This document shows, in pieces, positions 1 through 64,000 of a stretch of 64,000 nt of DNA. Source of the stretch: Novosphingobium olei (GTDB lineage Bacteria > Pseudomonadota > Alphaproteobacteria > Sphingomonadales > Sphingomonadaceae); contig NZ_JABBGM010000005.1 of assembly GCF_012927405.1 (NCBI RefSeq), positions 1 to 64,000 on the forward strand, read 5' to 3'. The notes below the pieces were generated by a model. That model was not told the DNA's origin and did not search any database. It saw nothing but the letters and a program-made list of their open reading frames with translations. Made by a program: the position numbers and the translations under genes. Each line of letters begins with the position of its first letter. The first letter of the stretch is position 1.

Positions 1-65
1 CCGGTCGCGTCGGGCCTTTCCCATCGTGGAGATTGGCCCGAAGGAGCGAAGAGCAAGCCGGCCAT
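1..65 (-). CDS. partial 5' end of an unidentified minus-strand gene
   Basis: Reading leftwards off the window, an ATG at position 65 is preceded by GGGAG five bases upstream. It opens a frame (MAGLLFAPSGQSPRW...) that stays open to the edge. A good sigma70-like promoter lies just behind it, with a predicted leader of about 17 bases. Only about 21 residues are visible and I recognise no family. A second ATG in another frame (MGKARRDR...) also reaches the edge, so the reading frame is uncertain. Confidence 0.35.
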   Translation of the reverse strand, partial: MAGLLFAPSGQSPRWERPDAT

Positions 66-88
66 GCCGCTCCCGGTCCGTGGGGGGG

Positions 89-117
89 CGTATAACCTAT
101 ATGGTACGTTTTGTCAA
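89..117 (-). promoter_or_regulatory. sigma70-type promoter facing the left edge
   Basis: On the minus strand a perfect TTGACA (112-117) is followed after exactly 17 bases by TATACG (89-94). The predicted start site is near position 82. It would transcribe the partial gene running off the left edge. The -35 box is a full consensus match, unusual in this G+C-rich sequence. Confidence 0.45.
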
Positions 118-248
118 GGTTGGGGTGGAAGAGGATAGATGCGAGGGGGGACCCCTCGCGCTCCCGGGACGTCTTCCGGCGTATTTGTTGTGTTGGGGGG
201 TGGGTGTTGCGCGCTGTCTCGCTGTTGCGCTTGGGAGAACAAGGGCGG

Positions 249-444
249 CCCTTCGACAGGCTCAGGGCAGGCGGTGTGGGGGGAGGGGGCGTGGTCTGCT
301 TCCGGCTCGTCATGCCAGCGTAGGCTGGCATCGCTCACGGTTTGTGGAACGGTTGGAGGCGCTTGGTGGCCAGCGATCCCAGCCTTCGCTGGGATGACGT
401 TTTGGGGGCTTCCGCACCCCGCCCATCCTGAGCTTGTCGAAGGA
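249..444. repeat. nested pair of REP-like palindromes downstream of dnaA
   Basis: Two kinds of short palindromic repeat occur here, each as an inverted pair, one pair nested in the other. The outer pair is CCCTTCGACAGGCTCAGGG at 249-267 and its near reverse complement TCCTGAGCTTGTCGAAGGA at 426-444. The inner pair comprises hairpins at 312-331 (stem ATGCCAGC, loop GTAG) and 376-395 (stem ATCCCAGC, loop CTTC), which are inverted copies of one unit. The two hairpins differ at paired stem positions, so pairing is kept. The rest of 118-486 shows no convincing gene. Confidence 0.6.
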
Positions 445-486
445 CTGCTTTTCTTGGGGCCGCGCGCCCAGCCCGGCCCCTCCAGA

Positions 487-1872
487 TCAGTCCTCGAGCT
501 GGCGCAGCAGGGTGCGGACGTCGCCGTCCATGTCGGCGTCGCGGGCGCGCAGTTCCTCGATCAGGCGGACGGCGTGGATCACGGTGGAGTGATCGCGACC
601 GCCGAACTTGCGGCCGATCTCGGGATAGGAGCGCGGCGTGAGCACCTTGGCGAGGTACATGGCGACCTGGCGCGGGCGCACGACCGCGCGGGCGCGGCGC
701 TTGCTGGCCATTTCGGTGCGATCGACGCGGTAGAACTGGCAGACGGTGCGCTGGATCTCGTCGATGGTGATGCGGCGGCGGTTGGCCGACAGGATGTCGG
801 TCAGCTGCTCTTCGGCAAGGCTCAGGCTGACCGGCTGGCCGGTGAGCTGGGCATAGGCGATAAGCTTATTGAGACCGCCGACCAGCTCGCGCACGTTGCG
901 GTTGATGGTACGAGCCAGAAACTCGATCACGTCGCCCGGCACCTGTGCGTTGCCGAAGCGGGCCAGGCGGTGTTCGAGGATCTTGCGGCGCAGCTCGATG
1001 TCCGCCGGCTGGATATCGGCAACCAGGCCCATCGACAGGCGCGAAAGCAGCCGCTGTTCGACGCCATCGAGCGCCTGGGGTGCACGGTCGGCGGCGACGA
1101 CGAGGCGCTTGCCCGCGCTCATCAGCGCGTCGATCGTGTGGAGGAATTCCTCCTGCGTGCTGGCCTTGCCGATGATGAACTGGATGTCGTCGACCAGCAG
1201 CATGTCGAAGCCGCGCAGGCGCGACTTGAACTCGATCATCTCGTTCGAGCGCATCGCCTGGACGAACTCGATCATGAAGCGTTCGGCCGAGCAGTAGAAG
1301 ATCCGCGCGCCCGGCTTGTTGGCGGCATAGGCGTGGCCGATGGCGTGGAGCAGGTGCGTCTTGCCCTGTCCGGTCGAGCCCTTGAGGTAGAGCGGCGAGA
1401 ACTGCGGGGTTTCGACCGCGGCCATGCGCTGCGCGGCGTTCACCGCCAGCACGTTGGCCGAGCCCGAGACGAAATCGGCGAAGGTCAGCGAGGGATCGAG
1501 CCCGGCGAGCGTCGATTCGGCGATGGCGGGCGCCACGGGCCGCGCGGGCGCCGCCGGTTCGAACGCGGCCGCCACGCGCAGATCGGGCATGGCGCGGCGA
1601 CGGGGGTGGACCGTGATGCGCACCTGGCGCACTTCCGAACGGGCGATCTTCCAGGCGAGGCTGAGGCGATCGGCAAAGCGATCGGCGACCCAGTTGGCCG
1701 AGAATTCGGTCGGCAGGAACAGATCGAGCGTGCCGGTATCCTTGCAGAAGCTGCCAAGCTGGATCGGCTTGATCCACTGGCTGTGCAGCTGCGAACCCAG
1801 GTCCTTCTTCAGGCCCTGGCTAATGTCCGCCCAATCGGCCGCCAGATCCAGGGCTTCCTGGTCCTCGATCAT
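487..1872 (-). CDS. dnaA: chromosomal replication initiator protein DnaA
   Basis: DnaA binds DnaA boxes at oriC as an ATP-dependent oligomer and opens the origin. With the ATG at 1872 the protein is 461 residues, normal for the family. It shows the N-terminal domain I (LAADWADISQGL), Walker A GSTGQGKTHLL near residue 165, Walker B LLVDDIQF near 226, and the C-terminal box-recognition helix with GGRDHSTVIHAV. The frame also extends upstream to a GTG at 1998. The extra 42 residues are low-complexity with weaker third-position G+C, so I prefer 1872, though its AAGGGA site is 12 bases away. It lies downstream of rpsT, separated by a terminator. No DnaA boxes were noticed nearby. Confidence 0.95.
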   Translation of the reverse strand: MIEDQEALDLAADWADISQGLKKDLGSQLHSQWIKPIQLGSFCKDTGTLDLFLPTEFSANWVADRFADRLSLAWKIARSEVRQVRITVHPRRRAMPDLRVAAAFEPAAPARPVAPAIAESTLAGLDPSLTFADFVSGSANVLAVNAAQRMAAVETPQFSPLYLKGSTGQGKTHLLHAIGHAYAANKPGARIFYCSAERFMIEFVQAMRSNEMIEFKSRLRGFDMLLVDDIQFIIGKASTQEEFLHTIDALMSAGKRLVVAADRAPQALDGVEQRLLSRLSMGLVADIQPADIELRRKILEHRLARFGNAQVPGDVIEFLARTINRNVRELVGGLNKLIAYAQLTGQPVSLSLAEEQLTDILSANRRRITIDEIQRTVCQFYRVDRTEMASKRRARAVVRPRQVAMYLAKVLTPRSYPEIGRKFGGRDHSTVIHAVRLIEELRARDADMDGDVRTLLRQLED

Positions 1873-2375
1873 GCTGCCGTCACGTCCCTTCTTGCCTTGC
1901 CCTGCCGAAGCACCGTTTGCCGGGCCGGCCTGTACCGTCGTCTTGTTGCCGGCGGCTGCCTGCGTGGCGCCGCCCATGCCGAATTCATCGATCTTCACGC
2001 GCCGCCGCCCCGCATCTTGCGGCCTGACCTCCTCTTGCCGGGAGAACAGGCACGACCTACCCCTTGCCCGGATGCGCGCATTCGTGCGCCCGGGCCCTGC
2101 TTCAAGCGATTTCGTGACACCGGCCAGACGAGTTCCCTGTCGAAACAGAAGGCCCCCGCCGCTGCCGGTCCGTCCTGTCTATTGGCCCTTCGCGTTTGTG
2201 CGCAAGCGCCGGAGCGCAAAAAAACTGAAATAAATCGCCTTGACTCGGGCCTGGCCCGCAGAACTCCATCAAGTACATGATTTTATTCAGTTTTCCTTAC
2301 TTCAACAGCCGAATCGCGGAATTTCCGTGACTTGTTGCGATTGCGAAATTGGTGGCGCTTTGAAACTATCGCGCA
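1873..2375. other. non-coding region upstream of dnaA
   Basis: About 500 bases between dnaA and the rpsT terminator. The part from about 2215 to 2380 is clearly A+T-richer than the surroundings and probably holds the dnaA promoter on the minus strand. One weak candidate pairs CTGTTG with TAAAAT at 17-base spacing. I found no match to a DnaA box (TTATNCACA), so there is no sequence support for an origin here, and I see no convincing gene. Confidence 0.5.
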
Positions 2376-2406
2376 AAAGAAAAGGCCGGCGTGTGACACG
2401 CCGGCC
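2376..2406 (-). terminator. rho-independent terminator after rpsT
   Basis: A perfect 10-bp stem (GGCCGGCGTG with CACGCCGGCC, loop TGA, 2384-2406) is followed on the minus strand by TTTTCTTTT. A T-run also follows it on the plus strand (2410-2419), so it could act in both directions. It separates rpsT from dnaA. Confidence 0.85.
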
Positions 2407-2471
2407 ATGTTCTTTTTTTGTGCCGTAACGTGCCGGTCATCACCCCGACACGATCAGCGCTTCGCCGCGAA

Positions 2472-2732
2472 TCAGAGAGCGGCGACTCGCTTGCTGAGAC
2501 GGCTCATCTTGCGGGCCACGGTGTTCTTGTGGAGCACGCCACGGGCAACGCCGCGCGCCAGCTCGGGCTGGGCAGCCTTCAGCGCTTCGGCGGCCGCAGA
2601 CTTGTCGCCACCTTCGAGCGCGGCTTCGACCTTCTTGACGAAGGTGCGGATGCGCGAAAGGCGGTTGCCGTTGATTTCGGCGCGACGTTCGTTGCGGCGG
2701 ATGCGCTTGCGGGCTTGCGGCGTGTTGGCCAT
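2472..2732 (-). CDS. rpsT: 30S ribosomal protein S20
   Basis: S20 is a primary 16S rRNA-binding protein of the small ribosomal subunit. The 86-residue product begins [17 protein letters not shown] and is rich in Lys/Arg/Ala helix, as expected for bS20. The frame is open further upstream, but the ATG at 2732 is preceded by AGGAACAC and gives the standard N-terminus. It has its own strong terminator before dnaA. The rpsT-dnaA order is common in sphingomonads. Confidence 0.97.
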
Positions 2733-2877
2733 GTGTTCCTGTCTCGTGTCCTCTGGCGGGCCACCGAAAAGGCGCCCATGCAATCATGATGGAAAGCGGG
2801 TAAAGCCCGCCGGAAAGCGGCGCCCTTAGCGTCAAGCCGCGATGCGGTCAACAGATTCGGCGCCTGCGGGCCGCCCC

Positions 2878-4302
2878 TTAGGCCAGACGGCGCAGCGACA
2901 GGCGCAGGCCGTCGCGCGGCTTGGGGATCGGCCAGGCCTGCCACGAAGGCGCATAGCCCGGCGCGGCTTCGAGCGCATAGCGCGACAGGATCTGCGCGAC
3001 CAGCACCTTGGTCTGCATCGTGGCGAAGTGCAGCCCCAGGCACATGTGTGCGCCGCCGCCGAAGGGCACCCAGGCATACTTGTGCCGCGCGGCGACCTTG
3101 TCGGGGGTGAAGCGCAGCGGATCGAAGCGGTCGGCATCGGGCCAGAGCGCGGGATCGGCATGGACCGCGGCCGGGCTGATGCCGACGCCCGTGCCCGCCG
3201 GAATGAAGTGGCCGCGGAAGGTGAAATCGCGCAGCGCGCGGCGCGGCATGGCCGGAACCGGCGGCATGATCCGCAGCGATTCCCTGAAGGCGAGATCGGT
3301 CAGTTCGAGCTTGCCCAGATCCTCGTAGGCGAGCGTGCGGTCCGGACCGCCGGTCACGGCCAGCGCCTCGGCGCGCAGCTTGTCCTGCCATTCGGGCGAG
3401 GTCGCGAGGTGCCAGGCGAGCGTGGTGAACGAGCTGGTGATGGTATCGTGCGCGGCCATCATCAGGAAGATCATGTGATCGACCACCACGTCTTCGGCGA
3501 GCAGGCTGCCATCTTCGCGGGTGGCGAGGGCGAACTGGCTGAACATGTCCTGCCCGGGCCTCTCGCGCCGTTCGCGCACCAGCTGGGTGAAGTATTCGAC
3601 CATCAGCCTGCGCCCGGCAACGCCCCGGCCCATCGCGGTGAACGGCAGCGGGCGGCGGATCGGCGCGACCGAGGCCTGCACCATGTCGACGAAGGCCTTG
3701 TTCAGCCGGTCGGCCTCTGGCCCCAGGGGCAGGCCGAGGAAGCTGACCGCGGCGGTCTGCAGGGTAAGCGTCTTGATCAGGTCGTAGAAGCGGACCTGCG
3801 TGACCCCATCGGCCCCGGCACCCTTGCTCCACGCTTCGACGCCGCGCGCGATCTGTTCGTTGAGCTGGCCGCAGTAGGCGCGCATCGGTTCGGGCTTGAA
3901 CGCGATCGACAGCGCGCGCCGGTCGATGCGGTGCGCTTCGTGGTCCATCAGCATCAGCCCGCGCGGGAACAGCAGGTTGAGGATCGGGCCCCAGCCCTGC
4001 TCGTTCGAGAACAGCTTGTCGCGATCGAACAGCACGAGCTCGTTGGCATCGGGGCCGATCAGGTTGACGCCGCGCCGGCCGAAGCTGCGGGTGCGGTAGA
4101 CGGGACCGTACTTGGCCAGCATTTCCTTGCCGAAGCCGATCGGATCGCCAAGCTGGCGGAAGGTGGTGCCGACGATCGGCCAGCCATCGTCCCCCGGGAT
4201 CGCATCGAGTGCGGCATCGCCGGGGTGGCGCGTCCAGTGCGGGTTGCCGCGATCGGACTGGACGGTCACGTCGGTGAAGCTGCGGGCCGGAACGCTGGCC
4301 AT
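2878..4302 (-). CDS. cytochrome P450
   Basis: Haem-thiolate monooxygenase of 474 residues, soluble bacterial type with no membrane anchor. It has the I-helix oxygen-activation motif in MMAAHDTITSS, the K-helix ExxR in FRESLRIMPP, and the haem-binding loop FGGGAHMCLGLHFA with the axial cysteine near the C-terminus. GGGAG precedes the ATG at 4302. The gene lies 76 bases after hemH on the same strand, so it may be read through from that operon, fitting a link to haem supply. No ferredoxin or reductase gene is adjacent. The substrate cannot be told from sequence. Confidence 0.93.
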   Translation of the reverse strand: MASVPARSFTDVTVQSDRGNPHWTRHPGDAALDAIPGDDGWPIVGTTFRQLGDPIGFGKEMLAKYGPVYRTRSFGRRGVNLIGPDANELVLFDRDKLFSNEQGWGPILNLLFPRGLMLMDHEAHRIDRRALSIAFKPEPMRAYCGQLNEQIARGVEAWSKGAGADGVTQVRFYDLIKTLTLQTAAVSFLGLPLGPEADRLNKAFVDMVQASVAPIRRPLPFTAMGRGVAGRRLMVEYFTQLVRERRERPGQDMFSQFALATREDGSLLAEDVVVDHMIFLMMAAHDTITSSFTTLAWHLATSPEWQDKLRAEALAVTGGPDRTLAYEDLGKLELTDLAFRESLRIMPPVPAMPRRALRDFTFRGHFIPAGTGVGISPAAVHADPALWPDADRFDPLRFTPDKVAARHKYAWVPFGGGAHMCLGLHFATMQTKVLVAQILSRYALEAAPGYAPSWQAWPIPKPRDGLRLSLRRLA

Positions 4303-4378
4303 CGATCGTCTCCCAGGGTCTTTTTAATCGCTCCATTAATGACACGACTGTCAGCAGCGAGGCAAGACCCGGAAGATT

Positions 4379-5401
4379 TCAGATCCAGCCGGAAAGTTCG
4401 CGCCGGACGAGCGATTCGATGAGGTCGATCCCGGCCTCGCCCGCGTTGAGGCAGGACAGCGCGGCAAAATGGCTGCCGCCGGCGGCGAGGAAATCGTCGC
4501 GCCCGCGGATGGCCAGTTCCTCCAGCGTTTCGAGGCAGTCGGCGGAAAAGCCGGGTGCGGCGATGGCCACGCGCTTCGTGCCGTTCCTTGCTTCTTCCAC
4601 CAGCACGGTGTCGGTCGCCGGTTCGAGCCACTTGGCGCGGCCGAAGCGGGACTGGAAGCTGGTGACGATGCGCAGGTCAGGATGAGTCTGCGCAAAGCGT
4701 TCGCCGATCAGGCGCGCGGTCTTGCGGCAATGGCAGTGGTAGGGATCGCCCCGGTGCAGCGTGCGTTCGGGCATGCCGTGGAAGCTCAAAAGCAGCAGTT
4801 CCGGCGCGAAGGCGAGCGCGCCAATCTGGCGGGCGAGATCGGCGTGGAGCGCGGCGATCGCGGCGGGATCGTCGTGATAGGGCGGCAGCGTGCGCAGCGC
4901 GGGCAGGCGGCGGCGGCCCTTGATCCAGTCCGCCATGGCATCGAGCGCGCTGGCGGTGGTGGCGGCGGAATACTGCGGATAGAGCGGCGCGACGAGAATG
5001 CGTTCGCATCCCTGTTCGAGCAGGGCGTCCAGCTCCTTGCCCATCGCCGGGCTCTGGTAGCGCATGGCGTGGCGCACGATCGCCGCATCGCCCAGCCGCG
5101 CCTGCAGCCCGCGCGCCTGGGCAGCGGTGATCGCGGCGAGCGGGGAGCCTTCATCGCTCCACACCTGCTGGTAGGCGTGGGCGCTCTTCTTCGGCCGGGT
5201 GGTCAGGATGAAGCCGCGCAGGATCGGCTGCCAGACGAGCGATGGAATTTCCACCACCCGCTTGTCGGACAGGAATTCGCCGAGATAGCGCTTCACCGAC
5301 TTCGCATCGGGCGCATCGGGCGTGCCGAGGTTGACCAGCAGCACGCCGACCTTGCCGGTGCGCACGACCGGGTGTTCGGCAGGAAGATGCGAAGCGGTCA
5401 T
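4379..5401 (-). CDS. hemH: ferrochelatase
   Basis: Inserts Fe2+ into protoporphyrin IX, the last step of haem synthesis. The 340-residue protein opens with the family signature KVGVLLVNLGTPDAPD. It contains RYLGEFLSDKRVVEIP, the catalytic-His segment LLLSFHGMPERTL, and the SRFGRAKWLEP region. The frame extends upstream, but the ATG at 5401 overlaps the stop of the preceding gene (ATGA), the usual sign of translational coupling, and gives the family N-terminus. It is the third gene of an mrp / molybdenum hydroxylase / hemH run. Confidence 0.96.
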   Translation of the reverse strand: MTASHLPAEHPVVRTGKVGVLLVNLGTPDAPDAKSVKRYLGEFLSDKRVVEIPSLVWQPILRGFILTTRPKKSAHAYQQVWSDEGSPLAAITAAQARGLQARLGDAAIVRHAMRYQSPAMGKELDALLEQGCERILVAPLYPQYSAATTASALDAMADWIKGRRRLPALRTLPPYHDDPAAIAALHADLARQIGALAFAPELLLLSFHGMPERTLHRGDPYHCHCRKTARLIGERFAQTHPDLRIVTSFQSRFGRAKWLEPATDTVLVEEARNGTKRVAIAAPGFSADCLETLEELAIRGRDDFLAAGGSHFAALSCLNAGEAGIDLIESLVRRELSGWI

Positions 5402-7698
5402 CAGAAGCCTTCGGACAGGAGGGGCAGGCGGCGCAGGCGCGCGCCGGTGGCCGAGAACAGGGCATTGGCGATGGCAGGGGCCGTGGCGACCATCCCGAGT
5501 TCGCCGGGATCGAACGGCTGCTCTGTCGAATCGGCGAAGGCAACATCGACCTTGGGGCAATCGGCCAGCAGCGGCAGGCCGAGCTGCGACAGCCGGGCCG
5601 CCAGCGGCAGGCCCGAAGCATAGGCGGTGCTGCCGCCGATCGCGTGGGCAAGGCCGAAGAGAAGGCCGCCTTCGATCTGCTGGCGGGCGATATCGACGTT
5701 CACGATGCGGCCGATGTCAGCATAGGCGGAAAGCTGGTCGACCCGGATCGCGCCATTGTCCTGCCGCGCTGTCGCCACCACGGCAATGAAGCCGGAACGC
5801 GGGCCTTCGCTCGCTTCGAGATCGAGCTTCCAGCAGGCGATGCCCTGCCCCGAGGCATCGGCGCCGCCGCCCCACATCGCCATGCGCGCCACGCCCTGCA
5901 GGCAGGCGACGAGGCGCGGCTGGCCCGACAGCATGCCGACGCGGAACGAGAGCGGCTCGGCGCCCGCGAAATGGGCGCATTCATCGACGAAGCTTTCGAC
6001 GATGAACGCGGTGTAGCCATGCGCGCCGCCGCGCAGCCGGCCGGTGGGCAGCGGCAGATCGACGGGAATGTGATCGACCGCCTTTTCGGGGATGCCATAG
6101 AGCGGCAGCGCGCCTTCGCAGGCCATCGGATCGGGCTTGCCCTGCGCGGCGGCTTTGGCGCGTGGCATGCTGGTTTCGCCGAGCAGGCGCGTGCCCCATT
6201 CGATCGCGGTGGCCGGCAGGGCAAGCCGCGCGCGCCAGCCGAGCAGGCGCTGCTTGTCGGGGCTCATCGCCGCGGACAGCTGCGCCGAGACGGGCGTGCG
6301 CGGATAGCTGCCGAGCGATTCCTGCCAGCGCGACCACATCAGCTGCACCGGGCGGCCAATCGCCTTGGCAATGGCAGCGGCCTGCGAGGCGATGCGCACA
6401 TCGAGCCGCGCATCGAAGCTGCCCCCGGCGTGGAGCGGATAGAGCACGACATCGCGCAAGGCGACGCCCGCGGCGCGCGCGGCGGCGCGGCGGGCGAGTT
6501 CGGGCGCTTGCGTCGCGAGCCAGAGTTCGAGCCGCCCTTCCTCCAGCCGCGCCGTGCAGGTGGCGGTTTCGAGCGGGGCGTGGGTACCGGGTTCGACATC
6601 GTAGCGCACGTCGAGGCTGGGGCGCGCAAGCAGGGCGTCAGGATCGCCTTCGGCAAGGATGCGCCGGGGCGTGCCCTTGTGCAGAGCAGTGTCGATGCGG
6701 GTTTCGAGCGCGGAACTGTCGGCGATCCGGCCCGCCGCCTTGAAGCGCGGGTCCATCGCCTTGAGCGCCTTGTCGGCGGCGTGCCAGGTGGTGCCGGCAG
6801 CGGCGAGCCAACGCTTGGCGCGGACGACGCCGACGAGGCCCTTGATATCGGCGGCGGCCTTACGATCGTAGCTTGCCAGCACGCTATCGCCCTGCGGGCC
6901 CATGGCGATGGCCGCGTGGACCATGCCGGGCAGGCGCACGTCGCCGGCAAAGACGAAGCTGCCATCGACCTTGGGCGGAAGATCGAGCCGGGGAAAGGCC
7001 GGGCGCGCGCCTTCGGGAAAGGCGCCGGGCTTTTCGCGCGGGGGTTCGGGCCGCAGCACCGGCGGATCGGGCGGGTCGAAACCGGCGGCGGCGGGGATCA
7101 GCTTTTCGAACGCGATCTGGCGCTTGCCGTCGGTGACGGCATGGCCGCGTGCATCGAGCGTTTCCCAGCCGACGCCCCACTGCGCGGCGGCGGCCTGCGC
7201 CAGCACGGCGCGGACGGCAGCGGCGGCATCGCGCAAGGGCGCTTCGAACGCGGCGAGCGCAGTGCCTTCCGCCGTGATCTGCAGCGGCTCGCGCTCGGCA
7301 TGAAGGCGGGCGAGCACATCGCCGGGCCGGTCGGCCAGCGACGGCGCCAGCGGCAGCCACAGCCGCGCCCAGCGCGCGGCGAGCACGGCATCGCCATAGA
7401 CCGGGCTGACCGGTGCGGGTTCGACGCCGACGCGCTTCCAGTCGGCGCCCATCTCCACCGCGACGATCTGCGCGGCGAGCGTGGCAATCCCCTGCCCCAT
7501 TTCGCAGAACGGCACGGCCACGCTGACATCGCCATTGCGCGCGAGGCGGATGAAGCTGTCGAATACGCGCTCTCCGGCATCAGCCCCATCGCGCGCAACA
7601 AGCGGGCTGGCATAGTGGCGCGGCACCAGCCGGAACGCGAGCAGCAGGCCGCCCCCCGCACCAGCGCCGATCAACAGGCCGCGCCGGGTCAGCCGCAT
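5401..7698 (-). CDS. xanthine dehydrogenase-family molybdopterin-binding subunit (IorB-like)
   Basis: Large subunit of a molybdenum hydroxylase of the isoquinoline 1-oxidoreductase / aldehyde oxidoreductase group. The 765-residue protein starts with a twin-arginine-like leader (TRRGLLIGAGAGGG), so it is probably exported folded or membrane-held. It has the split substrate and cofactor-binding domains of this group, including GAHGYTAFIVESFVDE and a C-terminal FDPGELGMVATAPAIANA. The partner [2Fe-2S] subunit is not adjacent; a matching gene lies at 49451-49960, about 42 kb away. It starts 4 bases after mrp and ends overlapping hemH, so the three are co-transcribed. The substrate is unknown. Confidence 0.88.
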   Translation of the reverse strand: MRLTRRGLLIGAGAGGGLLLAFRLVPRHYASPLVARDGADAGERVFDSFIRLARNGDVSVAVPFCEMGQGIATLAAQIVAVEMGADWKRVGVEPAPVSPVYGDAVLAARWARLWLPLAPSLADRPGDVLARLHAEREPLQITAEGTALAAFEAPLRDAAAAVRAVLAQAAAAQWGVGWETLDARGHAVTDGKRQIAFEKLIPAAAGFDPPDPPVLRPEPPREKPGAFPEGARPAFPRLDLPPKVDGSFVFAGDVRLPGMVHAAIAMGPQGDSVLASYDRKAAADIKGLVGVVRAKRWLAAAGTTWHAADKALKAMDPRFKAAGRIADSSALETRIDTALHKGTPRRILAEGDPDALLARPSLDVRYDVEPGTHAPLETATCTARLEEGRLELWLATQAPELARRAAARAAGVALRDVVLYPLHAGGSFDARLDVRIASQAAAIAKAIGRPVQLMWSRWQESLGSYPRTPVSAQLSAAMSPDKQRLLGWRARLALPATAIEWGTRLLGETSMPRAKAAAQGKPDPMACEGALPLYGIPEKAVDHIPVDLPLPTGRLRGGAHGYTAFIVESFVDECAHFAGAEPLSFRVGMLSGQPRLVACLQGVARMAMWGGGADASGQGIACWKLDLEASEGPRSGFIAVVATARQDNGAIRVDQLSAYADIGRIVNVDIARQQIEGGLLFGLAHAIGGSTAYASGLPLAARLSQLGLPLLADCPKVDVAFADSTEQPFDPGELGMVATAPAIANALFSATGARLRRLPLLSEGF

Positions 7699-7702
7699 GG
7701 CG

Positions 7703-8671
7703 CTAAACGCGCGCGTCGAGCCAGGCGATCACGGCTTGCGCGATCCGGGCGAAGGCATCGGCCTGCGGTCCTTCGCCCGCCGCCGGGGGCCGCCCGGCGT
7801 CGCTGTCCTGCCGGATCGCCAGATCGAGCGGAATGCGGCCGAGGAAGGGCAGGTTCATCGTCCTTGCCGCGGCTTCGGCACCGCCCTGCCCGAACGGATC
7901 GCTTTCCTCTCCGCAATGCGGGCAGACGTAGCCGGCCATGTTCTCGACCAGGCCGACGATCGGCACGTGCGCCTGTTCGAACAGCTGCACCGCGCGGGTG
8001 GCGTCCATCAGCGCCAGATCCTGCGGGGTGGAGACGATCACCGCGCCCGCCGGCTTGTGCTTTTGCAGCATGGTCAGCTGCACATCGCCGGTGCCGGGCG
8101 GAAGATCGACCACGAGCAGATCGATATCGCCCCAGATCGCATCGGTCAGCTGGCCCAGCGCATTGCCCGCCATCGGCCCGCGCCATGCGATCGCCTGCCC
8201 CGGCTGGACGAGGTGGCCCATCGACAGCAGCGGCAGGCCCCAGGGGCTCTGCACCGGATGCAGCTTGTTGCCTTCGGCGGTGGGGCGCATGCCTTCGGTT
8301 GCGAGCAGGCGCGCCTGCGAAGGGCCATAGATATCGGCATCGACGAGGCCGACCTTCTTTCCAGCGCGCGACAGCGCGACGGCGAGATTGGTGGACAGCG
8401 TGGACTTGCCAACGCCCCCCTTGCCCGAGCCGACCGCGAGGATCAGCGGGGCCGCACGCTTTTCCGCGGTCATGCCCACGCGCACTTCGGCAGCGCCCGC
8501 CGCCTTGGCCGCGTCGCGCACCGCAAGATCGAGCTTGTCGCGCGCGAGCCGCTCCATGCCGGCGACATCGAGCACGATCGTGGCGACTTCGCCCTTCACC
8601 GTGGCCGACTGCAGCCTGTCCCCCGCCACCTGCCGCACCGCATCGTGCAGCGCCTTGCCATCGAGGCTCAC
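7703..8671 (-). CDS. mrp: Mrp/ApbC family iron-sulfur carrier ATPase
   Basis: P-loop ATPase that carries and delivers Fe-S clusters in the cytoplasm. The 322-residue protein has an N-terminal MIP18-type domain, the deviant Walker A GSGKGGVGKSTLS, Walker B VDLPPGTGDVQ, and the CxxC pair in YVCPHCGEES that binds the bridging cluster. I chose the GTG at 8671 because AGGAG lies 6 bases upstream and the family N-terminus (SLDGKALHDAVRQ) follows. It leads an operon with a molybdenum hydroxylase and ferrochelatase, both metal-cofactor dependent. Confidence 0.93.
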   Translation of the reverse strand: MSLDGKALHDAVRQVAGDRLQSATVKGEVATIVLDVAGMERLARDKLDLAVRDAAKAAGAAEVRVGMTAEKRAAPLILAVGSGKGGVGKSTLSTNLAVALSRAGKKVGLVDADIYGPSQARLLATEGMRPTAEGNKLHPVQSPWGLPLLSMGHLVQPGQAIAWRGPMAGNALGQLTDAIWGDIDLLVVDLPPGTGDVQLTMLQKHKPAGAVIVSTPQDLALMDATRAVQLFEQAHVPIVGLVENMAGYVCPHCGEESDPFGQGGAEAAARTMNLPFLGRIPLDLAIRQDSDAGRPPAAGEGPQADAFARIAQAVIAWLDARV

Positions 8672-8760
8672 GCCCGCTCCTGTTCCTGCCCGCCGGTTGC
8701 AGCCATTCACCCCCGGCCTTCGGGGCAGTCCCCTAGCAGAGGAATTTTGGGAGCGAGACA

Positions 8761-8789
8761 CTGTTTTTCGCGAGCGTTGTTCCTATAAC
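8761..8789 (+). promoter_or_regulatory. candidate promoter of hflKC
   Basis: CTGTTT (8761-8766) and TATAAC (8784-8789) are separated by 17 bases. Seven bases past the -10 box falls exactly on the ATG at 8796, so a transcript could be leaderless. The -35 box is a weak match. Confidence 0.4.
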
Positions 8790-8795
8790 GGTCGG

Positions 8796-9983
8796 ATGAA
8801 GGATTTCGGTGAGGCAGGTGCAGGGCCCGGACCCCTGCCCGGGACCAGCAGCGCAATGACGGGCAAGAAGAGCCCCTGGGGCGACCCGGGCGGCGCCGAC
8901 GACCGTGGCGGAGACGCCGGGACCGAAGGCGGCGCAGGCGGCAACAGGCCCGAGAGCGGCGAGCGGCCCAGCCCGCCGCCGGGATCCGAAGGTCCGCGCA
9001 ATCCCTGGCTGCCGCCCGCATCGGGCGAGCCGCGCAAGGGCCCGAGCATCGAGGAGCTGTTCCGCAAGCGGTCTGCGGGCCCGGGCGGCGGCGGGCGCGG
9101 CCCCGCGTTCCGCCTGCCCCCGCGCCCCGACGGCAAATCGTGGGTGCCGATCGGCGTTGCCGCCTTCGTGCTGCTGTGGCTGGGCACGTCGATGGTCCAC
9201 CGCATCGCCCCGCAGGAACAGGGCATCGTCACGACATTCGGATCCTATTCGCGCACGCTGCATCCCGGCATGGCGCTGACCCTGCCCTGGCCGGTGCAAT
9301 CGGTGAGCGTGAAGGACGTGACCTCGATCCGCCGGGAATCGATCCCCGAGGGCGAAGGCGAGAAGCTGATGCTGACCGCCGACCAGAACCTGGTCGACCT
9401 GACCTATCTGGTGCGCTGGAACATCAAGGATCTGAAGCTCTATTCCTTCCAGCTGGCCGAACCGGACCAGACCGTTCGCGAAGTGGCCGAGGCGGCGATG
9501 CGCGCCTCGATCGCCGAAGTGACGTTGAACGACGCCATGGGTTCGGGCCGCGCCGCGATCGAGCAGAACGTGCGCGAGCGGATGCAGCGCGTGCTCGATG
9601 CCTATCGCTCGGGCGTGAAGATCCAGGGCGTTGAGATCAAGAAGACCGACCCGCCGGCCAAGGTGGTCGATGCCTTCAAGGAAGTGCTTGCCGCGCAGCA
9701 GGATGCGCAGAGCGAGGTGAACCGCGCCGAAGCCTGGGCGCAGCAGCTGACCGCCCGCGCGCAGGGCGAGGCCGCCGCGTTCGACAAGGTGTACGAGCAG
9801 TACAAGCTTGCCCCCGAGGTGACGCGCCGGCGCATGTACTATGAAACCATGGAGCGCGTGCTGAGCCAGACCGACAAGGTGATCGTCGAGACGCCGGGGG
9901 TGCAATCGTACCTGCCGCTGCCCGAAATCAAGCGCCGCCCGAGCGATGCTGCCAGCGATGCCTCGAACGGGGGGGCGAACTGA
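8796..9983 (+). CDS. hflK: HflK, SPFH-domain subunit of the FtsH-regulating complex
   Basis: Inner-membrane protein that, with HflC, cages the FtsH protease and limits its access to membrane substrates. The 395-residue product has a Gly/Pro-rich cytoplasmic N-terminus, one membrane segment (SWVPIGVAAFVLLWLGTSMV), then a periplasmic SPFH/band-7 domain (IAPQEQGIVTTFG, VDLTYLVRWNIKD) and a coiled-coil tail. Start choice is open. ATG 8796 fits a promoter that would give a leaderless mRNA. ATG 8856 (375 residues, MTGKKSPWGDPG) resembles the family N-terminus better but also lacks a strong ribosome site. hflC follows after one base. Confidence 0.93.
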   Translation: MKDFGEAGAGPGPLPGTSSAMTGKKSPWGDPGGADDRGGDAGTEGGAGGNRPESGERPSPPPGSEGPRNPWLPPASGEPRKGPSIEELFRKRSAGPGGGGRGPAFRLPPRPDGKSWVPIGVAAFVLLWLGTSMVHRIAPQEQGIVTTFGSYSRTLHPGMALTLPWPVQSVSVKDVTSIRRESIPEGEGEKLMLTADQNLVDLTYLVRWNIKDLKLYSFQLAEPDQTVREVAEAAMRASIAEVTLNDAMGSGRAAIEQNVRERMQRVLDAYRSGVKIQGVEIKKTDPPAKVVDAFKEVLAAQQDAQSEVNRAEAWAQQLTARAQGEAAAFDKVYEQYKLAPEVTRRRMYYETMERVLSQTDKVIVETPGVQSYLPLPEIKRRPSDAASDASNGGAN

Positions 9984-9984
9984 C

Positions 9985-10836
9985 ATGGACGCCATCGAAC
10001 GCATCTGGAACGACTACAAGGCCGCGGTCATCGCTGTGATCGTGCTGCTCGTCGCGCTGGCGAGCACGCTGATCGTGGTGCCCGAAACCAAGCAGGCGGT
10101 GATCGTGCGGCTGGGGGACCCCGAGCGCGTGATCAACCGCTTCCGCCCCAATGCCGACTTCGGCCAGACCGGGGCAGGCCTTTCCTGGCGCATCCCGTTC
10201 TTCGAAACGGTGGTGTGGGTCGACAAGCGCGTGCTCGACGTCGACATGGAGCGCCAGCAGGTGACCAGCGCCGACCAGCGCCGCCTGGAAGTGGACGCTT
10301 ATGCCCGCTTCCGCGTGATCGACCCGGTCAAGATGTACGAGACCGCCGGGACCGTCGACCGCGTATCCGAACAGCTGCAGCCGATCCTCAATTCGGTGCT
10401 GCGCCAGGAACTGGGCAAGCGCACGTTTGCTTCGCTGCTGACCGCCGAGCGTGGGCAGGCGATGGCCAACATCCGCCAGGGGCTGGACAGGGAAGCGCGC
10501 GAATACGGCGCGCAGGTGATCGACGTGCGGATCAAGCGCGCCGACCTGCCCGATGGCGCGCCGCTCGATTCGGCGTTCACCCGCATGGCGACCGCGCGCC
10601 AGCAGGAAGCCGCGACGATCCGCGCGCAGGGCCAGAAGAACGCGCAGATCATCCGCGCGCAGGCCGAGGCCGACGCATCGCGCACTTATGCCGACAGCTT
10701 CGGCAAGGACCCTTCGTTCTACGACTTCTACCGGGCGATGCAGAGCTACGACACGACCTTCGCGCAGAAGGGATCGAGTACGTCGATCGTGCTTTCTCCT
10801 GACAACGAGTACCTGAAGCAATTCCGCGGAAAGTGA
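9985..10836 (+). CDS. hflC: HflC, SPFH-domain partner of HflK
   Basis: Second subunit of the HflKC membrane complex around FtsH. The 283-residue protein has an N-terminal membrane anchor (AVIAVIVLLVALASTLIVV) and a periplasmic SPFH domain (ETKQAVIVRLGDPERVIN), followed by a helical region rich in Arg, Ala and Gln (ARQQEAATIRAQGQKNAQII), typical of HflC. The ATG lies one base after the hflK stop, so translation is coupled. The protease at 10959 downstream suits a membrane and envelope quality-control cluster. Confidence 0.95.
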   Translation: MDAIERIWNDYKAAVIAVIVLLVALASTLIVVPETKQAVIVRLGDPERVINRFRPNADFGQTGAGLSWRIPFFETVVWVDKRVLDVDMERQQVTSADQRRLEVDAYARFRVIDPVKMYETAGTVDRVSEQLQPILNSVLRQELGKRTFASLLTAERGQAMANIRQGLDREAREYGAQVIDVRIKRADLPDGAPLDSAFTRMATARQQEAATIRAQGQKNAQIIRAQAEADASRTYADSFGKDPSFYDFYRAMQSYDTTFAQKGSSTSIVLSPDNEYLKQFRGK

Positions 10837-10958
10837 CGGAACGCCCCCATTCAAATCCCGTTCATGCGACGAAGCGTTGATCGGCGAGGGGGATGGGAGC
10901 GGCGCCCGGCACGGCCGGGAATCCGCCGCCAACGCATAGGACAAGAGGAACGAGCCAC

Positions 10959-12509
10959 GTGCGATATGCTTACGGAGTGACTACGGCGCTGCTTCTTGCC
11001 GGCAGCGCGGCGACCCTGGTGACCGGCTTCCCCGCCGGCGCCCAGGTGGCCCAGAACGATTCCGCGCAGATGCAGAACGTGGTGCCCCGCGCGGGCGCGC
11101 CGGCAAGCTTTGCCGACCTGACCCAGCAGCTGCAGCCGGCCGTGGTCAACATCTCGACCCGCCAGCGCGTGAAGGTGCAGAACCAGAACCCGTTCGCCGG
11201 AACGCCTTTCGGTGACCTGTTCGGCGGCGGCCAGGGCGGCGGCGGCGCGCAGACGCGCGAGGCGCAGTCGCTGGGTTCGGGCTTCATCATCTCGGCCGAC
11301 GGCTACATCGTCACCAACAACCACGTGATCACCGCCGACGGCCAGGGCGAGGTCGAATCGATCACCGTCACCATGACCGACGGCACCGATTATCCCGCCA
11401 AGCTGATCGGCCGCGACGCCGCGTCGGACCTGGCGGTGCTCAAGATTTCGGGGACCAAGCCCTTCCCGTTCGTGAAGTTCGGCGATTCGCGCCACGCCCG
11501 CGTGGGTGACTGGGTGATCGCCATCGGCAACCCGTTCGGCCTTGGCGGCACCGTCACCAGCGGCATCATCTCGGCGGTCTATCGCAACACCGGATCGGGT
11601 TCGGCCTACGACCGCTATCTGCAGACCGACGCTTCGATCAACCGGGGCAATTCGGGCGGTCCGATGTTCGACATGAACGGCAACGTCATCGGCATCAACA
11701 ACGCGATCTTTTCGCCGACCGGCGGCAGCGTTGGCATCGGCTTTGCGATTCCCGCCGAGATCGCCGCCCCGATCGTGGAAAAGCTGCGCAGCGGCCAGGC
11801 GATCGAGCGCGGTTATCTGGGCGTACGCATCCAGCAGCTGTCGGACGACCTTGCCGCCTCGCTCGGCCTTGCCAAGAAGCGCGGCGAATTCATCCAGTCG
11901 GTCGAACCGGGCCAAGGCGCGGCCAAGGCCGGCATCCAGTCGGGCGACGTGGTCGTTTCGGTCGACGGCAAGGAAGTCACTCCCGACCAGACGCTGTCGT
12001 TCCTGGTGGCCAACACCGCACCGGGCAAGCGCATCCCGATCGAGCTGATCCGCAACGGCCAGCGGCTGACCGTGCAGGCGGTCGTCGGCAAGCGCCCGAG
12101 CGAGGAGGAGCTGGCCAGCAACACCTTCGACCCCGACGCGCAGCAGGACGACAGCGACAACGGCGGCTTTGCCAAGCCCGATGCCAGCAAGCCTGCTTCG
12201 GGCGCGGCGATCCAGCAGTCGCTGGGCATTGCCGCCATCCCCCTGACCGCGCAGATCGCGCGCCAGCTGGGCGCGACCGAGGACACCAAGGGCGTGGTCA
12301 TCACCGCGGTCGATACCTCGGGTGACGCGGCGGCCAAGGGCCTGCAGCGTGGCGACATCGTGCTGTCGGCCAACTACAAGGCGGTGACGTCGCTGGCTGA
12401 CCTGGAAGCCGTGGTGCGCCAGGCCAAGGCGGAGAACCGCGAAGCCGTGCTGCTGCGCATCCAGCGCCGTGGCCAGCCCGCGCTTTACGTGCCGATCCGC
12501 CTGCGCTGA
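10959..12509 (+). CDS. Do/DegP-type periplasmic serine endoprotease
   Basis: Trypsin-like serine protease/chaperone of the HtrA family that handles misfolded periplasmic proteins. The 516-residue protein has a signal peptide (VTTALLLAGSAATLVTGFPAGAQ). The catalytic triad is His in TNNHVITADG, Asp in AASDLAVLKI and Ser in RGNSGGPMF. Two C-terminal PDZ domains follow (GYLGVRIQQLSDDLA onward, and the final 100 residues). The GTG at 10959 follows AGAGGAACGAGCCAC and gives a clean signal peptide. It lies 122 bases after hflC and ends at a strong terminator. Confidence 0.95.
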   Translation: MRYAYGVTTALLLAGSAATLVTGFPAGAQVAQNDSAQMQNVVPRAGAPASFADLTQQLQPAVVNISTRQRVKVQNQNPFAGTPFGDLFGGGQGGGGAQTREAQSLGSGFIISADGYIVTNNHVITADGQGEVESITVTMTDGTDYPAKLIGRDAASDLAVLKISGTKPFPFVKFGDSRHARVGDWVIAIGNPFGLGGTVTSGIISAVYRNTGSGSAYDRYLQTDASINRGNSGGPMFDMNGNVIGINNAIFSPTGGSVGIGFAIPAEIAAPIVEKLRSGQAIERGYLGVRIQQLSDDLAASLGLAKKRGEFIQSVEPGQGAAKAGIQSGDVVVSVDGKEVTPDQTLSFLVANTAPGKRIPIELIRNGQRLTVQAVVGKRPSEEELASNTFDPDAQQDDSDNGGFAKPDASKPASGAAIQQSLGIAAIPLTAQIARQLGATEDTKGVVITAVDTSGDAAAKGLQRGDIVLSANYKAVTSLADLEAVVRQAKAENREAVLLRIQRRGQPALYVPIRLR

Positions 12510-12530
12510 TCGAACAGATCTGACGGCAAG

Positions 12531-12566
12531 AAAAAGGCCGCCTCGGGAAACCGGGGCGGCCTTTTC
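12531..12566. terminator. bidirectional terminator between the protease and dctA-like genes
   Basis: Stem GGCCGCCTCGG (12536-12546) pairs with CCGGGGCGGCC (12551-12561), 11 bp with one G-T pair and loop GAAA. It is flanked by AAAAA on the left and TTTTC on the right, so it can stop transcription from both convergent genes. Confidence 0.85.
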
Positions 12567-12584
12567 GCTGGACTGGTCGGGCCT

Positions 12585-13949
12585 TTACTGGCCGGGATCG
12601 AGGTGGAGGCCGCGGCGCCCGTGTTCGGGCGTATCGTGCGGCGGCAGCGGTTCGGGCGCGTCCGGATCCATCGGCACCTGCAGCATGCCTTCCCACTTGG
12701 TGATGACCGAAGTTGCCACCGCGTTGCCGACGACGTTGGTGGCGGTGCGCCCCATGTCGAGGAAGGTATCGACGCCGAGCAGCAGCGCGATGCCTTCGAG
12801 CGGCAGGCCAAACTGGGTGAGCGTGGCGGCGATGACCACGAGGCTGGCGCGCGGCACGCCGGCGATGCCCTTGCTGGTGACCATCAGCGTGAGCAACATG
12901 GCGATCTGCTGGCCGATCGACAGGTGGACGCCATAGGCCTGCGCGATGAACATCGTGGCAAAGCTGGTGTACATCATCGAGCCATCGAGGTTGAACGAAT
13001 AGCCCAGCGGCAGGACGAAGCCCGAAATGCGGCGCGGCACGCCGAACCGGTCGAGCTGTTCGAACAGCTTGGGCAGCGCGGACTCCGAACTTGCGGTCGA
13101 GAAGGCGAGCAGCAGCGGTTCGCGGATATAGCGGGCGAGCACGATGACGCGCTTGCCCAGGAACAGGCCGCCCATGGTGAACAGGATCACCCACAGCAGC
13201 GTCAGCCCGAAGAAGAATTCGGAAACGAACACGCCATAGGTGACGATGATCGACAGGCCCTTGGTCGCCACCACCGAAGCGAGCGCGCCGAACACGGCCA
13301 TGGGTGCCGCGCGCATCACATAGTCGGTGATCGTGAGCATCAGCGTGGCGAGCGCTTCGGCCCCGCGCACCAGTGGCGCGCCCTTTTCACCGATGGCCGA
13401 GAGGGCGACACCGGCGAAGAGCGAGAACACGAGGATCTGCAGGACGTTGTTCTTGGCCATCGCCTCGAACACGCTGGTCGGGAAAATCTCGAGCACGAAG
13501 TGGCGCAGGGTGAAATCGGCGGTGGCAAGATCGCCGACCGGGGCGGCGGGCGTGAACTGCAGGCCGACGCCGGGCTTGAACAGGTTCACCAGCACCAGGC
13601 CAAGACCGATCGAGATCAGGCTGGCGGTGATGAACCAGCCGAGCGCCCGCCCGCCGATCCGGCCGAGCGCGGCGCTATCGCCCATGCCGGCGATGCCGGT
13701 GACCAGCGTCGCCAGGATCAGCGGCGCGATGATCATCTTGATCAGGTGCAGGAACACTTCCGGCAGCAGCTTGAGCGTGTCGGCGATGCTGGCGAGCGTC
13801 GCACTGTCTGCAGGATAGGCGCGGTTGAGCGCAAAGCCCGTGAGAATGCCGGCGATCATGGCGATCACGATGTAGAGGGTAAGGCGTCGGCCCAAGGTCT
13901 TTCGTCCCCGCAAGATTGTTGCGTGCGAGACTAACCTCTGGCTAGGCAT
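12585..13949 (-). CDS. dicarboxylate/amino acid:cation symporter (DAACS family)
   Basis: Inner-membrane secondary transporter of the GltP/DctA family, moving C4-dicarboxylates or acidic amino acids with H+ or Na+. The 454-residue protein has about eight hydrophobic segments. It carries the family's re-entrant loop signatures: serine-rich STASSESALP, then NLDGSMMYTSFATMFIAQ, VTSKGIAGVPRAS, and the substrate-site segment DTFLDMGRTATNVVGNA. The ATG at 13949 is used; an internal TTG after GGGGACGAAAGACC would remove about 18 residues. The substrate is not resolved by sequence. It is divergent from the next gene across only 27 bases. Confidence 0.92.
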   Translation of the reverse strand: MPSQRLVSHATILRGRKTLGRRLTLYIVIAMIAGILTGFALNRAYPADSATLASIADTLKLLPEVFLHLIKMIIAPLILATLVTGIAGMGDSAALGRIGGRALGWFITASLISIGLGLVLVNLFKPGVGLQFTPAAPVGDLATADFTLRHFVLEIFPTSVFEAMAKNNVLQILVFSLFAGVALSAIGEKGAPLVRGAEALATLMLTITDYVMRAAPMAVFGALASVVATKGLSIIVTYGVFVSEFFFGLTLLWVILFTMGGLFLGKRVIVLARYIREPLLLAFSTASSESALPKLFEQLDRFGVPRRISGFVLPLGYSFNLDGSMMYTSFATMFIAQAYGVHLSIGQQIAMLLTLMVTSKGIAGVPRASLVVIAATLTQFGLPLEGIALLLGVDTFLDMGRTATNVVGNAVATSVITKWEGMLQVPMDPDAPEPLPPHDTPEHGRRGLHLDPGQ

Positions 13950-13976
13950 AGGGCAAACCTACATAAGGAGACGCCG

Positions 13977-14750
13977 GTGGAGAGGATCAGGATCGAGCGC
14001 GAGGAGCGGGTCACGTGGATCCGCCTGGCCCGGCCGGAGGTGCTGAACGCGATCGACGCGGACATGCATGACGAGCTGGAAGCCGCGTTCGATGCCTTTG
14101 CCGCTGATCCCGACCAGTGGATCTGCGTGGTGACCGGCGAAGGTCGCGCCTTCTGCGCCGGGTCCGATCTCAAGTCGGTGGTCGCGAACGGGCATCGCGA
14201 TTATCCGGCGCACGGCTATGCCGGGCTGATCGAGCGGTTCGACTGCGACAAGCCGATCATCGCCATGGTCAACGGGCTGGCGCTGGGCGGCGGGTTCGAG
14301 GTGGCGCTCGCCTGCGACCTGATCATCGCGGCGGAAAGCGCGAGCTTCGGCCTGCCCGAACCGCTGGTCGGCGCGGTGGCGCTGGGCGGCGGGGTCCATC
14401 GCCTGGCCCGCCAGATCGGCCTGAAAAAGGCGATGGGCATGATCCTGTCGGCCCGCCGCGTCAGCGCCGCGGAGGGCGAGCGGCTGGGCTTCGTCACCGA
14501 AGTGGTGCCTGACGACGAGCTGGAGACGGCGACACGCGCCTGGGTCAAGACGATCCTGAAGGGCGCGCCGCTATCGATCCGGGCATCGAAGCAGGCGGTG
14601 ATGCGCGGGCTGGACGAGCCCAGCCTGGAAGCGGCGATCGAGGGTCAAGAGGATTACCCCTCCTTCGCCGCGTGGCGCCGCAGCGAGGACGCGCGCGAAG
14701 GTGCGCTCGCCTTTGCCGAAAAGCGCGCCCCCGCGTGGAAGGGGCGCTGA
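13977..14750 (+). CDS. enoyl-CoA hydratase/isomerase family protein
   Basis: Crotonase-fold enzyme acting on acyl-CoA thioesters, of 257 residues. It has the oxyanion-hole segments GEGRAFCAGSDL and ALGGGFEVALACDLI, and the region FGLPEPLVGAVALGGG that usually holds catalytic acids. The GTG at 13977 follows AAGGAG at ideal distance. It has no beta-oxidation neighbours, so its substrate is open. The C-terminal region (PLSIRASKQAVMRG, then an EGQEDYPSF segment) resembles carnitinyl-CoA dehydratase-like members, but I would not go beyond the family. Confidence 0.9.
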   Translation: MERIRIEREERVTWIRLARPEVLNAIDADMHDELEAAFDAFAADPDQWICVVTGEGRAFCAGSDLKSVVANGHRDYPAHGYAGLIERFDCDKPIIAMVNGLALGGGFEVALACDLIIAAESASFGLPEPLVGAVALGGGVHRLARQIGLKKAMGMILSARRVSAAEGERLGFVTEVVPDDELETATRAWVKTILKGAPLSIRASKQAVMRGLDEPSLEAAIEGQEDYPSFAAWRRSEDAREGALAFAEKRAPAWKGR

Positions 14751-14761
14751 CTTATCGCTGA

Positions 14762-14802
14762 TCAGCGTCCGGGCTTTCAGCGTCCGGCCGTTCAGCGTCC
14801 GG
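14762..14802. repeat. three-unit 15-bp tandem repeat at the end of aroC
   Basis: TCAGCGTCCGG recurs at 14762, 14777 and 14792, a period of 15 bases. The last unit contains the aroC stop codon. Because 15 is a multiple of three, each unit places another TGA in frame, giving three successive stops. Confidence 0.8.
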
Positions 14803-15877
14803 TCTGGGCGCGGTGGAGCAGCTTCTGGTCGGCAAGGACCAGCGCCATCATCGCTTCGACCACGGGCACGCCGCGAATGCCGACGCAAGGATCGTGACGG
14901 CCCTTGGTGAACAGCTCGGTCGCCTCCCCTTCCCGCGTGATCGTGGGCATGGGGGTGAGGATCGAGCTGGTCGGCTTGAACGCCACGCGCACCACCACCG
15001 GCTGTCCGGTCGAAATGCCCCCGGCAATGCCGCCCGCGTGGTTGGCGAGGAAGCTGGGCCCATCATTACCGGGCCGCATCGGATCGGCATTGCCTTCGCC
15101 GGTGTTGCGCGCGGCTTCGAAGCCATCGCCGATCTCCACGCCCTTGACCGCATTGATGCCCATCATCGCGTGGGCGAGTTCGGCATCGAGCTTGGCATAG
15201 AGCGGCGCGCCCCAGCCGGCGGGCACGCCTTCGGCCACGCATTCGACCACCGCACCCAGCGACGAGCCGGACTTGCGCGCATCGTCGACCAGCTTTTCCC
15301 AGCGCGCCGCCGCCCACGAATCCGGGCAGAAGAACGGGTTGCGGCCGATTTCGGCTTCATCGAAGTGATCCATGTCGATCCGGTCGCCGCCGATCTCGCT
15401 GACCCAGGCGGTGATCTTCACTTCGGGAATCACGAGCCGCGCAACGCCGCCCGCCGCCACGCGCGCCGCCGTTTCACGCGCCGAGGAGCGCCCCCCGCCG
15501 CGGTAATCGCGAAAGCCGTACTTGGCGTCATAGGCATAGTCGGCGTGACCGGGGCGGTAGGCCTTGGCGACATCGCCATAGTCCTTCGAGCGCTGGTCGA
15601 CGTTCTCGATCATCAGGCTGATCGGCGTGCCGGTCGTGCGTTGGATTCCGTCTTGGCCCTCGAACACGCCCGAAAGGATCTTCACCTGATCGGGTTCCTG
15701 CCGCTGCGTGGTGAAGCGCGACTGGCCGGGGCGGCGGGCATCGAGGAAGGGCTGGATCACCGCTTCGGAAATCGGCAGGCCCGGCGGGCAGCCGTCGACG
15801 ACCGCGCCGAGCGCGGGGCCATGGCTTTCGCCCCAGGTGGTGAAGCGGAACACGTGTCCGAAGCTGTTCAGGCTCAT
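14792..15877 (-). CDS. aroC: chorismate synthase
   Basis: Converts 5-enolpyruvylshikimate-3-phosphate to chorismate with reduced FMN, the last common step to aromatic compounds. The 361-residue protein shows all three family signatures: [18 protein letters not shown] near the N-terminus, the [18 protein letters not shown] block near residue 130, and [16 protein letters not shown] in the C-terminal half. The ATG at 15877 starts the standard [11 protein letters not shown]; the longer frame upstream runs through a repeat element. That element begins only 57 bases upstream, so any promoter is squeezed or supplied by it. Confidence 0.97.
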
Positions 15878-15934
15878 GGAGCGCGGCTTTGTCGCAAGCG
15901 CGCGCAAAAGTCCATTGCCCGGCCGATCGCGGAC

Positions 15935-16202
15935 TAGGCGGCGTGGACAAATTCCACAGCGCCACGGCTGGAGGCAAAAAGCGCCAGCGAGAGGAGGCGA
16001 GGCGGAGCAATATCGGGAATATTGCGAGCCGAGCCGACGCTGCGATGGCGCTTTTTGGTCCAGCCCCAAAGGGGTTTCCCTGTAAAGGGTCCCTGCAGCG
16101 TCGCTCGGCCTTGATGGAGGCCCACTCCACCTGCGGCCTCGCTCCTTGCCGGGGCCCTTTACAGGGAAACCGTGGCGTTGCGGAGTTTGTCCACGCCGCC
16201 TA
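15935..16202 (+). mobile_element. 268-bp MITE-like palindromic element, copy A
   Basis: A 268-bp unit bounded by TA on each side, with terminal inverted repeats of about 31 nt (GGCGGCGTGGACAAATTCC... at the left, its near-complement at the right). Inside are two hairpin arms. One (about 15967-16065) has an 11-bp AAAAAGCGCCA stem and a smaller GCAATAT/ATATTGC hairpin. The other pairs 16073-16093 with 16151-16171 over 21 positions. A second copy of identical length lies at 24450, differing at about 16 positions. The TA flank fits IS630/Tc1-type insertion. There is no transposase gene, so it is non-autonomous. It sits between aroC and the next gene. Confidence 0.8.
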
Positions 16203-16215
16203 GGACAGGCAGCCC

Positions 16216-16525
16216 ATGTACCTCGTCGTCTTCCGCAACCGCAAGCGCGCCGACCTCGACGCCGCCGCCTATGCCGCCGATGCGCAGGCGATGGAGGACC
16301 TGGCCCGCGCGCAGCCCGGCTTTATCTCGTTCAAGAGCTACACGGCCGACGACGGCGAAGTGATCGCCGTCCGAATGGGCCGACGAGGCCGCCGCGCTTG
16401 GCTGGCGACGGCAGGCCGACCACGCCGCAGTCCAGGCCCGGGGCCGCGCCGAATACTACGAAAGCTATACCCTGTTCGCCGGGACTCCCGCGCGCCACCA
16501 CCACTTCGACAGGACCGAGCGATGA
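16216..16525 (+). pseudogene. antibiotic-biosynthesis-monooxygenase (ABM) domain protein, frameshifted
   Basis: The first 51 codons encode an ABM-fold start ([14 protein letters not shown], then [20 protein letters not shown]). At about 16369-16371 the homologous reading moves to another frame: SEWADEAAALGWRRQADHAA, ending YESYTLFAGT...HFDRTER and a stop at 16523-16525. Restoring two bases (GTCC to GTCTCC) would give one roughly 104-residue protein. The stop then overlaps the next ATG as ATGA, showing the original arrangement. As it stands, the upstream frame runs into the next gene and would yield a chimera. Sequencing error is possible. The 268-bp element ends 13 bases before the ATG. Confidence 0.75.
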
Positions 16526-16869
16526 GCGTTACCGTCTACGGCATTCCTAACTGTGACACCGTCAAGAAGGCGCGTGTCTGGCTCGAGAGCCAAGGCATCG
16601 CGTACACTTTCCACGACTACAAGAAGCAAGGCGCCGATCCCGCGCGCATCGCCGGCTGGATCGCGCAGGCGGGGCGCGAGAAGATCGTGAACAAGGCGGG
16701 GACGACTTACCGCAAGCTGGACGAGGCGCAGAAGGAGGCGCTGGCGGGCGATGGCGCGGCGGCGGTGCTGGCGGCCAACAGCTCGGTCATCAAGCGGCCG
16801 ATCGTCGAGCATGACGGCGGTCTTCTGGTGGGGTTCAAGCAGCCCGAGTGGGAAGCCGCGCTGGGCTGA
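16522..16869 (+). CDS. ArsC/YffB family reductase-like protein
   Basis: Thioredoxin-fold protein of 115 residues in the YffB branch of the arsenate reductase family. The N-terminus VTVYGIPNCDTVKKARVWL holds the single conserved cysteine. KAGTTYRKLDE and SSVIKRPIVEHDGGLLVGF follow the family pattern. YffB-type proteins are thought to be glutathione-dependent thiol reductases rather than true arsenate reductases, and there is no ars operon here. The ATG at 16522 overlaps the ancestral stop of the frameshifted gene upstream. Because of that frameshift the open frame is continuous with 16216. Confidence 0.85.
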   Translation: MSVTVYGIPNCDTVKKARVWLESQGIAYTFHDYKKQGADPARIAGWIAQAGREKIVNKAGTTYRKLDEAQKEALAGDGAAAVLAANSSVIKRPIVEHDGGLLVGFKQPEWEAALG

Positions 16870-16925
16870 GTCGGCGGGGCAAGGCGTTTACACCGCCTTA
16901 ACCATACCGCGCGATAAGTGCGGGC

Positions 16926-17924
16926 ATGCTTCAGGATCTTCAGGACTGGCGGGTCGAGGGGGCCCTCAATCCGTGGCGCAAGCCCGGGCGGGTCGGCCTT
17001 TCGGTAGTGATACCGTGCTATAACGAAGCGCCGGTAATCGATGCGCTGATGGCGCGCCTGATGCCGGTGTGCGAGGCGGCGAGCCCCGGCGACTACGAGA
17101 TCGTGCTGGTCAACGACGGGTCCAGCGATGCGACCTGGGCGCTGATCACGGCCCATGCGGCGCGTTCGGCGCACGTGGTGGGCGTGGACCTTGCGCGCAA
17201 CCACGGCCACCAGCTGGCGCTCACCTGCGGGCTTCAGGTCTGCCGCGGCGAGCGGGTGCTGGTGATCGACGCCGACCTGCAGGATCCGCCCGAACTGCTG
17301 CCCGAAATGATGCGGCTGGCCGATGAAGGCGCCGACGTGGTCTATGGCCAGCGCGTGGTGCGCGAAGGCGAAACCATGTTCAAGAAGGCGACGGCGGCGG
17401 CGTTCTACCGCGTGCTCGAAAGACTGATCGACATCGACATCCCGCGCGATGCCGGCGATTTCCGGCTGATGACGCGGCCGGTGGTCGATACGCTGAACGC
17501 CATGCCCGAACGCTTCCGCTTCGTGCGCGGCATGGTCGGCTGGGTCGGCTTCCGCCAGGTAGCCCTGCCCTACAAGCGCGATGCGCGCTTTGCCGGCGAG
17601 ACGCATTATCCCTTGCGCAAGATGCTGGCGCTGGCCTTCGATGCGGTGACCAGCTTTTCGGTCAAGCCGCTGCGCATTGCGTCGCTGTTCGGCGCGCTGG
17701 CAGGCCTTGCCGGCTTCGTCATGCTCGGTTGGGTGCTGAGCGTGTGGCTGACGAGCGGGACCGTTCATGGCTGGACCAGCATGATCGCGGTCGTGCTGAT
17801 CCTGGGCAGCGTGCAATTGCTCGTGCTCGGGGTGTTCGGCGAATACATCGGCCGCATGTACATCGAGACCAAGGGCCGCCCGATGTTCGTGGTGCGGCAG
17901 GTGTTCCGGGGCGATCAGGCATGA
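16926..17924 (+). CDS. family 2 glycosyltransferase, bactoprenol-glycosyl (GtrB/DPM) type
   Basis: Membrane-bound GT2 enzyme of 332 residues that loads a sugar from a nucleotide donor onto a polyprenyl phosphate carrier. The N-terminal GT-A domain has SVVIPCYNEAPVID, LVNDGSSDATW, the metal-site DADLQDPPELLPEM and a GDFRLM segment. Two C-terminal membrane helices (SLFGALAGLAGFVMLGWVLS and MIAVVLILGSVQLLVLGVF) end in GEYIGRMYIETKGRP, the GtrB-like signature. Its stop overlaps the next start (ATGA). With the GtrA-type fusion two genes on, it forms a plausible glycan-modification cassette. Confidence 0.92.
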   Translation: MLQDLQDWRVEGALNPWRKPGRVGLSVVIPCYNEAPVIDALMARLMPVCEAASPGDYEIVLVNDGSSDATWALITAHAARSAHVVGVDLARNHGHQLALTCGLQVCRGERVLVIDADLQDPPELLPEMMRLADEGADVVYGQRVVREGETMFKKATAAAFYRVLERLIDIDIPRDAGDFRLMTRPVVDTLNAMPERFRFVRGMVGWVGFRQVALPYKRDARFAGETHYPLRKMLALAFDAVTSFSVKPLRIASLFGALAGLAGFVMLGWVLSVWLTSGTVHGWTSMIAVVLILGSVQLLVLGVFGEYIGRMYIETKGRPMFVVRQVFRGDQA

Positions 17925-18625
17925 GCGCCTTGCCACCGCAGGCCGAATTCGACCTGCATTGCGACCGCTACCGCGCCGAGCACGCCGCATCGATCCGCGC
18001 GAGCGGCGAGGATGTGGACTTCTTCGCCGGCTACAAGGCGGCAGATGCCCTGCGGCTGGCCGAAACGGCGGGGCTTGCCGTGCGCGACATCCTCGATTTC
18101 GGATCGGGCGTGGGCAACGCGGTGGCACCGCTGCGCGAAGCTTTCCCGCACGCGAGGCTGACCTGCCTCGACGTTTCGGCGCGGTCGCTCGAGGCATCGC
18201 GCCGCAAGCATGGCGACGACAACGCCTATGTTCCCTACGACGGGCAGACGCTGCCGTTTGCGCCCGCTTCGTTCGACCTCGCGTTTGCGGCCTGCGTGTT
18301 CCATCACATTCCCCACGAGGACCATGTCGCGCTGCTGGCGCAGATCCGCGCGAGCCTGCGGCCCGGCGGTCTGTTCGTGCTGTATGAACACAATCCGTGG
18401 AACCCGCTGACCCGGCAGGCGGTGGCCAACTGTCCGTTCGACGAGAACGCGGTGCTGATTTCCGCGCCGGTGATGGCCGCACGGCTGCGCGCGGCGGGCT
18501 TTGCGCCCGTGACGCGCGAATACCGGATGTTCTTCCCCCGGGCGCTGGCCGCGCTGCGTCCGCTGGAGCGCTTCCTGAAGGCGCTTCCGCTGGGCGCGCA
18601 ATACGTGCTGGGCGGGTGCGCTTGA
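17921..18625 (+). CDS. class I SAM-dependent methyltransferase
   Basis: A 234-residue Rossmann-fold methyltransferase. Motif I is ILDFGSGVGNAVAPLRE, the acidic residue of motif II is in LTCLDVSARSLE, and FAACVFHHIPHEDHVALL with RPGGLFVLYEHNPWNP are typical post-I motifs. It starts inside the glycosyltransferase stop (ATGA) and its end overlaps the start of the GtrA fusion, so the three are translated as a unit. A role in methylating the sugar or lipid intermediate handled by its neighbours is an inference from context only. Confidence 0.85.
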   Translation: MSALPPQAEFDLHCDRYRAEHAASIRASGEDVDFFAGYKAADALRLAETAGLAVRDILDFGSGVGNAVAPLREAFPHARLTCLDVSARSLEASRRKHGDDNAYVPYDGQTLPFAPASFDLAFAACVFHHIPHEDHVALLAQIRASLRPGGLFVLYEHNPWNPLTRQAVANCPFDENAVLISAPVMAARLRAAGFAPVTREYRMFFPRALAALRPLERFLKALPLGAQYVLGGCA

Positions 18626-20550
18626 AGATCGTCGAGGCGATCCCCGCGCCCGCGCGTTTCGCCGGCGTGGGGCTGATCAACACCGCGCTGGGGCTTGCGC
18701 TGATCCAGATGGGCCTGCTGCTCGGCTGGAACGATTATGCCGCCAATGCCGCCGGCTATGCGGGCGGGTTCGTCTGTTCCTACCTGCTCAACCGCAGCTT
18801 CACCTTCGCCGCGAGCGAAGGACGACACGCGCGCCAGTTGCCGCGCTTCGCGCTTGCCGCCGGGGTTGCCTATGCGCTGAACATCGGCGTGCTGGCGATC
18901 GGGCGCAGCATCGGGATCGGCGGGACGCTGGCACTGCAGGCGGCGGCCGTGGCGATCTATACGGTGGCCTTCTACCTGCTTTCGCGGCGGTTTGTCTTCG
19001 CGGGCGGACCTTCCGCGACCGCCGACGCCTCCCGCTGGCATGCCCTGGTTGCGCGGACCACGCAAAGCCCTGCGCTGATCGCCCTGCTCGTCGCCGCCGC
19101 GATGGCGCCGCTCATGTTGGTGACGACGCCGCCGCTGGTCGATGCAGGCGGGCACATGGCGCGCTGGATCGTGCAGGTCGATGCGGGCGCATCGCCGGTG
19201 CTGCGCCAGTGGTACGACTTCAAGTGGGGGCTGCTCGGCAACCTTGGCTGCGACCTGCTGGCGCAAGGGCTGGTGCCGCTGCTGGGGCCGGAGGCGGCGC
19301 TGCGTGCGATCGTGGCGATCATCCTGGGTGTCCAGGCGCTCGGCATCCTGACCCTTTCGCGCACCGTGCATGGAAAAGTCGCGCCGACCGCATTCTTCGC
19401 GCTGCCCTTCATCTTCGGCTTTCCGCTGCAGTTCGGCTTTCTCAACTCGCTGCTGGGGATTGGCCTTGCGCTGAACGCCGTGGCGCTGTGGACCGCGCTC
19501 GAGATCAGGGGGCGCCATCGCCTGCAGGCGGCGCTGTTCGTGCCGATGGGCTTTGGGCTGTGGCTGGCCCACACGATGGGGCTGGCGGTGTTCCTGGTCG
19601 GTGCCTTCGCGGCGAACGCGGCGCGCGCCGATGCACGGGGCGAACCCGCCTGGCGCGTGGTGTTCGTATCGGGGCTGCGCCTGCTGCCCGCCGTGATCGG
19701 CCCGCTGATCGCCATGGGCATGGCCCGCCACGGACCGGTCGAGCCGTTCGCCTATCACCAGGGTGGCGGCAAGTGGCTCTGGCCCTTCGATGCGCTGCGC
19801 GACACGTGGCAGGCCTGGGACTTGGCCGCGCTGCTGATCGCCACCGTTGCCATCTACCTGTTCTGGCGCACGCCGTTTTTCGTGCGCGACCGCGGTATCG
19901 CGGTGTTCGCGGTGCTGATGGCGGTGATCTACGTGATCATGCCCGACACTATCCTCGAATCGCAGTATGCCGACATGCGGCTCGTGCCGGTGACCTTCGC
20001 GCTGTTCCTGATCGCGGCCGCGCCACGCGCCGACAGCCCGCCGGCGCTGCGCACCGTGCTGGCGATCGCAGGCCTGCTGTTCGTGGGGGCGCGCTGGACC
20101 GGCAATGCCGTGGCGATGGTCCACAACGACAGGATCGCCGGCCGCGCGCTTTCGGTGCTTTCGGCCGTGCCGCGCGGGACCAACCTGGTGACGATCGTGC
20201 CGCGCACCTGCGAGTCAGCGCAGACGCCGTGGAACATCGACCGGCGCGACCATATTTCCGGCTATGCGCTGGCACGCTGGCAGATCTTCGACAGCGCACA
20301 GTGGCAGATGAACGCGGGCCAGCTGTTGAAGGTGCACAATGCCGATGCGGAACCTTACGATCACGATCGCCAGACGATGATCTACGATCGCAGCTGCAAT
20401 GGCTGGCCGGGCGTGCACGACGTGCTGACCGAACTGAAGCCCGCCATCCGCTATGTCTGGGTGATCGGTATGCCGGCCGGACTGCAGCACGATGGCTGGA
20501 GCATCGCTGCCCGAGCGGGCGATTCGGTGGTACTGCACCGCATCCGCTGA
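18616..20550 (+). CDS. GtrA-like flippase domain fused to a polytopic GT-C-like membrane protein
   Basis: A 644-residue integral membrane protein. Residues 1-130 match the four-helix GtrA family (ARFAGVGLINTALGLALIQM, GGFVCSYLLNRSFTF, YLLSRRFVFAGG), which is proposed to flip polyprenyl-linked sugars. The remaining 500 residues form about ten more membrane segments and a C-terminal soluble part. An acidic site just after the first helix of this part (TTPPLVDAGGHMARW) resembles the loop where GT-C glycosyltransferases carry their catalytic Asp. I recognise no named family for it. The GTG at 18616 overlaps the methyltransferase end. GtrA and the final transferase are normally separate proteins, so the fusion is notable. 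Confidence 0.75.
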   Translation: MRLKIVEAIPAPARFAGVGLINTALGLALIQMGLLLGWNDYAANAAGYAGGFVCSYLLNRSFTFAASEGRHARQLPRFALAAGVAYALNIGVLAIGRSIGIGGTLALQAAAVAIYTVAFYLLSRRFVFAGGPSATADASRWHALVARTTQSPALIALLVAAAMAPLMLVTTPPLVDAGGHMARWIVQVDAGASPVLRQWYDFKWGLLGNLGCDLLAQGLVPLLGPEAALRAIVAIILGVQALGILTLSRTVHGKVAPTAFFALPFIFGFPLQFGFLNSLLGIGLALNAVALWTALEIRGRHRLQAALFVPMGFGLWLAHTMGLAVFLVGAFAANAARADARGEPAWRVVFVSGLRLLPAVIGPLIAMGMARHGPVEPFAYHQGGGKWLWPFDALRDTWQAWDLAALLIATVAIYLFWRTPFFVRDRGIAVFAVLMAVIYVIMPDTILESQYADMRLVPVTFALFLIAAAPRADSPPALRTVLAIAGLLFVGARWTGNAVAMVHNDRIAGRALSVLSAVPRGTNLVTIVPRTCESAQTPWNIDRRDHISGYALARWQIFDSAQWQMNAGQLLKVHNADAEPYDHDRQTMIYDRSCNGWPGVHDVLTELKPAIRYVWVIGMPAGLQHDGWSIAARAGDSVVLHRIR

Positions 20551-20606
20551 AAAGGGAGCCACCTGCCCCCTGTCGCACCGGGCCGAGGCATGCTATCTAC
20601 ACCAGT

Positions 20607-21011
20607 GTGAGCAACTCGACCCCCCATACCTTTGCCATTACCGTCGATCCGGCGGACATCGATTTCATGGGGCACGTCAACAACGCCTCATACCTCAAGT
20701 GGGTGCAGGACGCGGTGGTTGACCACTGGCGCGCCTTCGCGCCGGTGGAGGCGGTCAAACAGTACCTGTGGGTGGCGACGACGCATTCGATCACCTACCG
20801 TCGGCCGACATTCCTTGACGACACGGTGATCGCGCATGTGATCCTGGAGAAGGTCCAGGGTGCGCGCGCGTTCTACGAAACGGTGATCAAGCGCGGCGAG
20901 GACGTGCTGGCGGAGGTCAAGTCCAGCTGGTGCTGCCTTGACGCTTCAACCTTGCGCCCGGCGCGGCTGGCGCGCGAACTGGTCGAGAAATTCCTGCCTT
21001 CGCAGGATTGA
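20607..21011 (+). CDS. acyl-CoA thioesterase, 4HBT/YbgC-like hotdog fold
   Basis: Small hotdog-fold thioesterase of 134 residues. The sequence DPADIDFMGHVNNASYLKWVQDAV matches the 4-hydroxybenzoyl-CoA thioesterase group, with the catalytic Asp near residue 18 and the HVNN turn. ITYRRPTFLDDTVIAHV forms the central strands. The start is a GTG at 20607 giving VSNSTPHTFAITVDP; no strong ribosome site is seen, so the exact start is unsure. It may be a separate unit 56 bases after the membrane fusion gene. The acyl substrate is unknown. Confidence 0.85.
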   Translation: MSNSTPHTFAITVDPADIDFMGHVNNASYLKWVQDAVVDHWRAFAPVEAVKQYLWVATTHSITYRRPTFLDDTVIAHVILEKVQGARAFYETVIKRGEDVLAEVKSSWCCLDASTLRPARLARELVEKFLPSQD

Positions 21012-21027
21012 GTCGCCAGACCGGACT

Positions 21028-21207
21028 TTAGCGCAGCTTGGCGATAGAGAGGCCGTCGGCCTTGGCGCGTGTCTTGACCGATTCCTCGCTGCGGGTGAGC
21101 GCCTTGGCGATGGCTTTCAGCGCCATGCCCTTCTTGGCAAGCGTGTGCAGCTTCTGGATTTCATCGGCGGTCCAGGCCTGTTTGTGACGTTCGAAGCGTT
21201 CGGCCAT
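21028..21207 (-). CDS. 59-residue basic helical protein, possible DNA-binding
   Basis: A short open frame reads MAERFERHKQAWTADEIQKL and ends SIAKLR. It is highly charged, with a WTADEIQKL start and a following helix-turn-helix-like stretch (ALKAIAKALTRSEESVKTRA), which resembles SANT/Myb or GcrA-like small regulators. The ATG at 21207 is 4 bases past the ubiG stop, so it is the second gene of a ubiG operon. I would call it a conserved-looking hypothetical protein; the DNA-binding role is an inference from shape. Confidence 0.7.
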   Translation of the reverse strand: MAERFERHKQAWTADEIQKLHTLAKKGMALKAIAKALTRSEESVKTRAKADGLSIAKLR

Positions 21208-21211
21208 CGGT

Positions 21212-21937
21212 TCAGCCCTTCGTCGCGGTGACGATGAAGTTGAGCGACAGGTCGTCGGACAAGTGCAGGCCGCGCGCCGGGCCCCAGGCGATGCCCATCG
21301 GGTTGCCCATCCTGAGCCCCGCCTGTTCGAGCAGGGCGTGCAGTTCGACCGGGGTGACGAAATCGTCCCAGTGATGCGTGCCGCGCGGCACCATGCCCAT
21401 GCGCTCCGCCCCTTCGACCAGCAGCAGGCGCGAGGCCGTGGTGCGGTTGGGGGTGGACAGCACCATCAGGCCATCATCGGCCAGCGTTGCGGCAAGCGCG
21501 GCAAGGAAGGCCGCCTTGTCCGCCACGTGCTCGATCACTTCCATCGAAGTGACGAGGTCGAATCCCGAAAGACCCAAGCCGCCGATTTCACCGTGGCGGT
21601 AGTCGATGGCGAGGCCCGTGGCGGCGGCGTGTTCGCGCGCGACCGTGATGTTCTCCTCGGCCGCATCGACGCCGGTCACGGCACCGCCCAGCCGGGCCAG
21701 CGGTTCGGCCAGCAGCCCCGCCCCGCAGCCGACATCGAGCGCGCGCTTGCCGGCCAGCGGCTTCAGCGTGCGCGAATCGATGCCAAAGTGCGAATCGATC
21801 GCTTCACGCACGAAGCCGAGCCGAACCGGGTTAAGCCGATGAAGCATCGCCGAGGAGCCCTTCGGGTCCCACCAGTCGGCGGCGAGCTTGCCAAAGTGCG
21901 AGGCTTCGGCGGGGCGGATCGTGGTTGCATTGCGCAT
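21212..21937 (-). CDS. ubiG: bifunctional ubiquinone O-methyltransferase UbiG
   Basis: SAM-dependent enzyme making both O-methylations of ubiquinone. The 241-residue protein has the family start [20 protein letters not shown] (phosphate- and membrane-contact region), motif [20 protein letters not shown], the acidic [11 protein letters not shown], and [13 protein letters not shown] plus LSTPNRT. Length and order fit UbiG well. It is divergent from lysC across 81 bases and followed by a small basic protein. Confidence 0.95.
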
Positions 21938-22018
21938 GACCCATCCCTAAAGCGCCGCTCTCGCATGGTCCACCGGCCATGCACGAAAGATTGTTGCAGT
22001 AACCCTTGGGAGCGTGAC

Positions 22019-23275
22019 GTGGCCCGGATCGTGATGAAATTCGGCGGCACCTCGATGGCCGGAACCGAGCGCATCCGCCGTGTGGCCCGTATCGTCCAGC
22101 GCCAGCAGGCGGCCGGGCACGAGGTCGCGGTGGTCGTTTCGGCGATGGCTGGCGAGACCGACCGGCTGGTGAATTTCTGCCGCGAGGCGAGCGCGCTGTA
22201 CGATCCGGCCGAGTACGACGTGGTCGTCGCCGCCGGGGAGCAGGTAACCTCGGGCCTTCTTGCGATGCATCTGCAGGCGCTGGGGAGCAAGGCGCGTTCG
22301 TGGCTGGGCTGGCAACTGCCGGTGCGCACCGACGATGCCCATTCCAAGGCGCGCATCGAGGGCATCGATTCGGACGAACTGCTGGCCAGCATGGCGGCGG
22401 GCGAGATCGCGGTGATCCCGGGCTTCCAGGGCCTGACCGCAGACATTCGCGTCACCACGCTGGGCCGTGGCGGTTCGGACACTTCGGCGGTGGCGGTGGC
22501 GGCGGCGATCAAGGCCGATCGCTGCGATATCTATACCGACGTCGACGGGGTCTACACCACCGACCCGCGCATCGTGGCCAAGGCGCGCAAGCTCAAGAAC
22601 GTCACCTACGAGGAAATGCTCGAGCTTGCCTCGGTCGGCTCGAAGGTGCTGCAGACCCGCTCGGTCAGCCTCGCCATGAAGGAAAAGGTGCGCGTGCAGG
22701 TGCTGTCCTCGTTCATCGACGACGATGCCCCTGCTGCCGACACCATCCCCGGCACGATGATTGTTTCCGACGAGGAACTCGAAGGACTTGATATGGAACG
22801 CCAGCTGATCACCGGCATCGCAGCCGACAAGAACGAAGCCAAGGTCACCCTGACCCGCATCGCCGACCGTCCGGGCGCGGTTGCGTCGATCTTCGAGCCG
22901 CTGGCCGAAGCGAACATCAACGTCGACATGATCATCCAGAATATCGCCAAGGACAAGGGCGAGACTGACGTCACCTTCACCTGCCCGCAGTCGGACCTGG
23001 CGCGCACGCAGGCGCTGCTCGAGGAGCGCAAGGAGCAGATCGGCTTCTACCGGATGATCGCCGACAGCAAGGTGGCGAAGGTTTCGGTCGTCGGCGTGGG
23101 CATGCGCAGCCACGCGGGCGTTGCCAGCACGATGTTCAAGAGCCTGGCCGACCGGGGCATCAACATCCAGGCGATCAGCACCAGCGAGATCAAGGTTTCC
23201 GTCCTGATCGACGCCGACGAGGTCGAACTGGCGGTGCGCGTGCTGCACACCGCCTATGGGCTCGACGCCGCCTGA
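22019..23275 (+). CDS. lysC: aspartate kinase
   Basis: Phosphorylates aspartate, the first step to lysine, threonine and methionine. The 418-residue monofunctional enzyme begins [15 protein letters not shown], the ATP-binding signature. It has [16 protein letters not shown] and the Asp-rich [13 protein letters not shown] in the kinase domain. Two ACT domains after about residue 265 ([18 protein letters not shown] and [17 protein letters not shown]) mediate feedback control. The GTG at 22019 follows TTGGGAGCGTGAC; the frame upstream overlaps ubiG and is spurious. Confidence 0.96.
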
Positions 23276-23354
23276 CAAGCCCTGCGACTTGCCGGACAGG
23301 CCCGCGACGCCTAAGGGCGCGGGCCAAGTTGCAACGGACGGACGGCAAGACGCG

Positions 23355-24365
23355 ATGACCAGCACCCCCAAGACTTCCGCGCTGATGGCGCGTGGCGCGG
23401 AATTCCTCGGCACCGAATATGCGGTGCTGTGCGGGGCGATGAGCTGGGTGTCCGAGCGCAACCTCGTCGCCGCGATCAGCAATGCGGGCGGTTTCGGCGT
23501 GATCGCTTGCGGGGCGATGACGCCTGAGCTGCTCGACAAGGAGATCGCCGGGACCAAGGCGCTGACGGCCAAGCCGTTCGGCGTCAACCTGATCACCATG
23601 CACCCGGCACTGTTCGACCTGATCGCGGTCTGCGCGCGCCACAAGGTCGGCCACGTGGTCCTTGCCGGCGGTATCCCGCCCAAGGGCAGCGTCGAGGCGA
23701 TCAAGGCGTTCGGCGCCAAGGTCATCGTGTTCGCGCCAACGATCGCGCTCGCCAAGAAGCTGTTCCGTTCGGGCGCCGACGCGCTGGTGATCGAAGGCAG
23801 CGAAGCGGGTGGGCACATCGGCCCGGTCTCGACCTCGGTGCTGGCCCAGGAATTCCTGCCGGCCCTCGCCGCCGACCACCTGGTATTCGTGGCCGGTGGC
23901 ATCGGCCGGGGAGAAGCGATCGCGAGCTATCTGGAAATGGGCGCGGCGGGCGTCCAGCTCGGCACGCGGTTTGCCTGCGCAAGCGAATCCATCGCGCATC
24001 CTGCGTTCAAGCAGGCCTTCTTCCGCGCCAATGCGCGCGACGCGGTGGCCAGCGTGCAGATCGACCCGCGCCTGCCGGTGATCCCGGTGCGCGCGTTGAA
24101 GAACAAGGGCACCGAGGAGTTCACCGCCAAGCAGCGCGAAGTGGCGCAGGCGCTTGACGAAGGGCGCGTCGACATGGCGGCGGCCCAGCTCGAGATCGAG
24201 CACTTCTGGGCGGGCGCGCTGCGCCGCGCGGTGATCGACGGCGATGTCGAGAGCGGATCGGTGATGGCCGGGCAATCGGTGGGCATGGTCACGCAGGAAC
24301 AGCCGGTGGCCGAAATCATGGCACAGTTGCTGGCCGAAAGCGAAGCGGCGCTCACCCGGAGCTGA
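23355..24365 (+). CDS. NAD(P)H-dependent flavin oxidoreductase (nitronate monooxygenase-like)
   Basis: FMN-binding TIM-barrel enzyme of the nitronate monooxygenase / FabK-like group, 336 residues. It shows AAISNAGGFGVIACGAM near the N-terminus, the FMN phosphate loop and catalytic region DALVIEGSEAGGHIGP, and VFVAGGIGRGEAIASYLEMG then GVQLGTRFACASES. ATG 23355 gives MTSTPKTSALMARG. Members act on nitronates or enoyl-thioesters and related substrates; sequence does not tell which. It follows lysC by 79 bases. The second 268-bp element begins 84 bases after its stop. Confidence 0.88.
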   Translation: MTSTPKTSALMARGAEFLGTEYAVLCGAMSWVSERNLVAAISNAGGFGVIACGAMTPELLDKEIAGTKALTAKPFGVNLITMHPALFDLIAVCARHKVGHVVLAGGIPPKGSVEAIKAFGAKVIVFAPTIALAKKLFRSGADALVIEGSEAGGHIGPVSTSVLAQEFLPALAADHLVFVAGGIGRGEAIASYLEMGAAGVQLGTRFACASESIAHPAFKQAFFRANARDAVASVQIDPRLPVIPVRALKNKGTEEFTAKQREVAQALDEGRVDMAAAQLEIEHFWAGALRRAVIDGDVESGSVMAGQSVGMVTQEQPVAEIMAQLLAESEAALTRS

Positions 24366-24449
24366 CGCCGGTGCCGGCTTGACCGGCCCGGGCGGCAGCT
24401 GGCGTAACGCTGCTTGAACGAGGCGCTGGCGGCGCGCGAATTCGTGCTC

Positions 24450-24717
24450 TAGGCGGCGTGGACAAATTCCGCAGCGCCACGGCTGGAGGCAAAAAGCGCC
24501 AGCGCGAGGAGGCGAGGTGGAGCAATATCGGGAATATTGCGAGCCGAGCCGACGCTGCGATGGCGCTTTTTGGTCCAGCCCCAAAGAGGTTGCCCTGTAA
24601 GAGGCCCCTGCGGCCTCGCTCAGCCTTGATGGAGGCCAACTCCACCTGCGGCCTCGCTCCTTGCCGGGGCCTCTTACAGGGTAACCGTGGCGTTGCGGAA
24701 TTTGTCCACGCCGCCTA
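24450..24717 (+). mobile_element. 268-bp MITE-like palindromic element, copy B
   Basis: Same orientation and exact length as copy A, about 94% identical by eye. It is bounded by TA, and the outer sequence GCTC-TA ... TA-GAGC suggests insertion at a palindromic GCTCTAGAGC. The terminal inverted repeats pair over about 31 nt with one G-T pair. The internal arm pairs 24588-24608 with 24666-24686 over 21 positions. Several differences from copy A occur on both sides of this stem so that pairing is preserved. Its right end is 40 bases before the MFS start codon. Confidence 0.8.
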
Positions 24718-24757
24718 GAGCGCGGGGGACAACCCCAGCCCCGGAAAGATCACACCC

Positions 24758-25999
24758 GTGCAGCACCGCGCCTCGATCGGCTTCGTCTTTGCCATCGTGC
24801 TGATCGACATGCTGGGCTTCGGCATCGTGATCCCGGTGCTGCCCGGACTGATCATGCATCTGGCGCACGTGCCGATTGCCACGGCAGCGGAATACGCTGG
24901 CTGGCTTGGCGCTGGCTATGCGGCGATGCAGTTCGTGTTCGCGCCGATCATCGGCAACCTGTCCGACCGGTTCGGGCGGCGCCCGGTGCTGCTCGCCTCG
25001 ATCCTGGCGCTCGGCTGCGACTACCTGATCCAGGCGCTGGCGCCGAGCATGAGCTGGCTGGTGCTGGGCCGGATCATCGCCGGGATTACCGGTGCAAGCT
25101 TTTCGGCCGCCTATGCTTACATTGCCGACGTCACCACGCCCGAAAAGCGCGCGGCAAGCTTTGGCATGATGGGCATGGCGTTTGGCATCGGCTTCGTCGT
25201 CGGGCCCGCCATCGGCGGCATCCTTGGAGCGATGAACCCGCGCTATCCCTTCGCCTTCGCCGGTGCGATGGCGCTGGCCAACTTCGTTTTCGGGCTGGTG
25301 TTCCTGCGGGAATCGCTGCCGGCGGACAAGCGCCGCCCGTTCGACTGGCGCAAGGCGAATGCGCTCGCCTCGCTACAAGCCCTGCGCGCGCAGAGCGGCG
25401 CGGTGCTGTGGTTCGTGGCTGCGCTGGGCGTGTGGCAACTGGCGCACATCGTCTACCCTTCGACCTGGTCGTACATGGCGATTGCGGCCTATGGCTTTTC
25501 GACGAAGCAGGTCGGCTTCGCCCTGGCAGTGGTCGGTTTTTCGAGCGCGCTGGTCCAGGGCTTCGGCCTGCGCCTGCTGCTGCCCCGCCTGGGCGAGCGC
25601 AGGGCGGTGGCACTGGGCATCGCGGGGCTGTGTGTTGCCGCTGTGCTTTACGCCGTTGCGCACCAACCCTGGCAGGTGTGGGTGGCGATCGTTGCGGGCG
25701 CGGCACAAGGCTTCGTCCAGCCGTCGATCTCGGGCCTCAACAGCCGGGCGGTCGACGCGCGCAGCCAGGGCGAATTGCAGGGCGCGGTGCAGTCGATCGG
25801 TTCGATCGCGGCGATCGTGGGGCCGGTGCTCTATACCCAGGCGCTGGCGCGGTTCAGCGGACCGGGCGCGATCGCGCAGATCCCGGCCATGCCGATGCTG
25901 ATATCGGCCGCCATCTCGCTGGTGGCGCTGGGCCTGTTCCTGAAGGGCGCCGGACTGCTGGCGCGCGAGGATCAGCTTTCCAGCTCGACGTCCCAGTAG
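24758..25999 (+). CDS. MFS transporter, TetA-like drug/H+ antiporter type
   Basis: A 413-residue, 12-helix major facilitator. The N-terminus has DMLGFGIVIPVLPGL and the loop 2-3 signature GNLSDRFGRRPVLLAS. Helix 5 holds the antiporter motif GFVVGPAIGGILG. These are typical of the TetA/DHA1 subgroup, so it probably exports drugs or metabolites. The GTG at 24758 has GGAAAG about 10 bases upstream. Its last 28 bases overlap the end of the convergent HNH gene. No TetR regulator is adjacent, and the substrate is unknown. Confidence 0.9.
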   Translation: MQHRASIGFVFAIVLIDMLGFGIVIPVLPGLIMHLAHVPIATAAEYAGWLGAGYAAMQFVFAPIIGNLSDRFGRRPVLLASILALGCDYLIQALAPSMSWLVLGRIIAGITGASFSAAYAYIADVTTPEKRAASFGMMGMAFGIGFVVGPAIGGILGAMNPRYPFAFAGAMALANFVFGLVFLRESLPADKRRPFDWRKANALASLQALRAQSGAVLWFVAALGVWQLAHIVYPSTWSYMAIAAYGFSTKQVGFALAVVGFSSALVQGFGLRLLLPRLGERRAVALGIAGLCVAAVLYAVAHQPWQVWVAIVAGAAQGFVQPSISGLNSRAVDARSQGELQGAVQSIGSIAAIVGPVLYTQALARFSGPGAIAQIPAMPMLISAAISLVALGLFLKGAGLLAREDQLSSSTSQ

Positions 26000-26607
26000 A
26001 GCCAGTCGCGCCAGCTTTCATGCAGGTGGCCGGGCGGGAAGGCGCGGCCCCGTTCCTGCAACTGCCACGTCGTCGGCCGGATCGGTTCCTCGAACAGGTG
26101 CATGTGCGCCTGCGCCGGGGTGCGGCCGCCCTTCTTGAGATTGCACGGCGCGCAGGCGGTGGTGACGTTCTCCCAGGTGGTGCGCCCACCAAGGCGGCGC
26201 GGCACGACATGGTCGAACGTCAGCAGGTCGGTGCTGCCGCAGTACTGGCACGAAAACTTGTCGCGCAGGAACAGGTTGAAGCGGGTGAAGGCGGGAAACT
26301 CGTTCGGCCGCACGTATTGGCGCAGCGCGATGACCGAGGGGATCTTCATGTCCAGCGACGGGCTGTGCACCGCCTGGTCGTAAGTCGCGATGATGTCGAC
26401 CCGTTCGAGGAACACTGCCTTGATCGCCGTCTGCCAGGGCCACAAGCTCAACGGATAATAGCTGAGCGGGGTGTAGTCGGCATTGAGGACAAGCGCCGGG
26501 CAATCATCGAGATGGCGCGAATTCCGGCCCGAAAACAGGTGGGCGGCGGCATCGCCGCTGTGGGGCCTGGCCGCAGCCGCCCGCTCGATCAGCGCCTTAT
26601 GAAGCAT
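25972..26607 (-). CDS. HNH endonuclease family protein
   Basis: A 211-residue protein with an N-terminal domain (LVLNADYTPLSYYPLSLWPW) typical of the small chromosomal HNH proteins of proteobacteria. The HNH core is FSCQYCGSTDLLTFDHVVPR, then LGGRTTWENVTTACAPCNLKK, with two CxxC zinc pairs, the catalytic His and Asn. This type is widespread as a single gene, not as part of a restriction or toxin unit, and its role is not established. GGAG sits only one base before the ATG, so the start could be a little downstream. Confidence 0.88.
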   Translation of the reverse strand: MLHKALIERAAAARPHSGDAAAHLFSGRNSRHLDDCPALVLNADYTPLSYYPLSLWPWQTAIKAVFLERVDIIATYDQAVHSPSLDMKIPSVIALRQYVRPNEFPAFTRFNLFLRDKFSCQYCGSTDLLTFDHVVPRRLGGRTTWENVTTACAPCNLKKGGRTPAQAHMHLFEEPIRPTTWQLQERGRAFPPGHLHESWRDWLYWDVELES

Positions 26608-26736
26608 GCTCCGGTTCGGCCCTTACGCATCGCCAATTGCCTCCTGACGGGGGAGGAAATGGGGACCTTGCGTGACCGCTTCGTGACGCATGCGATGGAA
26701 GGAACACGCTTGGCGCCCTTTCGTCAAGCGTGGTGA

Positions 26737-30932
<4,196 letters not shown>

Positions 30933-30933
<1 letters not shown>

Positions 30934-31181
30934 TGTCGACGGCGGATATTCCCTGGGACCAGCCGGCGACGATGATCGACCTGGAAGGACGCACCCCGAT
31001 CATCGGCACGATCCGCGAATGTGCCCTGCACTTCTCGCTCTACAAGCCGCACGCCAAGGAAAACGCGCGCGTGCTGCTGACCGTGCCGGTGCATCGCGTC
31101 GGTCGCAAGACGCGCACCTGGCTGCTTGATCCGCCGGAGATCGCGGAGCTGGCAGAACGACTAGCCCGCGAGACGAATTGA
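30933..31181 (+). CDS. 82-residue hypothetical protein coupled to gyrB
   Basis: The ATG at 30933 overlaps the gyrB stop (TGATG), so it is translationally coupled. The product is MSTADIPWDQPATMIDLEGR... followed by TIRECALHFSLYKPHAKENA and HRVGRKTRTWLLDPPEIAEL. It has no signal peptide or membrane segment. I recognise no domain. Coding character matches the neighbours, so I think it is real. Position after gyrB suggests nothing definite about function. Confidence 0.65.
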
Positions 31182-31353
31182 CGCGTTCAGGGGCCATTCA
31201 CGGCAATGAGGCACTTGAAAGCGCCCGTGCTTCTGCGCTTGCCGCGCGGCTTGCCGGGGTGATAGAGGCGCAGGGCAATTCCGCCGCACTGCGTTGTGGC
31301 ATATTGGGCGCGCGGGCTTGTCCGGCGCTCGCAAGGACAGGATCGACGATACG

Positions 31354-31797
31354 ATGAGCGCCATGACCGCCAGACCCGCGAAGTTGATTGCCGTGGGCGC
31401 GCTTGCGCTGGTGCTGTCTGCGTGCGGCCACAAGGAACGCCCGCGTACCGATCTTGCCGCGAGCAAGGTGACCACGATCGGCGTGAACGCCTACCTGTGG
31501 CGCGCCAGCCTCGAAACGCTGTCGTTCATGCCGCTGCTCCAGACCGACAGCAACGGCGGCGTCATCGTTACCGACTGGTACGCGAACCCGCAGAACCCGG
31601 GCGAGCGCGTCAAGGTGACCGTCTCGATCCTCGACCAGGACCTGCGTGCCGATGCCATCCGCGTTGCGGCGAGCCGCCAGGTGGCGCAGGCCGGCAACTG
31701 GGTCGATGCGCCGGTCCAGGCCGCGACCGTGCAGAAGCTGGAAGACATCATCTTGACCAAGGCGCGCGATCTGCGCCGCCAGACGATCAAGGGCTAA
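31354..31797 (+). CDS. DUF3576-type lipoprotein
   Basis: A 147-residue predicted lipoprotein. The signal peptide ends in a lipobox (LVLSACG, Cys24). The mature part has GVNAYLWRASLETLSFMPLL, then IVTDWYANPQNPGERVKVTV, typical of the alphaproteobacterial DUF3576 family of outer-membrane-associated lipoproteins with unknown role. It lies directly before leuS-lptE-holA, an arrangement I believe is common in alphaproteobacteria. The ATG at 31354 gives the cleanest signal. The 172 bases before it contain no convincing gene. Confidence 0.88.
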   Translation: MSAMTARPAKLIAVGALALVLSACGHKERPRTDLAASKVTTIGVNAYLWRASLETLSFMPLLQTDSNGGVIVTDWYANPQNPGERVKVTVSILDQDLRADAIRVAASRQVAQAGNWVDAPVQAATVQKLEDIILTKARDLRRQTIKG

Positions 31798-31814
31798 GCC
31801 CCACGCATCACGGG

Positions 31815-31843
31815 GCGCGGCGCAGCCGGTGGTTGCGCCGCGC
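31815..31843. terminator. strong hairpin between the lipoprotein gene and leuS
   Basis: GCGCGGCGCA (31815-31824) pairs perfectly with TGCGCCGCGC (31834-31843), loop GCCGGTGGT. There is no T-run on either side, so it may be a processing or attenuating hairpin rather than a full terminator. It lies 26 bases before the leuS start. Confidence 0.45.
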
Positions 31844-31869
31844 CGCTGTGGTCAATAGAGGGACGCTCC

Positions 31870-34392
31870 ATGACCGCAGAGCGTTTCGATCCGTCCGTCG
31901 CCGATATCCGCTGGCAGAAGGCCTGGGACGAGGCCCAGTCCTTCCGTGCCGACGATTCCAGCACCAAGCCGCGCAGCTACGTGCTCGAGATGTTCCCCTA
32001 TCCTTCGGGGCGCATCCACATCGGCCACGTGCGCAACTACACGATGGGCGACGTGCTCGCGCGCTACAAGCGCATGCAGGGCCATGAAGTACTGCACCCG
32101 ATGGGCTGGGACGCGTTCGGCATGCCGGCCGAGAACGCCGCCATGGAAAAGGGCGTCCACCCCGGCGGCTGGACCCGCGACAACATCGCCAACATGAAGG
32201 CACAGCTCAAGCGCCTGGGCTTCGCGCTCGACTGGAGCCGCGAAATTGCAACCTGCGAGCCCGAATACTACGGCCACGAACAGGCGCTGTTCCTCGATCT
32301 CTATGCCGCGGGCCTGGTCTACCGTAAAGAATCGACGGTCAACTGGGACCCGGTCGACATGACCGTGCTCGCCAACGAGCAGGTGATCGACGGCCGCGGC
32401 TGGCGTTCGGGTGCGGTGGTCGAAAAGCGCAAGCTGAACCAGTGGTTCCTCAAGATCACCGACTTCGCCGACGAACTGCTCGAAGGCCTCTCCACGCTCG
32501 ACAAGTGGCCCGAGAAGGTCCGCACGATGCAGGAAAACTGGATCGGCAAGAGCCAGGGGCTGCAGTTCCGCTTCGACCTGTCGGACGGTGGCAGCGTCGA
32601 GGTCTATACCACGCGCCCCGACACGATCTTCGGCGCGAGCTTCGTGGCAGTCGCGGCCGACCATCCGATCGCGCAGGGCGTCGCCGCGCGGTCGACGGAG
32701 GCGCAGAACTTCATCGCCCTGTGCAAGAAGGGCGGCACCACCGCGGCCGAGCTGGAAACCGCCGAGAAGCTGGGCTTCGATACCGGCATCACGGCAAAGC
32801 ATCCGTTCACCGGGGCGGACCTTCCGGTCTACATCGCCAACTTCGTGCTGATGGAATACGGCACCGGCGCGATCATGGCCGTGCCGGGGCACGACCAGCG
32901 CGACTTCGACTTCGCCACCAAGTATGCGCTGCCCATCCTGCGCGTGGTGGCGTCCGACCCCGCCGACGCCGACAAGCCTTTTGCGGGTGAAGCCGAGGCA
33001 GGCGACGGCGTGCTCGTCAATTCGGGCTTCCTCGATGGCATGAGCGTGGCCGATGCCAAGGCCGCCGTGATCGCTCGCGCGCAGGACGAAGGCTGGGGCG
33101 AAGGCAAGACGGTGTGGCGCTTGCGCGACTGGGGCGTTTCGCGCCAGCGGTACTGGGGAACGCCGATCCCGTTCATCCACTGCGAGATCTGCGGCGTGGT
33201 GCCGGTGCCAAAGAAGCACCTGCCGGTGGTGCTGCCCGACGACGTCAGCTTCGACGTGCCCGGCAACCCGCTGAACCGCCACCCCACGTGGAAGCACGTC
33301 GACTGCCCGCAGTGCGGCCATCCCGCGCGGCGCGAGACCGATACGCTCGACACCTTCGTCGACAGTTCGTGGTATTTCCTGCGGTTTGCCAGCCAGCCCG
33401 AAGATCGCCCATTCGATCCGGAAGAGATCAAGCGCTGGCTGCCGGTGGAGCAGTATATCGGCGGGATCGAGCATGCGATCCTGCATCTGCTTTACGCCCG
33501 GTTCTGGACGCGTGCGCTGGCCCGCATCGGCAAGGTCGAGGTGACCGAGCCCTTCGCCAGCCTGTTCACGCAAGGCATGGTGACGCACGAGACCTACGAG
33601 CGTCGCAATCCCGAGAACGGCCAGCCGATCTTCTTCAGCCCCGGCGAAGTCGAGCGCAGCGGCGAAGGCGCGACCCTGAAGGCGGACGGAGCGCCGGTCG
33701 AGGTCGGCCGCGTTATCAAGATGTCCAAGTCCAAGAAGAACGTCGTGGACCCGGACGAGATCGTCGCAAAGTACGGTGCCGACGCAATCCGCTGGTTCAT
33801 GCTCTCGGACAGCCCGCCCGAACGCGACCTCCCGTGGTCCGAAGCCGGGATCGAGGGCTGCGCGCGCTTCGTGCAACGTCTGTGGCGCCTTTTTGCAAAG
33901 TACGACGCTTCTGCCGCCGGCGAGGACAAGGCGCTGGACCGCAAGGTCCACCAGACGGTGCATGCGGTCGCCTCCGATATCGAGGCACTCGGCTTCAACA
34001 AGGCCGTGGCGCGGATCTACGAACTGACCGGCGCGACCGAGAAGGCACAGCCATCGGCCAGCCGTTCCGCCGCAATCCGGTCGCTGCTGCTGCTCGTCGC
34101 ACCGATGATGCCGCATCTGGCCGAAGAAGCATGGAATGCGTTCGGCAGCGGGCTCGTGGCCGATGCGGCCTGGCCCGAGGTCGACCCGGCCCTGCTGATC
34201 GATGACGAGTTGACCGTCGCGGTGCAGGTCAAGGGCAAGCTCCGCGACACGCTGACCGTCGCCAAGGGACTGCCCAGAGAAGAGCTCGAGCGGCTTGCCC
34301 TCGCCTCCGACAAGGTGCAGCGTGCGCTTGACGGGGCAGACGTGAAGAAGGTGATCGTGGTGCCGGATCGGCTGGTAAATGTCGTTGCGTAA
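31870..34392 (+). CDS. leuS: leucyl-tRNA synthetase
   Basis: Class I aminoacyl-tRNA synthetase charging tRNA-Leu, 840 residues. It carries the HIGH-type motif in [17 protein letters not shown] near residue 45 and the KMSKS loop [16 protein letters not shown] near residue 617. Between them is the CP1 editing domain ([30 protein letters not shown]), and a zinc-type CxxC pair ([20 protein letters not shown]) is visible. GAGGGAC precedes the ATG. The last 14 bases overlap lptE, making leuS-lptE-holA one operon. Confidence 0.97.
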
Positions 34393-34876
34393 GGCGCTCG
34401 TTGCCCTGACCCTGCCGCTTGCCCTTGCGGCTTGCGGGCTTTCGCCGATGTACGCCGGCGGCGGCAGTGGCGAGACGGCGCGCGCGGTCTCTGCGGTCGA
34501 GGTTTCCTCGATCGAGGGCAAGTCGGGCTGGCTGGTGCGCAACGCGCTGGTCGATCGCCTGGGCGCAGGTCGCGTCGAATCGCCGCGCTACCGGCTCGAC
34601 GTGCGGCTCGATGAGCGGCTGCAGGGCCTGGGCCTTGTCGGGAACGATGCCATCACGCGCGAGCGCCGCATCCTGCGCGCGCGCTACCAGCTGGTCGATA
34701 CCGCGAACGGCAAGATCCTGCTCGATGCCACGGCAACGGCTGATGCGGGGCTTGATGTGGTCCAGAACGAATATGCGGTGATCGCGGCCGAGCAGACAGC
34801 GCTCGAGAACCTGAGCCACGAAATCGCCGATCAGATCGTGACGCGGGTCGCCGTTCGCCTGCGCGCGAGGTCGTGA
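34379..34876 (+). CDS. lptE: LPS assembly lipoprotein LptE
   Basis: Outer-membrane lipoprotein that plugs LptD and helps insert lipopolysaccharide. The 165-residue product has a signal peptide with lipobox LALAACG (Cys19), followed by [17 protein letters not shown]. The body fits LptE ([26 protein letters not shown], then [16 protein letters not shown]). It overlaps leuS by 14 bases and holA by 4 bases (GTGA). The leuS-lptE-holA order is conserved across many proteobacteria. Confidence 0.92.
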
Positions 34877-35895
34877 AGGCAACGCAGAAGACTTTCGCGG
34901 GCCTTGCCGAGCGCGCCGCGCGCGATTGCAGGCTGTTCTATTTCTGCGGACCGGACGAAGCCGGCGCCAGCGATGCCGCAACGCGCATCGCCGCCCTGCT
35001 ACCGGCGGGCGAAAAGGTCGAACTGGCAGGATCCGACTTGCGCCGTGACCCGGTGCGGCTGGCGGACGAGGCGCGATCGACGTCTCTGTTCGGCGATCGA
35101 CGCCATATCCACGTGCGCAGCGCCGGCGACGAGGTTTACGACGCAGTGGAAACGCTGCTCGCCAGTCCGGTCGACGGATGGCCTGTGCTGATCGTGGCAA
35201 CCTCCGCCAGCGACAAGTCGCGCGTTGCCAAGCTGCTTGCCGATCGCGGCGATTCGCTGGTGGTGATGTTCCATCCGCCCGAGTTGCGTTCGGTCGCGGG
35301 GTCCATCCGTCAATGGGCCGATGCCGCAGGGGTGCGGCTGACGTCGGACCTTGCCGAAAGGATCGCCCGCTCCACCGCGCTCGACACACGCATGGCGCGC
35401 AGCGAAATCGAGAAGCTGGCGCTCTACCTTGATGCCAGCCCCCATGCGCCGCGCAGCGCCGACTCCGGCGCACTCGATGCAGTCTGCGCGGAAAGCGAAG
35501 ACGACGGGATGTCGGGTCTCGTCAACGCGGTATTGAGTGGCAATACCGCCAGGCTGACAGCTGAGCTGTCCCGCTTCCACGATCTCGAGATGAATGCGGT
35601 CGGGCTGCTGCTGGCGTTCGAGCGGCGTGCCGCGCAGCTTGCCGCGCTGGCAGGAAGGCTCGGCAACCGGACCGACATCGTCGCCTTCGTCGAGGAGGAG
35701 ACAGGCGCACGGCGGATCTTTTTCCGCGACAAGGGCGACATCCTGAACCAGCTGAAGCGCTGGCGCGGACCGCGATTGGAACGGCTTGTCGCGCGCATCG
35801 CCGCCCTTCACGCGGCGTTGCTGGCCGACAGCCGGAACGCCAATCTACTTCTGACTCAAGGCCTTACCGAGATCACCCGCGCCGCCGCCCGCTAA
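34873..35895 (+). CDS. holA: DNA polymerase III subunit delta
   Basis: The delta subunit of the clamp loader opens the beta sliding clamp. The 340-residue protein starts at a GTG (34873) that overlaps the lptE stop. It shows the AAA+-like N-terminal domain without a P-loop (LFYFCGPDEAGASDAATRI) and the clamp-contact loop STSLFGDRRHIHV. Alpha-helical middle and C-terminal domains follow (FHDLEMNAVGLLLAFERRAA). Length and context after lptE support the call. Confidence 0.93.
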   Translation: MKATQKTFAGLAERAARDCRLFYFCGPDEAGASDAATRIAALLPAGEKVELAGSDLRRDPVRLADEARSTSLFGDRRHIHVRSAGDEVYDAVETLLASPVDGWPVLIVATSASDKSRVAKLLADRGDSLVVMFHPPELRSVAGSIRQWADAAGVRLTSDLAERIARSTALDTRMARSEIEKLALYLDASPHAPRSADSGALDAVCAESEDDGMSGLVNAVLSGNTARLTAELSRFHDLEMNAVGLLLAFERRAAQLAALAGRLGNRTDIVAFVEEETGARRIFFRDKGDILNQLKRWRGPRLERLVARIAALHAALLADSRNANLLLTQGLTEITRAAAR

Positions 35896-36061
35896 AGACC
35901 GCACCACGGCGAGACAATGGCCGCAGTGCCGCGTCTTGCTTATGGGCTGCGATACTGTACGTATTGCGCCGCAGCAAAGGTCGAAACCCGAACCGTGCTG
36001 CAGTCCTGCGCTGGCATCCGCAGATCGATACGGCGAAGATACGCTCGGAGACGATGGACCG

Positions 36062-37483
36062 ATGGCGACCCTTGAGAAGGACATGGCCGGACGATCGGGC
36101 GCCACCAGCGCCGGCTCCGCCGCGTCCCAGCGCCTCAAACTGCCGCTTGCGCCTTCGCTGGAGCGGCGCCGCCTCCAGAGCTACCTGCTGCTGATCGTTT
36201 GTGACGGGCTCGCCCTGACGATCGGGCTGCTGCTCACCGCTTACCTCTATCTTGGAACAACATCGGAGGACGGCACCGTCCGGCAATGGGCGATCATGCT
36301 TCCGGTGTACTGGACCGCCGCGCTGAGCCTGCAGACCTATTCGGCAAATGCGCTCATCTCGCTGCGGACCGCGCAGAAGCGAGCACTCCTGGCGCTCCTT
36401 GCGGCCTTTACGCTCAGCCTGTTCGTGGCCTTCTTCGCCAAGTCGAGCGGCGATTTCTCGCGCATCACGACAGGGTTCGGCATCGTGGTCAGCGCGGCGC
36501 TGCTCATGTGGGTACGCGTCCTGCTCAAGCCCCTGTTCCGCATGCGCTGCGGGGCCACGGCAGAGAACGTGCTGGTTCTCGACGATGGCGGGATGCCGGT
36601 GCGGGTGCCGCATGCATGGCACATCGATACGGCCGAGCACCGGCTCTCGCCCAACCGGCAGGATCCGCACATGCTCGATCGCCTCGGCATGTTCATGGCG
36701 AACATGGACCGCGTGCTGGTGAGTTGCCCGCCCGAACGCCGCATGGACTGGGCCCTGGTGTTCAAGGGGTCGAACATCTGCGGCGAGATCATCGAACCAG
36801 AAGTCACCAGCCTTGGCGTGCTGGGCGCGCGCCGCGGGCAGGGTTTCGGCGCGCTGATCGTATCGACCGGACCGCTCGGCCTGCGCAACCGGGCGGCCAA
36901 GCGCCTGATGGACATCTCCATCGCCGGCGCGGCGCTGATTTTCCTTGCGCCGTTGCTCATCATCGTCGCCGCGCTGATCAAGCTCGAGGACCGCGGCCCG
37001 GTGTTTTTCCTGCAGCAGCGCCAGGGCCGCAACAACCGTCTGTTCTGGATCTACAAGTTCCGATCGATGCGCGTGGAAAGGCTGGATGCTTCGGGAACAC
37101 GCTCGGCCAGCAAGGACGATGATCGCATCACGCGGATCGGCCGGTTCATCCGCGGCACCAGCATCGACGAGTTGCCCCAGCTTCTCAACGTCCTGCGCGG
37201 CGACATGAGCATTGTCGGCCCACGTCCGCATGCCATCGGATCGCTCGCCGGATCGAAGCGTTTCTGGGAGGTCGATTCCCGCTACCTGCTGCGCCACTCG
37301 CTCAAGCCCGGCCTCACCGGCCTTGCCCAGATCCGCGGGCTGCGTGGCGCCACCGATTCGGAGCAGGATCTGTCGGACAGGCTTCAGGCCGATCTCGAAT
37401 ACCTCGACGGCTGGACCGTCTGGCGGGACCTGCGAATCATGGTGGCGACGATCACCGTACTGGTTCACGACCGCGCATTTTAG
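36062..37483 (+). CDS. undecaprenyl-phosphate sugar phosphotransferase (polyprenyl glycosylphosphotransferase)
   Basis: Inner-membrane enzyme that starts exopolysaccharide repeat assembly by moving a sugar-1-phosphate to undecaprenyl phosphate. The 473-residue protein has N-terminal membrane helices (SYLLLIVCDGLALTIGLLLT), a CoA-binding-like middle domain and the C-terminal bacterial sugar transferase domain: KRLMDISIAGAALIFLAPLL, RGPVFFLQQRQGRNNRLFWI, FRSMRV, GRFIRGTSIDELPQLLNVLR and MSIVGPRPHAIG. ATG 36062 is preferred; the frame is open upstream to 35936. It heads an export and polymerisation block. Confidence 0.92.
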   Translation: MATLEKDMAGRSGATSAGSAASQRLKLPLAPSLERRRLQSYLLLIVCDGLALTIGLLLTAYLYLGTTSEDGTVRQWAIMLPVYWTAALSLQTYSANALISLRTAQKRALLALLAAFTLSLFVAFFAKSSGDFSRITTGFGIVVSAALLMWVRVLLKPLFRMRCGATAENVLVLDDGGMPVRVPHAWHIDTAEHRLSPNRQDPHMLDRLGMFMANMDRVLVSCPPERRMDWALVFKGSNICGEIIEPEVTSLGVLGARRGQGFGALIVSTGPLGLRNRAAKRLMDISIAGAALIFLAPLLIIVAALIKLEDRGPVFFLQQRQGRNNRLFWIYKFRSMRVERLDASGTRSASKDDDRITRIGRFIRGTSIDELPQLLNVLRGDMSIVGPRPHAIGSLAGSKRFWEVDSRYLLRHSLKPGLTGLAQIRGLRGATDSEQDLSDRLQADLEYLDGWTVWRDLRIMVATITVLVHDRAF

Positions 37484-37508
37484 GATGAGCTGTTAGCTAC
37501 ATGCGACA

Positions 37509-37593
37509 GACTGTGCAGATGCGAAGAGTGCACCTACCTATGAAAAATTCCCCTGATTTTCCGACTCCGTCGTTTTTGTGCATCTGCACAGTC
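37509..37593. repeat. 14-bp inverted repeat in the exopolysaccharide block
   Basis: GACTGTGCAGATGC (37509-37522) recurs as its exact reverse complement GCATCTGCACAGTC at 37580-37593, 57 bases apart. It lies in a 193-base gap that is A+T-richer than its surroundings. The sequence between holds ATGAAAAATTCCCC but no clear promoter. The arrangement could be a pair of regulator sites or the arms of a large hairpin. Confidence 0.7.
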
Positions 37594-37676
37594 GTTCTTG
37601 CGCGCCTGCGAAAAAGGCTGAAAATGGAGTAATCTTAGGTTAGCGGTTTCTGCGTACGCCGAATCTGGAGGTTGCA

Positions 37677-37937
37677 GTGACCAAGCTGAACAAGATTGCA
37701 CTGATGGGCACCGCGCTTGCGCTCTGTCTGTCCGGCACCGCCCAGGCGGCCACTACCCGTTCGGGTGATGCCGTTCCTGCTGTTGGAAAGAAGGCACCCA
37801 AGCGCACCGTCGCTGCCGTTCGCGGCAAGCGCAGCGCTGCCGGCGAAGACACGGCGATCATCGCCGCGGCTGCTGTCGGGACGCTGGTCGTTGGCGGCAT
37901 TGCGCTGGCAGACAGCGGCAACGACAGCCCGGGCTGA
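37677..37937 (+). CDS. 86-residue small secreted or membrane-associated protein
   Basis: GTG start at 37677 with an excellent GGAGG 7 bases upstream. A clear signal peptide (TKLNKIALMGTALALCLSGTAQA) is followed by a short basic region (GKKAPKRTVAAVRGKR) and a hydrophobic glycine-containing helix (DTAIIAAAAVGTLVVGGIAL) ending ADSGNDSPG. It is flanked by a strong inverted repeat upstream and a rho-independent terminator downstream, so it is probably its own transcript inside the exopolysaccharide block. I recognise no family; small proteins ending in such a helix occur near sphingomonad polysaccharide genes, but I cannot confirm this one. Confidence 0.75.
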   Translation: MTKLNKIALMGTALALCLSGTAQAATTRSGDAVPAVGKKAPKRTVAAVRGKRSAAGEDTAIIAAAAVGTLVVGGIALADSGNDSPG

Positions 37938-37977
37938 TAGGCCAGACGGTCGTTTTGTCTCATAGCAGAACATAGGG

Positions 37978-38005
37978 AACCCCCTTCGTTTCGGAGGGGG
38001 TTTCT
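37978..38005 (+). terminator. rho-independent terminator after the small secreted protein
   Basis: AACCCCCTTCG (37978-37988) pairs with CGGAGGGGGTT (37992-38002) around a TTT loop, with one G-T pair, followed by TCTT. It would isolate the small-protein transcript from the ligase gene. Confidence 0.85.
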
Positions 38006-38067
38006 TAATTCCATTGCATGTCTAATTTTCCCCCGGAACCTGAGCCAGGAAAGACAGACTTCGACGC

Positions 38068-39390
38068 ATGGATCCCGTTGTCCTATCCGCTATCCTTCTA
38101 CTGATCGTCTCCACTCTGCTAGGTGGCGGCGGCACCCCCTCGCCTTTGCTGGAACTGGCCGTGCAACTGATCGGCGCAGGAATTGCGGCGTTCTGGGGCA
38201 TCCAGATGCTGCGCCGCAACGCGAAGATCTCGCTGCCTGCGCTGGTGATTGCAGCGCTTTTCCTTTTGGTCCCGCTGGTCCAGCTGGTCCCCCTGCCGCC
38301 GTCGGTGTGGCAGGCGCTCCCCGGCCGCGCACCCGAAATCGAAGCGCTGAAGCTGGTTGGGGCCGAAAACAGCTGGCGTTCCATTTCGATGGCACCTGAC
38401 CGGACGCTTGCGTCCCTCCTCGCCAGTATTCCGCCGCTGCTGCTACTGGTCATGGTCGCCAGCATGCGCCGGCGCGACCGCGCCTTGATGGTCGCGGTGG
38501 TCGGTGCGATCGGCCTTTTGACGCTGCTCGTGGGCCTCCTGCAAGTCAGGGCCGGCGTGCTGCTTTTCTGGGATCGGTCCGATGTCGTCCTCACCGGCTT
38601 CCAGGCGAACCGCAACACCACCGCCGATGTCCTTCTGGTCGGGCTGCTCGCTGGCGTAACTGCGCTGCGACTATGGAACGAGGGTCGGAGCCGGCCGCGC
38701 AGCCCGGTGGTGATCCTTACCGCTTCTGCTGTCCTGTCGATCATGATTGCCACGGGCGTGTTCATGACCGGATCGCGGTCCGGCGTCGTACTGCTCCTCA
38801 TTGCCGTTCCGGCTGCGGCAATCATCGCCTTTCTTCAGGTCCAGGGTTCGTCGCGACGCCCGCTTCTTGCCGGACTGGGCGCGCTGATCATACTGGCGGG
38901 CGCGGGTCTGGTGGTTGCGCAATCCGCCAACGGCAGCATCGTCAAGGTCGTGTCCCGCTTCTCTACCGATGACGAGACGCGTCCCGAGCTTTGGCGCGAC
39001 ACACGCTATGCCATTAACGAATCCTTCCCCTTCGGAACAGGGATCGGCACCTTCGTTCCGATCATGTTTGCTGCTGAGCGGCTGGAAGTCGTCGATATGC
39101 GGTTGCCCAACCGTGCGCACAACGAATATCTCGAATACACCATGGAGAGCGGCATCGCCGGCCCGCTCGCGATGCTGGTAATTTCACTATATCTCATTGT
39201 AATTGCTTGGAAAGAATGGCGGAAGCATCAGCCATTTTCCCGTGCACAAATCTCGTGCGCGATTGCAGCAATGACCATTGTTGCACTGCACTCTATCGTG
39301 GACTATCCCTTTCGTTCGATGTCGATGGCCAGTCTGATCGCCATTATGGTTGCTCTGCTGCTGCCTGCACCGGAGCGGAAGCCCGAATGA
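38068..39390 (+). CDS. O-antigen ligase / Wzy-type polymerase family membrane protein
   Basis: A 440-residue polytopic membrane protein with about ten helices. The large periplasmic loop carries the family's Wzy_C features: FMTGSRSGVVLLLIAVPAAA, TRPELWRDTRYAINESFPFG, TGIGTFVPIM and the conserved NRAHNEYLEYTMESG. Members polymerise or ligate polyprenyl-linked glycans at the periplasmic face; in an exopolysaccharide block a polymerase role is more likely. AGGAAAGA lies about 15 bases before the ATG. Its stop overlaps the next start. Confidence 0.88.
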   Translation: MDPVVLSAILLLIVSTLLGGGGTPSPLLELAVQLIGAGIAAFWGIQMLRRNAKISLPALVIAALFLLVPLVQLVPLPPSVWQALPGRAPEIEALKLVGAENSWRSISMAPDRTLASLLASIPPLLLLVMVASMRRRDRALMVAVVGAIGLLTLLVGLLQVRAGVLLFWDRSDVVLTGFQANRNTTADVLLVGLLAGVTALRLWNEGRSRPRSPVVILTASAVLSIMIATGVFMTGSRSGVVLLLIAVPAAAIIAFLQVQGSSRRPLLAGLGALIILAGAGLVVAQSANGSIVKVVSRFSTDDETRPELWRDTRYAINESFPFGTGIGTFVPIMFAAERLEVVDMRLPNRAHNEYLEYTMESGIAGPLAMLVISLYLIVIAWKEWRKHQPFSRAQISCAIAAMTIVALHSIVDYPFRSMSMASLIAIMVALLLPAPERKPE

Positions 39391-40124
39391 ATTATTTCGT
39401 GGAACCCATCACAATGCGCCATCTTCGCAGCACATTTCTCATCGGTTTTTCGGCAGTGGCGCTGGCTGGATGTTCCAGCGGAGTGCAGAACCATTTGCCC
39501 GTGGGTGCCGCCGCCTATCAGGCTATCGGTGATCGTAACTCGGACACGTCAGTGACCGAAGTCCTGCAGCCCGGCGATCGCCTGGCGATCCGGGTCATCG
39601 GCGAGCCGGAGCTTACGTCCGACCAGTATTTCGTTGACGCAAATGGCTTCGTGCAGGTCCCGCTGGCAGGCGAAGTCACCGCCGCAGGCAAGTCGCCCAG
39701 GCAGCTCCGCGCCGATATCATCGACAAGCTGGCCGCAAAGTACATCCGCCATCCCGACGTGTCGGTGATCGTGATCGAAACCACCCGCAACACGTATTCG
39801 GTTGAAGGCGAAGTCCGCGAACCGGGTGTATTCGAGGCTGGCCCGGATACCACCCTGCTGACCGCGATGGCGCGCGCGAAGAGCCCGAATAACGTCGCCA
39901 AGCTCGGCGAGGTGATGATCTTCCGCACCGTCAACGGGCAGCACATGGGTGCCCGCTTCGACATCCGCCAGATTCGCGCTGGCAACGCGCCCGATCCGCG
40001 CGTGCTTGCAGGCGACATGGTCGTCGTCGGGTATTCGAGCACCCGCGGCGTCTGGCGTGACATCCTGACCGCAGCGCCGCTCCTCAACGTTTTCGTCCTG
40101 TTGAACAACAACGTCCTCAACTGA
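39387..40124 (+). CDS. polysaccharide export lipoprotein, Wza family
   Basis: Outer-membrane export channel subunit, 245 residues. The signal peptide ends in lipobox ALAGC (Cys29). The polysaccharide export domain is seen in VLQPGDRLAIRVIGEPELTS, FVQVPLAGEVTAAGKSPRQL and PDVSVIVIETTRNTYSV, followed by a SLBB segment (EGEVREPGVFEAGPDTTLLT). The ATG at 39387 overlaps the upstream stop and has CGGAAG before it; a second ATG at 39414 would also give a good signal. With the kinase downstream it forms the Wza-Wzc envelope-spanning export system. Confidence 0.93.
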   Translation: MNYFVEPITMRHLRSTFLIGFSAVALAGCSSGVQNHLPVGAAAYQAIGDRNSDTSVTEVLQPGDRLAIRVIGEPELTSDQYFVDANGFVQVPLAGEVTAAGKSPRQLRADIIDKLAAKYIRHPDVSVIVIETTRNTYSVEGEVREPGVFEAGPDTTLLTAMARAKSPNNVAKLGEVMIFRTVNGQHMGARFDIRQIRAGNAPDPRVLAGDMVVVGYSSTRGVWRDILTAAPLLNVFVLLNNNVLN

Positions 40125-40141
40125 CCCGAAAGACCGCAGCC

Positions 40142-42358
40142 TTGTCCGACACAAACACCGCGTTTGCCGGTTTCGCCTCTCCAAGATCCGCAGCCGGATC
40201 TGAACTTTTCGGCGAGGGGCTGGGGCGTCCGAGCTTCGACTTGCGCTTCATGCTGGCGGTTGCCCGACGCAACCTGTTCGGCATCGGGGTGATCGTCGGC
40301 GTCGTGCTGGCTCTGACCGTGGTGGTGACGCTGCTCACCACGCCGAAGTACACGGCCGGCGCGCGGATCCAGATCAATGACAACTCGAGCCGGGTGTTTA
40401 GCGAAGAGGACATGCAGGACGAACCGGTTGTCGCTGGCTACGACACGGACCGTTTCCTCAAGACCCAAACCGAAGTCATTTCGAGCCGCAGCCTGGCCCT
40501 GCGTGTTGCGCAGCGCCTGAACCTTGCCGGCAACCCCGCGTTCTTCGCGGCGCAGGATTCCAAGCCGCCCGCCGAAGGTACGTCGCTTGCCAATGCGCAG
40601 GCCATGGCGGCCTCGCTTCTGCGCACCGGCCTCAACGTCCAGCTGCCGCGCGATTCGCGCATCGTGACGATCGAGTTCACCAGCGCTGATCCGGCGCTCG
40701 CGGCGAAGATCGCCAACGCCTATGTCGACGAATACATCCAGTCGAACCTGCAGCGTAAGTTCGACAGTTCGTCCTACGCGCGCAATTTCCTGGGCGAACA
40801 GCTGCAGCTCGCCAAGCAGAAGGTCGAGGATTCCGAGCGCGCCCTCAACGCCTATGCCCGCAGCAATGGCCTGATCATTCCGCGCAGCGCGAGCAGCGGG
40901 AATGAAAAGGACAATTCGAACGGCAGCAACTCGGTGACCACCTCGAGCCTGCTGCAGCTCAACACCGCAGCAAATGACGCGACGGCCAAGCGGATTGCTG
41001 CCGAAGGCCGCTGGCGCGCCATTAGCTCGGTGCCGCTGCTGTCGAGCAACGAGGTGCTGACAAGCCCGACGATCAACCAGCTGGTGACCGCAAAGGCCGA
41101 AGTCGAAGCGTCGCTCAAGGAAGAGCAGAGCCGCCACCTCGATGATTATCCGGCTGTCCTTGCCAAGCGTTCGCAGCTCAAGTCGCTCAACGACCAGATC
41201 CAGATCACAGCCAACAACATCAAGAACTCGGTCCGATCGGACTACGAGGCCGCGAAGCAGGCCGAGCAGCAGCTGATGAGCCAGGTGGCCTCGCTCAAGG
41301 GCGACACGCTCGCCGAGCAGGATCGCACGGTGCAGTACGGGCTTCTGTCGCGCGACGCCGATACCAACCGGCAGGTCTACGACGGCCTTCTAGAACGCTA
41401 CAAGAAGCTGAACGCCACCGCGGGCGTCAGCCTATCCAACATCTCGATCGTGGACGAAGCGCAGGCGCCCAGCGGCCCGTCGTCGCCGAAGCTGCTGCGC
41501 AACCTGCTGATTGGCCTGATTGCCGGCTTCGTCGCCGCAGGCATCTACGTCCTCGTCCGCGAACAGTTCAACGACTCGATCCGCGTACCGGACGATGTCG
41601 AGCCCAAGCTCGACATGCCGCTGCTCGGCGTCATTCCGGGTGCACGCGACGACGATCCGGATGCGGCCCTGGCCGACCCCAAGTCGGCGGTGACCGAAGC
41701 CTACAACTCGCTCCGCAGCTCGCTGATGTATTCGACAAGCGAAGGCCTGCCGAAGATCATCCAGGTGACCAGCGCGCAGCCTGCCGAAGGCAAGACCACC
41801 ACCAGCCTTGCCATCGCCACCGGTTTCGCCCGCATGGGTCGCACGGTGCTGCTGATCGATGCCGACATGCGTCGCCCTTCGATCCATCGCCGCGTCGACG
41901 TTCCGAACGAGGCCGGGCTTTCGACCCTGCTGACCTCGCATGCCGAACTCACCAGCATCGCGGTGCAGACGGGCCAGCTGAACCTGTCGGTCCTGCCGTC
42001 GGGTCCGGTCCCGCCGAGCCCGACCGAGCTGCTTTCCTCGCACCGCATCGAGGAACTGCTGACCGAGGGCGCCCGCCACTACGACACCGTGATCGTCGAC
42101 TCCCCGCCGATCCTGGGGCTTGCGGACGCTCCGCTGATTTCGGCCCTGGTCGATGGCGTCGTCTTCGTGGTCGAAGCCAACCGCAATCGCCGCGGCTCGC
42201 TTCGTGGCGCCATCCGCCGCCTGCGGGCGATGCGCCCGATCATCCTTGGTGCCGTTCTGACCAAGTTCGAAGCCACCAAGGCAGGCAACCAGTACTACAC
42301 CGACTACTACGGCTACGATTACTACCAGTACGGAAGCTCGGGGAAGGCTGACAGCTGA
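40142..42358 (+). CDS. polysaccharide co-polymerase and tyrosine autokinase, Wzc type
   Basis: A 738-residue inner-membrane protein joining a Wzz-type chain-length domain to a bacterial tyrosine kinase. Two membrane helices (GIGVIVGVVLALTVVVTLL and LLIGLIAGFVAAGIYVLV) frame a long coiled-coil periplasmic region. The kinase has Walker A SAQPAEGKTTTSLAIA, Walker A' VLLIDADMRRPSIH and Walker B TVIVDSPPILGLADA. A C-terminal tyrosine cluster (YYTDYYGYDYYQYG) is the autophosphorylation tail. Start is a TTG at 40142 (MSDTNTAFAG). Cycles of phosphorylation control chain growth and export. Confidence 0.95.
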   Translation: MSDTNTAFAGFASPRSAAGSELFGEGLGRPSFDLRFMLAVARRNLFGIGVIVGVVLALTVVVTLLTTPKYTAGARIQINDNSSRVFSEEDMQDEPVVAGYDTDRFLKTQTEVISSRSLALRVAQRLNLAGNPAFFAAQDSKPPAEGTSLANAQAMAASLLRTGLNVQLPRDSRIVTIEFTSADPALAAKIANAYVDEYIQSNLQRKFDSSSYARNFLGEQLQLAKQKVEDSERALNAYARSNGLIIPRSASSGNEKDNSNGSNSVTTSSLLQLNTAANDATAKRIAAEGRWRAISSVPLLSSNEVLTSPTINQLVTAKAEVEASLKEEQSRHLDDYPAVLAKRSQLKSLNDQIQITANNIKNSVRSDYEAAKQAEQQLMSQVASLKGDTLAEQDRTVQYGLLSRDADTNRQVYDGLLERYKKLNATAGVSLSNISIVDEAQAPSGPSSPKLLRNLLIGLIAGFVAAGIYVLVREQFNDSIRVPDDVEPKLDMPLLGVIPGARDDDPDAALADPKSAVTEAYNSLRSSLMYSTSEGLPKIIQVTSAQPAEGKTTTSLAIATGFARMGRTVLLIDADMRRPSIHRRVDVPNEAGLSTLLTSHAELTSIAVQTGQLNLSVLPSGPVPPSPTELLSSHRIEELLTEGARHYDTVIVDSPPILGLADAPLISALVDGVVFVVEANRNRRGSLRGAIRRLRAMRPIILGAVLTKFEATKAGNQYYTDYYGYDYYQYGSSGKADS

Positions 42359-43560
42359 TGTCCGTCGGGGGCGAACGGCGGCGTCCTGCAGGGACCTTGC
42401 TGGTCGCCGTCTCGGCGATTGCCTATGCGGCGCTGGCGCTTGCCAGCGGACTGGACCGGGCGGGCGCACTCGATCCGGTGCTGGCGGGAATGCTGCCCAC
42501 GGCCATTCAGGCCCAGTCTCTCCGCAACAAGGCGACCACCGTCCAGTCGATCGGCGACGCCGCAAGGGCCCGCGCCCTGGCCGAAAAGGCGGTCGAGCGC
42601 ACACCGATCGAGCCGGGCAGCACCGCCGTGCTCGGTGCCGCGCTACTGGGCGCCAACGACGCTGCGGGGGCGGACCGGGTATTTCGGGTGGCCGCGCAGA
42701 TGGGCTGGCGCATCCCGCTCACCCAGCTGTACTGGATGCAGACATCGCTCGCGGTAGAGGACTATCCGAACGCTGCCGTGCGGCTAGACGCGCTCCTGCG
42801 GCAAACCCCTACCCTCCTGTCCAACCGCAAGCTGCTCGATCCGCTCGAACAGACCGAGGACGGGCGCAAGGCCCTCGCCGATCGCCTTGTCGAGCGACCC
42901 AACTGGCTTGTTCCCTACACGACCGACGTTTGGGAGGTCCCCCCGCCCGTGCTCAACCTGCGCCGAGCGGTGCTCCTCGACGTCGCGAACCAAGGCCGCA
43001 AGCTCGGCTGTGTGGATGTCTCGCCTTTCGTCCAGCGCGAGATCGCGCTCGGCAATCCGCGCGGCGCGCACGACGTGTGGATCGCCCACTGTCCCGGTGC
43101 GGGCAAGGCCATGATCTACGACGGAGACTTCCAGCAGGCCGAAGTCTCGCAAACGCGTTCCTCGCTGTCATGGACGTTCGTTGGCAACGGCAACATTTCG
43201 GTGTTTCCGGAGCCGGGGCAGCGGCCTGGTCAACGCGCCCTTGCCGTCGACGGCAAGGTGGCGATGCCGACAGTCTTCGTCCGCCAGATGCTGCTGCTTC
43301 CGGCGGGCCGATATCGGGTCACATGGACGGCGTTGAGCGAGAGCGGCGCGCCAACCACCCGGATCGTGGCCGGCCTCGATTGTGGCCATGGCGTCGAGTG
43401 GCAGACTGGTGAGGCAGGCCCCAACGGATTGCGCAGTGCGGTCCTGGAAAGCGATGGCAGCTGTGACGCGCCGTGGCTGTCGTTCGGCCTTGCGCCCGGC
43501 GATGGCGTCGCCCGTCTCACGGGCGTTGCCATGTCTACCCTGGGCCAGGCTAAGCCCTGA
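42358..43560 (+). CDS. TPR-like membrane-anchored protein of the exopolysaccharide block
   Basis: A 400-residue protein whose ATG overlaps the kinase stop (TGATG). It has an N-terminal membrane segment (GTLLVAVSAIAYAALALASGL) and a helical region that looks like degenerate tetratricopeptide repeats (ARARALAEKAVERTPIEPG, AVLGAALLGANDAAGADRVF). The C-terminal half is beta-rich (LPAGRYRVTWTALSESGAPT) and contains several cysteines. I recognise no named family. Position and likely periplasmic location suggest a helper in polysaccharide synthesis or export; this is inference. Confidence 0.75.
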   Translation: MSVGGERRRPAGTLLVAVSAIAYAALALASGLDRAGALDPVLAGMLPTAIQAQSLRNKATTVQSIGDAARARALAEKAVERTPIEPGSTAVLGAALLGANDAAGADRVFRVAAQMGWRIPLTQLYWMQTSLAVEDYPNAAVRLDALLRQTPTLLSNRKLLDPLEQTEDGRKALADRLVERPNWLVPYTTDVWEVPPPVLNLRRAVLLDVANQGRKLGCVDVSPFVQREIALGNPRGAHDVWIAHCPGAGKAMIYDGDFQQAEVSQTRSSLSWTFVGNGNISVFPEPGQRPGQRALAVDGKVAMPTVFVRQMLLLPAGRYRVTWTALSESGAPTTRIVAGLDCGHGVEWQTGEAGPNGLRSAVLESDGSCDAPWLSFGLAPGDGVARLTGVAMSTLGQAKP

Positions 43561-43612
43561 TCCTTCGCTTTCGCCGCGATTGCGCCGCGAACCAGACCCC
43601 CGCAAGCTGAGG

Positions 43613-43646
43613 CTGCCGTCGCCTGGTCAGTGCCGGGCGACGGCAG
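43613..43646. terminator. hairpin between convergent exopolysaccharide and phosphohexomutase genes
   Basis: CTGCCGTCGCC (43613-43623) pairs perfectly over 11 bp with GGCGACGGCAG (43636-43646). It lies in the 92-base gap between two converging genes. There is no good T-run, so it is a likely but not textbook terminator. Confidence 0.6.
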
Positions 43647-43652
43647 GTGCGA

Positions 43653-45056
43653 TCAGTGCCCCGCTTGCGGACCGCGCTCGAGCCCGGATGCGGCGAGTTG
43701 TGCGTCGATCATGCCCATCAGGCGATCGAGCCCGTCCTGCGAGTAGCTTTCGGCGCGGGCCACGAGCACATCCTGCGTATTCGACGCGCGCAGCAGCCAC
43801 CATCCGTCGGGGGTGTTGACGCGGGCGCCGTCGGTAGCGTTGACGTCGGCATCCTCCGCTTCGAGCCGGGCCTTTACCTCGTCGATCACCGCGAATTTGC
43901 GGCTCTCATCCACCTGGAACCGCAATTCGGGCGTGTTGATCATGGCCGGCATCGCGCCGCGCAGCTCTGTCACCGATCTGCCGAGTCGGGCAGAAGCCGC
44001 GATCAGGCGGATGGCGGCATAGAGAGCATCATCAAAGCCGTAGTACTGGTGCGCGAAAAACACATGACCGCTCATCTCGCCGGCGAGAGGGCTGCCAGTC
44101 TCCTTCATTTTGGACTTGATGAGCGAATGGCCGGTCTTCCACATCAGCGGCTTGCCACCCAGTTCGGCCACCCTGTCGAACAGCGCGCGGCTGGCCTTTA
44201 CATCCGCGATAATCGTGGACCCGGGCTCCATGGCGAGCAGGTCCTCGGCATAGATCATCAGTAGCTGGTCACCCCAGATGATCCGGCCTTCCCCGTCGAT
44301 CGCACCGATGCGGTCACCATCGCCATCGAAAGCCACTCCGAAGTCGAGCTGACCATCCGCGACAGCCTTCTTGAGATCGAGAAGGTTCTTCTCTTCGGTC
44401 GGGTCCGGATGATGATTGGGAAAGTTGCCATCCACTTCGGTGAACAACAGGGTGTGCTTGCCCGGAAGGCGCGCGGTGAGCTTTTCGACCACAGGTCCGG
44501 CAGCGCCGTTTCCGCAGTCCCATGCGATCGACAGTCGCTCGAGCATCGCGCTGTCGATGCCGTCGAGCCCCTTCAGCAGCCGCTCGACATATTCGTCCAT
44601 GATATCGAGCGTCTCGTGCGTCCCGTTTCCGGAAGTCCAGTCCCCGGTCTCGGCCAGGGTGCCGAGGTCGAGGATATCTGGCCCGAAGAACGGACGCCCC
44701 TCAAATACCATCTTGAAGCCATTGTAGTTGGCGGGATTATGGCTGCCGGTTATCTGGATGCCGCCATCAATCTGATCAAGTGACGCAGCAGCGTAGTACA
44801 GCATCGGCGTCGGCCCCATGCCAACGCGCACCACGTCGACGCCGCTCGCATTGAGCCCTTCGACCAGCGCATGCTCAAGGATCGGCGAACTGACCCGACC
44901 GTCGTAGCCGACCGCAACGCGCTTGCCACCAGCACGCACGATCCGGGTGCCAAAGCTTCGGCCAATGGCGCGCGCATCATCAGACCCGAGCGTTTGCCCG
45001 ATAATACCGCGAATGTCGTATTCGCGCAGGATAGTGGCGTGGAACTTGTGAGTCAT
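43653..45056 (-). CDS. phosphomannomutase/phosphoglucomutase
   Basis: Interconverts hexose 6- and 1-phosphates, supplying GDP-mannose or UDP-glucose for glycan synthesis. The 467-residue protein has the family order: [14 protein letters not shown], the phosphoserine loop [18 protein letters not shown], the metal-binding [15 protein letters not shown], the sugar-binding GEMSGHVFF and the phosphate-binding [17 protein letters not shown] 45056 gives [14 protein letters not shown]. It converges on the exopolysaccharide block, a sensible neighbour. AlgC-like dual specificity is likely but not provable here. Confidence 0.93.
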
Positions 45057-45142
45057 GCAGGCTGTCCCTCGTTGGTCGCCAATTCGCACTGTCGGGCGGA
45101 ATAGGGACAGATCTTAAACAACCGCGCAAGAAAACGCGGTTC

Positions 45143-45433
45143 TCACCCCTTGCTTCGCTCTCCCAGGCGACCGAGCAGGAGATCCCGCGCGGCATTGGCT
45201 TCGTGCACGGCTTCCGACGTCCCGCCCCGGTCCGGGTGGACCCTGGCGATCAGACGGCGATGGGCATCGATTATGTCTTCGCGACTGGCTGCCGCGGCTA
45301 CCCCCAGAAGATTGCGAGCGCGTTGCTCACCTTCCGAACGAGCGCTGCCGCCCACGAGTTCCCAAGGCCACTTGCCTGCCAGCATCTTGACGACGACGCT
45401 GACGAGGAAAGCGATCCACAACAGCTTGATCAT
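45143..45433 (-). CDS. membrane-anchored J-domain protein
   Basis: A 96-residue protein with one N-terminal membrane helix (MIKLLWIAFLVSVVVKMLAG) and a C-terminal J domain (ARNLLGVAAAASREDIIDAHRR, with HPD in RVHPDRGG). J domains stimulate DnaK-type ATPases; this short anchored form resembles the Tim14-like proteins of alphaproteobacteria. Its ATG overlaps the mipZ stop (ATGA), so the two are co-translated. The client is unknown. Confidence 0.85.
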   Translation of the reverse strand: MIKLLWIAFLVSVVVKMLAGKWPWELVGGSARSEGEQRARNLLGVAAAASREDIIDAHRRLIARVHPDRGGTSEAVHEANAARDLLLGRLGERSKG

Positions 45434-46254
45434 GCAACCCCGTCGAGTTCCGCCTGCACTGGCTGCGCAGCGGACGAAGGCATCGGCAGGTTGAGCCCTG
45501 CGACCAGCGTGCGCAGTTCCTGCCGCGCGACGAGGTGGCTGGTGCCGAGCTCGCCGAGGTGACCCTTGTCGAGCAGCGTCAGCCCGCTCGGAAACAGCTC
45601 GCGATAGATCACGCGCTCGGACAGGCCGCTCGCGACGCGGAAGCCCACGCGCTTGGACAGCTCGGTCAGCGCCTGGTCGATGCGGCGCTGGTTGCGCGCT
45701 TCGGTATAGCCGGTGCGGTTGCGCACGACGACCCAATCCATCTCGCGCCGGGCATCCTGAATGGTGGCCATCGCGCGCTTCTTGCGCGCTTCCCAGATGA
45801 GTTCGGCGTAGAACGACAGCCGGCGGACCTTGAACGTCTCGGCATCGACCTGGCCGATCAGGTCGAAATCGACGAAGCTGTCGTTCAGCGGGGTGACCAG
45901 CGTGTCGGCCTGCGTCGCGACATGGCGCGCCAGCGGATCGTCGCGGCCCGGGGTGTCGAAGACGATAAAGTCGTGCCCGTCGCTCAACTGCGCTGTCAGA
46001 TCGTCGAGCCCTGCGGCGCTGTCGTGCCCATAGACGCCGAAGCTGGCGCTGGGCAGAGCGATGTTGCGCCGCTTCATGGTCTCGGCGCGGTTCTCGAAAT
46101 ACCGGTGCATCGTCCGCTGCCGCGCATCGAGATCGATCGTTGCGACCCGCGCCCCCTGGTAGGCCAGCGCGACCGCCACATGGACCGCCGTGGTCGACTT
46201 GCCCGTCCCGCCCTTTTCGTTGGCAAAGACGATGCGGTGCGGTCCGTTTGACAA
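45430..46254 (-). CDS. mipZ: division-plane positioning ATPase MipZ
   Basis: ParA/MinD-type ATPase that forms a gradient from the poles and keeps FtsZ rings at mid-cell in alphaproteobacteria. The 274-residue protein starts PHRIVFANEKGGTGKSTTA (deviant Walker A), followed by the MipZ-typical VATIDLDARQRTMHRYFENR, DFIVFDTPGRDDPLARHVA and ELIWEARKKRAM. The start is a TTG at 46254. It is divergent from panC across 129 bases and followed by an overlapping J-domain gene. Confidence 0.92.
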   Translation of the reverse strand: MSNGPHRIVFANEKGGTGKSTTAVHVAVALAYQGARVATIDLDARQRTMHRYFENRAETMKRRNIALPSASFGVYGHDSAAGLDDLTAQLSDGHDFIVFDTPGRDDPLARHVATQADTLVTPLNDSFVDFDLIGQVDAETFKVRRLSFYAELIWEARKKRAMATIQDARREMDWVVVRNRTGYTEARNQRRIDQALTELSKRVGFRVASGLSERVIYRELFPSGLTLLDKGHLGELGTSHLVARQELRTLVAGLNLPMPSSAAQPVQAELDGVA

Positions 46255-46383
46255 GGTTGCGGCTCTCTCTGCTAAACGTTTGATCTGTCGATGGCCGGGC
46301 TTGCTGCCGGCAGAGCCATGCGATTAGGGGTGCACCCCGCAACCGCAAAGCCCTGTCAGGGGATTAAAGGAGAGGCCGCGCTC

Positions 46384-47238
46384 GTGCAAATCAACAATCG
46401 GCTAGAAGCCCTGCGAGAAGCCGTCGATGCGCTTCGAAACGGGGGAAAAACCCTCGCATTCGTGCCGACGATGGGCGCCCTGCACGAAGGCCACCTGACT
46501 TTGGTGCGCGAGGCAAAGAAGCTGGCGGACCACGTCACGGTTTCGATCTTCGTCAATCCGCGCCAGTTCGGGCCCAACGAGGATCTTGACGCCTACCCGC
46601 GCCGGCTCGCCGCCGATGCCGCCCTGCTCGAAGCGGAAGGGGTCGACCTGCTTTGGGCGCCGACCGTGGATGTCATGTATCCGCAAGGCTACGCGACCAA
46701 CATTTCCGTGTCCGGACTGGACGCCGTCCTGTGCGGTGCGGCGCGGCCCGGGCACTTCGACGGCGTCGCTACCGTGGTGTGCAAGCTGTTCAACCAGGTC
46801 CGTCCCGATTTCGCGCTGTTCGGCGAAAAGGACTGGCAGCAGTTGGCGATCATCCGCCGCATGGCGCGCGATCTCGATCTCAGCCAGCCGCACGTCGACC
46901 GGATCATCGGCGTGCCGACGGTGCGCGAAGCCGACGGCCTCGCCATGAGCAGCCGCAACCAGTACCTTTCGGCCGAGGAGCGGGAACAGGCAGCGGGACT
47001 CAATCGCGCCATGCGCAAGGCGATCGCCAGCATCGTCGGCGGCTCCTCCGTTGCCTCGGCACTTGCGGCGCTGAATGACGATGTCCTGGCGAGCGGTTTC
47101 AAGTCAATCGACTATGCCGACTTGCGCGATGCAGCAACGCTTGAGGAACTGACCGCCTACGACGGGCGCGATGCGCGACTGCTGGTGGCGGCCAGAATCG
47201 GCTCCGCGCGCCTGATCGACAACATGGCGCTCGCCTGA
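46384..47238 (+). CDS. panC: pantothenate synthetase
   Basis: Joins pantoate and beta-alanine with ATP to make pantothenate, the CoA precursor. The 284-residue protein has the HIGH-like motif VPTMGALHEGHLTLVREAK, SIFVNPRQFGPNEDLDAYPR, the active-site GAARPGHFDGVATVVCKLFN and FGEKDWQQL, and the KMSKS-like region MSSRNQYLSAEERE. The GTG at 46384 is preceded by AAAGGAGAGG; the frame upstream is not family-like. panB is not adjacent. Confidence 0.95.
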   Translation: MQINNRLEALREAVDALRNGGKTLAFVPTMGALHEGHLTLVREAKKLADHVTVSIFVNPRQFGPNEDLDAYPRRLAADAALLEAEGVDLLWAPTVDVMYPQGYATNISVSGLDAVLCGAARPGHFDGVATVVCKLFNQVRPDFALFGEKDWQQLAIIRRMARDLDLSQPHVDRIIGVPTVREADGLAMSSRNQYLSAEEREQAAGLNRAMRKAIASIVGGSSVASALAALNDDVLASGFKSIDYADLRDAATLEELTAYDGRDARLLVAARIGSARLIDNMALA

Positions 47239-47245
47239 GCCCGCT

Positions 47246-47863
47246 TCAGTTCTTCGTCGCCCAGGCCCGTACCAGGCTTTCGGCTATGTAAGGCATCGGC
47301 TGGCCGTTCTCGTCCTTCACGATGGCGGGATGGAACAGGCCGGTGTGCGTGCAGATCGCCTCGGCCAGACTGCGCTGCTCCTCCAGCTTGGGGCCGCATT
47401 CGATGACCTTGCCCGACGGATCGACCGTCGTGACCAGGGTGACGTCTTCGCTGGCAGCATTCCCGCGCAACTGGGCGACCTTGACCTCGGCAACCGGCTG
47501 CAGCCGCGCGGCCGCTATGTCCTGCGTTGCGGGACCGGGGACATAGAGCCTGACAAGCGTGGTGACCACGGCGAACGCGGGCGTGCCATCGCGCAGCCTG
47601 GCCGGGTTGTAGCGCTTGCTCGAAGCGATCTTGCACACGTCGCGGGCAAGATGCGCATCGCCGAGCGCCGAGACCACCTTGCAGTCCTGTGGCCGACCCG
47701 TCGGGTCGACGCGGATTTCGATCGTGGCGGCGGTGGATCGGCCCGCCGCGCGCGCCTCGGGCGAATACTCCAGCGCCGTCACCATGCCCGGAATGTCGGG
47801 GTCGGCAACGCCGGCCGGCGCGGAAACCGCCGCGGCGGCCGCAAGCAGGAAAAGTGGGACCAT
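47246..47863 (-). CDS. secreted protein with TonB C-terminal-like repeats
   Basis: A 205-residue protein with a signal peptide (MVPLFLLAAAAAVSAPAG). It holds two similar stretches: AATIEIRVDPTGRPQDCKVV then LARDVCKIASSKRYNPAR, and TLVTTVDPSGKVIECGP then LAEAICTHTGLFHPAIV. Each resembles the TonB C-terminal fold, and each has a pair of cysteines. It lacks the TonB membrane anchor and proline region, so it is not a true TonB. Function unknown. It converges closely on panC (7 bases apart). Confidence 0.7.
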   Translation of the reverse strand: MVPLFLLAAAAAVSAPAGVADPDIPGMVTALEYSPEARAAGRSTAATIEIRVDPTGRPQDCKVVSALGDAHLARDVCKIASSKRYNPARLRDGTPAFAVVTTLVRLYVPGPATQDIAAARLQPVAEVKVAQLRGNAASEDVTLVTTVDPSGKVIECGPKLEEQRSLAEAICTHTGLFHPAIVKDENGQPMPYIAESLVRAWATKN

Positions 47864-47975
47864 GGCATCCTCTTCACTGGCATCTTGCCCGGTGCGATGT
47901 CCGGGATGCGACGGTAGTCCCGCGCGGCTTCACGGGCAATTTGTTACATTTCGATGTCAAATCTGTTTCAAGAAC

Positions 47976-48596
47976 TCACAACAGCAGGCCCTGCGCGGAA
48001 GGGGGATCGTCGATCGCGACTTCGTGCATAAGGTCGTCGGCAAGGCTGCGCTGCATTGCCCAAGCGCCCTGCGCATCAGTCGACAGCCAGCGCCTTGCCT
48101 CCTCGCCCGGGCGCAGGATGACAGGCATGGCCTTGGGATGGACCGCGCCCACGATGCGGTTTGCAGCGCAGGTCAGGAAGGCAAAGCGCGGCCCGTCTGC
48201 CGTCGGTCGCCACACCCCGGCAAAGGCGAACAGCGGCTGATCGCGCAGCGCGAACCAGTGCTTCATCTTGCGCCCGGTGGCAGGATCGGGCTCTGCCGAC
48301 CATTCGGAGAATTCGGTCACCGGAACGAGGCACCGCCGCGCGGAATCGGCAAGGGCTGCGCGCCACATCGGCGAAGCCAGGTTGCGCACGTTGGTGATCG
48401 GCCGCTTCACCTGCCCGAACGGCGGCCAGCCCCACTGCATCATCTCCAGCCGCGTGTCCTCTGCTCCGATCAGAACGGGCGCTTCGTGCCCCGGATATAT
48501 CTCGTGAAAGGCAGGCACGTTGCGACCGCCAACATCGGTGCCGAACAGGGCGGCGATAGCTTGCGCGTTGCTGGTCATGCGATACAAGTTGCACAT
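47976..48596 (-). CDS. SOS response-associated peptidase (SRAP/YedK/HMCES family)
   Basis: Protects abasic sites in single-stranded DNA by a covalent link through the N-terminal cysteine. The 206-residue protein begins MCNLYRMTS, so removal of Met exposes Cys2. It has MQWGWPPFGQVKRPITNVR with the conserved Asn-Arg, the Glu of CLVPVTEFSEW and the His of GAVHPKAMPVIL. ATG 48596 is required for the catalytic Cys2; the longer antisense frame upstream is not real. Divergent from the aldolase gene across 39 bases. Confidence 0.93.
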   Translation of the reverse strand: MCNLYRMTSNAQAIAALFGTDVGGRNVPAFHEIYPGHEAPVLIGAEDTRLEMMQWGWPPFGQVKRPITNVRNLASPMWRAALADSARRCLVPVTEFSEWSAEPDPATGRKMKHWFALRDQPLFAFAGVWRPTADGPRFAFLTCAANRIVGAVHPKAMPVILRPGEEARRWLSTDAQGAWAMQRSLADDLMHEVAIDDPPSAQGLLL

Positions 48597-48635
48597 CGAA
48601 ACCATACCCCAGAACAGATCACGCCGGAGAGAGCC

Positions 48636-49403
48636 ATGGCCACCAGCCTTCGCCCCAACATCGAATGTTCCGATGCCGAATGGCAAGCCCGGCAGGAGCT
48701 GGCCGCGTGCTACCGCATCTACGATCATCTCGGCTGGTCCGAATCGATCTACAACCACATTTCGCTGAAGGTGCCAGGGGAAGACAACGCGTTCCTGATC
48801 AACCCGTTCGGCCTGCTCTATTCCGAAGTCACCGCCTCGAATCTCGTCAAGATCGACATCGACGGCAACAACATCGGCGCCTCGAAGTATCCGGTGAACA
48901 AGGCAGGCTTCACCCAGCACGCCTATTTCCACCGGCACCTGCCCTGGGCCCATGCGATCGCGCACGTGCACACCACGGCGACGATGGCGGTGTGCAGCCT
49001 CGAGGAAGGGCTGATGCCGATCAACTTCTACGCCTGCAACTTCATCGGCCAGCTCGCCTACCACGATTTCGAGGGCGTCACCGTGCGCGCCGAGGAGGGC
49101 GAACGACTGCTGAAGAACCTGGGTGACAAGCGCATCCTGATGCTACGCAACCACGGCCCGGTGGTGCTCGCCCCGTCGCTCCAGCAGATGTTCGTCCAGC
49201 AGTGGAGCCTGCAGCGCGCCTGCGAAATCCAGCTGGCGGTGCTCTCGACCGGGGCAAAGCCGATCGTGGTGCCCGACGAGGTCGTCGCCGTGCATCAGCG
49301 CGATCTTCGCGAAGTTCAGGTGCCCGGCACCCGCCCGGGCGAGACCGACTTTGCCGCCTGGGTCCGCCGGATCGACCGCATCGATCGCAGCTGGCGCGAC
49401 TGA
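48636..49403 (+). CDS. class II aldolase/adducin family protein
   Basis: A 255-residue protein of the class II aldolase fold. It has YNHISLKVPGEDNAFLINPFG, the zinc histidines in AIAHVHTTATMAV, and MLRNHGPVVLAPSLQQMFVQ with the third His. Many members of this particular subgroup (around 250 residues) have no proven reaction. GGAGAGA precedes the ATG at good distance. It lies 47 bases before the [2Fe-2S] subunit gene, but no functional tie is evident. Confidence 0.88.
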   Translation: MATSLRPNIECSDAEWQARQELAACYRIYDHLGWSESIYNHISLKVPGEDNAFLINPFGLLYSEVTASNLVKIDIDGNNIGASKYPVNKAGFTQHAYFHRHLPWAHAIAHVHTTATMAVCSLEEGLMPINFYACNFIGQLAYHDFEGVTVRAEEGERLLKNLGDKRILMLRNHGPVVLAPSLQQMFVQQWSLQRACEIQLAVLSTGAKPIVVPDEVVAVHQRDLREVQVPGTRPGETDFAAWVRRIDRIDRSWRD

Positions 49404-49423
49404 CGCCCGCGCGGATTCCCAAG

Positions 49424-49450
49424 CCCCTGCCCTTGCGCTAGAGGCAGGGG
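49424..49450 (+). promoter_or_regulatory. hairpin covering the ribosome site of the [2Fe-2S] subunit gene
   Basis: CCCCTGCC (49424-49431) pairs perfectly with GGCAGGGG (49443-49450), loop CTTGCGCTAGA. The ATG follows at once (49451), and the likely ribosome site GAGG (49441-49444) lies at the edge of the right arm. If it folds in the mRNA it would restrict translation; it could also be a terminator after the aldolase gene, but no T-run follows. Confidence 0.5.
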
Positions 49451-49960
49451 ATGGCGCAGCTCACCGTCAACAACCAGCCGATGGAGTTCCGGCTCGAACC
49501 GGATACCCCCTTGCTGTGGGCGCTGCGCGATGCCGCAAACCTGACCGGCACCAAGTATGGCTGCGGCAGCGGCGAATGCGGCGCTTGCACGGTGATCATC
49601 GATGGGCAGGCGATGCCGAGTTGCACGCTTTCGCTGGGCGAGGCGGAAGGGCGCAGCGTGACCACGATCGAGGGGCTCTCGCCTGATCGCAGCCACCCGG
49701 TGCAGCAGGCGCTGGTGTCGGAACAGGCGATCCAGTGCGGCTTCTGCACGCCGGGGCTGGTGATGACGGCAGCGGCGCTGCTGGCGCGCAACGCCAATCC
49801 GACCGATGCCGATATCGCCGCAGCCGTGACCAACATCTGCCGCTGCGGCACCTATCCCCGCATCACGCAGGCGATCCAGCGCGCCGGGCGCATCCTTCGC
49901 GGCGAAGAGCGGGGCGTGCCGCTCCCCGCACCGCAGACCGCGACAACCCCCGGCCTCTGA
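49451..49960 (+). CDS. [2Fe-2S] subunit of a molybdenum hydroxylase (IorA-like)
   Basis: Small electron-transfer subunit, 169 residues, of the isoquinoline oxidoreductase / aldehyde dehydrogenase group. The plant-type [2Fe-2S] site is GTKYGCGSGECGACTVIIDG with the fourth Cys in MPSC. The second cluster site is QCGFCTPGLVM and NICRCGTYPRI. It lacks its own export signal, as usual for a partner carried by a Tat-exported large subunit. No large subunit is next to it; the IorB-like gene at 5401-7698 is the only candidate in this window. Confidence 0.92.
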   Translation: MAQLTVNNQPMEFRLEPDTPLLWALRDAANLTGTKYGCGSGECGACTVIIDGQAMPSCTLSLGEAEGRSVTTIEGLSPDRSHPVQQALVSEQAIQCGFCTPGLVMTAAALLARNANPTDADIAAAVTNICRCGTYPRITQAIQRAGRILRGEERGVPLPAPQTATTPGL

Positions 49961-49964
49961 CCGG

Positions 49965-52028
49965 TCAGAACTTTGCGCGGACGGTCAGACGCGCGTTGAT
50001 CGGCTTGCCGGTGGTAATGTTGTTGTCGGTGTGCGCCGAGGGGAAATAGTCGGTGTCGAACAGGTTCTCGACATTCAGCTGCAACGACAGCCGGTCGTTC
50101 AGTTCATAGAACACCGCTGCATCGACCCGCGTCCACGCCGGCAACCGCACGGTGTTGCTGATCGTGGTGAACATCGACGATTGATGCGTCACGCCCAGTC
50201 CCAGCCCGAGGCGCTTGGTAACGTCATAGCGCGTCCAGGCCGAGGCCTGCAGGTGCGGCAACTGGCTGAGCGTGCGACCGGCCGGCGCGGACGCAGTTGC
50301 CGAGCGCACTTCGCCTTCCTGCCAGGCGAGGCCGAGGCTTGCCTGCCAATCGGGCAGGATGCGGCCCGCCAGCGAGAACTCCACGCCCTGCGCGCGCGTC
50401 CGACCGGACAACTCGGCAAGGCCGGTCACCGGATTGTTGAAGCGCGAATTGTCGCGCGTCAGGCGATAGATCGCGGCGGTGAAGGCGAGGTTGGTGTGGA
50501 TGTCCCACTTCAGCCCTGCCTCAAGGTTCTCGAACTGCTCGGGATCGAGCGTAGCCTGCGTTGCATCGAGCGAGCCGAACTGGTCGCCCGACTGCGGCAG
50601 GAAACTGCGCGTGAAGCTGGCATAGATCGACATGTTCCGGCGCGGCTTGAGGATCACGCCCGCACGCGGCGACCATTTCCTGTCGGTGCGGCGCGCGCCG
50701 GCGCCGTTGACCGCCCCCTCTATCCTGAACTCATCATAGCGGATGCCGCCGACGATCTGGAGGAAGGGCGCCAGCTCGATCTGGTCCTGCAGGTAGGCCG
50801 ACCAGGTATCGACCTTGCTGTCGGTCACGCGCGCGGTGCCGGTGAACGTTGCCACGGGGATCGTCAGGCGCTTGGCCAGGACAACGCTCGCCCCACCCGG
50901 AAACACGGGATCGATCCGCAGGCCCGAAGTGTCCTGGCTCGAGACCTCGAATCCGGCGAGCAGGGTATGTCCCACCGGACCGGTGCGCCCTTCCCAGACG
51001 AGATTGGTCTGCCCGATCCAGCTGTCCCGGACCGTCGCGCTGGAATAGCCCGACAGGGTCAGCGTGTTGGTCGCTGGGTTGACCGCGGTGTTGGCGAAGA
51101 GGTTGCCGTAATACTTGTCGGTGTGGCTGTACTGGCCGATCACGTTGAAGGTCAGGTTGTCGGCCAGCTGGTGGTCGAGCCGGGCTTGCGCAATGTGCGC
51201 CCTTACCCGCGCGACGTTGAGCGCTTTCGAACCGAAGAAGGTATCGTCGTAGCCCTGCAGCGGCTTGCCGTTGATCGAAGGCACGCCCCGGTCGGTGGTG
51301 CGATCGTCATCGTCGTAGTTGTACGACAGTTCGACCCGCGTATCCGCATCCGGTTCAAAGGCCAGCGTCGGATTGATGCCGATGAAGCGCCCGCTGAAAT
51401 CCTGCCGGTGGTTGCGGAACTCCCCGTAAGTCGCGTTGAGCCGGGCGCCCAGATTGCTGCCGAGTGGCTGGTTGAGGTCGCCAGCGATGGAGAATGCGCC
51501 GAAGGTATCCACCCCGGCGGTTGCAGCGCTCATGGTCTTGTCCAAAGCGGGGGTCTTGCTGACGCGGTTGACCACGCCGCCGCCCCCGCCGCGCCCGAAC
51601 AGCAGCGCGTTCGCGCCCTTGAGCACCTCGACCCGCTCGATGTTGTAGAGCGAGCGATAGTACTGCGTATCGTCGCGCAGGCCGTCGAGATAGAAGTCGG
51701 CCGTTGTGTTCTGGCCGCGCAGGTTGACCTGGTCGCGATGCCCTTCGCCCTGCCCCAGAACGACTCCCGGCACGTAGCGCAGCGCATCGCCAAGTTGCGT
51801 GACGCCCTGATCGTCGAGCTGTTCGCGCGTCAGCACGGCCACGCTCTGCGGCACGTCGACCAGCGGAGTCGGCGTCTTGATCGCGTTGGCGTCCTCGGGC
51901 CGGTAACCGTCGGCCTTGCCGGTCACCACGATGGCGACACGGCCGTCATCGGCAACGACTTCTTCGGCCTGCGCGATGGCAGGCATCAAAACAGCAACGC
52001 CTGCGAGCAGGACAGCCTGGCGGATCAT
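49965..52028 (-). CDS. TonB-dependent siderophore receptor (Fiu/FhuE-like)
   Basis: Outer-membrane beta-barrel importer of ferric siderophores, 687 residues. It has a signal peptide (MIRQAVLLAGVAVLMPAIAQA) and a plug domain with TPTPLVDVPQSVAVLTREQL, RYVPGVVLGQGEGHRDQVNL, LRGQNTTADFYLDGLRDD and VEVLKGANALLFGRGGGGG. A 22-strand barrel follows, ending in KF with the C-terminal Phe typical of Bam substrates. The plug resembles catecholate receptors. A Fur-like palindrome lies upstream at 52060-52080, so iron control is likely. It converges on the [2Fe-2S] gene with four bases between. Confidence 0.93.
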   Translation of the reverse strand: MIRQAVLLAGVAVLMPAIAQAEEVVADDGRVAIVVTGKADGYRPEDANAIKTPTPLVDVPQSVAVLTREQLDDQGVTQLGDALRYVPGVVLGQGEGHRDQVNLRGQNTTADFYLDGLRDDTQYYRSLYNIERVEVLKGANALLFGRGGGGGVVNRVSKTPALDKTMSAATAGVDTFGAFSIAGDLNQPLGSNLGARLNATYGEFRNHRQDFSGRFIGINPTLAFEPDADTRVELSYNYDDDDRTTDRGVPSINGKPLQGYDDTFFGSKALNVARVRAHIAQARLDHQLADNLTFNVIGQYSHTDKYYGNLFANTAVNPATNTLTLSGYSSATVRDSWIGQTNLVWEGRTGPVGHTLLAGFEVSSQDTSGLRIDPVFPGGASVVLAKRLTIPVATFTGTARVTDSKVDTWSAYLQDQIELAPFLQIVGGIRYDEFRIEGAVNGAGARRTDRKWSPRAGVILKPRRNMSIYASFTRSFLPQSGDQFGSLDATQATLDPEQFENLEAGLKWDIHTNLAFTAAIYRLTRDNSRFNNPVTGLAELSGRTRAQGVEFSLAGRILPDWQASLGLAWQEGEVRSATASAPAGRTLSQLPHLQASAWTRYDVTKRLGLGLGVTHQSSMFTTISNTVRLPAWTRVDAAVFYELNDRLSLQLNVENLFDTDYFPSAHTDNNITTGKPINARLTVRAKF

Positions 52029-52059
52029 GAACGGTTCCCCTTACGAACCGCCCCGTTAA

Positions 52060-52080
52060 TGCGACGCGTTCTCAATCGCA
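52060..52080 (-). promoter_or_regulatory. putative Fur-box-like operator of the siderophore receptor
   Basis: On the minus strand the sequence TGCGATTGAGAACGCGTCGCA has 5-bp inverted ends (TGCGA/TCGCA) around a TTGAGAA core, resembling Fur boxes. It lies 32-52 bases before the receptor ATG, where a repressor could block transcription. The match is partial. Confidence 0.45.
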
Positions 52081-52144
52081 AGAGAAAGTGCGAATTGCTC
52101 GCAAAAGCTTTTCCGGCCTTGGCGTTATCCCCTTGGGCAAGCCG

Positions 52145-53908
52145 CTACTCGTACCGGCGCTTGCGCTTCTTGCCTTCGCGCAGCTTTTCAAGCTCGGCGT
52201 GGATGCGATCGCTGATCGAGCCATGGTCGGCATCCTTGGCGCTGAACGTCAGATCTGCCGGATTGTCGGGCTCGGCCTCCTCCACCGGCTTGGGCTTTGG
52301 CTTGGGCTGGGGCGGATGGGGATAGCCCTCGCAGTTCTCCACCTCGCGTGCGCCCTGTTCGTCGTAGAGCGTCGACATCGCTAACGGCGGATCGCCCGAT
52401 GGACGTGTCGTGCAGATCTCGACCTGCTTGCTCTGGATGTCGTAATGAACCGTCAGGTTCTCGAGCCCGCAGCTCGCAGGGTTGCAGCCGCGCAACGACA
52501 GCGTTTCCCCCTTGCGCACGATCGGCTCGGTCGCCCGGATCGTCGGGAGCAGTTCCTCGATCGCGCTCGCCGCCTCCTGCCCGCCGATCAGTTCGTCGAC
52601 GGCAGAGCGGAACTCCTCGCTTTCGAACATCGTCTGGCCGTCGATCCTCGCGTCGATAGGCTTGCCGGCAAAGCGCGCAATGCCTTCGACCGGAGGCTCG
52701 TTCACTTCGGCCTCGGCACTGGCCCCAGCCGCCGGCCCTTCCGGATTGGCGGCCACGTGCGACAGCGAGCCAAGCCAGAAGGCCAGCGCGTGCGTAGCGA
52801 CGAGCCCCGTGCCGATCAGCGCCAGCCGGCGGACGCGCGGCGGCACGGAAATGGCGGGCAGCTTGCGCTTCGCACGCTTCTTGCCGGCCGCAGTCTCATC
52901 CGGGCCATCGGGCGCCACGGCCGCCGCTGGCGCGGAGGCTTCCATCTCGCCGAGGAGATCGTCCATGTCATCGAGCGAAACGGGAGGCAGTGCAGCCGGC
53001 ACCGCTTCGGCCGATGCTGCCGCCCCCTCGACCACCGCGCTCTCGCTTGCGGGGGCGAGTTCCCCAAGAATATCGTCGAGCGGGTCGTCCTCGGCGGCAG
53101 GAGCAGCCGGCAATTCACCCAGGATGTCATCCAGCGGATCGGCTTCGACCGCCGGCGTAACGGGTCCTGCCGGCAGCTCTCCAAGGATATCGTCCAAGGG
53201 ATCGACCTCCGCTGCGACCGGGGCGGGCGCAGAAGGCAATTCGCCGAGGATATCCTCCAGCGGGTCGATCTCGACAGCCTCGAGCGGGGCAGGCGGAGCA
53301 GGCGCTGCCGCCAGTTCGCCAAGAATGTCATCCAGCGGATCGACGGCCGCAACTTCCGCAGGAGCGGGCGCCGCCGTCAAAGCCCCAAGGATGTCGTCGA
53401 GGGGATCAACTTCGGCCGATGGTGGCGCAGGAGCTGCGGACAACTCGCCCAGAATGGCGTCGAGCGGATCCTCATCGGGCGCGGGTGCGGGTGCGGGCAA
53501 TTCGTTCAGGATATCGTCCAGCAGGTCGGTCGGTGCGTCCTCGCTCGCGGCGATGGGCTCGGACGGCAGCGCTGGCTCAGCCTCGGCTTCCAGCCCCGCG
53601 ACCTCGTCGTCCGGGGCATCGGCCAAGGCTTCTTCTTCGATCTCCGCTAGTGGAAGGACCTTCGTCTCGGCAGACGTCTCACCGTTTGGCGGACCGGCCA
53701 GATCTCCCAGAAGATCGTCGAAATCGATGGATCCGGCCGCTACCGGATCTACCGGATCGGCAGGCCGCTCCGGCTCGCCGAGCGGGTCGTCGGCGACCGG
53801 TGCCTGCGGGACGGGCGGCGGCGGGACCGGCGGCAGGTCGGGACGCCTTGCCTTGCGCTTGCGCGCAGGCGCTGCGGTTTCCCCTGCGGTATGCGGTGGT
53901 CGTGCCAT
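52145..53908 (-). CDS. membrane protein with about ten acidic DPLDDILGEL repeats
   Basis: A 587-residue protein I cannot assign to a family. A basic, Pro-rich start (ARKRKARRPDLPPVPPPP) is followed by an acidic Ala/Pro-rich region. Residues 128-322 repeat DPLDDILGELPAAP-like units about every 20-27 residues, with outliers at 63-70 and 312-321. A basic stretch (KKRAKRKL) leads into one membrane helix (RRLALIGTGLVATHALAFWL, about 359-383). The C-terminal 200 residues would be periplasmic, with four cysteines (475, 480, 499, 526), and end Lys/Arg-rich. By the positive-inside rule the repeats are cytoplasmic. It lies upstream of the TonB receptor on the same strand. Confidence 0.85.
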   Translation of the reverse strand: MARPPHTAGETAAPARKRKARRPDLPPVPPPPVPQAPVADDPLGEPERPADPVDPVAAGSIDFDDLLGDLAGPPNGETSAETKVLPLAEIEEEALADAPDDEVAGLEAEAEPALPSEPIAASEDAPTDLLDDILNELPAPAPAPDEDPLDAILGELSAAPAPPSAEVDPLDDILGALTAAPAPAEVAAVDPLDDILGELAAAPAPPAPLEAVEIDPLEDILGELPSAPAPVAAEVDPLDDILGELPAGPVTPAVEADPLDDILGELPAAPAAEDDPLDDILGELAPASESAVVEGAAASAEAVPAALPPVSLDDMDDLLGEMEASAPAAAVAPDGPDETAAGKKRAKRKLPAISVPPRVRRLALIGTGLVATHALAFWLGSLSHVAANPEGPAAGASAEAEVNEPPVEGIARFAGKPIDARIDGQTMFESEEFRSAVDELIGGQEAASAIEELLPTIRATEPIVRKGETLSLRGCNPASCGLENLTVHYDIQSKQVEICTTRPSGDPPLAMSTLYDEQGAREVENCEGYPHPPQPKPKPKPVEEAEPDNPADLTFSAKDADHGSISDRIHAELEKLREGKKRKRRYE

Positions 53909-54038
53909 CTTGTCCCGAGCGCCCGTTCGTCTTGCTGCCGACGCCCGATGTTCCGGGCGTTGGCTGCATCAACCACAGCGATGGCAAAGGCGGGGTAGTG
54001 CGCGCCTAGGGGTTAGTCCGTGCAGGACCGCACCCGAA

Positions 54039-54173
54039 TCAGAAAGGCAGTGCCTTGTCGGCCAGGATCAGCGCTGCCGCGCAGGACAGCACGATGGCAC
54101 TGCGCAGCCAGTTGGTGACGGGCAGCGCCGGAACGTGGCGAAGGGCGATCGCATGGGCCATGTCCGCAGACAT
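54039..54173 (-). CDS. possible 44-residue membrane peptide
   Basis: A short frame from ATG 54173, with GGGGG four bases upstream, reads MSADMAHAIALRHVPALPVT and has a hydrophobic helix (LRSAIVLSCAAALILA) ending DKALPF. It lies 30 bases after the M14 peptidase stop and could be its last operon member. No family recognised; such a short frame could be chance. Confidence 0.35.
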   Translation of the reverse strand: MSADMAHAIALRHVPALPVTNWLRSAIVLSCAAALILADKALPF

Positions 54174-54203
54174 GCACCCCCGCGCGTTAACGGGGCGTAA
54201 AGA

Positions 54204-55334
54204 TCAGCCCCGCTCGACCAGCCATTCGTGCAGCGCGGCAAGGCAATCGCGCGCCAGCAGCTTCGACCGCTCCGGACTCCACCCCTGCGCCGCACAGGGC
54301 AGATCGTCGTTGTCCTTGAACGGCATCTCCAGCGTCATCGCCACGGCGCCGAAGCGCTCGGCCAGCTGGTTGGTCGACATCGCGAGGTTGGCCGTGCCCG
54401 GCCGTGCCTCGGGGTAACCGCGCCTGGTCTGGAAATCGGGCGTGCGGCGTTCGAGGATGGCGCGATAGCGGCGATAGCCCTCGCCCTGCGCCTCGTTCCA
54501 GCCGGGGATCCCTTCGAAACCGGCCAGGAACACGTGGGGAATGGCCTCGTCTCCATGGACATCCATCGCGAAGTCGACTCCGCTCTCCTTCATCGCTTCG
54601 AGCACGCAGAGCACTTCGGGCGAGCGGTCGGCGCTCGGCTCGGCCCATTCGCGATTGAGATTTACGCCGACCGCATTGGTGCGCAGGTGGCCGCGCACCG
54701 ATCCGTCCGGGTTCATGTTGGGCACGACATGGAAGGTGCAGCGTTGGCGCAAGGCGCGGCCATGCGGATCGGCCGGGTCGGTCAGCAGGTCGAGCGCGCC
54801 TTCCATCCACCATTCGGCCATCGATTCGCCCGGATGCTGGCGCGCGTAGAGCCACACCTGCTTGGGACCTTCACCGAATTCCAGGCAATCGATCGGCCGG
54901 CCATCGAGGCTCTGCCCAAGGACGCGATGCGACACCCCCTCGCACTGCGCGGTCTGCGCGACGAGATCGGCGTGGCGTTCGAGCGAGTAGGGCGCGAAAT
55001 AGGCGAACGAGGCGGGGCCCGACGGGGTGTGGCGGATCGTCAGCGTGCCGCCGTCCTCGGCCGCATCATAGGACGTATCGGTCCGGCCCCAGAATTCGCG
55101 GTCCTCGCTCACCACCGCGCGATATCCCGGCCAGCCGCCCGGATAGGCCGACGCAGCAAGGCCGATGATGCGCAATACCAGCTGCCGGCCTTCGGCGCCG
55201 GAAACGCGGAAGTGGAACCACTGGAAGAAATCGGACTGGTGGTCCTTGCGAATCGCCAGCGTCGCGGTGGCGCCGTCGATGGACAGGACTTCGATGTTCC
55301 CGCTGTCGAAGGCGGCGTCGATATGGATCGTCAT
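54204..55334 (-). CDS. M14-type zinc carboxypeptidase, cytosolic (CCP-like)
   Basis: A 376-residue peptidase of the subfamily related to cytosolic carboxypeptidases. An N-terminal beta domain ([20 protein letters not shown]) precedes the catalytic domain. Zinc and substrate motifs are [16 protein letters not shown] (His, Glu), [36 protein letters not shown] (third ligand His) and the catalytic Glu in TLEMPF. It has no signal peptide. Its ATG overlaps the stop of the upstream secreted protein (ATGA). The substrate is unknown. Confidence 0.88.
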
Positions 55335-55927
55335 TTCACCTTGATAGTGTCACCCGAGCGGCCGGGAAACCCTTGGAACAGCCCGTGGGCCATTCGCCGC
55401 GACAGGACATCGGTCCGCCCGCTGGCCGCCCCGGCCTTTTCGGCGCTTTCCGCCCGGCCTTCCCACAGCGCGCGGCCGGTCGCGCGGTCGCGGATCACCA
55501 CGCCCAGCCGGGTGTGGACCACATCCTTGGGCCCACCGCCGAGATTGAAGCCGAGCCCCAGGCCGACGCCGCTGTTCCAGCCGCCGGTTGCGCCGCCCAC
55601 TCCGACCGACACCGGTCCGCGTTCACGGCCCTGCCGCACCGTTTCCTGGTCGAATCGCACCTCGACGATCCTGTCCGCTGCGCCCGCCGTGGCAAAGCCG
55701 AAGCCCTGCGCGCCAAGCTCGCGCGCGACCGCATCGACCCAGGGCGCCGCCTGCAGCGATTGCGGATCGGTCCCGGGTGCACCGGTCACGAACACGGCGC
55801 CCTTGCCGAGCAGGGCAACGGTCTCGGGGGTGTGGAAGCGCGTAACCTCGACCGGCGCGGCCAGCGCGGGGCCGGCGAACGCCAGCACGGCGGCCAGGGC
55901 CACGGGAGAGGACAGGAAGCGACGCAT
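55331..55927 (-). CDS. DUF4136-like secreted protein, paralogue 1
   Basis: A 198-residue protein with a signal peptide ([24 protein letters not shown]). The mature part has [20 protein letters not shown], a Gly-rich loop ([20 protein letters not shown]) and [20 protein letters not shown], a pattern also found in the next gene. The ATG at 55927 follows AAGGATTTTGCC; a GTG five codons upstream is possible. It resembles DUF4136-type lipoprotein relatives but lacks a lipobox. Its end overlaps the carboxypeptidase start. Confidence 0.75.
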
Positions 55928-55987
55928 GGCAAAATCCTTCACGAAGCGATCGTGAAGGATATGGGGCCTAACCGCCGGCCCGCAATG

Positions 55988-56716
55988 TCATTGGGCATCG
56001 GCCGGGGCGGGCGGCGGCGGCGCCATGCCGATATTGGCCGCATCGACCACCTTGCCCTCCGGGAACTTGGCAAACAGTGCCGAGGCCAGCCGTCCGGCCA
56101 CCGCGCCATTGTCCAGGCCGTCGTCGCCTTCGCGATTCTGCGCCTCGGCGTGGCCTTCCCACAGCGTCGCCCCGCTCGCCTTGTCGCGGATGCGCACATC
56201 GAGCCGCGTTTCGACGATGGCCTTCTTCGGCTTGGACAAGTCGACATTCAGCGCCAGGCCATAGCCGCTGCCGCGATTTGACACGTATGTCGTCATCGCA
56301 CCGCTGACCGGCTTGTGTGGCTCTTCGGCCGGCAGCACGACACGGTGGCTTACGCCCACCTGCACCACCTGCCCGGGATCCTGCGCGTTGGCGGTGTCAT
56401 AACCCCGGCCCGCAAGCTGATCGACCACGGCCGCTTCGTAGACCGGCAGCTTCCAGTCCGCGTCCGATGCATCTTCGCCCGCGGTCAGCGCGGCAACGAC
56501 GATGCGTCCCTTGCCCAGACGGTCTCCGGCATCCGCCGCGCGATAGGCGGTAACTTCGACCTTCTTCGAAGGCTCGATCCCCTGCCGCGCGCCCCGGTCG
56601 AGCCGATCCATGTGGTCCCAGCGCGATCCCATCGGCCCATCGCCAAAGTAGGGTTGCGCCAGCGCCAGCGAGGGCAGGCCAAGGAGAAGGAGGGAAAGTG
56701 CGGCACGGCTGCTCAT
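55988..56716 (-). CDS. DUF4136-like secreted protein, paralogue 2
   Basis: A 242-residue protein with a signal peptide (MSSRAALSLLLLGLPSLALA). The mature part shares the plan of its downstream neighbour: VDQLAGRGYDTANAQDPGQV, a Gly-containing loop (NRGSGYGLALNVDLS) and RLDVRIRDKASGATLWEGHA. It ends in a Pro-rich tail (APPPPAPADAQ). The two are 60 bases apart on the same strand, a tandem duplication by sequence style. Function unknown. It is divergent from galE. Confidence 0.75.
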   Translation of the reverse strand: MSSRAALSLLLLGLPSLALAQPYFGDGPMGSRWDHMDRLDRGARQGIEPSKKVEVTAYRAADAGDRLGKGRIVVAALTAGEDASDADWKLPVYEAAVVDQLAGRGYDTANAQDPGQVVQVGVSHRVVLPAEEPHKPVSGAMTTYVSNRGSGYGLALNVDLSKPKKAIVETRLDVRIRDKASGATLWEGHAEAQNREGDDGLDNGAVAGRLASALFAKFPEGKVVDAANIGMAPPPPAPADAQ

Positions 56717-56882
56717 TGTTGTCTGGTTCCGTCTGTGGGTTGCGATCCCGCGTGGTCGCTCGTGCCCCTCGAGCGCTGTCACTGTCCTGAACGCGAAATG
56801 GCAGGTTTCCCTTCGTCGCTTTAAGCGGCGCTTTATGCTGCTAGTGCGAAAGGAATCGCGGCAATCGAAGGTGATTCGGCAG

Positions 56883-57884
56883 ATGAAGGTACCAGTCCTT
56901 GTTACCGGCGGCGCAGGCTATATCGGCAGCCACGCGGTCCTCGCCCTCAAGGATGCCGGCTGGCCGGTCGCCGTGATCGACAATCTGACCACCGGCTTCC
57001 GCTTTGCCATACCCGACGGCGTTCCGCTTTACGAGGGCGACATCGAGGATGGCGCGCTGCTGGCCCGGATCTTTGCCGAGCAGGGCACGCAGGCCGTGAT
57101 GCATTTCGCCGGCTCGATCATCGTTCCTGAATCGGTCGAGAACCCGCTCAAGTATTATCACAACAACACCGCCAAGAGCCGCGCGCTGATCGACGCGGCG
57201 GTAAGCGGAGGCTTGAAGCACTTCATCTTCTCGTCCACCGCGGCGACCTACGGCATCCCCGAAGTCTCGCCGGTGACCGAGGACAGCCCCAAGCAGCCGA
57301 TCAATCCCTACGGCATGTCCAAGCTGATGACCGAGATCATGCTGGCGGATACGGCCAGGGCCCATCCGCTGAACTTCTGCGCGCTGCGCTACTTCAACGT
57401 TGCCGGCGCAGATCCGCAGGCCCGCACCGGCCAGTCCACGGCGGGCGCCACCCACCTGATCAAGGTTGCGGTGGAAGCGGCACTGGGCAAGCGCGACAGC
57501 GTCGGCGTGTTCGGCACCGACTACGCCACGCCCGATGGCACCGGGGTGCGCGACTACATCCACGTGTCGGACCTTGCCGCGGCGCACGTGCTGGCGCTGG
57601 AAGGGCTGATCGAACAGCCCGAACGCTCGCTCACCATGAATTGCGGCTATGGCCGGGGCTTTTCGGTGCTCGAAGTGCTCGACGCGGTCGATCGCGTCAC
57701 CAACCGCACGATCGACCGCCGCATGGAAGGCCGCCGCGCGGGCGATCCCGATTCGCTGATCTCGGACAACCGGCGGATCAAAGAAACGCTGCCGTGGGTG
57801 CCGCAGTATGCCGATCTTGAAACGATCGTGACTCACGCGCTCGCCTGGGAGCGCAAGCTGACCGAGATTCGCGGCGAGGCCTGA
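56883..57884 (+). CDS. galE: UDP-glucose 4-epimerase
   Basis: NAD-dependent epimerase of the extended SDR family interconverting UDP-glucose and UDP-galactose, 333 residues. It has the Rossmann start VLVTGGAGYIGSHAVLALKD, SSTAATYGIPEVSPVTED, the catalytic YxxxK in NPYGMSKLMTEIML, FNVAGADPQARTGQ and DGTGVRDYIHVSDLAAAHV. GAAGGTGA lies upstream of the ATG at 56883; the frame extends 16 codons further. It supplies sugar nucleotides for surface glycans. Confidence 0.95.
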   Translation: MKVPVLVTGGAGYIGSHAVLALKDAGWPVAVIDNLTTGFRFAIPDGVPLYEGDIEDGALLARIFAEQGTQAVMHFAGSIIVPESVENPLKYYHNNTAKSRALIDAAVSGGLKHFIFSSTAATYGIPEVSPVTEDSPKQPINPYGMSKLMTEIMLADTARAHPLNFCALRYFNVAGADPQARTGQSTAGATHLIKVAVEAALGKRDSVGVFGTDYATPDGTGVRDYIHVSDLAAAHVLALEGLIEQPERSLTMNCGYGRGFSVLEVLDAVDRVTNRTIDRRMEGRRAGDPDSLISDNRRIKETLPWVPQYADLETIVTHALAWERKLTEIRGEA

Positions 57885-57901
57885 CTCATCGCCCGCCGCA
57901 G

Positions 57902-57930
57902 TTGACTTATCACCAGCCCCCCGGTAACGG
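57902..57930 (+). promoter_or_regulatory. promoter of rpmJ
   Basis: TTGACT (57902-57907) and TAACGG (57925-57930) with a 17-base spacer. The predicted start lies near 57937, leaving a leader of about 42 bases with AAAGGG as ribosome site. Confidence 0.55.
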
Positions 57931-57978
57931 CGCGGCTTCAATTTTCGGCCCGGTCGCTTCGGGCAAAGGGATTCGGAC

Positions 57979-58104
57979 ATGAAGATTCGCAACAGCCTGA
58001 AGTCGCTCAAGGATCGTCACCGGGACAACCGCGTGATCCGTCGTCGCGGCCGCACATACGTCATCAACAAGACCCAGAAGCGCTTCAAGGCCCGCCAGGG
58101 CTGA
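57979..58104 (+). CDS. rpmJ: 50S ribosomal protein L36
   Basis: A 41-residue protein beginning [20 protein letters not shown] and ending in [11 protein letters not shown]. It contains [13 protein letters not shown], the bL36 core. The zinc-binding cysteines of the C+ form are absent, so it is the C- (zinc-independent) type that is normal in alphaproteobacteria. AAAGGG precedes the ATG. It is a stand-alone gene with its own promoter, not in the spc operon. Confidence 0.93.
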
Positions 58105-58225
58105 TTGCGGACCGGCTCCGTTCGCGGGGCCGGCGCAGCGCTGCTGCCTTGCATGAGGCACGAAGCCCTCGCCATCGGCGGGGGCGCTTTCGTTTGTGCG
58201 TCCGCTTTTGCTGGAGAGTTTGCCG

Positions 58226-58840
58226 GTGGCTGATGTTGATGCGGTGGTCTGGGACATCGGCCGGGTGCTGGTGCAGTGGGACCTGTCCCGCATCTATCGC
58301 GACGTCATCCCCGATCCGGTAGAGCGCGCGGCCTTCGTCGCCACCGTGGTGAGCGAGGAATGGCACGGCCAGCATGATGCGGGCGTGCCCTGGCCCGAGA
58401 TGGTGGCGCAGCGCACGGCCGAGTTTCCCGAGCACGCGGCGCTGATCGAACGCTACGCCACCCACTGGCTCGATGCGGTGCCCGGCCCGATCGACGGCAC
58501 GCACCCGCTCGTCGAACGGCTGACCGCCGCACGCGTCCCGCAGTTCTCGATAACCAATTTCGGTGCCGATGCCTTCGCGCTGTTCCGCCCGACGTTCCCG
58601 ATCCTCGACCACTTCAGCGACATCGTCGTGTCGGGCACCGAAAGGCTGGTGAAGCCGGACACCGCGATCTTCGATCTGGCCGCGGCCCGCTTCGGCTATG
58701 CACCGCAGGCGATGCTGTTCATCGACGACAATGCCGCCAACATCGCCGCTGCCGCCGCGCTCGGCTGGCAGGTTCATCACTTCACCGGGGATGCCGCCGC
58801 GCTGGAGGCGGACTTGGTGCGGCGCGGCCTGATCGCCTAA
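58226..58840 (+). CDS. HAD-superfamily hydrolase (IA subfamily, YihX-like)
   Basis: A 204-residue phosphatase-like protein. HAD motif I is AVVWDIGRVLVQWDL, where the nucleophile Asp is followed by IG rather than the more usual LDG-type sequence. Motif II is FSITNFGAD, motif III the Lys in ERLVKPDTAIF and motif IV MLFIDDNAANIAAA. This matches YihX-type sugar-phosphate phosphatases and haloacid dehalogenase-like enzymes. The GTG at 58226 follows GGAGAGTTTGCCG; a GTG ten codons upstream lacks a ribosome site. The substrate is unknown. Its end overlaps the convergent pgeF gene. Confidence 0.88.
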   Translation: MADVDAVVWDIGRVLVQWDLSRIYRDVIPDPVERAAFVATVVSEEWHGQHDAGVPWPEMVAQRTAEFPEHAALIERYATHWLDAVPGPIDGTHPLVERLTAARVPQFSITNFGADAFALFRPTFPILDHFSDIVVSGTERLVKPDTAIFDLAAARFGYAPQAMLFIDDNAANIAAAAALGWQVHHFTGDAAALEADLVRRGLIA

Positions 58841-59601
58841 CGCAGGCCGATCACCGAAATCTGCCGCCCGTAGCTCGCTTCGCCGCGATGCGTCGCGCGG
58901 CGGAACGAATAGAACCGGTCGTCTTGCGCGTAAGTATCCTCGCCCAGCATGCCGACGCTGCCGACGCCACCTGCGCGCAGGCGTTCGGCGACATAGCCTT
59001 CGAGATCGAACCAGGCATGGTCCGGCCGCCCGGCGCGAAAGAAGCGCTGGTTGGCGGCATCCGCTTCCAGAAAGCGCCGCTCGAAGCCGTCGTCGACTTC
59101 ATAGCTGCGCTGCGCGATACAGGGGCCGACCACGGCGGCGATGTCTTCCCGGCGCGCGCCGAGCGCTTCCATCGCCGCAACGGTGGCGTCGGTAACGCCG
59201 CCGATCGCGCCTTTCCACCCGGCATGCGCCGCGCCGACCACGCCCGCGCGCGGATCGTGGAACAGCACCGGCGCGCAATCTGCCGTCAGGATGCCGAGCA
59301 GCACGCCCGGCCGGTCGGTCACCAGCGCATCGGCATGGGGCCGCGCATCGTCACCCCACGGCTCGGCCACCGTCACCGCGTCGGCCGAATGCACCTGGTA
59401 GCAGCACACAAGCCGCGCGTTCGGCGCCACGGCCGCAACCACCCGGCGACGGTTTTCGGCGGTGTGCGCGGGATCGTCCTCGGAAAAGCTGACATTGAGC
59501 CCTCCAACCACGCCTTCGCTGACACCGCCCTTGCGGCCGAGGAAGCCGTGCGCCGCTCCGGCGAGCGCGGCATGCGTCAGCACCTCGACCGGTTGGTTCA
59601 C
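58837..59601 (-). CDS. pgeF: peptidoglycan editing factor PgeF (YfiH / laccase-domain family)
   Basis: A 254-residue cytoplasmic protein of the COG1496 family, which in E. coli removes mis-incorporated serine-containing muropeptide precursors. The metal and active-site residues are visible: CCYQVHSADAV (His), GILTADCAPVLFHD (Cys), GAAHAGWKGAIGGVTDA (His) and VVGPCIAQRSYEV. Its ATG overlaps the pepN stop (ATGA), so it is co-translated with pepN. Confidence 0.92.
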   Translation of the reverse strand: MNQPVEVLTHAALAGAAHGFLGRKGGVSEGVVGGLNVSFSEDDPAHTAENRRRVVAAVAPNARLVCCYQVHSADAVTVAEPWGDDARPHADALVTDRPGVLLGILTADCAPVLFHDPRAGVVGAAHAGWKGAIGGVTDATVAAMEALGARREDIAAVVGPCIAQRSYEVDDGFERRFLEADAANQRFFRAGRPDHAWFDLEGYVAERLRAGGVGSVGMLGEDTYAQDDRFYSFRRATHRGEASYGRQISVIGLR

Positions 59602-62219
59602 CCTTCCAGGCTCCGCGTCACCTGTTCGCGCACATCACGCGAAAGATCGGGCACCGCCGCGATGCGTTCCAGCTGTTCGCGCATCAGCTTGGCACGGCCC
59701 GGCTCCACTTTGCGCCAGCGGCCGAGCGGCGGAACGCAGCGCGCCGCGACATTGCCGTTTATCGGATCGAGCTGGAGGATAAGGTCCGCCAGTAGCTTGT
59801 AGCCTTCGCCATCCGCGGCATGGAACGCGCCCGCGTTGGCGGCGAAGGTGATGTACAGCGCACGCACCCGGTTAGGGTTGGTCAGCGTGAAGTCCGCATG
59901 TTCGGCCAGCGCCTTCACGTGGTCGATGGCGTGCGGATGCAGCGATCCCGCCTGAAGCGAGAACCACTTGTCGATCACCAGCATGTTGCCGGCGAAGCGA
60001 TCGTGGAAATCGGCCAGCGCAGTGGCCCGCTCGGGCGTTTCGAGCCCGCACAGCACCATCAGCGCGCCCTGTCGGTCGGTCATGTTGTCGGCCGCATCGT
60101 ACTGCGCCTTGGCGCGCCGCGCGGCTTCGCCGGCATCGGCGGCGGCAAGGAAGACCAGCGCCAGCGTCTTGAGCTTGCGGGCGCCGCGCGCCTCCGCCGA
60201 AAGGCTGTAGGGCACCGCCGAACAGCGATCGTGCAGATCGCGCCAGGCCGCGCCGAGTGTCGTGCCGAGCCAGCCCTTCAACGCCTCGCGCTCGTCGTGG
60301 ACGCGGCTCGGGTCGACCGCCGGGATCTGCTCGGCGAGGTAGGATTCGCCCGGCAGGATCAGCAGTTCGCCACGCATCAGGTCGTCGAGCGCGGGGTCGG
60401 CCAGGACGGCAGCGATGGCATCGCCGATCGCCCGGCGGCCCGCGTCGCGCTCGGCATCGGACAGCTGCCCCTCGACCGCCGCAACGAGATGCTGGACGAC
60501 CAGCTGCTGCATCGCTTCGTAGCGCGCGAAGGGATCGTCGTCATGCTCGGCGAGGAACACCAGATCCTCGTTCGAGGAGGGCGAGCGGATCGCCACCGGC
60601 GCCGAAAAGCCGCGGTTGATCGACAGCACCGGTGCCTGCGCAAAGCCGTCGAACGCCCAGCTTTGCTCCGCCTCGGTCAGCACGAGCAGCTCCTCGCCGC
60701 GATGCTTTCCGGTGGCGCGATCGAACAGCGCTGTGCGCAGCGGGATCACCATCGGCAGCTTCTCGGGCTGGCCGGGGGTCGGCGGCACCGTCTGGCGCAG
60801 GGTCAGCGTGGCGGTCTCGCCTTCGTGGACCAGCGAGACGTCGACACGCGGCGTGCCCGCCTGCGCATACCAGCGGCGGAACTGCGCAAGGTCCAGCCCC
60901 GCCCCGTCCTCGATCGCCTTGACGAAATCCTCGCACGTCGCCGCTTCGCCGTCGTGGCGCTCGAAATAGAGGTCGGTTCCCTTCCGGAAGCGGTCGAGCC
61001 CTGCCAGCACGGTCATCATGCGGATGACCTCGGCGCCCTTGTTGTAGACCGTCGCGGTATAGAAGTTGCTGATTTCCTGATAGGAATCGGGCCGGATCGG
61101 GTGCGCGAGCGGTCCCGAATCCTCGGGGAACTGCGCCGCGCGCAGGATGCGCACATCCTCGATCCGCTTGACCGGGGCGCTGCCCATGTCTGCGCTGAAC
61201 TGCTGGTCGCGCAGCACGGTGAAACCTTCCTTCAGGCTCAGCTGGAACCAGTCGCGGCAGGTGACGCGGTTGCCCGACCAGTTGTGGAAGTATTCGTGCG
61301 CGACCACGCCCTCGATCGCGTCGTAGTCCGCGTCGGTCGCGGTTTCCGGATCGGCAAGGATGTAGCGGGTGTTGAAAATGTTCAGCCCCTTGTTCTCCAT
61401 CGCGCCGGCGTTGAAATCCGCCACGGCGACGATGTTGAACAGGTCGAGATCGTATTCGCGGCCATAGACCTCCTCGTCCCACTTCATCGAGGCGATCAGG
61501 CTGCGCATCGCATGGCCGGTGCGCGCCTCGTCGCCGGCGCGGACGTAGATGGCGAGATCCACCGTGCGGCCCGAACGCGTGACGAACTGGTCGCGCGTCG
61601 CCACCAGGTCACCCGCCACCAGCGCGAACAGGTACGAAGGCTTGGGCCAGGGATCGTGCCATTCGGCCAAGTGGGTGCCGTCCGCAGCCTCGCCTGCGGC
61701 CACCGGGTTGCCGTTCGACAGCAGCACCGGGAAGGCCGACTTGTCGCCCGCCATGCGCACCGAATAGACCGAGAGCACGTCGGGCCGATCGGGGAAGAAG
61801 GCGATGCGGCGGAAACCTTCCGCCTCGCACTGGGTGCAGAGCATGCCGTTCGAGGCATAGAGCCCCGAAAGCTGCGTATTGGCCGCAGGGTTGATCACCG
61901 TTTCGACAGAGATTTCGTGCGCATCGCCAGGCAGGTCGATCAGCAGGTCGCCGCCCTCCATGCGCCAGTCATTGTGCGCCTGCCCATCGACCAGCACTTC
62001 CTGCGCGACCAGCCCATCACCATTGAGCCGAAGCGTCGCGCTGCCGTCCGCCGCCGCGTTGCGCTCCACCTTCAGCGTGCTCTTCACCCGCGTCGCATCG
62101 AGCGAAAGGGCGAAATCGAGCGCGATCTCGGGCACCAGCCAGGCGGGCGGGCGATAGTCCGCGCGGTTGATCACGGGCGCCGGAGCGGGGGCGAGGGGCG
62201 TGTTCGAAAGATCGTTCAT
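59598..62219 (-). CDS. pepN: aminopeptidase N (M1 family)
   Basis: Zinc aminopeptidase of the PepN type, 873 residues, cytoplasmic. It has the substrate-anchoring exopeptidase motif FNAGAMENKGLNIF, the zinc site VVAHEYFHNWSGNRVT (HExxH) with the third ligand Glu in LSLKEGFTVLRDQ, and an N-terminal beta-saddle domain and C-terminal helical domain of normal length. ATG 62219 gives MNDLSNTPLAPAPAP. It leads an operon with pgeF and is divergent from the epimerase-like gene across 56 bases. Confidence 0.96.
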   Translation of the reverse strand: MNDLSNTPLAPAPAPVINRADYRPPAWLVPEIALDFALSLDATRVKSTLKVERNAAADGSATLRLNGDGLVAQEVLVDGQAHNDWRMEGGDLLIDLPGDAHEISVETVINPAANTQLSGLYASNGMLCTQCEAEGFRRIAFFPDRPDVLSVYSVRMAGDKSAFPVLLSNGNPVAAGEAADGTHLAEWHDPWPKPSYLFALVAGDLVATRDQFVTRSGRTVDLAIYVRAGDEARTGHAMRSLIASMKWDEEVYGREYDLDLFNIVAVADFNAGAMENKGLNIFNTRYILADPETATDADYDAIEGVVAHEYFHNWSGNRVTCRDWFQLSLKEGFTVLRDQQFSADMGSAPVKRIEDVRILRAAQFPEDSGPLAHPIRPDSYQEISNFYTATVYNKGAEVIRMMTVLAGLDRFRKGTDLYFERHDGEAATCEDFVKAIEDGAGLDLAQFRRWYAQAGTPRVDVSLVHEGETATLTLRQTVPPTPGQPEKLPMVIPLRTALFDRATGKHRGEELLVLTEAEQSWAFDGFAQAPVLSINRGFSAPVAIRSPSSNEDLVFLAEHDDDPFARYEAMQQLVVQHLVAAVEGQLSDAERDAGRRAIGDAIAAVLADPALDDLMRGELLILPGESYLAEQIPAVDPSRVHDEREALKGWLGTTLGAAWRDLHDRCSAVPYSLSAEARGARKLKTLALVFLAAADAGEAARRAKAQYDAADNMTDRQGALMVLCGLETPERATALADFHDRFAGNMLVIDKWFSLQAGSLHPHAIDHVKALAEHADFTLTNPNRVRALYITFAANAGAFHAADGEGYKLLADLILQLDPINGNVAARCVPPLGRWRKVEPGRAKLMREQLERIAAVPDLSRDVREQVTRSLEG

Positions 62220-62240
62220 CGCCCCTGACTTAGGGAGCGG

Positions 62241-62268
62241 TTGCCGCAGGGGCAATTCGGGATAAGGT
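62241..62268 (+). promoter_or_regulatory. candidate promoter of the epimerase-like gene
   Basis: TTGCCG (62241-62246) and TAAGGT (62263-62268) with a 16-base spacer in the 56-base divergent gap. The predicted start site is one base before the ATG at 62276, so a near-leaderless transcript is possible. Confidence 0.35.
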
Positions 62269-62275
62269 CCATCGC

Positions 62276-63124
62276 ATGCAAAACATGCTGATTTTCGGGA
62301 TGGGCTACACCGCAGGCCGGCTGGCACGCCGCCTGCGCGACCTTGGCTGGATGGTGCGCGGCACGGGACGCGGCGGCGATCTGGCCTTTGCAGACCGCGA
62401 TGCGGTGCTGGCCGCGCTCGCAAAGGCGAGCCACGTGCTGTCCTCGGTTCCGCCCGACCGCGCCGGCGCCGATCCCGTGCTCGAAGGCTATGGCTCGGCG
62501 TTGCGCGACTGGCCGGGCAGGTGGATCGGCTACCTTTCGTCTACCGGAGTCTATGGCGATGCGGGTGGCGCCTGGGTGGACGAGGCAACGCCCATCGGCG
62601 GGGGCCGTCGCTCGGCGCGAGCAGAGGCCGATCGCGCTTGGCAGGAGCTGGGCGAGCGTGTGCGCGTGTTCCGCCTGCCCGGCATCTATGGCCCGGGTCG
62701 CAGCGCGCTGGATCGCGTGGCAGAAGGCCGCGCCCATCGTATCGCCCTGCCCGATCAGGTGTTCAGCCGCGTCCATGTGGACGACATCGTTTCGGGCGTG
62801 GTCGCCGCGCTTTCAGGTCCGCCGGGCGTCTACAATCTTGCCGACGATGCGCCGTCCAGCCAGAACGCGGTGATCGAGGAAGCCGCGCGCATCCTCGGGC
62901 AGACGCCTCCGCCCATGCAGACGCTGGAGGAAGCGCAGCTTTCACCCATGGCGCTGGCCTTCTACGCCGAAAACCGCCGCGTCGCGAACGGCAAGGCGAA
63001 GCGGCTGCTCGGCTGGGCGCCCGCCTATCCCGACTACTGCGCGGGCCTGCGCGCCCTCAGCGCCACGACCAGCCCCGCCCCCACCAGCACCGAACCCGCC
63101 GCTGCCAGCACGGACCATTCGTAG
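62276..63124 (+). CDS. NAD(P)-dependent SDR/epimerase-like protein (YeeZ type)
   Basis: A 282-residue extended-SDR-like protein. The nucleotide loop is NMLIFGMGYTAGRLARRLRD, with YLSSTGVYGDAGGAWVDEAT, FRLPGIYGPGRSALDRV and FSRVHVDDIVSGVVAAL following. The usual YxxxK catalytic pair is not in its normal form, as in the YeeZ branch, so it may bind rather than oxidise. The last 30 codons (ALSATTSPAPTSTEPAAAST) are low-complexity and lie antisense to the end of the next gene; they look like a run-on after loss of the original stop. Confidence 0.82.
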   Translation: MQNMLIFGMGYTAGRLARRLRDLGWMVRGTGRGGDLAFADRDAVLAALAKASHVLSSVPPDRAGADPVLEGYGSALRDWPGRWIGYLSSTGVYGDAGGAWVDEATPIGGGRRSARAEADRAWQELGERVRVFRLPGIYGPGRSALDRVAEGRAHRIALPDQVFSRVHVDDIVSGVVAALSGPPGVYNLADDAPSSQNAVIEEAARILGQTPPPMQTLEEAQLSPMALAFYAENRRVANGKAKRLLGWAPAYPDYCAGLRALSATTSPAPTSTEPAAASTDHS

Positions 63125-63945
63125 CCTTCGAACAGCGTCGACAGCAGCATCGCCACCACCGGGATGATCACGCTGGAATAGGCGGCGCGGCCTGGCCCCA
63201 GATCGCGCAGCAGGCGGGCATAGATCGGGAAGGTCAGCACCGAACCCATCAACGCGAGGTAGGCGATGCCACCCAAATAGCCCGCGCGCGGTTCGAACTG
63301 CGGCGGACCGTAGAGCAGCAGCGCCACGGCAAGGTCGGCAAGCACGCCCCACAGCATGGCCCAGGCAAGCAGCGCCACCGGCGAATGCCGATGCGCCTCG
63401 CGCCCCGCCTGCAGCACGTTCGCCCCCGATGCGCTCATCAGCCCGATGATCGTGAAGGCAACGCCGAGCGGCACCTGCGCGCCCGGCGGGGCGAGGCGAT
63501 ATTCGTGGAGCAGCAGCAGGGCGATGCCCGACAGCGCGATGGCCGAGCCGACGAGGAAGCCGCGCGTGATCGCCTGCCCAAGGAAGCTGCGCGCCAAAAG
63601 CGCGTTGGGCACCATCAGCAGCGCGAACAGCACCGCGACGATGCCCGAGGTGAGGAACTGCTCGGCGCGGTAGACGAACTGGAAGTTCAGGCAGAACTGC
63701 AGCACGCCGACCACCAGCGCCAGCCGCTGCCCCGCGCGCCCCAGCCGCAGCGAATCGCCCCGAACCAGTGCCAGCACGAACATGCCGGCACAGGCGAGCA
63801 TGAAGCGCCAGACCACCGACCAGCTTGGCGGCACGCTGCCCACCTGGTCCTTGATCACCAGCCAGGTCGACCCCCAAACAAGCGTGATCAGGGCAAAGCC
63901 GCCGATCGCGCGCGGCGTCCAGCCGTGCTCGCCCGGCGCGGTCAT
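63034..63945 (-). CDS. EamA/DMT-superfamily transporter (RhaT-like exporter)
   Basis: A 303-residue protein with ten predicted helices in two EamA repeats. Features include GGFALITLVWGSTWLVIKDQ at the N-terminus, LTSGIVAVLFALLMVPNAL in the first repeat and LMGSVLTFPIYARLLRDLGP plus AYSSVIIPVVAMLLSTLFEG in the second. DMT exporters move amino acids or metabolites; the substrate is unknown. The ATG at 63945 lies 10 bases after the stop of a gene entering from the right, and its end overlaps the convergent SDR gene by 91 bases. Confidence 0.9.
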   Translation of the reverse strand: MTAPGEHGWTPRAIGGFALITLVWGSTWLVIKDQVGSVPPSWSVVWRFMLACAGMFVLALVRGDSLRLGRAGQRLALVVGVLQFCLNFQFVYRAEQFLTSGIVAVLFALLMVPNALLARSFLGQAITRGFLVGSAIALSGIALLLLHEYRLAPPGAQVPLGVAFTIIGLMSASGANVLQAGREAHRHSPVALLAWAMLWGVLADLAVALLLYGPPQFEPRAGYLGGIAYLALMGSVLTFPIYARLLRDLGPGRAAYSSVIIPVVAMLLSTLFEGYEWSVLAAAGSVLVGAGLVVALRARRPAQ

Positions 63946-63955
63946 GAAGGATCGC

Positions 63956-64000
63956 TCACAGCGCGGCGATCGCGCGTGCCAGCGCCGCGACGTGGCCGGC
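63956..64000 (-). CDS. 3' end of an unidentified minus-strand gene
   Basis: A minus-strand frame is open from the right edge and ends ...AGHVAALARAIAAL with a TGA at 63956-63958. It lies 10 bases before the EamA gene on the same strand, so it is probably the preceding operon member. Too little is visible to name it. Confidence 0.4.
   Translation of the reverse strand, partial: AGHVAALARAIAAL

What the first reader, a model, noticed from the sequence alone, without database searches (positions are those of the whole stretch)
24450..24717. Compensatory changes in the hairpin arm between the two elements
In copy A the arm 16073-16093 pairs with 16151-16171 (AAAGGG/CCCTTT core). In copy B the same arm is 24588-24608 with 24666-24686 (AAGAGG/CCTCTT core). 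Both sides changed together at two positions, and a third pair keeps G-T pairing, so a 21-bp stem is kept. With the outer terminal stem and the AAAAAGCGCCA arm, the element folds as a three-way junction. Selection on structure suggests a function as RNA or DNA fold: transposase recognition, a small RNA, or transcript processing.
Basis: seen in the sequence. Interest (0 to 1): 0.72.

Follow-up and report, generated by a model that had tools for sequence, protein, structure and literature searches.

The report
Hairpin-rich mini-transposon in Novosphingobium
The two look-alike stretches are copies of a short DNA parasite that folds into hairpins; its matching hairpin changes are real, but they look at least partly like one arm being copied from the other during DNA copying, rather than proof of a working RNA.

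Summary
Copies A (15935-16202) and B (24450-24717) belong to a 268-bp family with 8 full copies in this genome, matches in 44 of 195 genomes of the genus and full copies in a few other genera. It folds end to end as a three-way junction. On 33 copies, 42 of 76 pairs change on both sides (0 of 500 shuffles; slid controls at most 16).

It is a MITE: its outer 19 bp match the ends of IS427-type IS5-family elements of the genus, sites are YTAR, and copy A's interval is empty in 13 of 13 aligned relatives. In 33 elements the TA end rebuilds a gene's stop codon.

Covariation is not proof of RNA function here. Three copies have the arm-2 loop inverted between intact arms. Arm 2 shows no G-U preference and clustered double changes. 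This is the footprint of template switching.

Against a purely mutational reading: loop orientation is otherwise constant, recent ortholog pairs show no double changes, old pairs are less diverged than their flanks, and a weak orientation bias exists.

The parts
24450..24717 (+). MITE copy B, 268 bp including the terminal TA on each side
   Evidence: query; one of 8 full copies in own genome; TIR pair
24450..24482 (+). left terminal inverted repeat of copy B (outer 19 bp TAGGCGGCGTGGACAAATT shared with IS5-family elements)
24685..24717 (-). right terminal inverted repeat of copy B
24483..24578 (+). arm 1 (AAAAAGCGCCA arm): stem 24483-24486 + 24490-24500 with 24562-24572 + 24575-24578, tip between
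   Evidence: helices 2-4
   Evidence: helix 5: 18 of 22 pairs change on both sides
24611..24663 (+). arm 2 apical loop, the part found inverted in three other copies
24664..24685 (+). arm 2, 3' side of the stem
15935..16202 (+). MITE copy A, 94% identical to B; orthologous interval lacks it in 13 of 13 aligned relatives (21 loci tried)
16074..16095 (+). copy A arm 2, 5' side
16149..16170 (+). copy A arm 2, 3' side
15935..15967 (+). copy A left terminal inverted repeat
16170..16202 (-). copy A right terminal inverted repeat

Best explanation
Copies A and B are non-autonomous mobile elements (a MITE family) of Novosphingobium and some relatives. Shown: the outer 19 bp match the ends of IS427-type IS5-family insertion sequences in the same genus; sites are YTAR, mostly CTAG, with TA at both ends; and in about two in five elements a gene's reading frame ends exactly on the TAG made by TA plus the element's first G. 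Inferred: that IS5-type transposase moves them in trans. Between the ends the element folds as a three-way junction whose arms covary strongly. Most likely (inferred) the arms, arm 2 above all, are kept complementary in good part by template switching between the two arms during replication: one arm is copied onto the other. This gives paired changes without two independent mutations, sometimes inverts the loop, and perhaps sometimes deletes the arm. Selection against mispaired or loop-inverted copies in the lineages that go on spreading probably acts on top of this. A specific RNA function is not needed to explain the data.
For: MITE: 8 full copies plus fragments in the own genome; 44 of 195 genus genomes, own included, match at E 0.001, some only at an end; 82 of 99 TIR-bounded sequences are 264-271 bp. 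Ends TA/TA at 69 of 81 sites, base before TA C 65 / T 14, base after G 67 / A 13. Empty orthologous interval for copy A in 13 of 13 aligned loci of 21 tried. Partner: of 30 loci with the transposase ORF in genus genomes, 15 are bounded on both sides by the same outer 19 bp with 0-2 mismatches, mostly 1160-1337 bp apart. The plasmid relatives carry a two-ORF transposase, PF13340 in ORF 1 and PF13586/PF01609 in ORF 2; the one in S. paucimobilis is annotated 'IS5 family transposase'. Stop codons: of 35 element ends into which a coding frame runs (166 ends examined), 34 are in phase 0 and end on TAG, 17 left and 17 right, on 33 elements; among noncoding-or-stop YTAR sites 33 of 283 are at stops (p 7e-9 for 34 of 81). 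Template switching: loop inversions in L206 (267 of 268 identical to L084 after re-inversion), L266 (267 of 267 identical to L255) and the decayed L271. Arm 2 on the tree of 80 copies: 69 double WC-to-WC changes (16 terminal, 53 internal); single breaks to G-T 10 terminal / 4 internal, to A-C 12 / 4, other 11 / 7; adjacent double changes on one branch 13 against 6.1 (p 0.006); 4.77 changes per site against 4.67 at 15 sites between the helices, 3.1-3.3 in the tips and 1.68 in the outer TIR. Orthologous loci L262/L267 and L078/L097: 268-bp form in one genome, 165-180 bp form without arm 2 in the other. The same footprint, arm homogenization plus spacer or loop inversion, is described in PMC8604942 and PMC8794818 (passages).
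Against: In seven recent ortholog pairs all 11 changes at paired sites are one-sided and none double, so arm copying is not fast. In two older pairs the element is less diverged than its flanks (L033/L198: 22 of 268 against 82 of 400; L002/L038: 45 of 268 against 117 of 342), which constraint, or exchange between copies, would give. Over the four main helices changes from Watson-Crick to G-T on internal branches outnumber those to A-C 15 to 7, and a T-G pair in arm 1 persists in 11 of 33 copies, as RNA-level tolerance would give. The loop keeps one orientation in 80 of the 82 full-length copies; the two inverted ones are very young and L271 is decayed, so inverted loops seem not to spread, which suggests the loop matters (inverted copies also score lower and may have been missed where few candidates were scored). 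Genes beside the element run more often with its + strand than against it (79 to 52, p 0.023). The 15 comparison sites are few and not all unpaired. The cognate transposase was not found in this genome's assembly (best 43% identity). No exact TSD was seen at an empty site of a near-identical strain.
Confidence: 0.65

Rival explanations
1. A structured RNA under selection: the element carries a transcribed three-way-junction RNA (small RNA, or mRNA stabiliser or processing site like ERIC or NEMIS), and the covariation is compensatory evolution of that RNA.
For: Strong covariation in the helices, including small apical helices 4 and 6; one loop orientation in 80 of 82 full-length copies; T-G pair persisting in arm 1 (11 of 33); weak co-orientation with neighbouring genes (79 to 52); old ortholog pairs less diverged than flanks.
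Against: No G-U preference in arm 2 (G-T 10/4, A-C 12/4 terminal/internal); both strands fold with similar z-scores; equal use of both orientations at stop codons (17 to 17); in seven recent ortholog pairs the element changes about as fast as its flanks (18 of 1873 against 31 of 2799); no Rfam family.
Confidence: 0.2
2. DNA-level selection: hairpins extruded as cruciforms or on single strands help the element to transpose or avoid loss, so mispaired copies do not spread.
For: In arm 2 one-sided breaks sit mostly on terminal branches (33 against 15 internal) while double changes sit mostly on internal branches (53 against 16): mispaired copies rarely leave descendants. No strand preference in arm 2.
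Against: Does not by itself predict loop inversions or clustered double changes; IS5-family transposases are not known to need internal hairpins (recalled, from no call); shorter forms of 155-180 bp exist, two of them shown to lack arm 2, though whether they move is unknown.
Confidence: 0.25
3. Ordinary decaying repeat; arm identity is chance plus recent common origin.
For: Copies do change in place by one-sided changes.
Against: 0 of 500 shuffles and none of six slid controls approach the observed covariation; arm 2 is among the fastest-changing parts yet stays paired.
Confidence: 0.01

Closest known systems
Palindromic bacterial MITEs: ERIC/IRU, Correia/NEMIS, RUP (PMC2229807, passages)
   Same: Short, mobile, many copies, TA at the termini, RNA that would fold as a long stem; for NEMIS and ERIC effects on mRNA are reported there.
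   Different: 268 bp with three helices at a junction; IS5-family TIR; different host group; no transcript data.
CIR repeats of Caulobacter/Brucella (PMC2229807, passages)
   Same: Alphaproteobacterial repeat with two long arms.
   Different: CIR arms are described as joined by a linker and the repeat as lacking TIRs and carrying GANTC; here the ends pair and are TIRs.
IS427 group of the IS5 family (PMC3281130, passages; IS5 target in PMC5493358, passages)
   Same: Outer ends as in the elements; two-ORF transposase; 2-bp repeats in most listed members; PyTAPu target with CTAG commonest (reported for IS5).
   Different: The 268-bp element has no transposase and shares only about the outer 19-20 bp; IS5 itself is reported to duplicate four bases; partner copies here also carry a 290-430 bp passenger segment.
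Template-switch mutations at inverted repeats (PMC8604942, PMC8794818, passages)
   Same: Arm homogenization, multiple neighbouring compensatory changes, loop or spacer inversion.
   Different: There yeast coding genes and RNA genes with inverted loops of a few bases; here a mobile hairpin with about 53-nt loops inverted.

Membership tests
MITE | short, no transposase gene, many copies | tested here: met
   268 bp; 8 full copies in own genome; 82 of 99 TIR-bounded sequences 264-271 bp
MITE | TIRs matching an autonomous IS | tested here: met
   outer 19 bp as in IS5-family elements of other genomes; no close transposase found in own genome
MITE | target-site duplication | tested here: inconclusive
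   TA at both ends in 69 of 81 sites; empty intervals shown but in diverged relatives
MITE | transposition in trans by that IS | not testable with these tools
   needs a mobility assay
IS427 group (for the partner element) | DDE transposase of IS4/5 type in two overlapping ORFs, 2-bp repeats | tested here: met
   PF13340 and PF13586/PF01609; two overlapping ORFs; TA ends; group features from PMC3281130
ERIC / NEMIS / CIR | sequence homology to those families | not tested
   no direct comparison made; similarity is of kind only
structured non-coding RNA | covarying helices | tested here: met
   but the same is expected from template switching
structured non-coding RNA | strand-specific (G-U tolerant) conservation in the main covarying stem | tested here: not met
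   arm 2: changes to G-T 10/4, to A-C 12/4 (terminal/internal)
structured non-coding RNA | member of a described family | tested here: not met
   no Rfam match at gathering score in 14000-27000; two sub-threshold miRNA hits on copy B
structured non-coding RNA | expressed as RNA | not testable with these tools
   no RNA-seq

The most novel reading that the evidence does not exclude
A mobile element family whose textbook-strength RNA-like covariation is made mainly by the replication machinery copying one hairpin arm onto the other, caught in the act through loop inversions and with no RNA function: a natural system showing that significant covariation alone can mislead non-coding RNA discovery. 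In addition, the element's TAG ends let it settle in stop codons of either strand without changing the protein.
Probability: 0.4. Interest if true: 0.68.

Novelty: new member of a known kind. Interest (0 to 1): 0.5.

Why it matters
Compensatory changes are widely treated as strong evidence for a functional RNA stem. Here a repeat family passes that test strongly, yet loop inversions, clustered double changes and missing G-U preference in its main stem point to a mutational source. With many copies per genome and sister species sharing loci, it is a good place to measure template switching against selection. The stop-codon siting shows how an element with a YTAR target can spread in gene-dense genomes at little cost.

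Tried and rejected
IS630-type (Tc1/mariner) parent, suggested by the TA ends: PF13358 has 7 matches in the own genome, and scanning five of those loci (L140-L144) for the TIR found it only as the truncated MITE copy lying beside one of them (L143), so it was set aside in favour of the IS5-family elements found by TIR search. A 4-bp YTAR duplication: rejected, because the base before the left TA varies (C or T) while the base before the right TA is the element's own C. Arm-to-arm tertiary pairing (arm 1 purine run with arm 2 pyrimidine run): looked at by eye only; the 70 pairs listed show no such run. Strand-specific siting: 17 to 17 at stop codons, a weak bias overall, left open. A first, cruder gene call gave a stronger left bias (33 to 9); it was replaced (40 to 21). 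Short forms as the ancestral element: two orthologous pairs look like deletions of arm 2; the others were not resolved. Literature: in the held PMC library, searches found no paper, and the titles and abstract starts listed (20 of 1,126; 3; 15 of 22; 12 of 41) do not describe this repeat; nothing wider is claimed.

Rows dropped before counts: the truncated copy L009 from the 58-copy set; one misplaced duplicate (L200_318), six irregular rows and all copies of 95% or more identity from the 33-copy set (73 copies before); the two inverted copies and all lengths outside 264-271 bp from the 80-copy set. Of 16 ortholog rows seven recent pairs enter the element-versus-flank sum; the other nine (older, deleted, short, repeated or self) do not, and one search shows four of them. 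Gene calls are from my own codon score, not a standard gene finder. One search used 34 of 81, although the 34 ends lie on 33 elements and one search examined 166 ends. Only 3 candidates per genome were scored and 2, so copy numbers there are lower bounds. L271 is not among the 82 full-length copies, because its TIRs are too worn.

Full report
WHAT IS THERE. Copy A (15935-16202) and copy B (24450-24717) are 94% identical. The own genome holds 8 full copies, a truncated one and a few lone ends. Both copies fold end to end as a three-way junction with z-scores of about -13 to -14; copy B does so on either strand and with RNA or DNA parameters.

SPREAD. Within the genus 44 of 195 genomes, own included, match at E 0.001, some only at an end (three candidates scored per genome). 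In the family sample 7 of 397, own included, match at E 1e-12, four of them in other genera: three at full length, one over 102 bases. A pattern for the right end gave 36 stretches in named genomes, among them Novosphingobium indicum, capsulatum, pokkalii, clariflavum, colocasiae and subterraneum, Sphingomonas sp. IC081, Aurantiacibacter sp. D1-12, Stakelama flava and several metagenome-assembled genomes; not each was checked for a full element. All 5 plasmid records with a match belong to Novosphingobium, none covering 80% of the element. Of 99 distinct TIR-bounded sequences collected, 82 are 264-271 bp long.

HOW IT MOVES. Both ends read TA-GGCGGCGTGGACAAATT, with small variations. At 81 sites the ends are TA/TA in 69, the base before is C in 65 and T in 14, the base after is G in 67 and A in 13: a YTAR target with CTAG preferred. 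For IS5 the target is given as Py-T-A-Pu with CTAG commonest (PMC5493358, passages). Copy A's interval lacks the element in all 13 relatives that could be aligned, of 21 loci tried. The same outer 19 bp bound elements of mostly 1.1-1.3 kb with an IS4/5-type transposase, in Sphingomonas and Rhizobium plasmids and at 15 of 30 transposase loci examined in genus genomes. Two overlapping ORFs and 2-bp repeats are features of the IS427 group of IS5 (PMC3281130, passages). The own assembly holds no close copy of that transposase, so trans-mobilisation is an inference.

STOP CODONS. At 35 of 166 element ends a coding frame runs up to the element; in 34 it is in phase with TAG (17 left ends, 17 right ends, 33 elements). 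Among YTAR sites at stops or outside coding sequence in 345 kb, 33 of 283 are at stops. TA from the target plus the first G of the element makes TAG in either orientation, so insertion in a TAG or TAA stop keeps the protein. Whether this is target choice or survival of harmless insertions cannot be told here. Copies A and B themselves lie between predicted genes.

COVARIATION. On 33 copies below 95% identity, 96.6% of cells pair (shuffles 86.0; slid controls at most 44.3), 42 of 76 pairs change on both sides (shuffles 22.1; slid at most 16), score 0.298 against 0.101 (slid at most 0.063), 0 of 500 shuffles. The slid controls keep the relatedness of the sequences. Without assuming a structure, the 14 top mutual-information pairs of 80 copies are helix pairs; ranks below are mixed.

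WHY COVARIATION IS NOT ENOUGH. (1) Loop inversion: L206 and L266 carry the arm-2 loop reversed between intact arms; turning it back gives 267 of 268 and 267 of 267 identity with normal copies at other loci. They are 2 of the 82 full-length copies. A third, decayed copy outside that set, L271, is inverted too. (2) On the tree of 80 copies arm 2 has 69 double Watson-Crick changes, clustered on neighbouring pairs (13 against 6.1, p 0.006), with G-T and A-C breaks about equal (10 and 12 terminal, 4 and 4 internal). (3) Arm 2 changes at 4.77 per site, like 15 sites between the helices (4.67; few, and six of them lie in a small hairpin), faster than the tips (3.1-3.3), the arm 1 base (2.0) and the outer TIR (1.68) (all). 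If one arm is copied onto the other, the expected pair-change rate is about the single-site rate, whereas two-step compensation through harmful intermediates should be slower (inference). (4) At two orthologous loci one genome has the full form and the other a form without arm 2. Arm homogenization, multiple neighbouring compensatory changes and loop inversion are the described footprint of template switching (PMC8604942, PMC8794818, passages).

WHAT SPEAKS FOR SELECTION. One-sided breaks in arm 2 lie mostly on terminal branches (33 against 15 internal), double changes mostly on internal ones (16 against 53): mispaired copies seldom leave descendants, although slow correction by copying would look similar. 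Inverted loops occur only in two very young copies and one decayed copy; inverted copies score lower, so some may have been missed. A T-G pair persists at one arm-1 position in 11 of 33 copies, and over the four main helices changes to G-T outnumber those to A-C on internal branches 15 to 7. Genes beside the element run with its + strand more than against (79 to 52, p 0.023). In seven recent ortholog pairs the element differs at 18 of 1873 sites and the flanks at 31 of 2799, with 11 one-sided and no double changes at paired sites: resident copies are not visibly constrained over that time, and arm copying is not quick. In two older pairs double changes appear (3 in L033/L198, 13 in L002/L038) and the element is less diverged than its flanks (22 of 268 against 82 of 400; 45 of 268 against 117 of 342), which constraint, or exchange between copies of one genome, could explain.

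VERDICT. A new family of palindromic MITE, of the kind of ERIC and NEMIS but of IS427/IS5 type. The fold and its paired changes are real. The step to RNA function is not supported; a DNA-level origin of the paired changes, by template switching with some selection on spreading copies, is the best reading. No Rfam family matches.

Noticed in passing
L147, L148, L149, L153-L159, L161-L164, L167: The partner IS5-family elements share an ~810-830 bp transposase module (about 81-89% identical to L154's) but carry about ten unrelated kinds of 290-430 bp segment between it and the far TIR, with a different longest ORF of 78-113 aa in each kind. Of 9 such ORFs tested, 8 had no Pfam match at E 0.01 and one a weak zinc-ribbon match. 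It looks like an IS with exchangeable small cargo genes.
   Followed up: partly
L262/L267 and L078/L097: Orthologous loci where one genome has the 268-bp form and the other a 165-180 bp form lacking arm 2, most simply a deletion of the hairpin in place.
   Followed up: yes
L002 and L038/L078: Apparently the same intergenic site occupied in distantly related genomes (left flanks 72-73% identical), yet L002 is 96% identical to copy B: ancient shared insertion homogenised between copies, or repeated insertion at one site.
   Followed up: partly
L002, L004, L007 left ends: Three own-genome copies have CAGGCGG instead of CTAGGCGG at the left end only, as if the T of the left TA were lost; the right end is normal.
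   Followed up: partly
window, CTAG sites: CTAG occurs 15 times against 52.6 expected from trinucleotides, and four of these are the ends of the two MITE copies.
   Followed up: no
L264, apparently the same 375-bp element as L225:546-920: Composite copy in which part of the element, from the arm 1 tip to the arm 2 loop, is repeated in tandem, suggesting recombination or slippage between copies.
   Followed up: no
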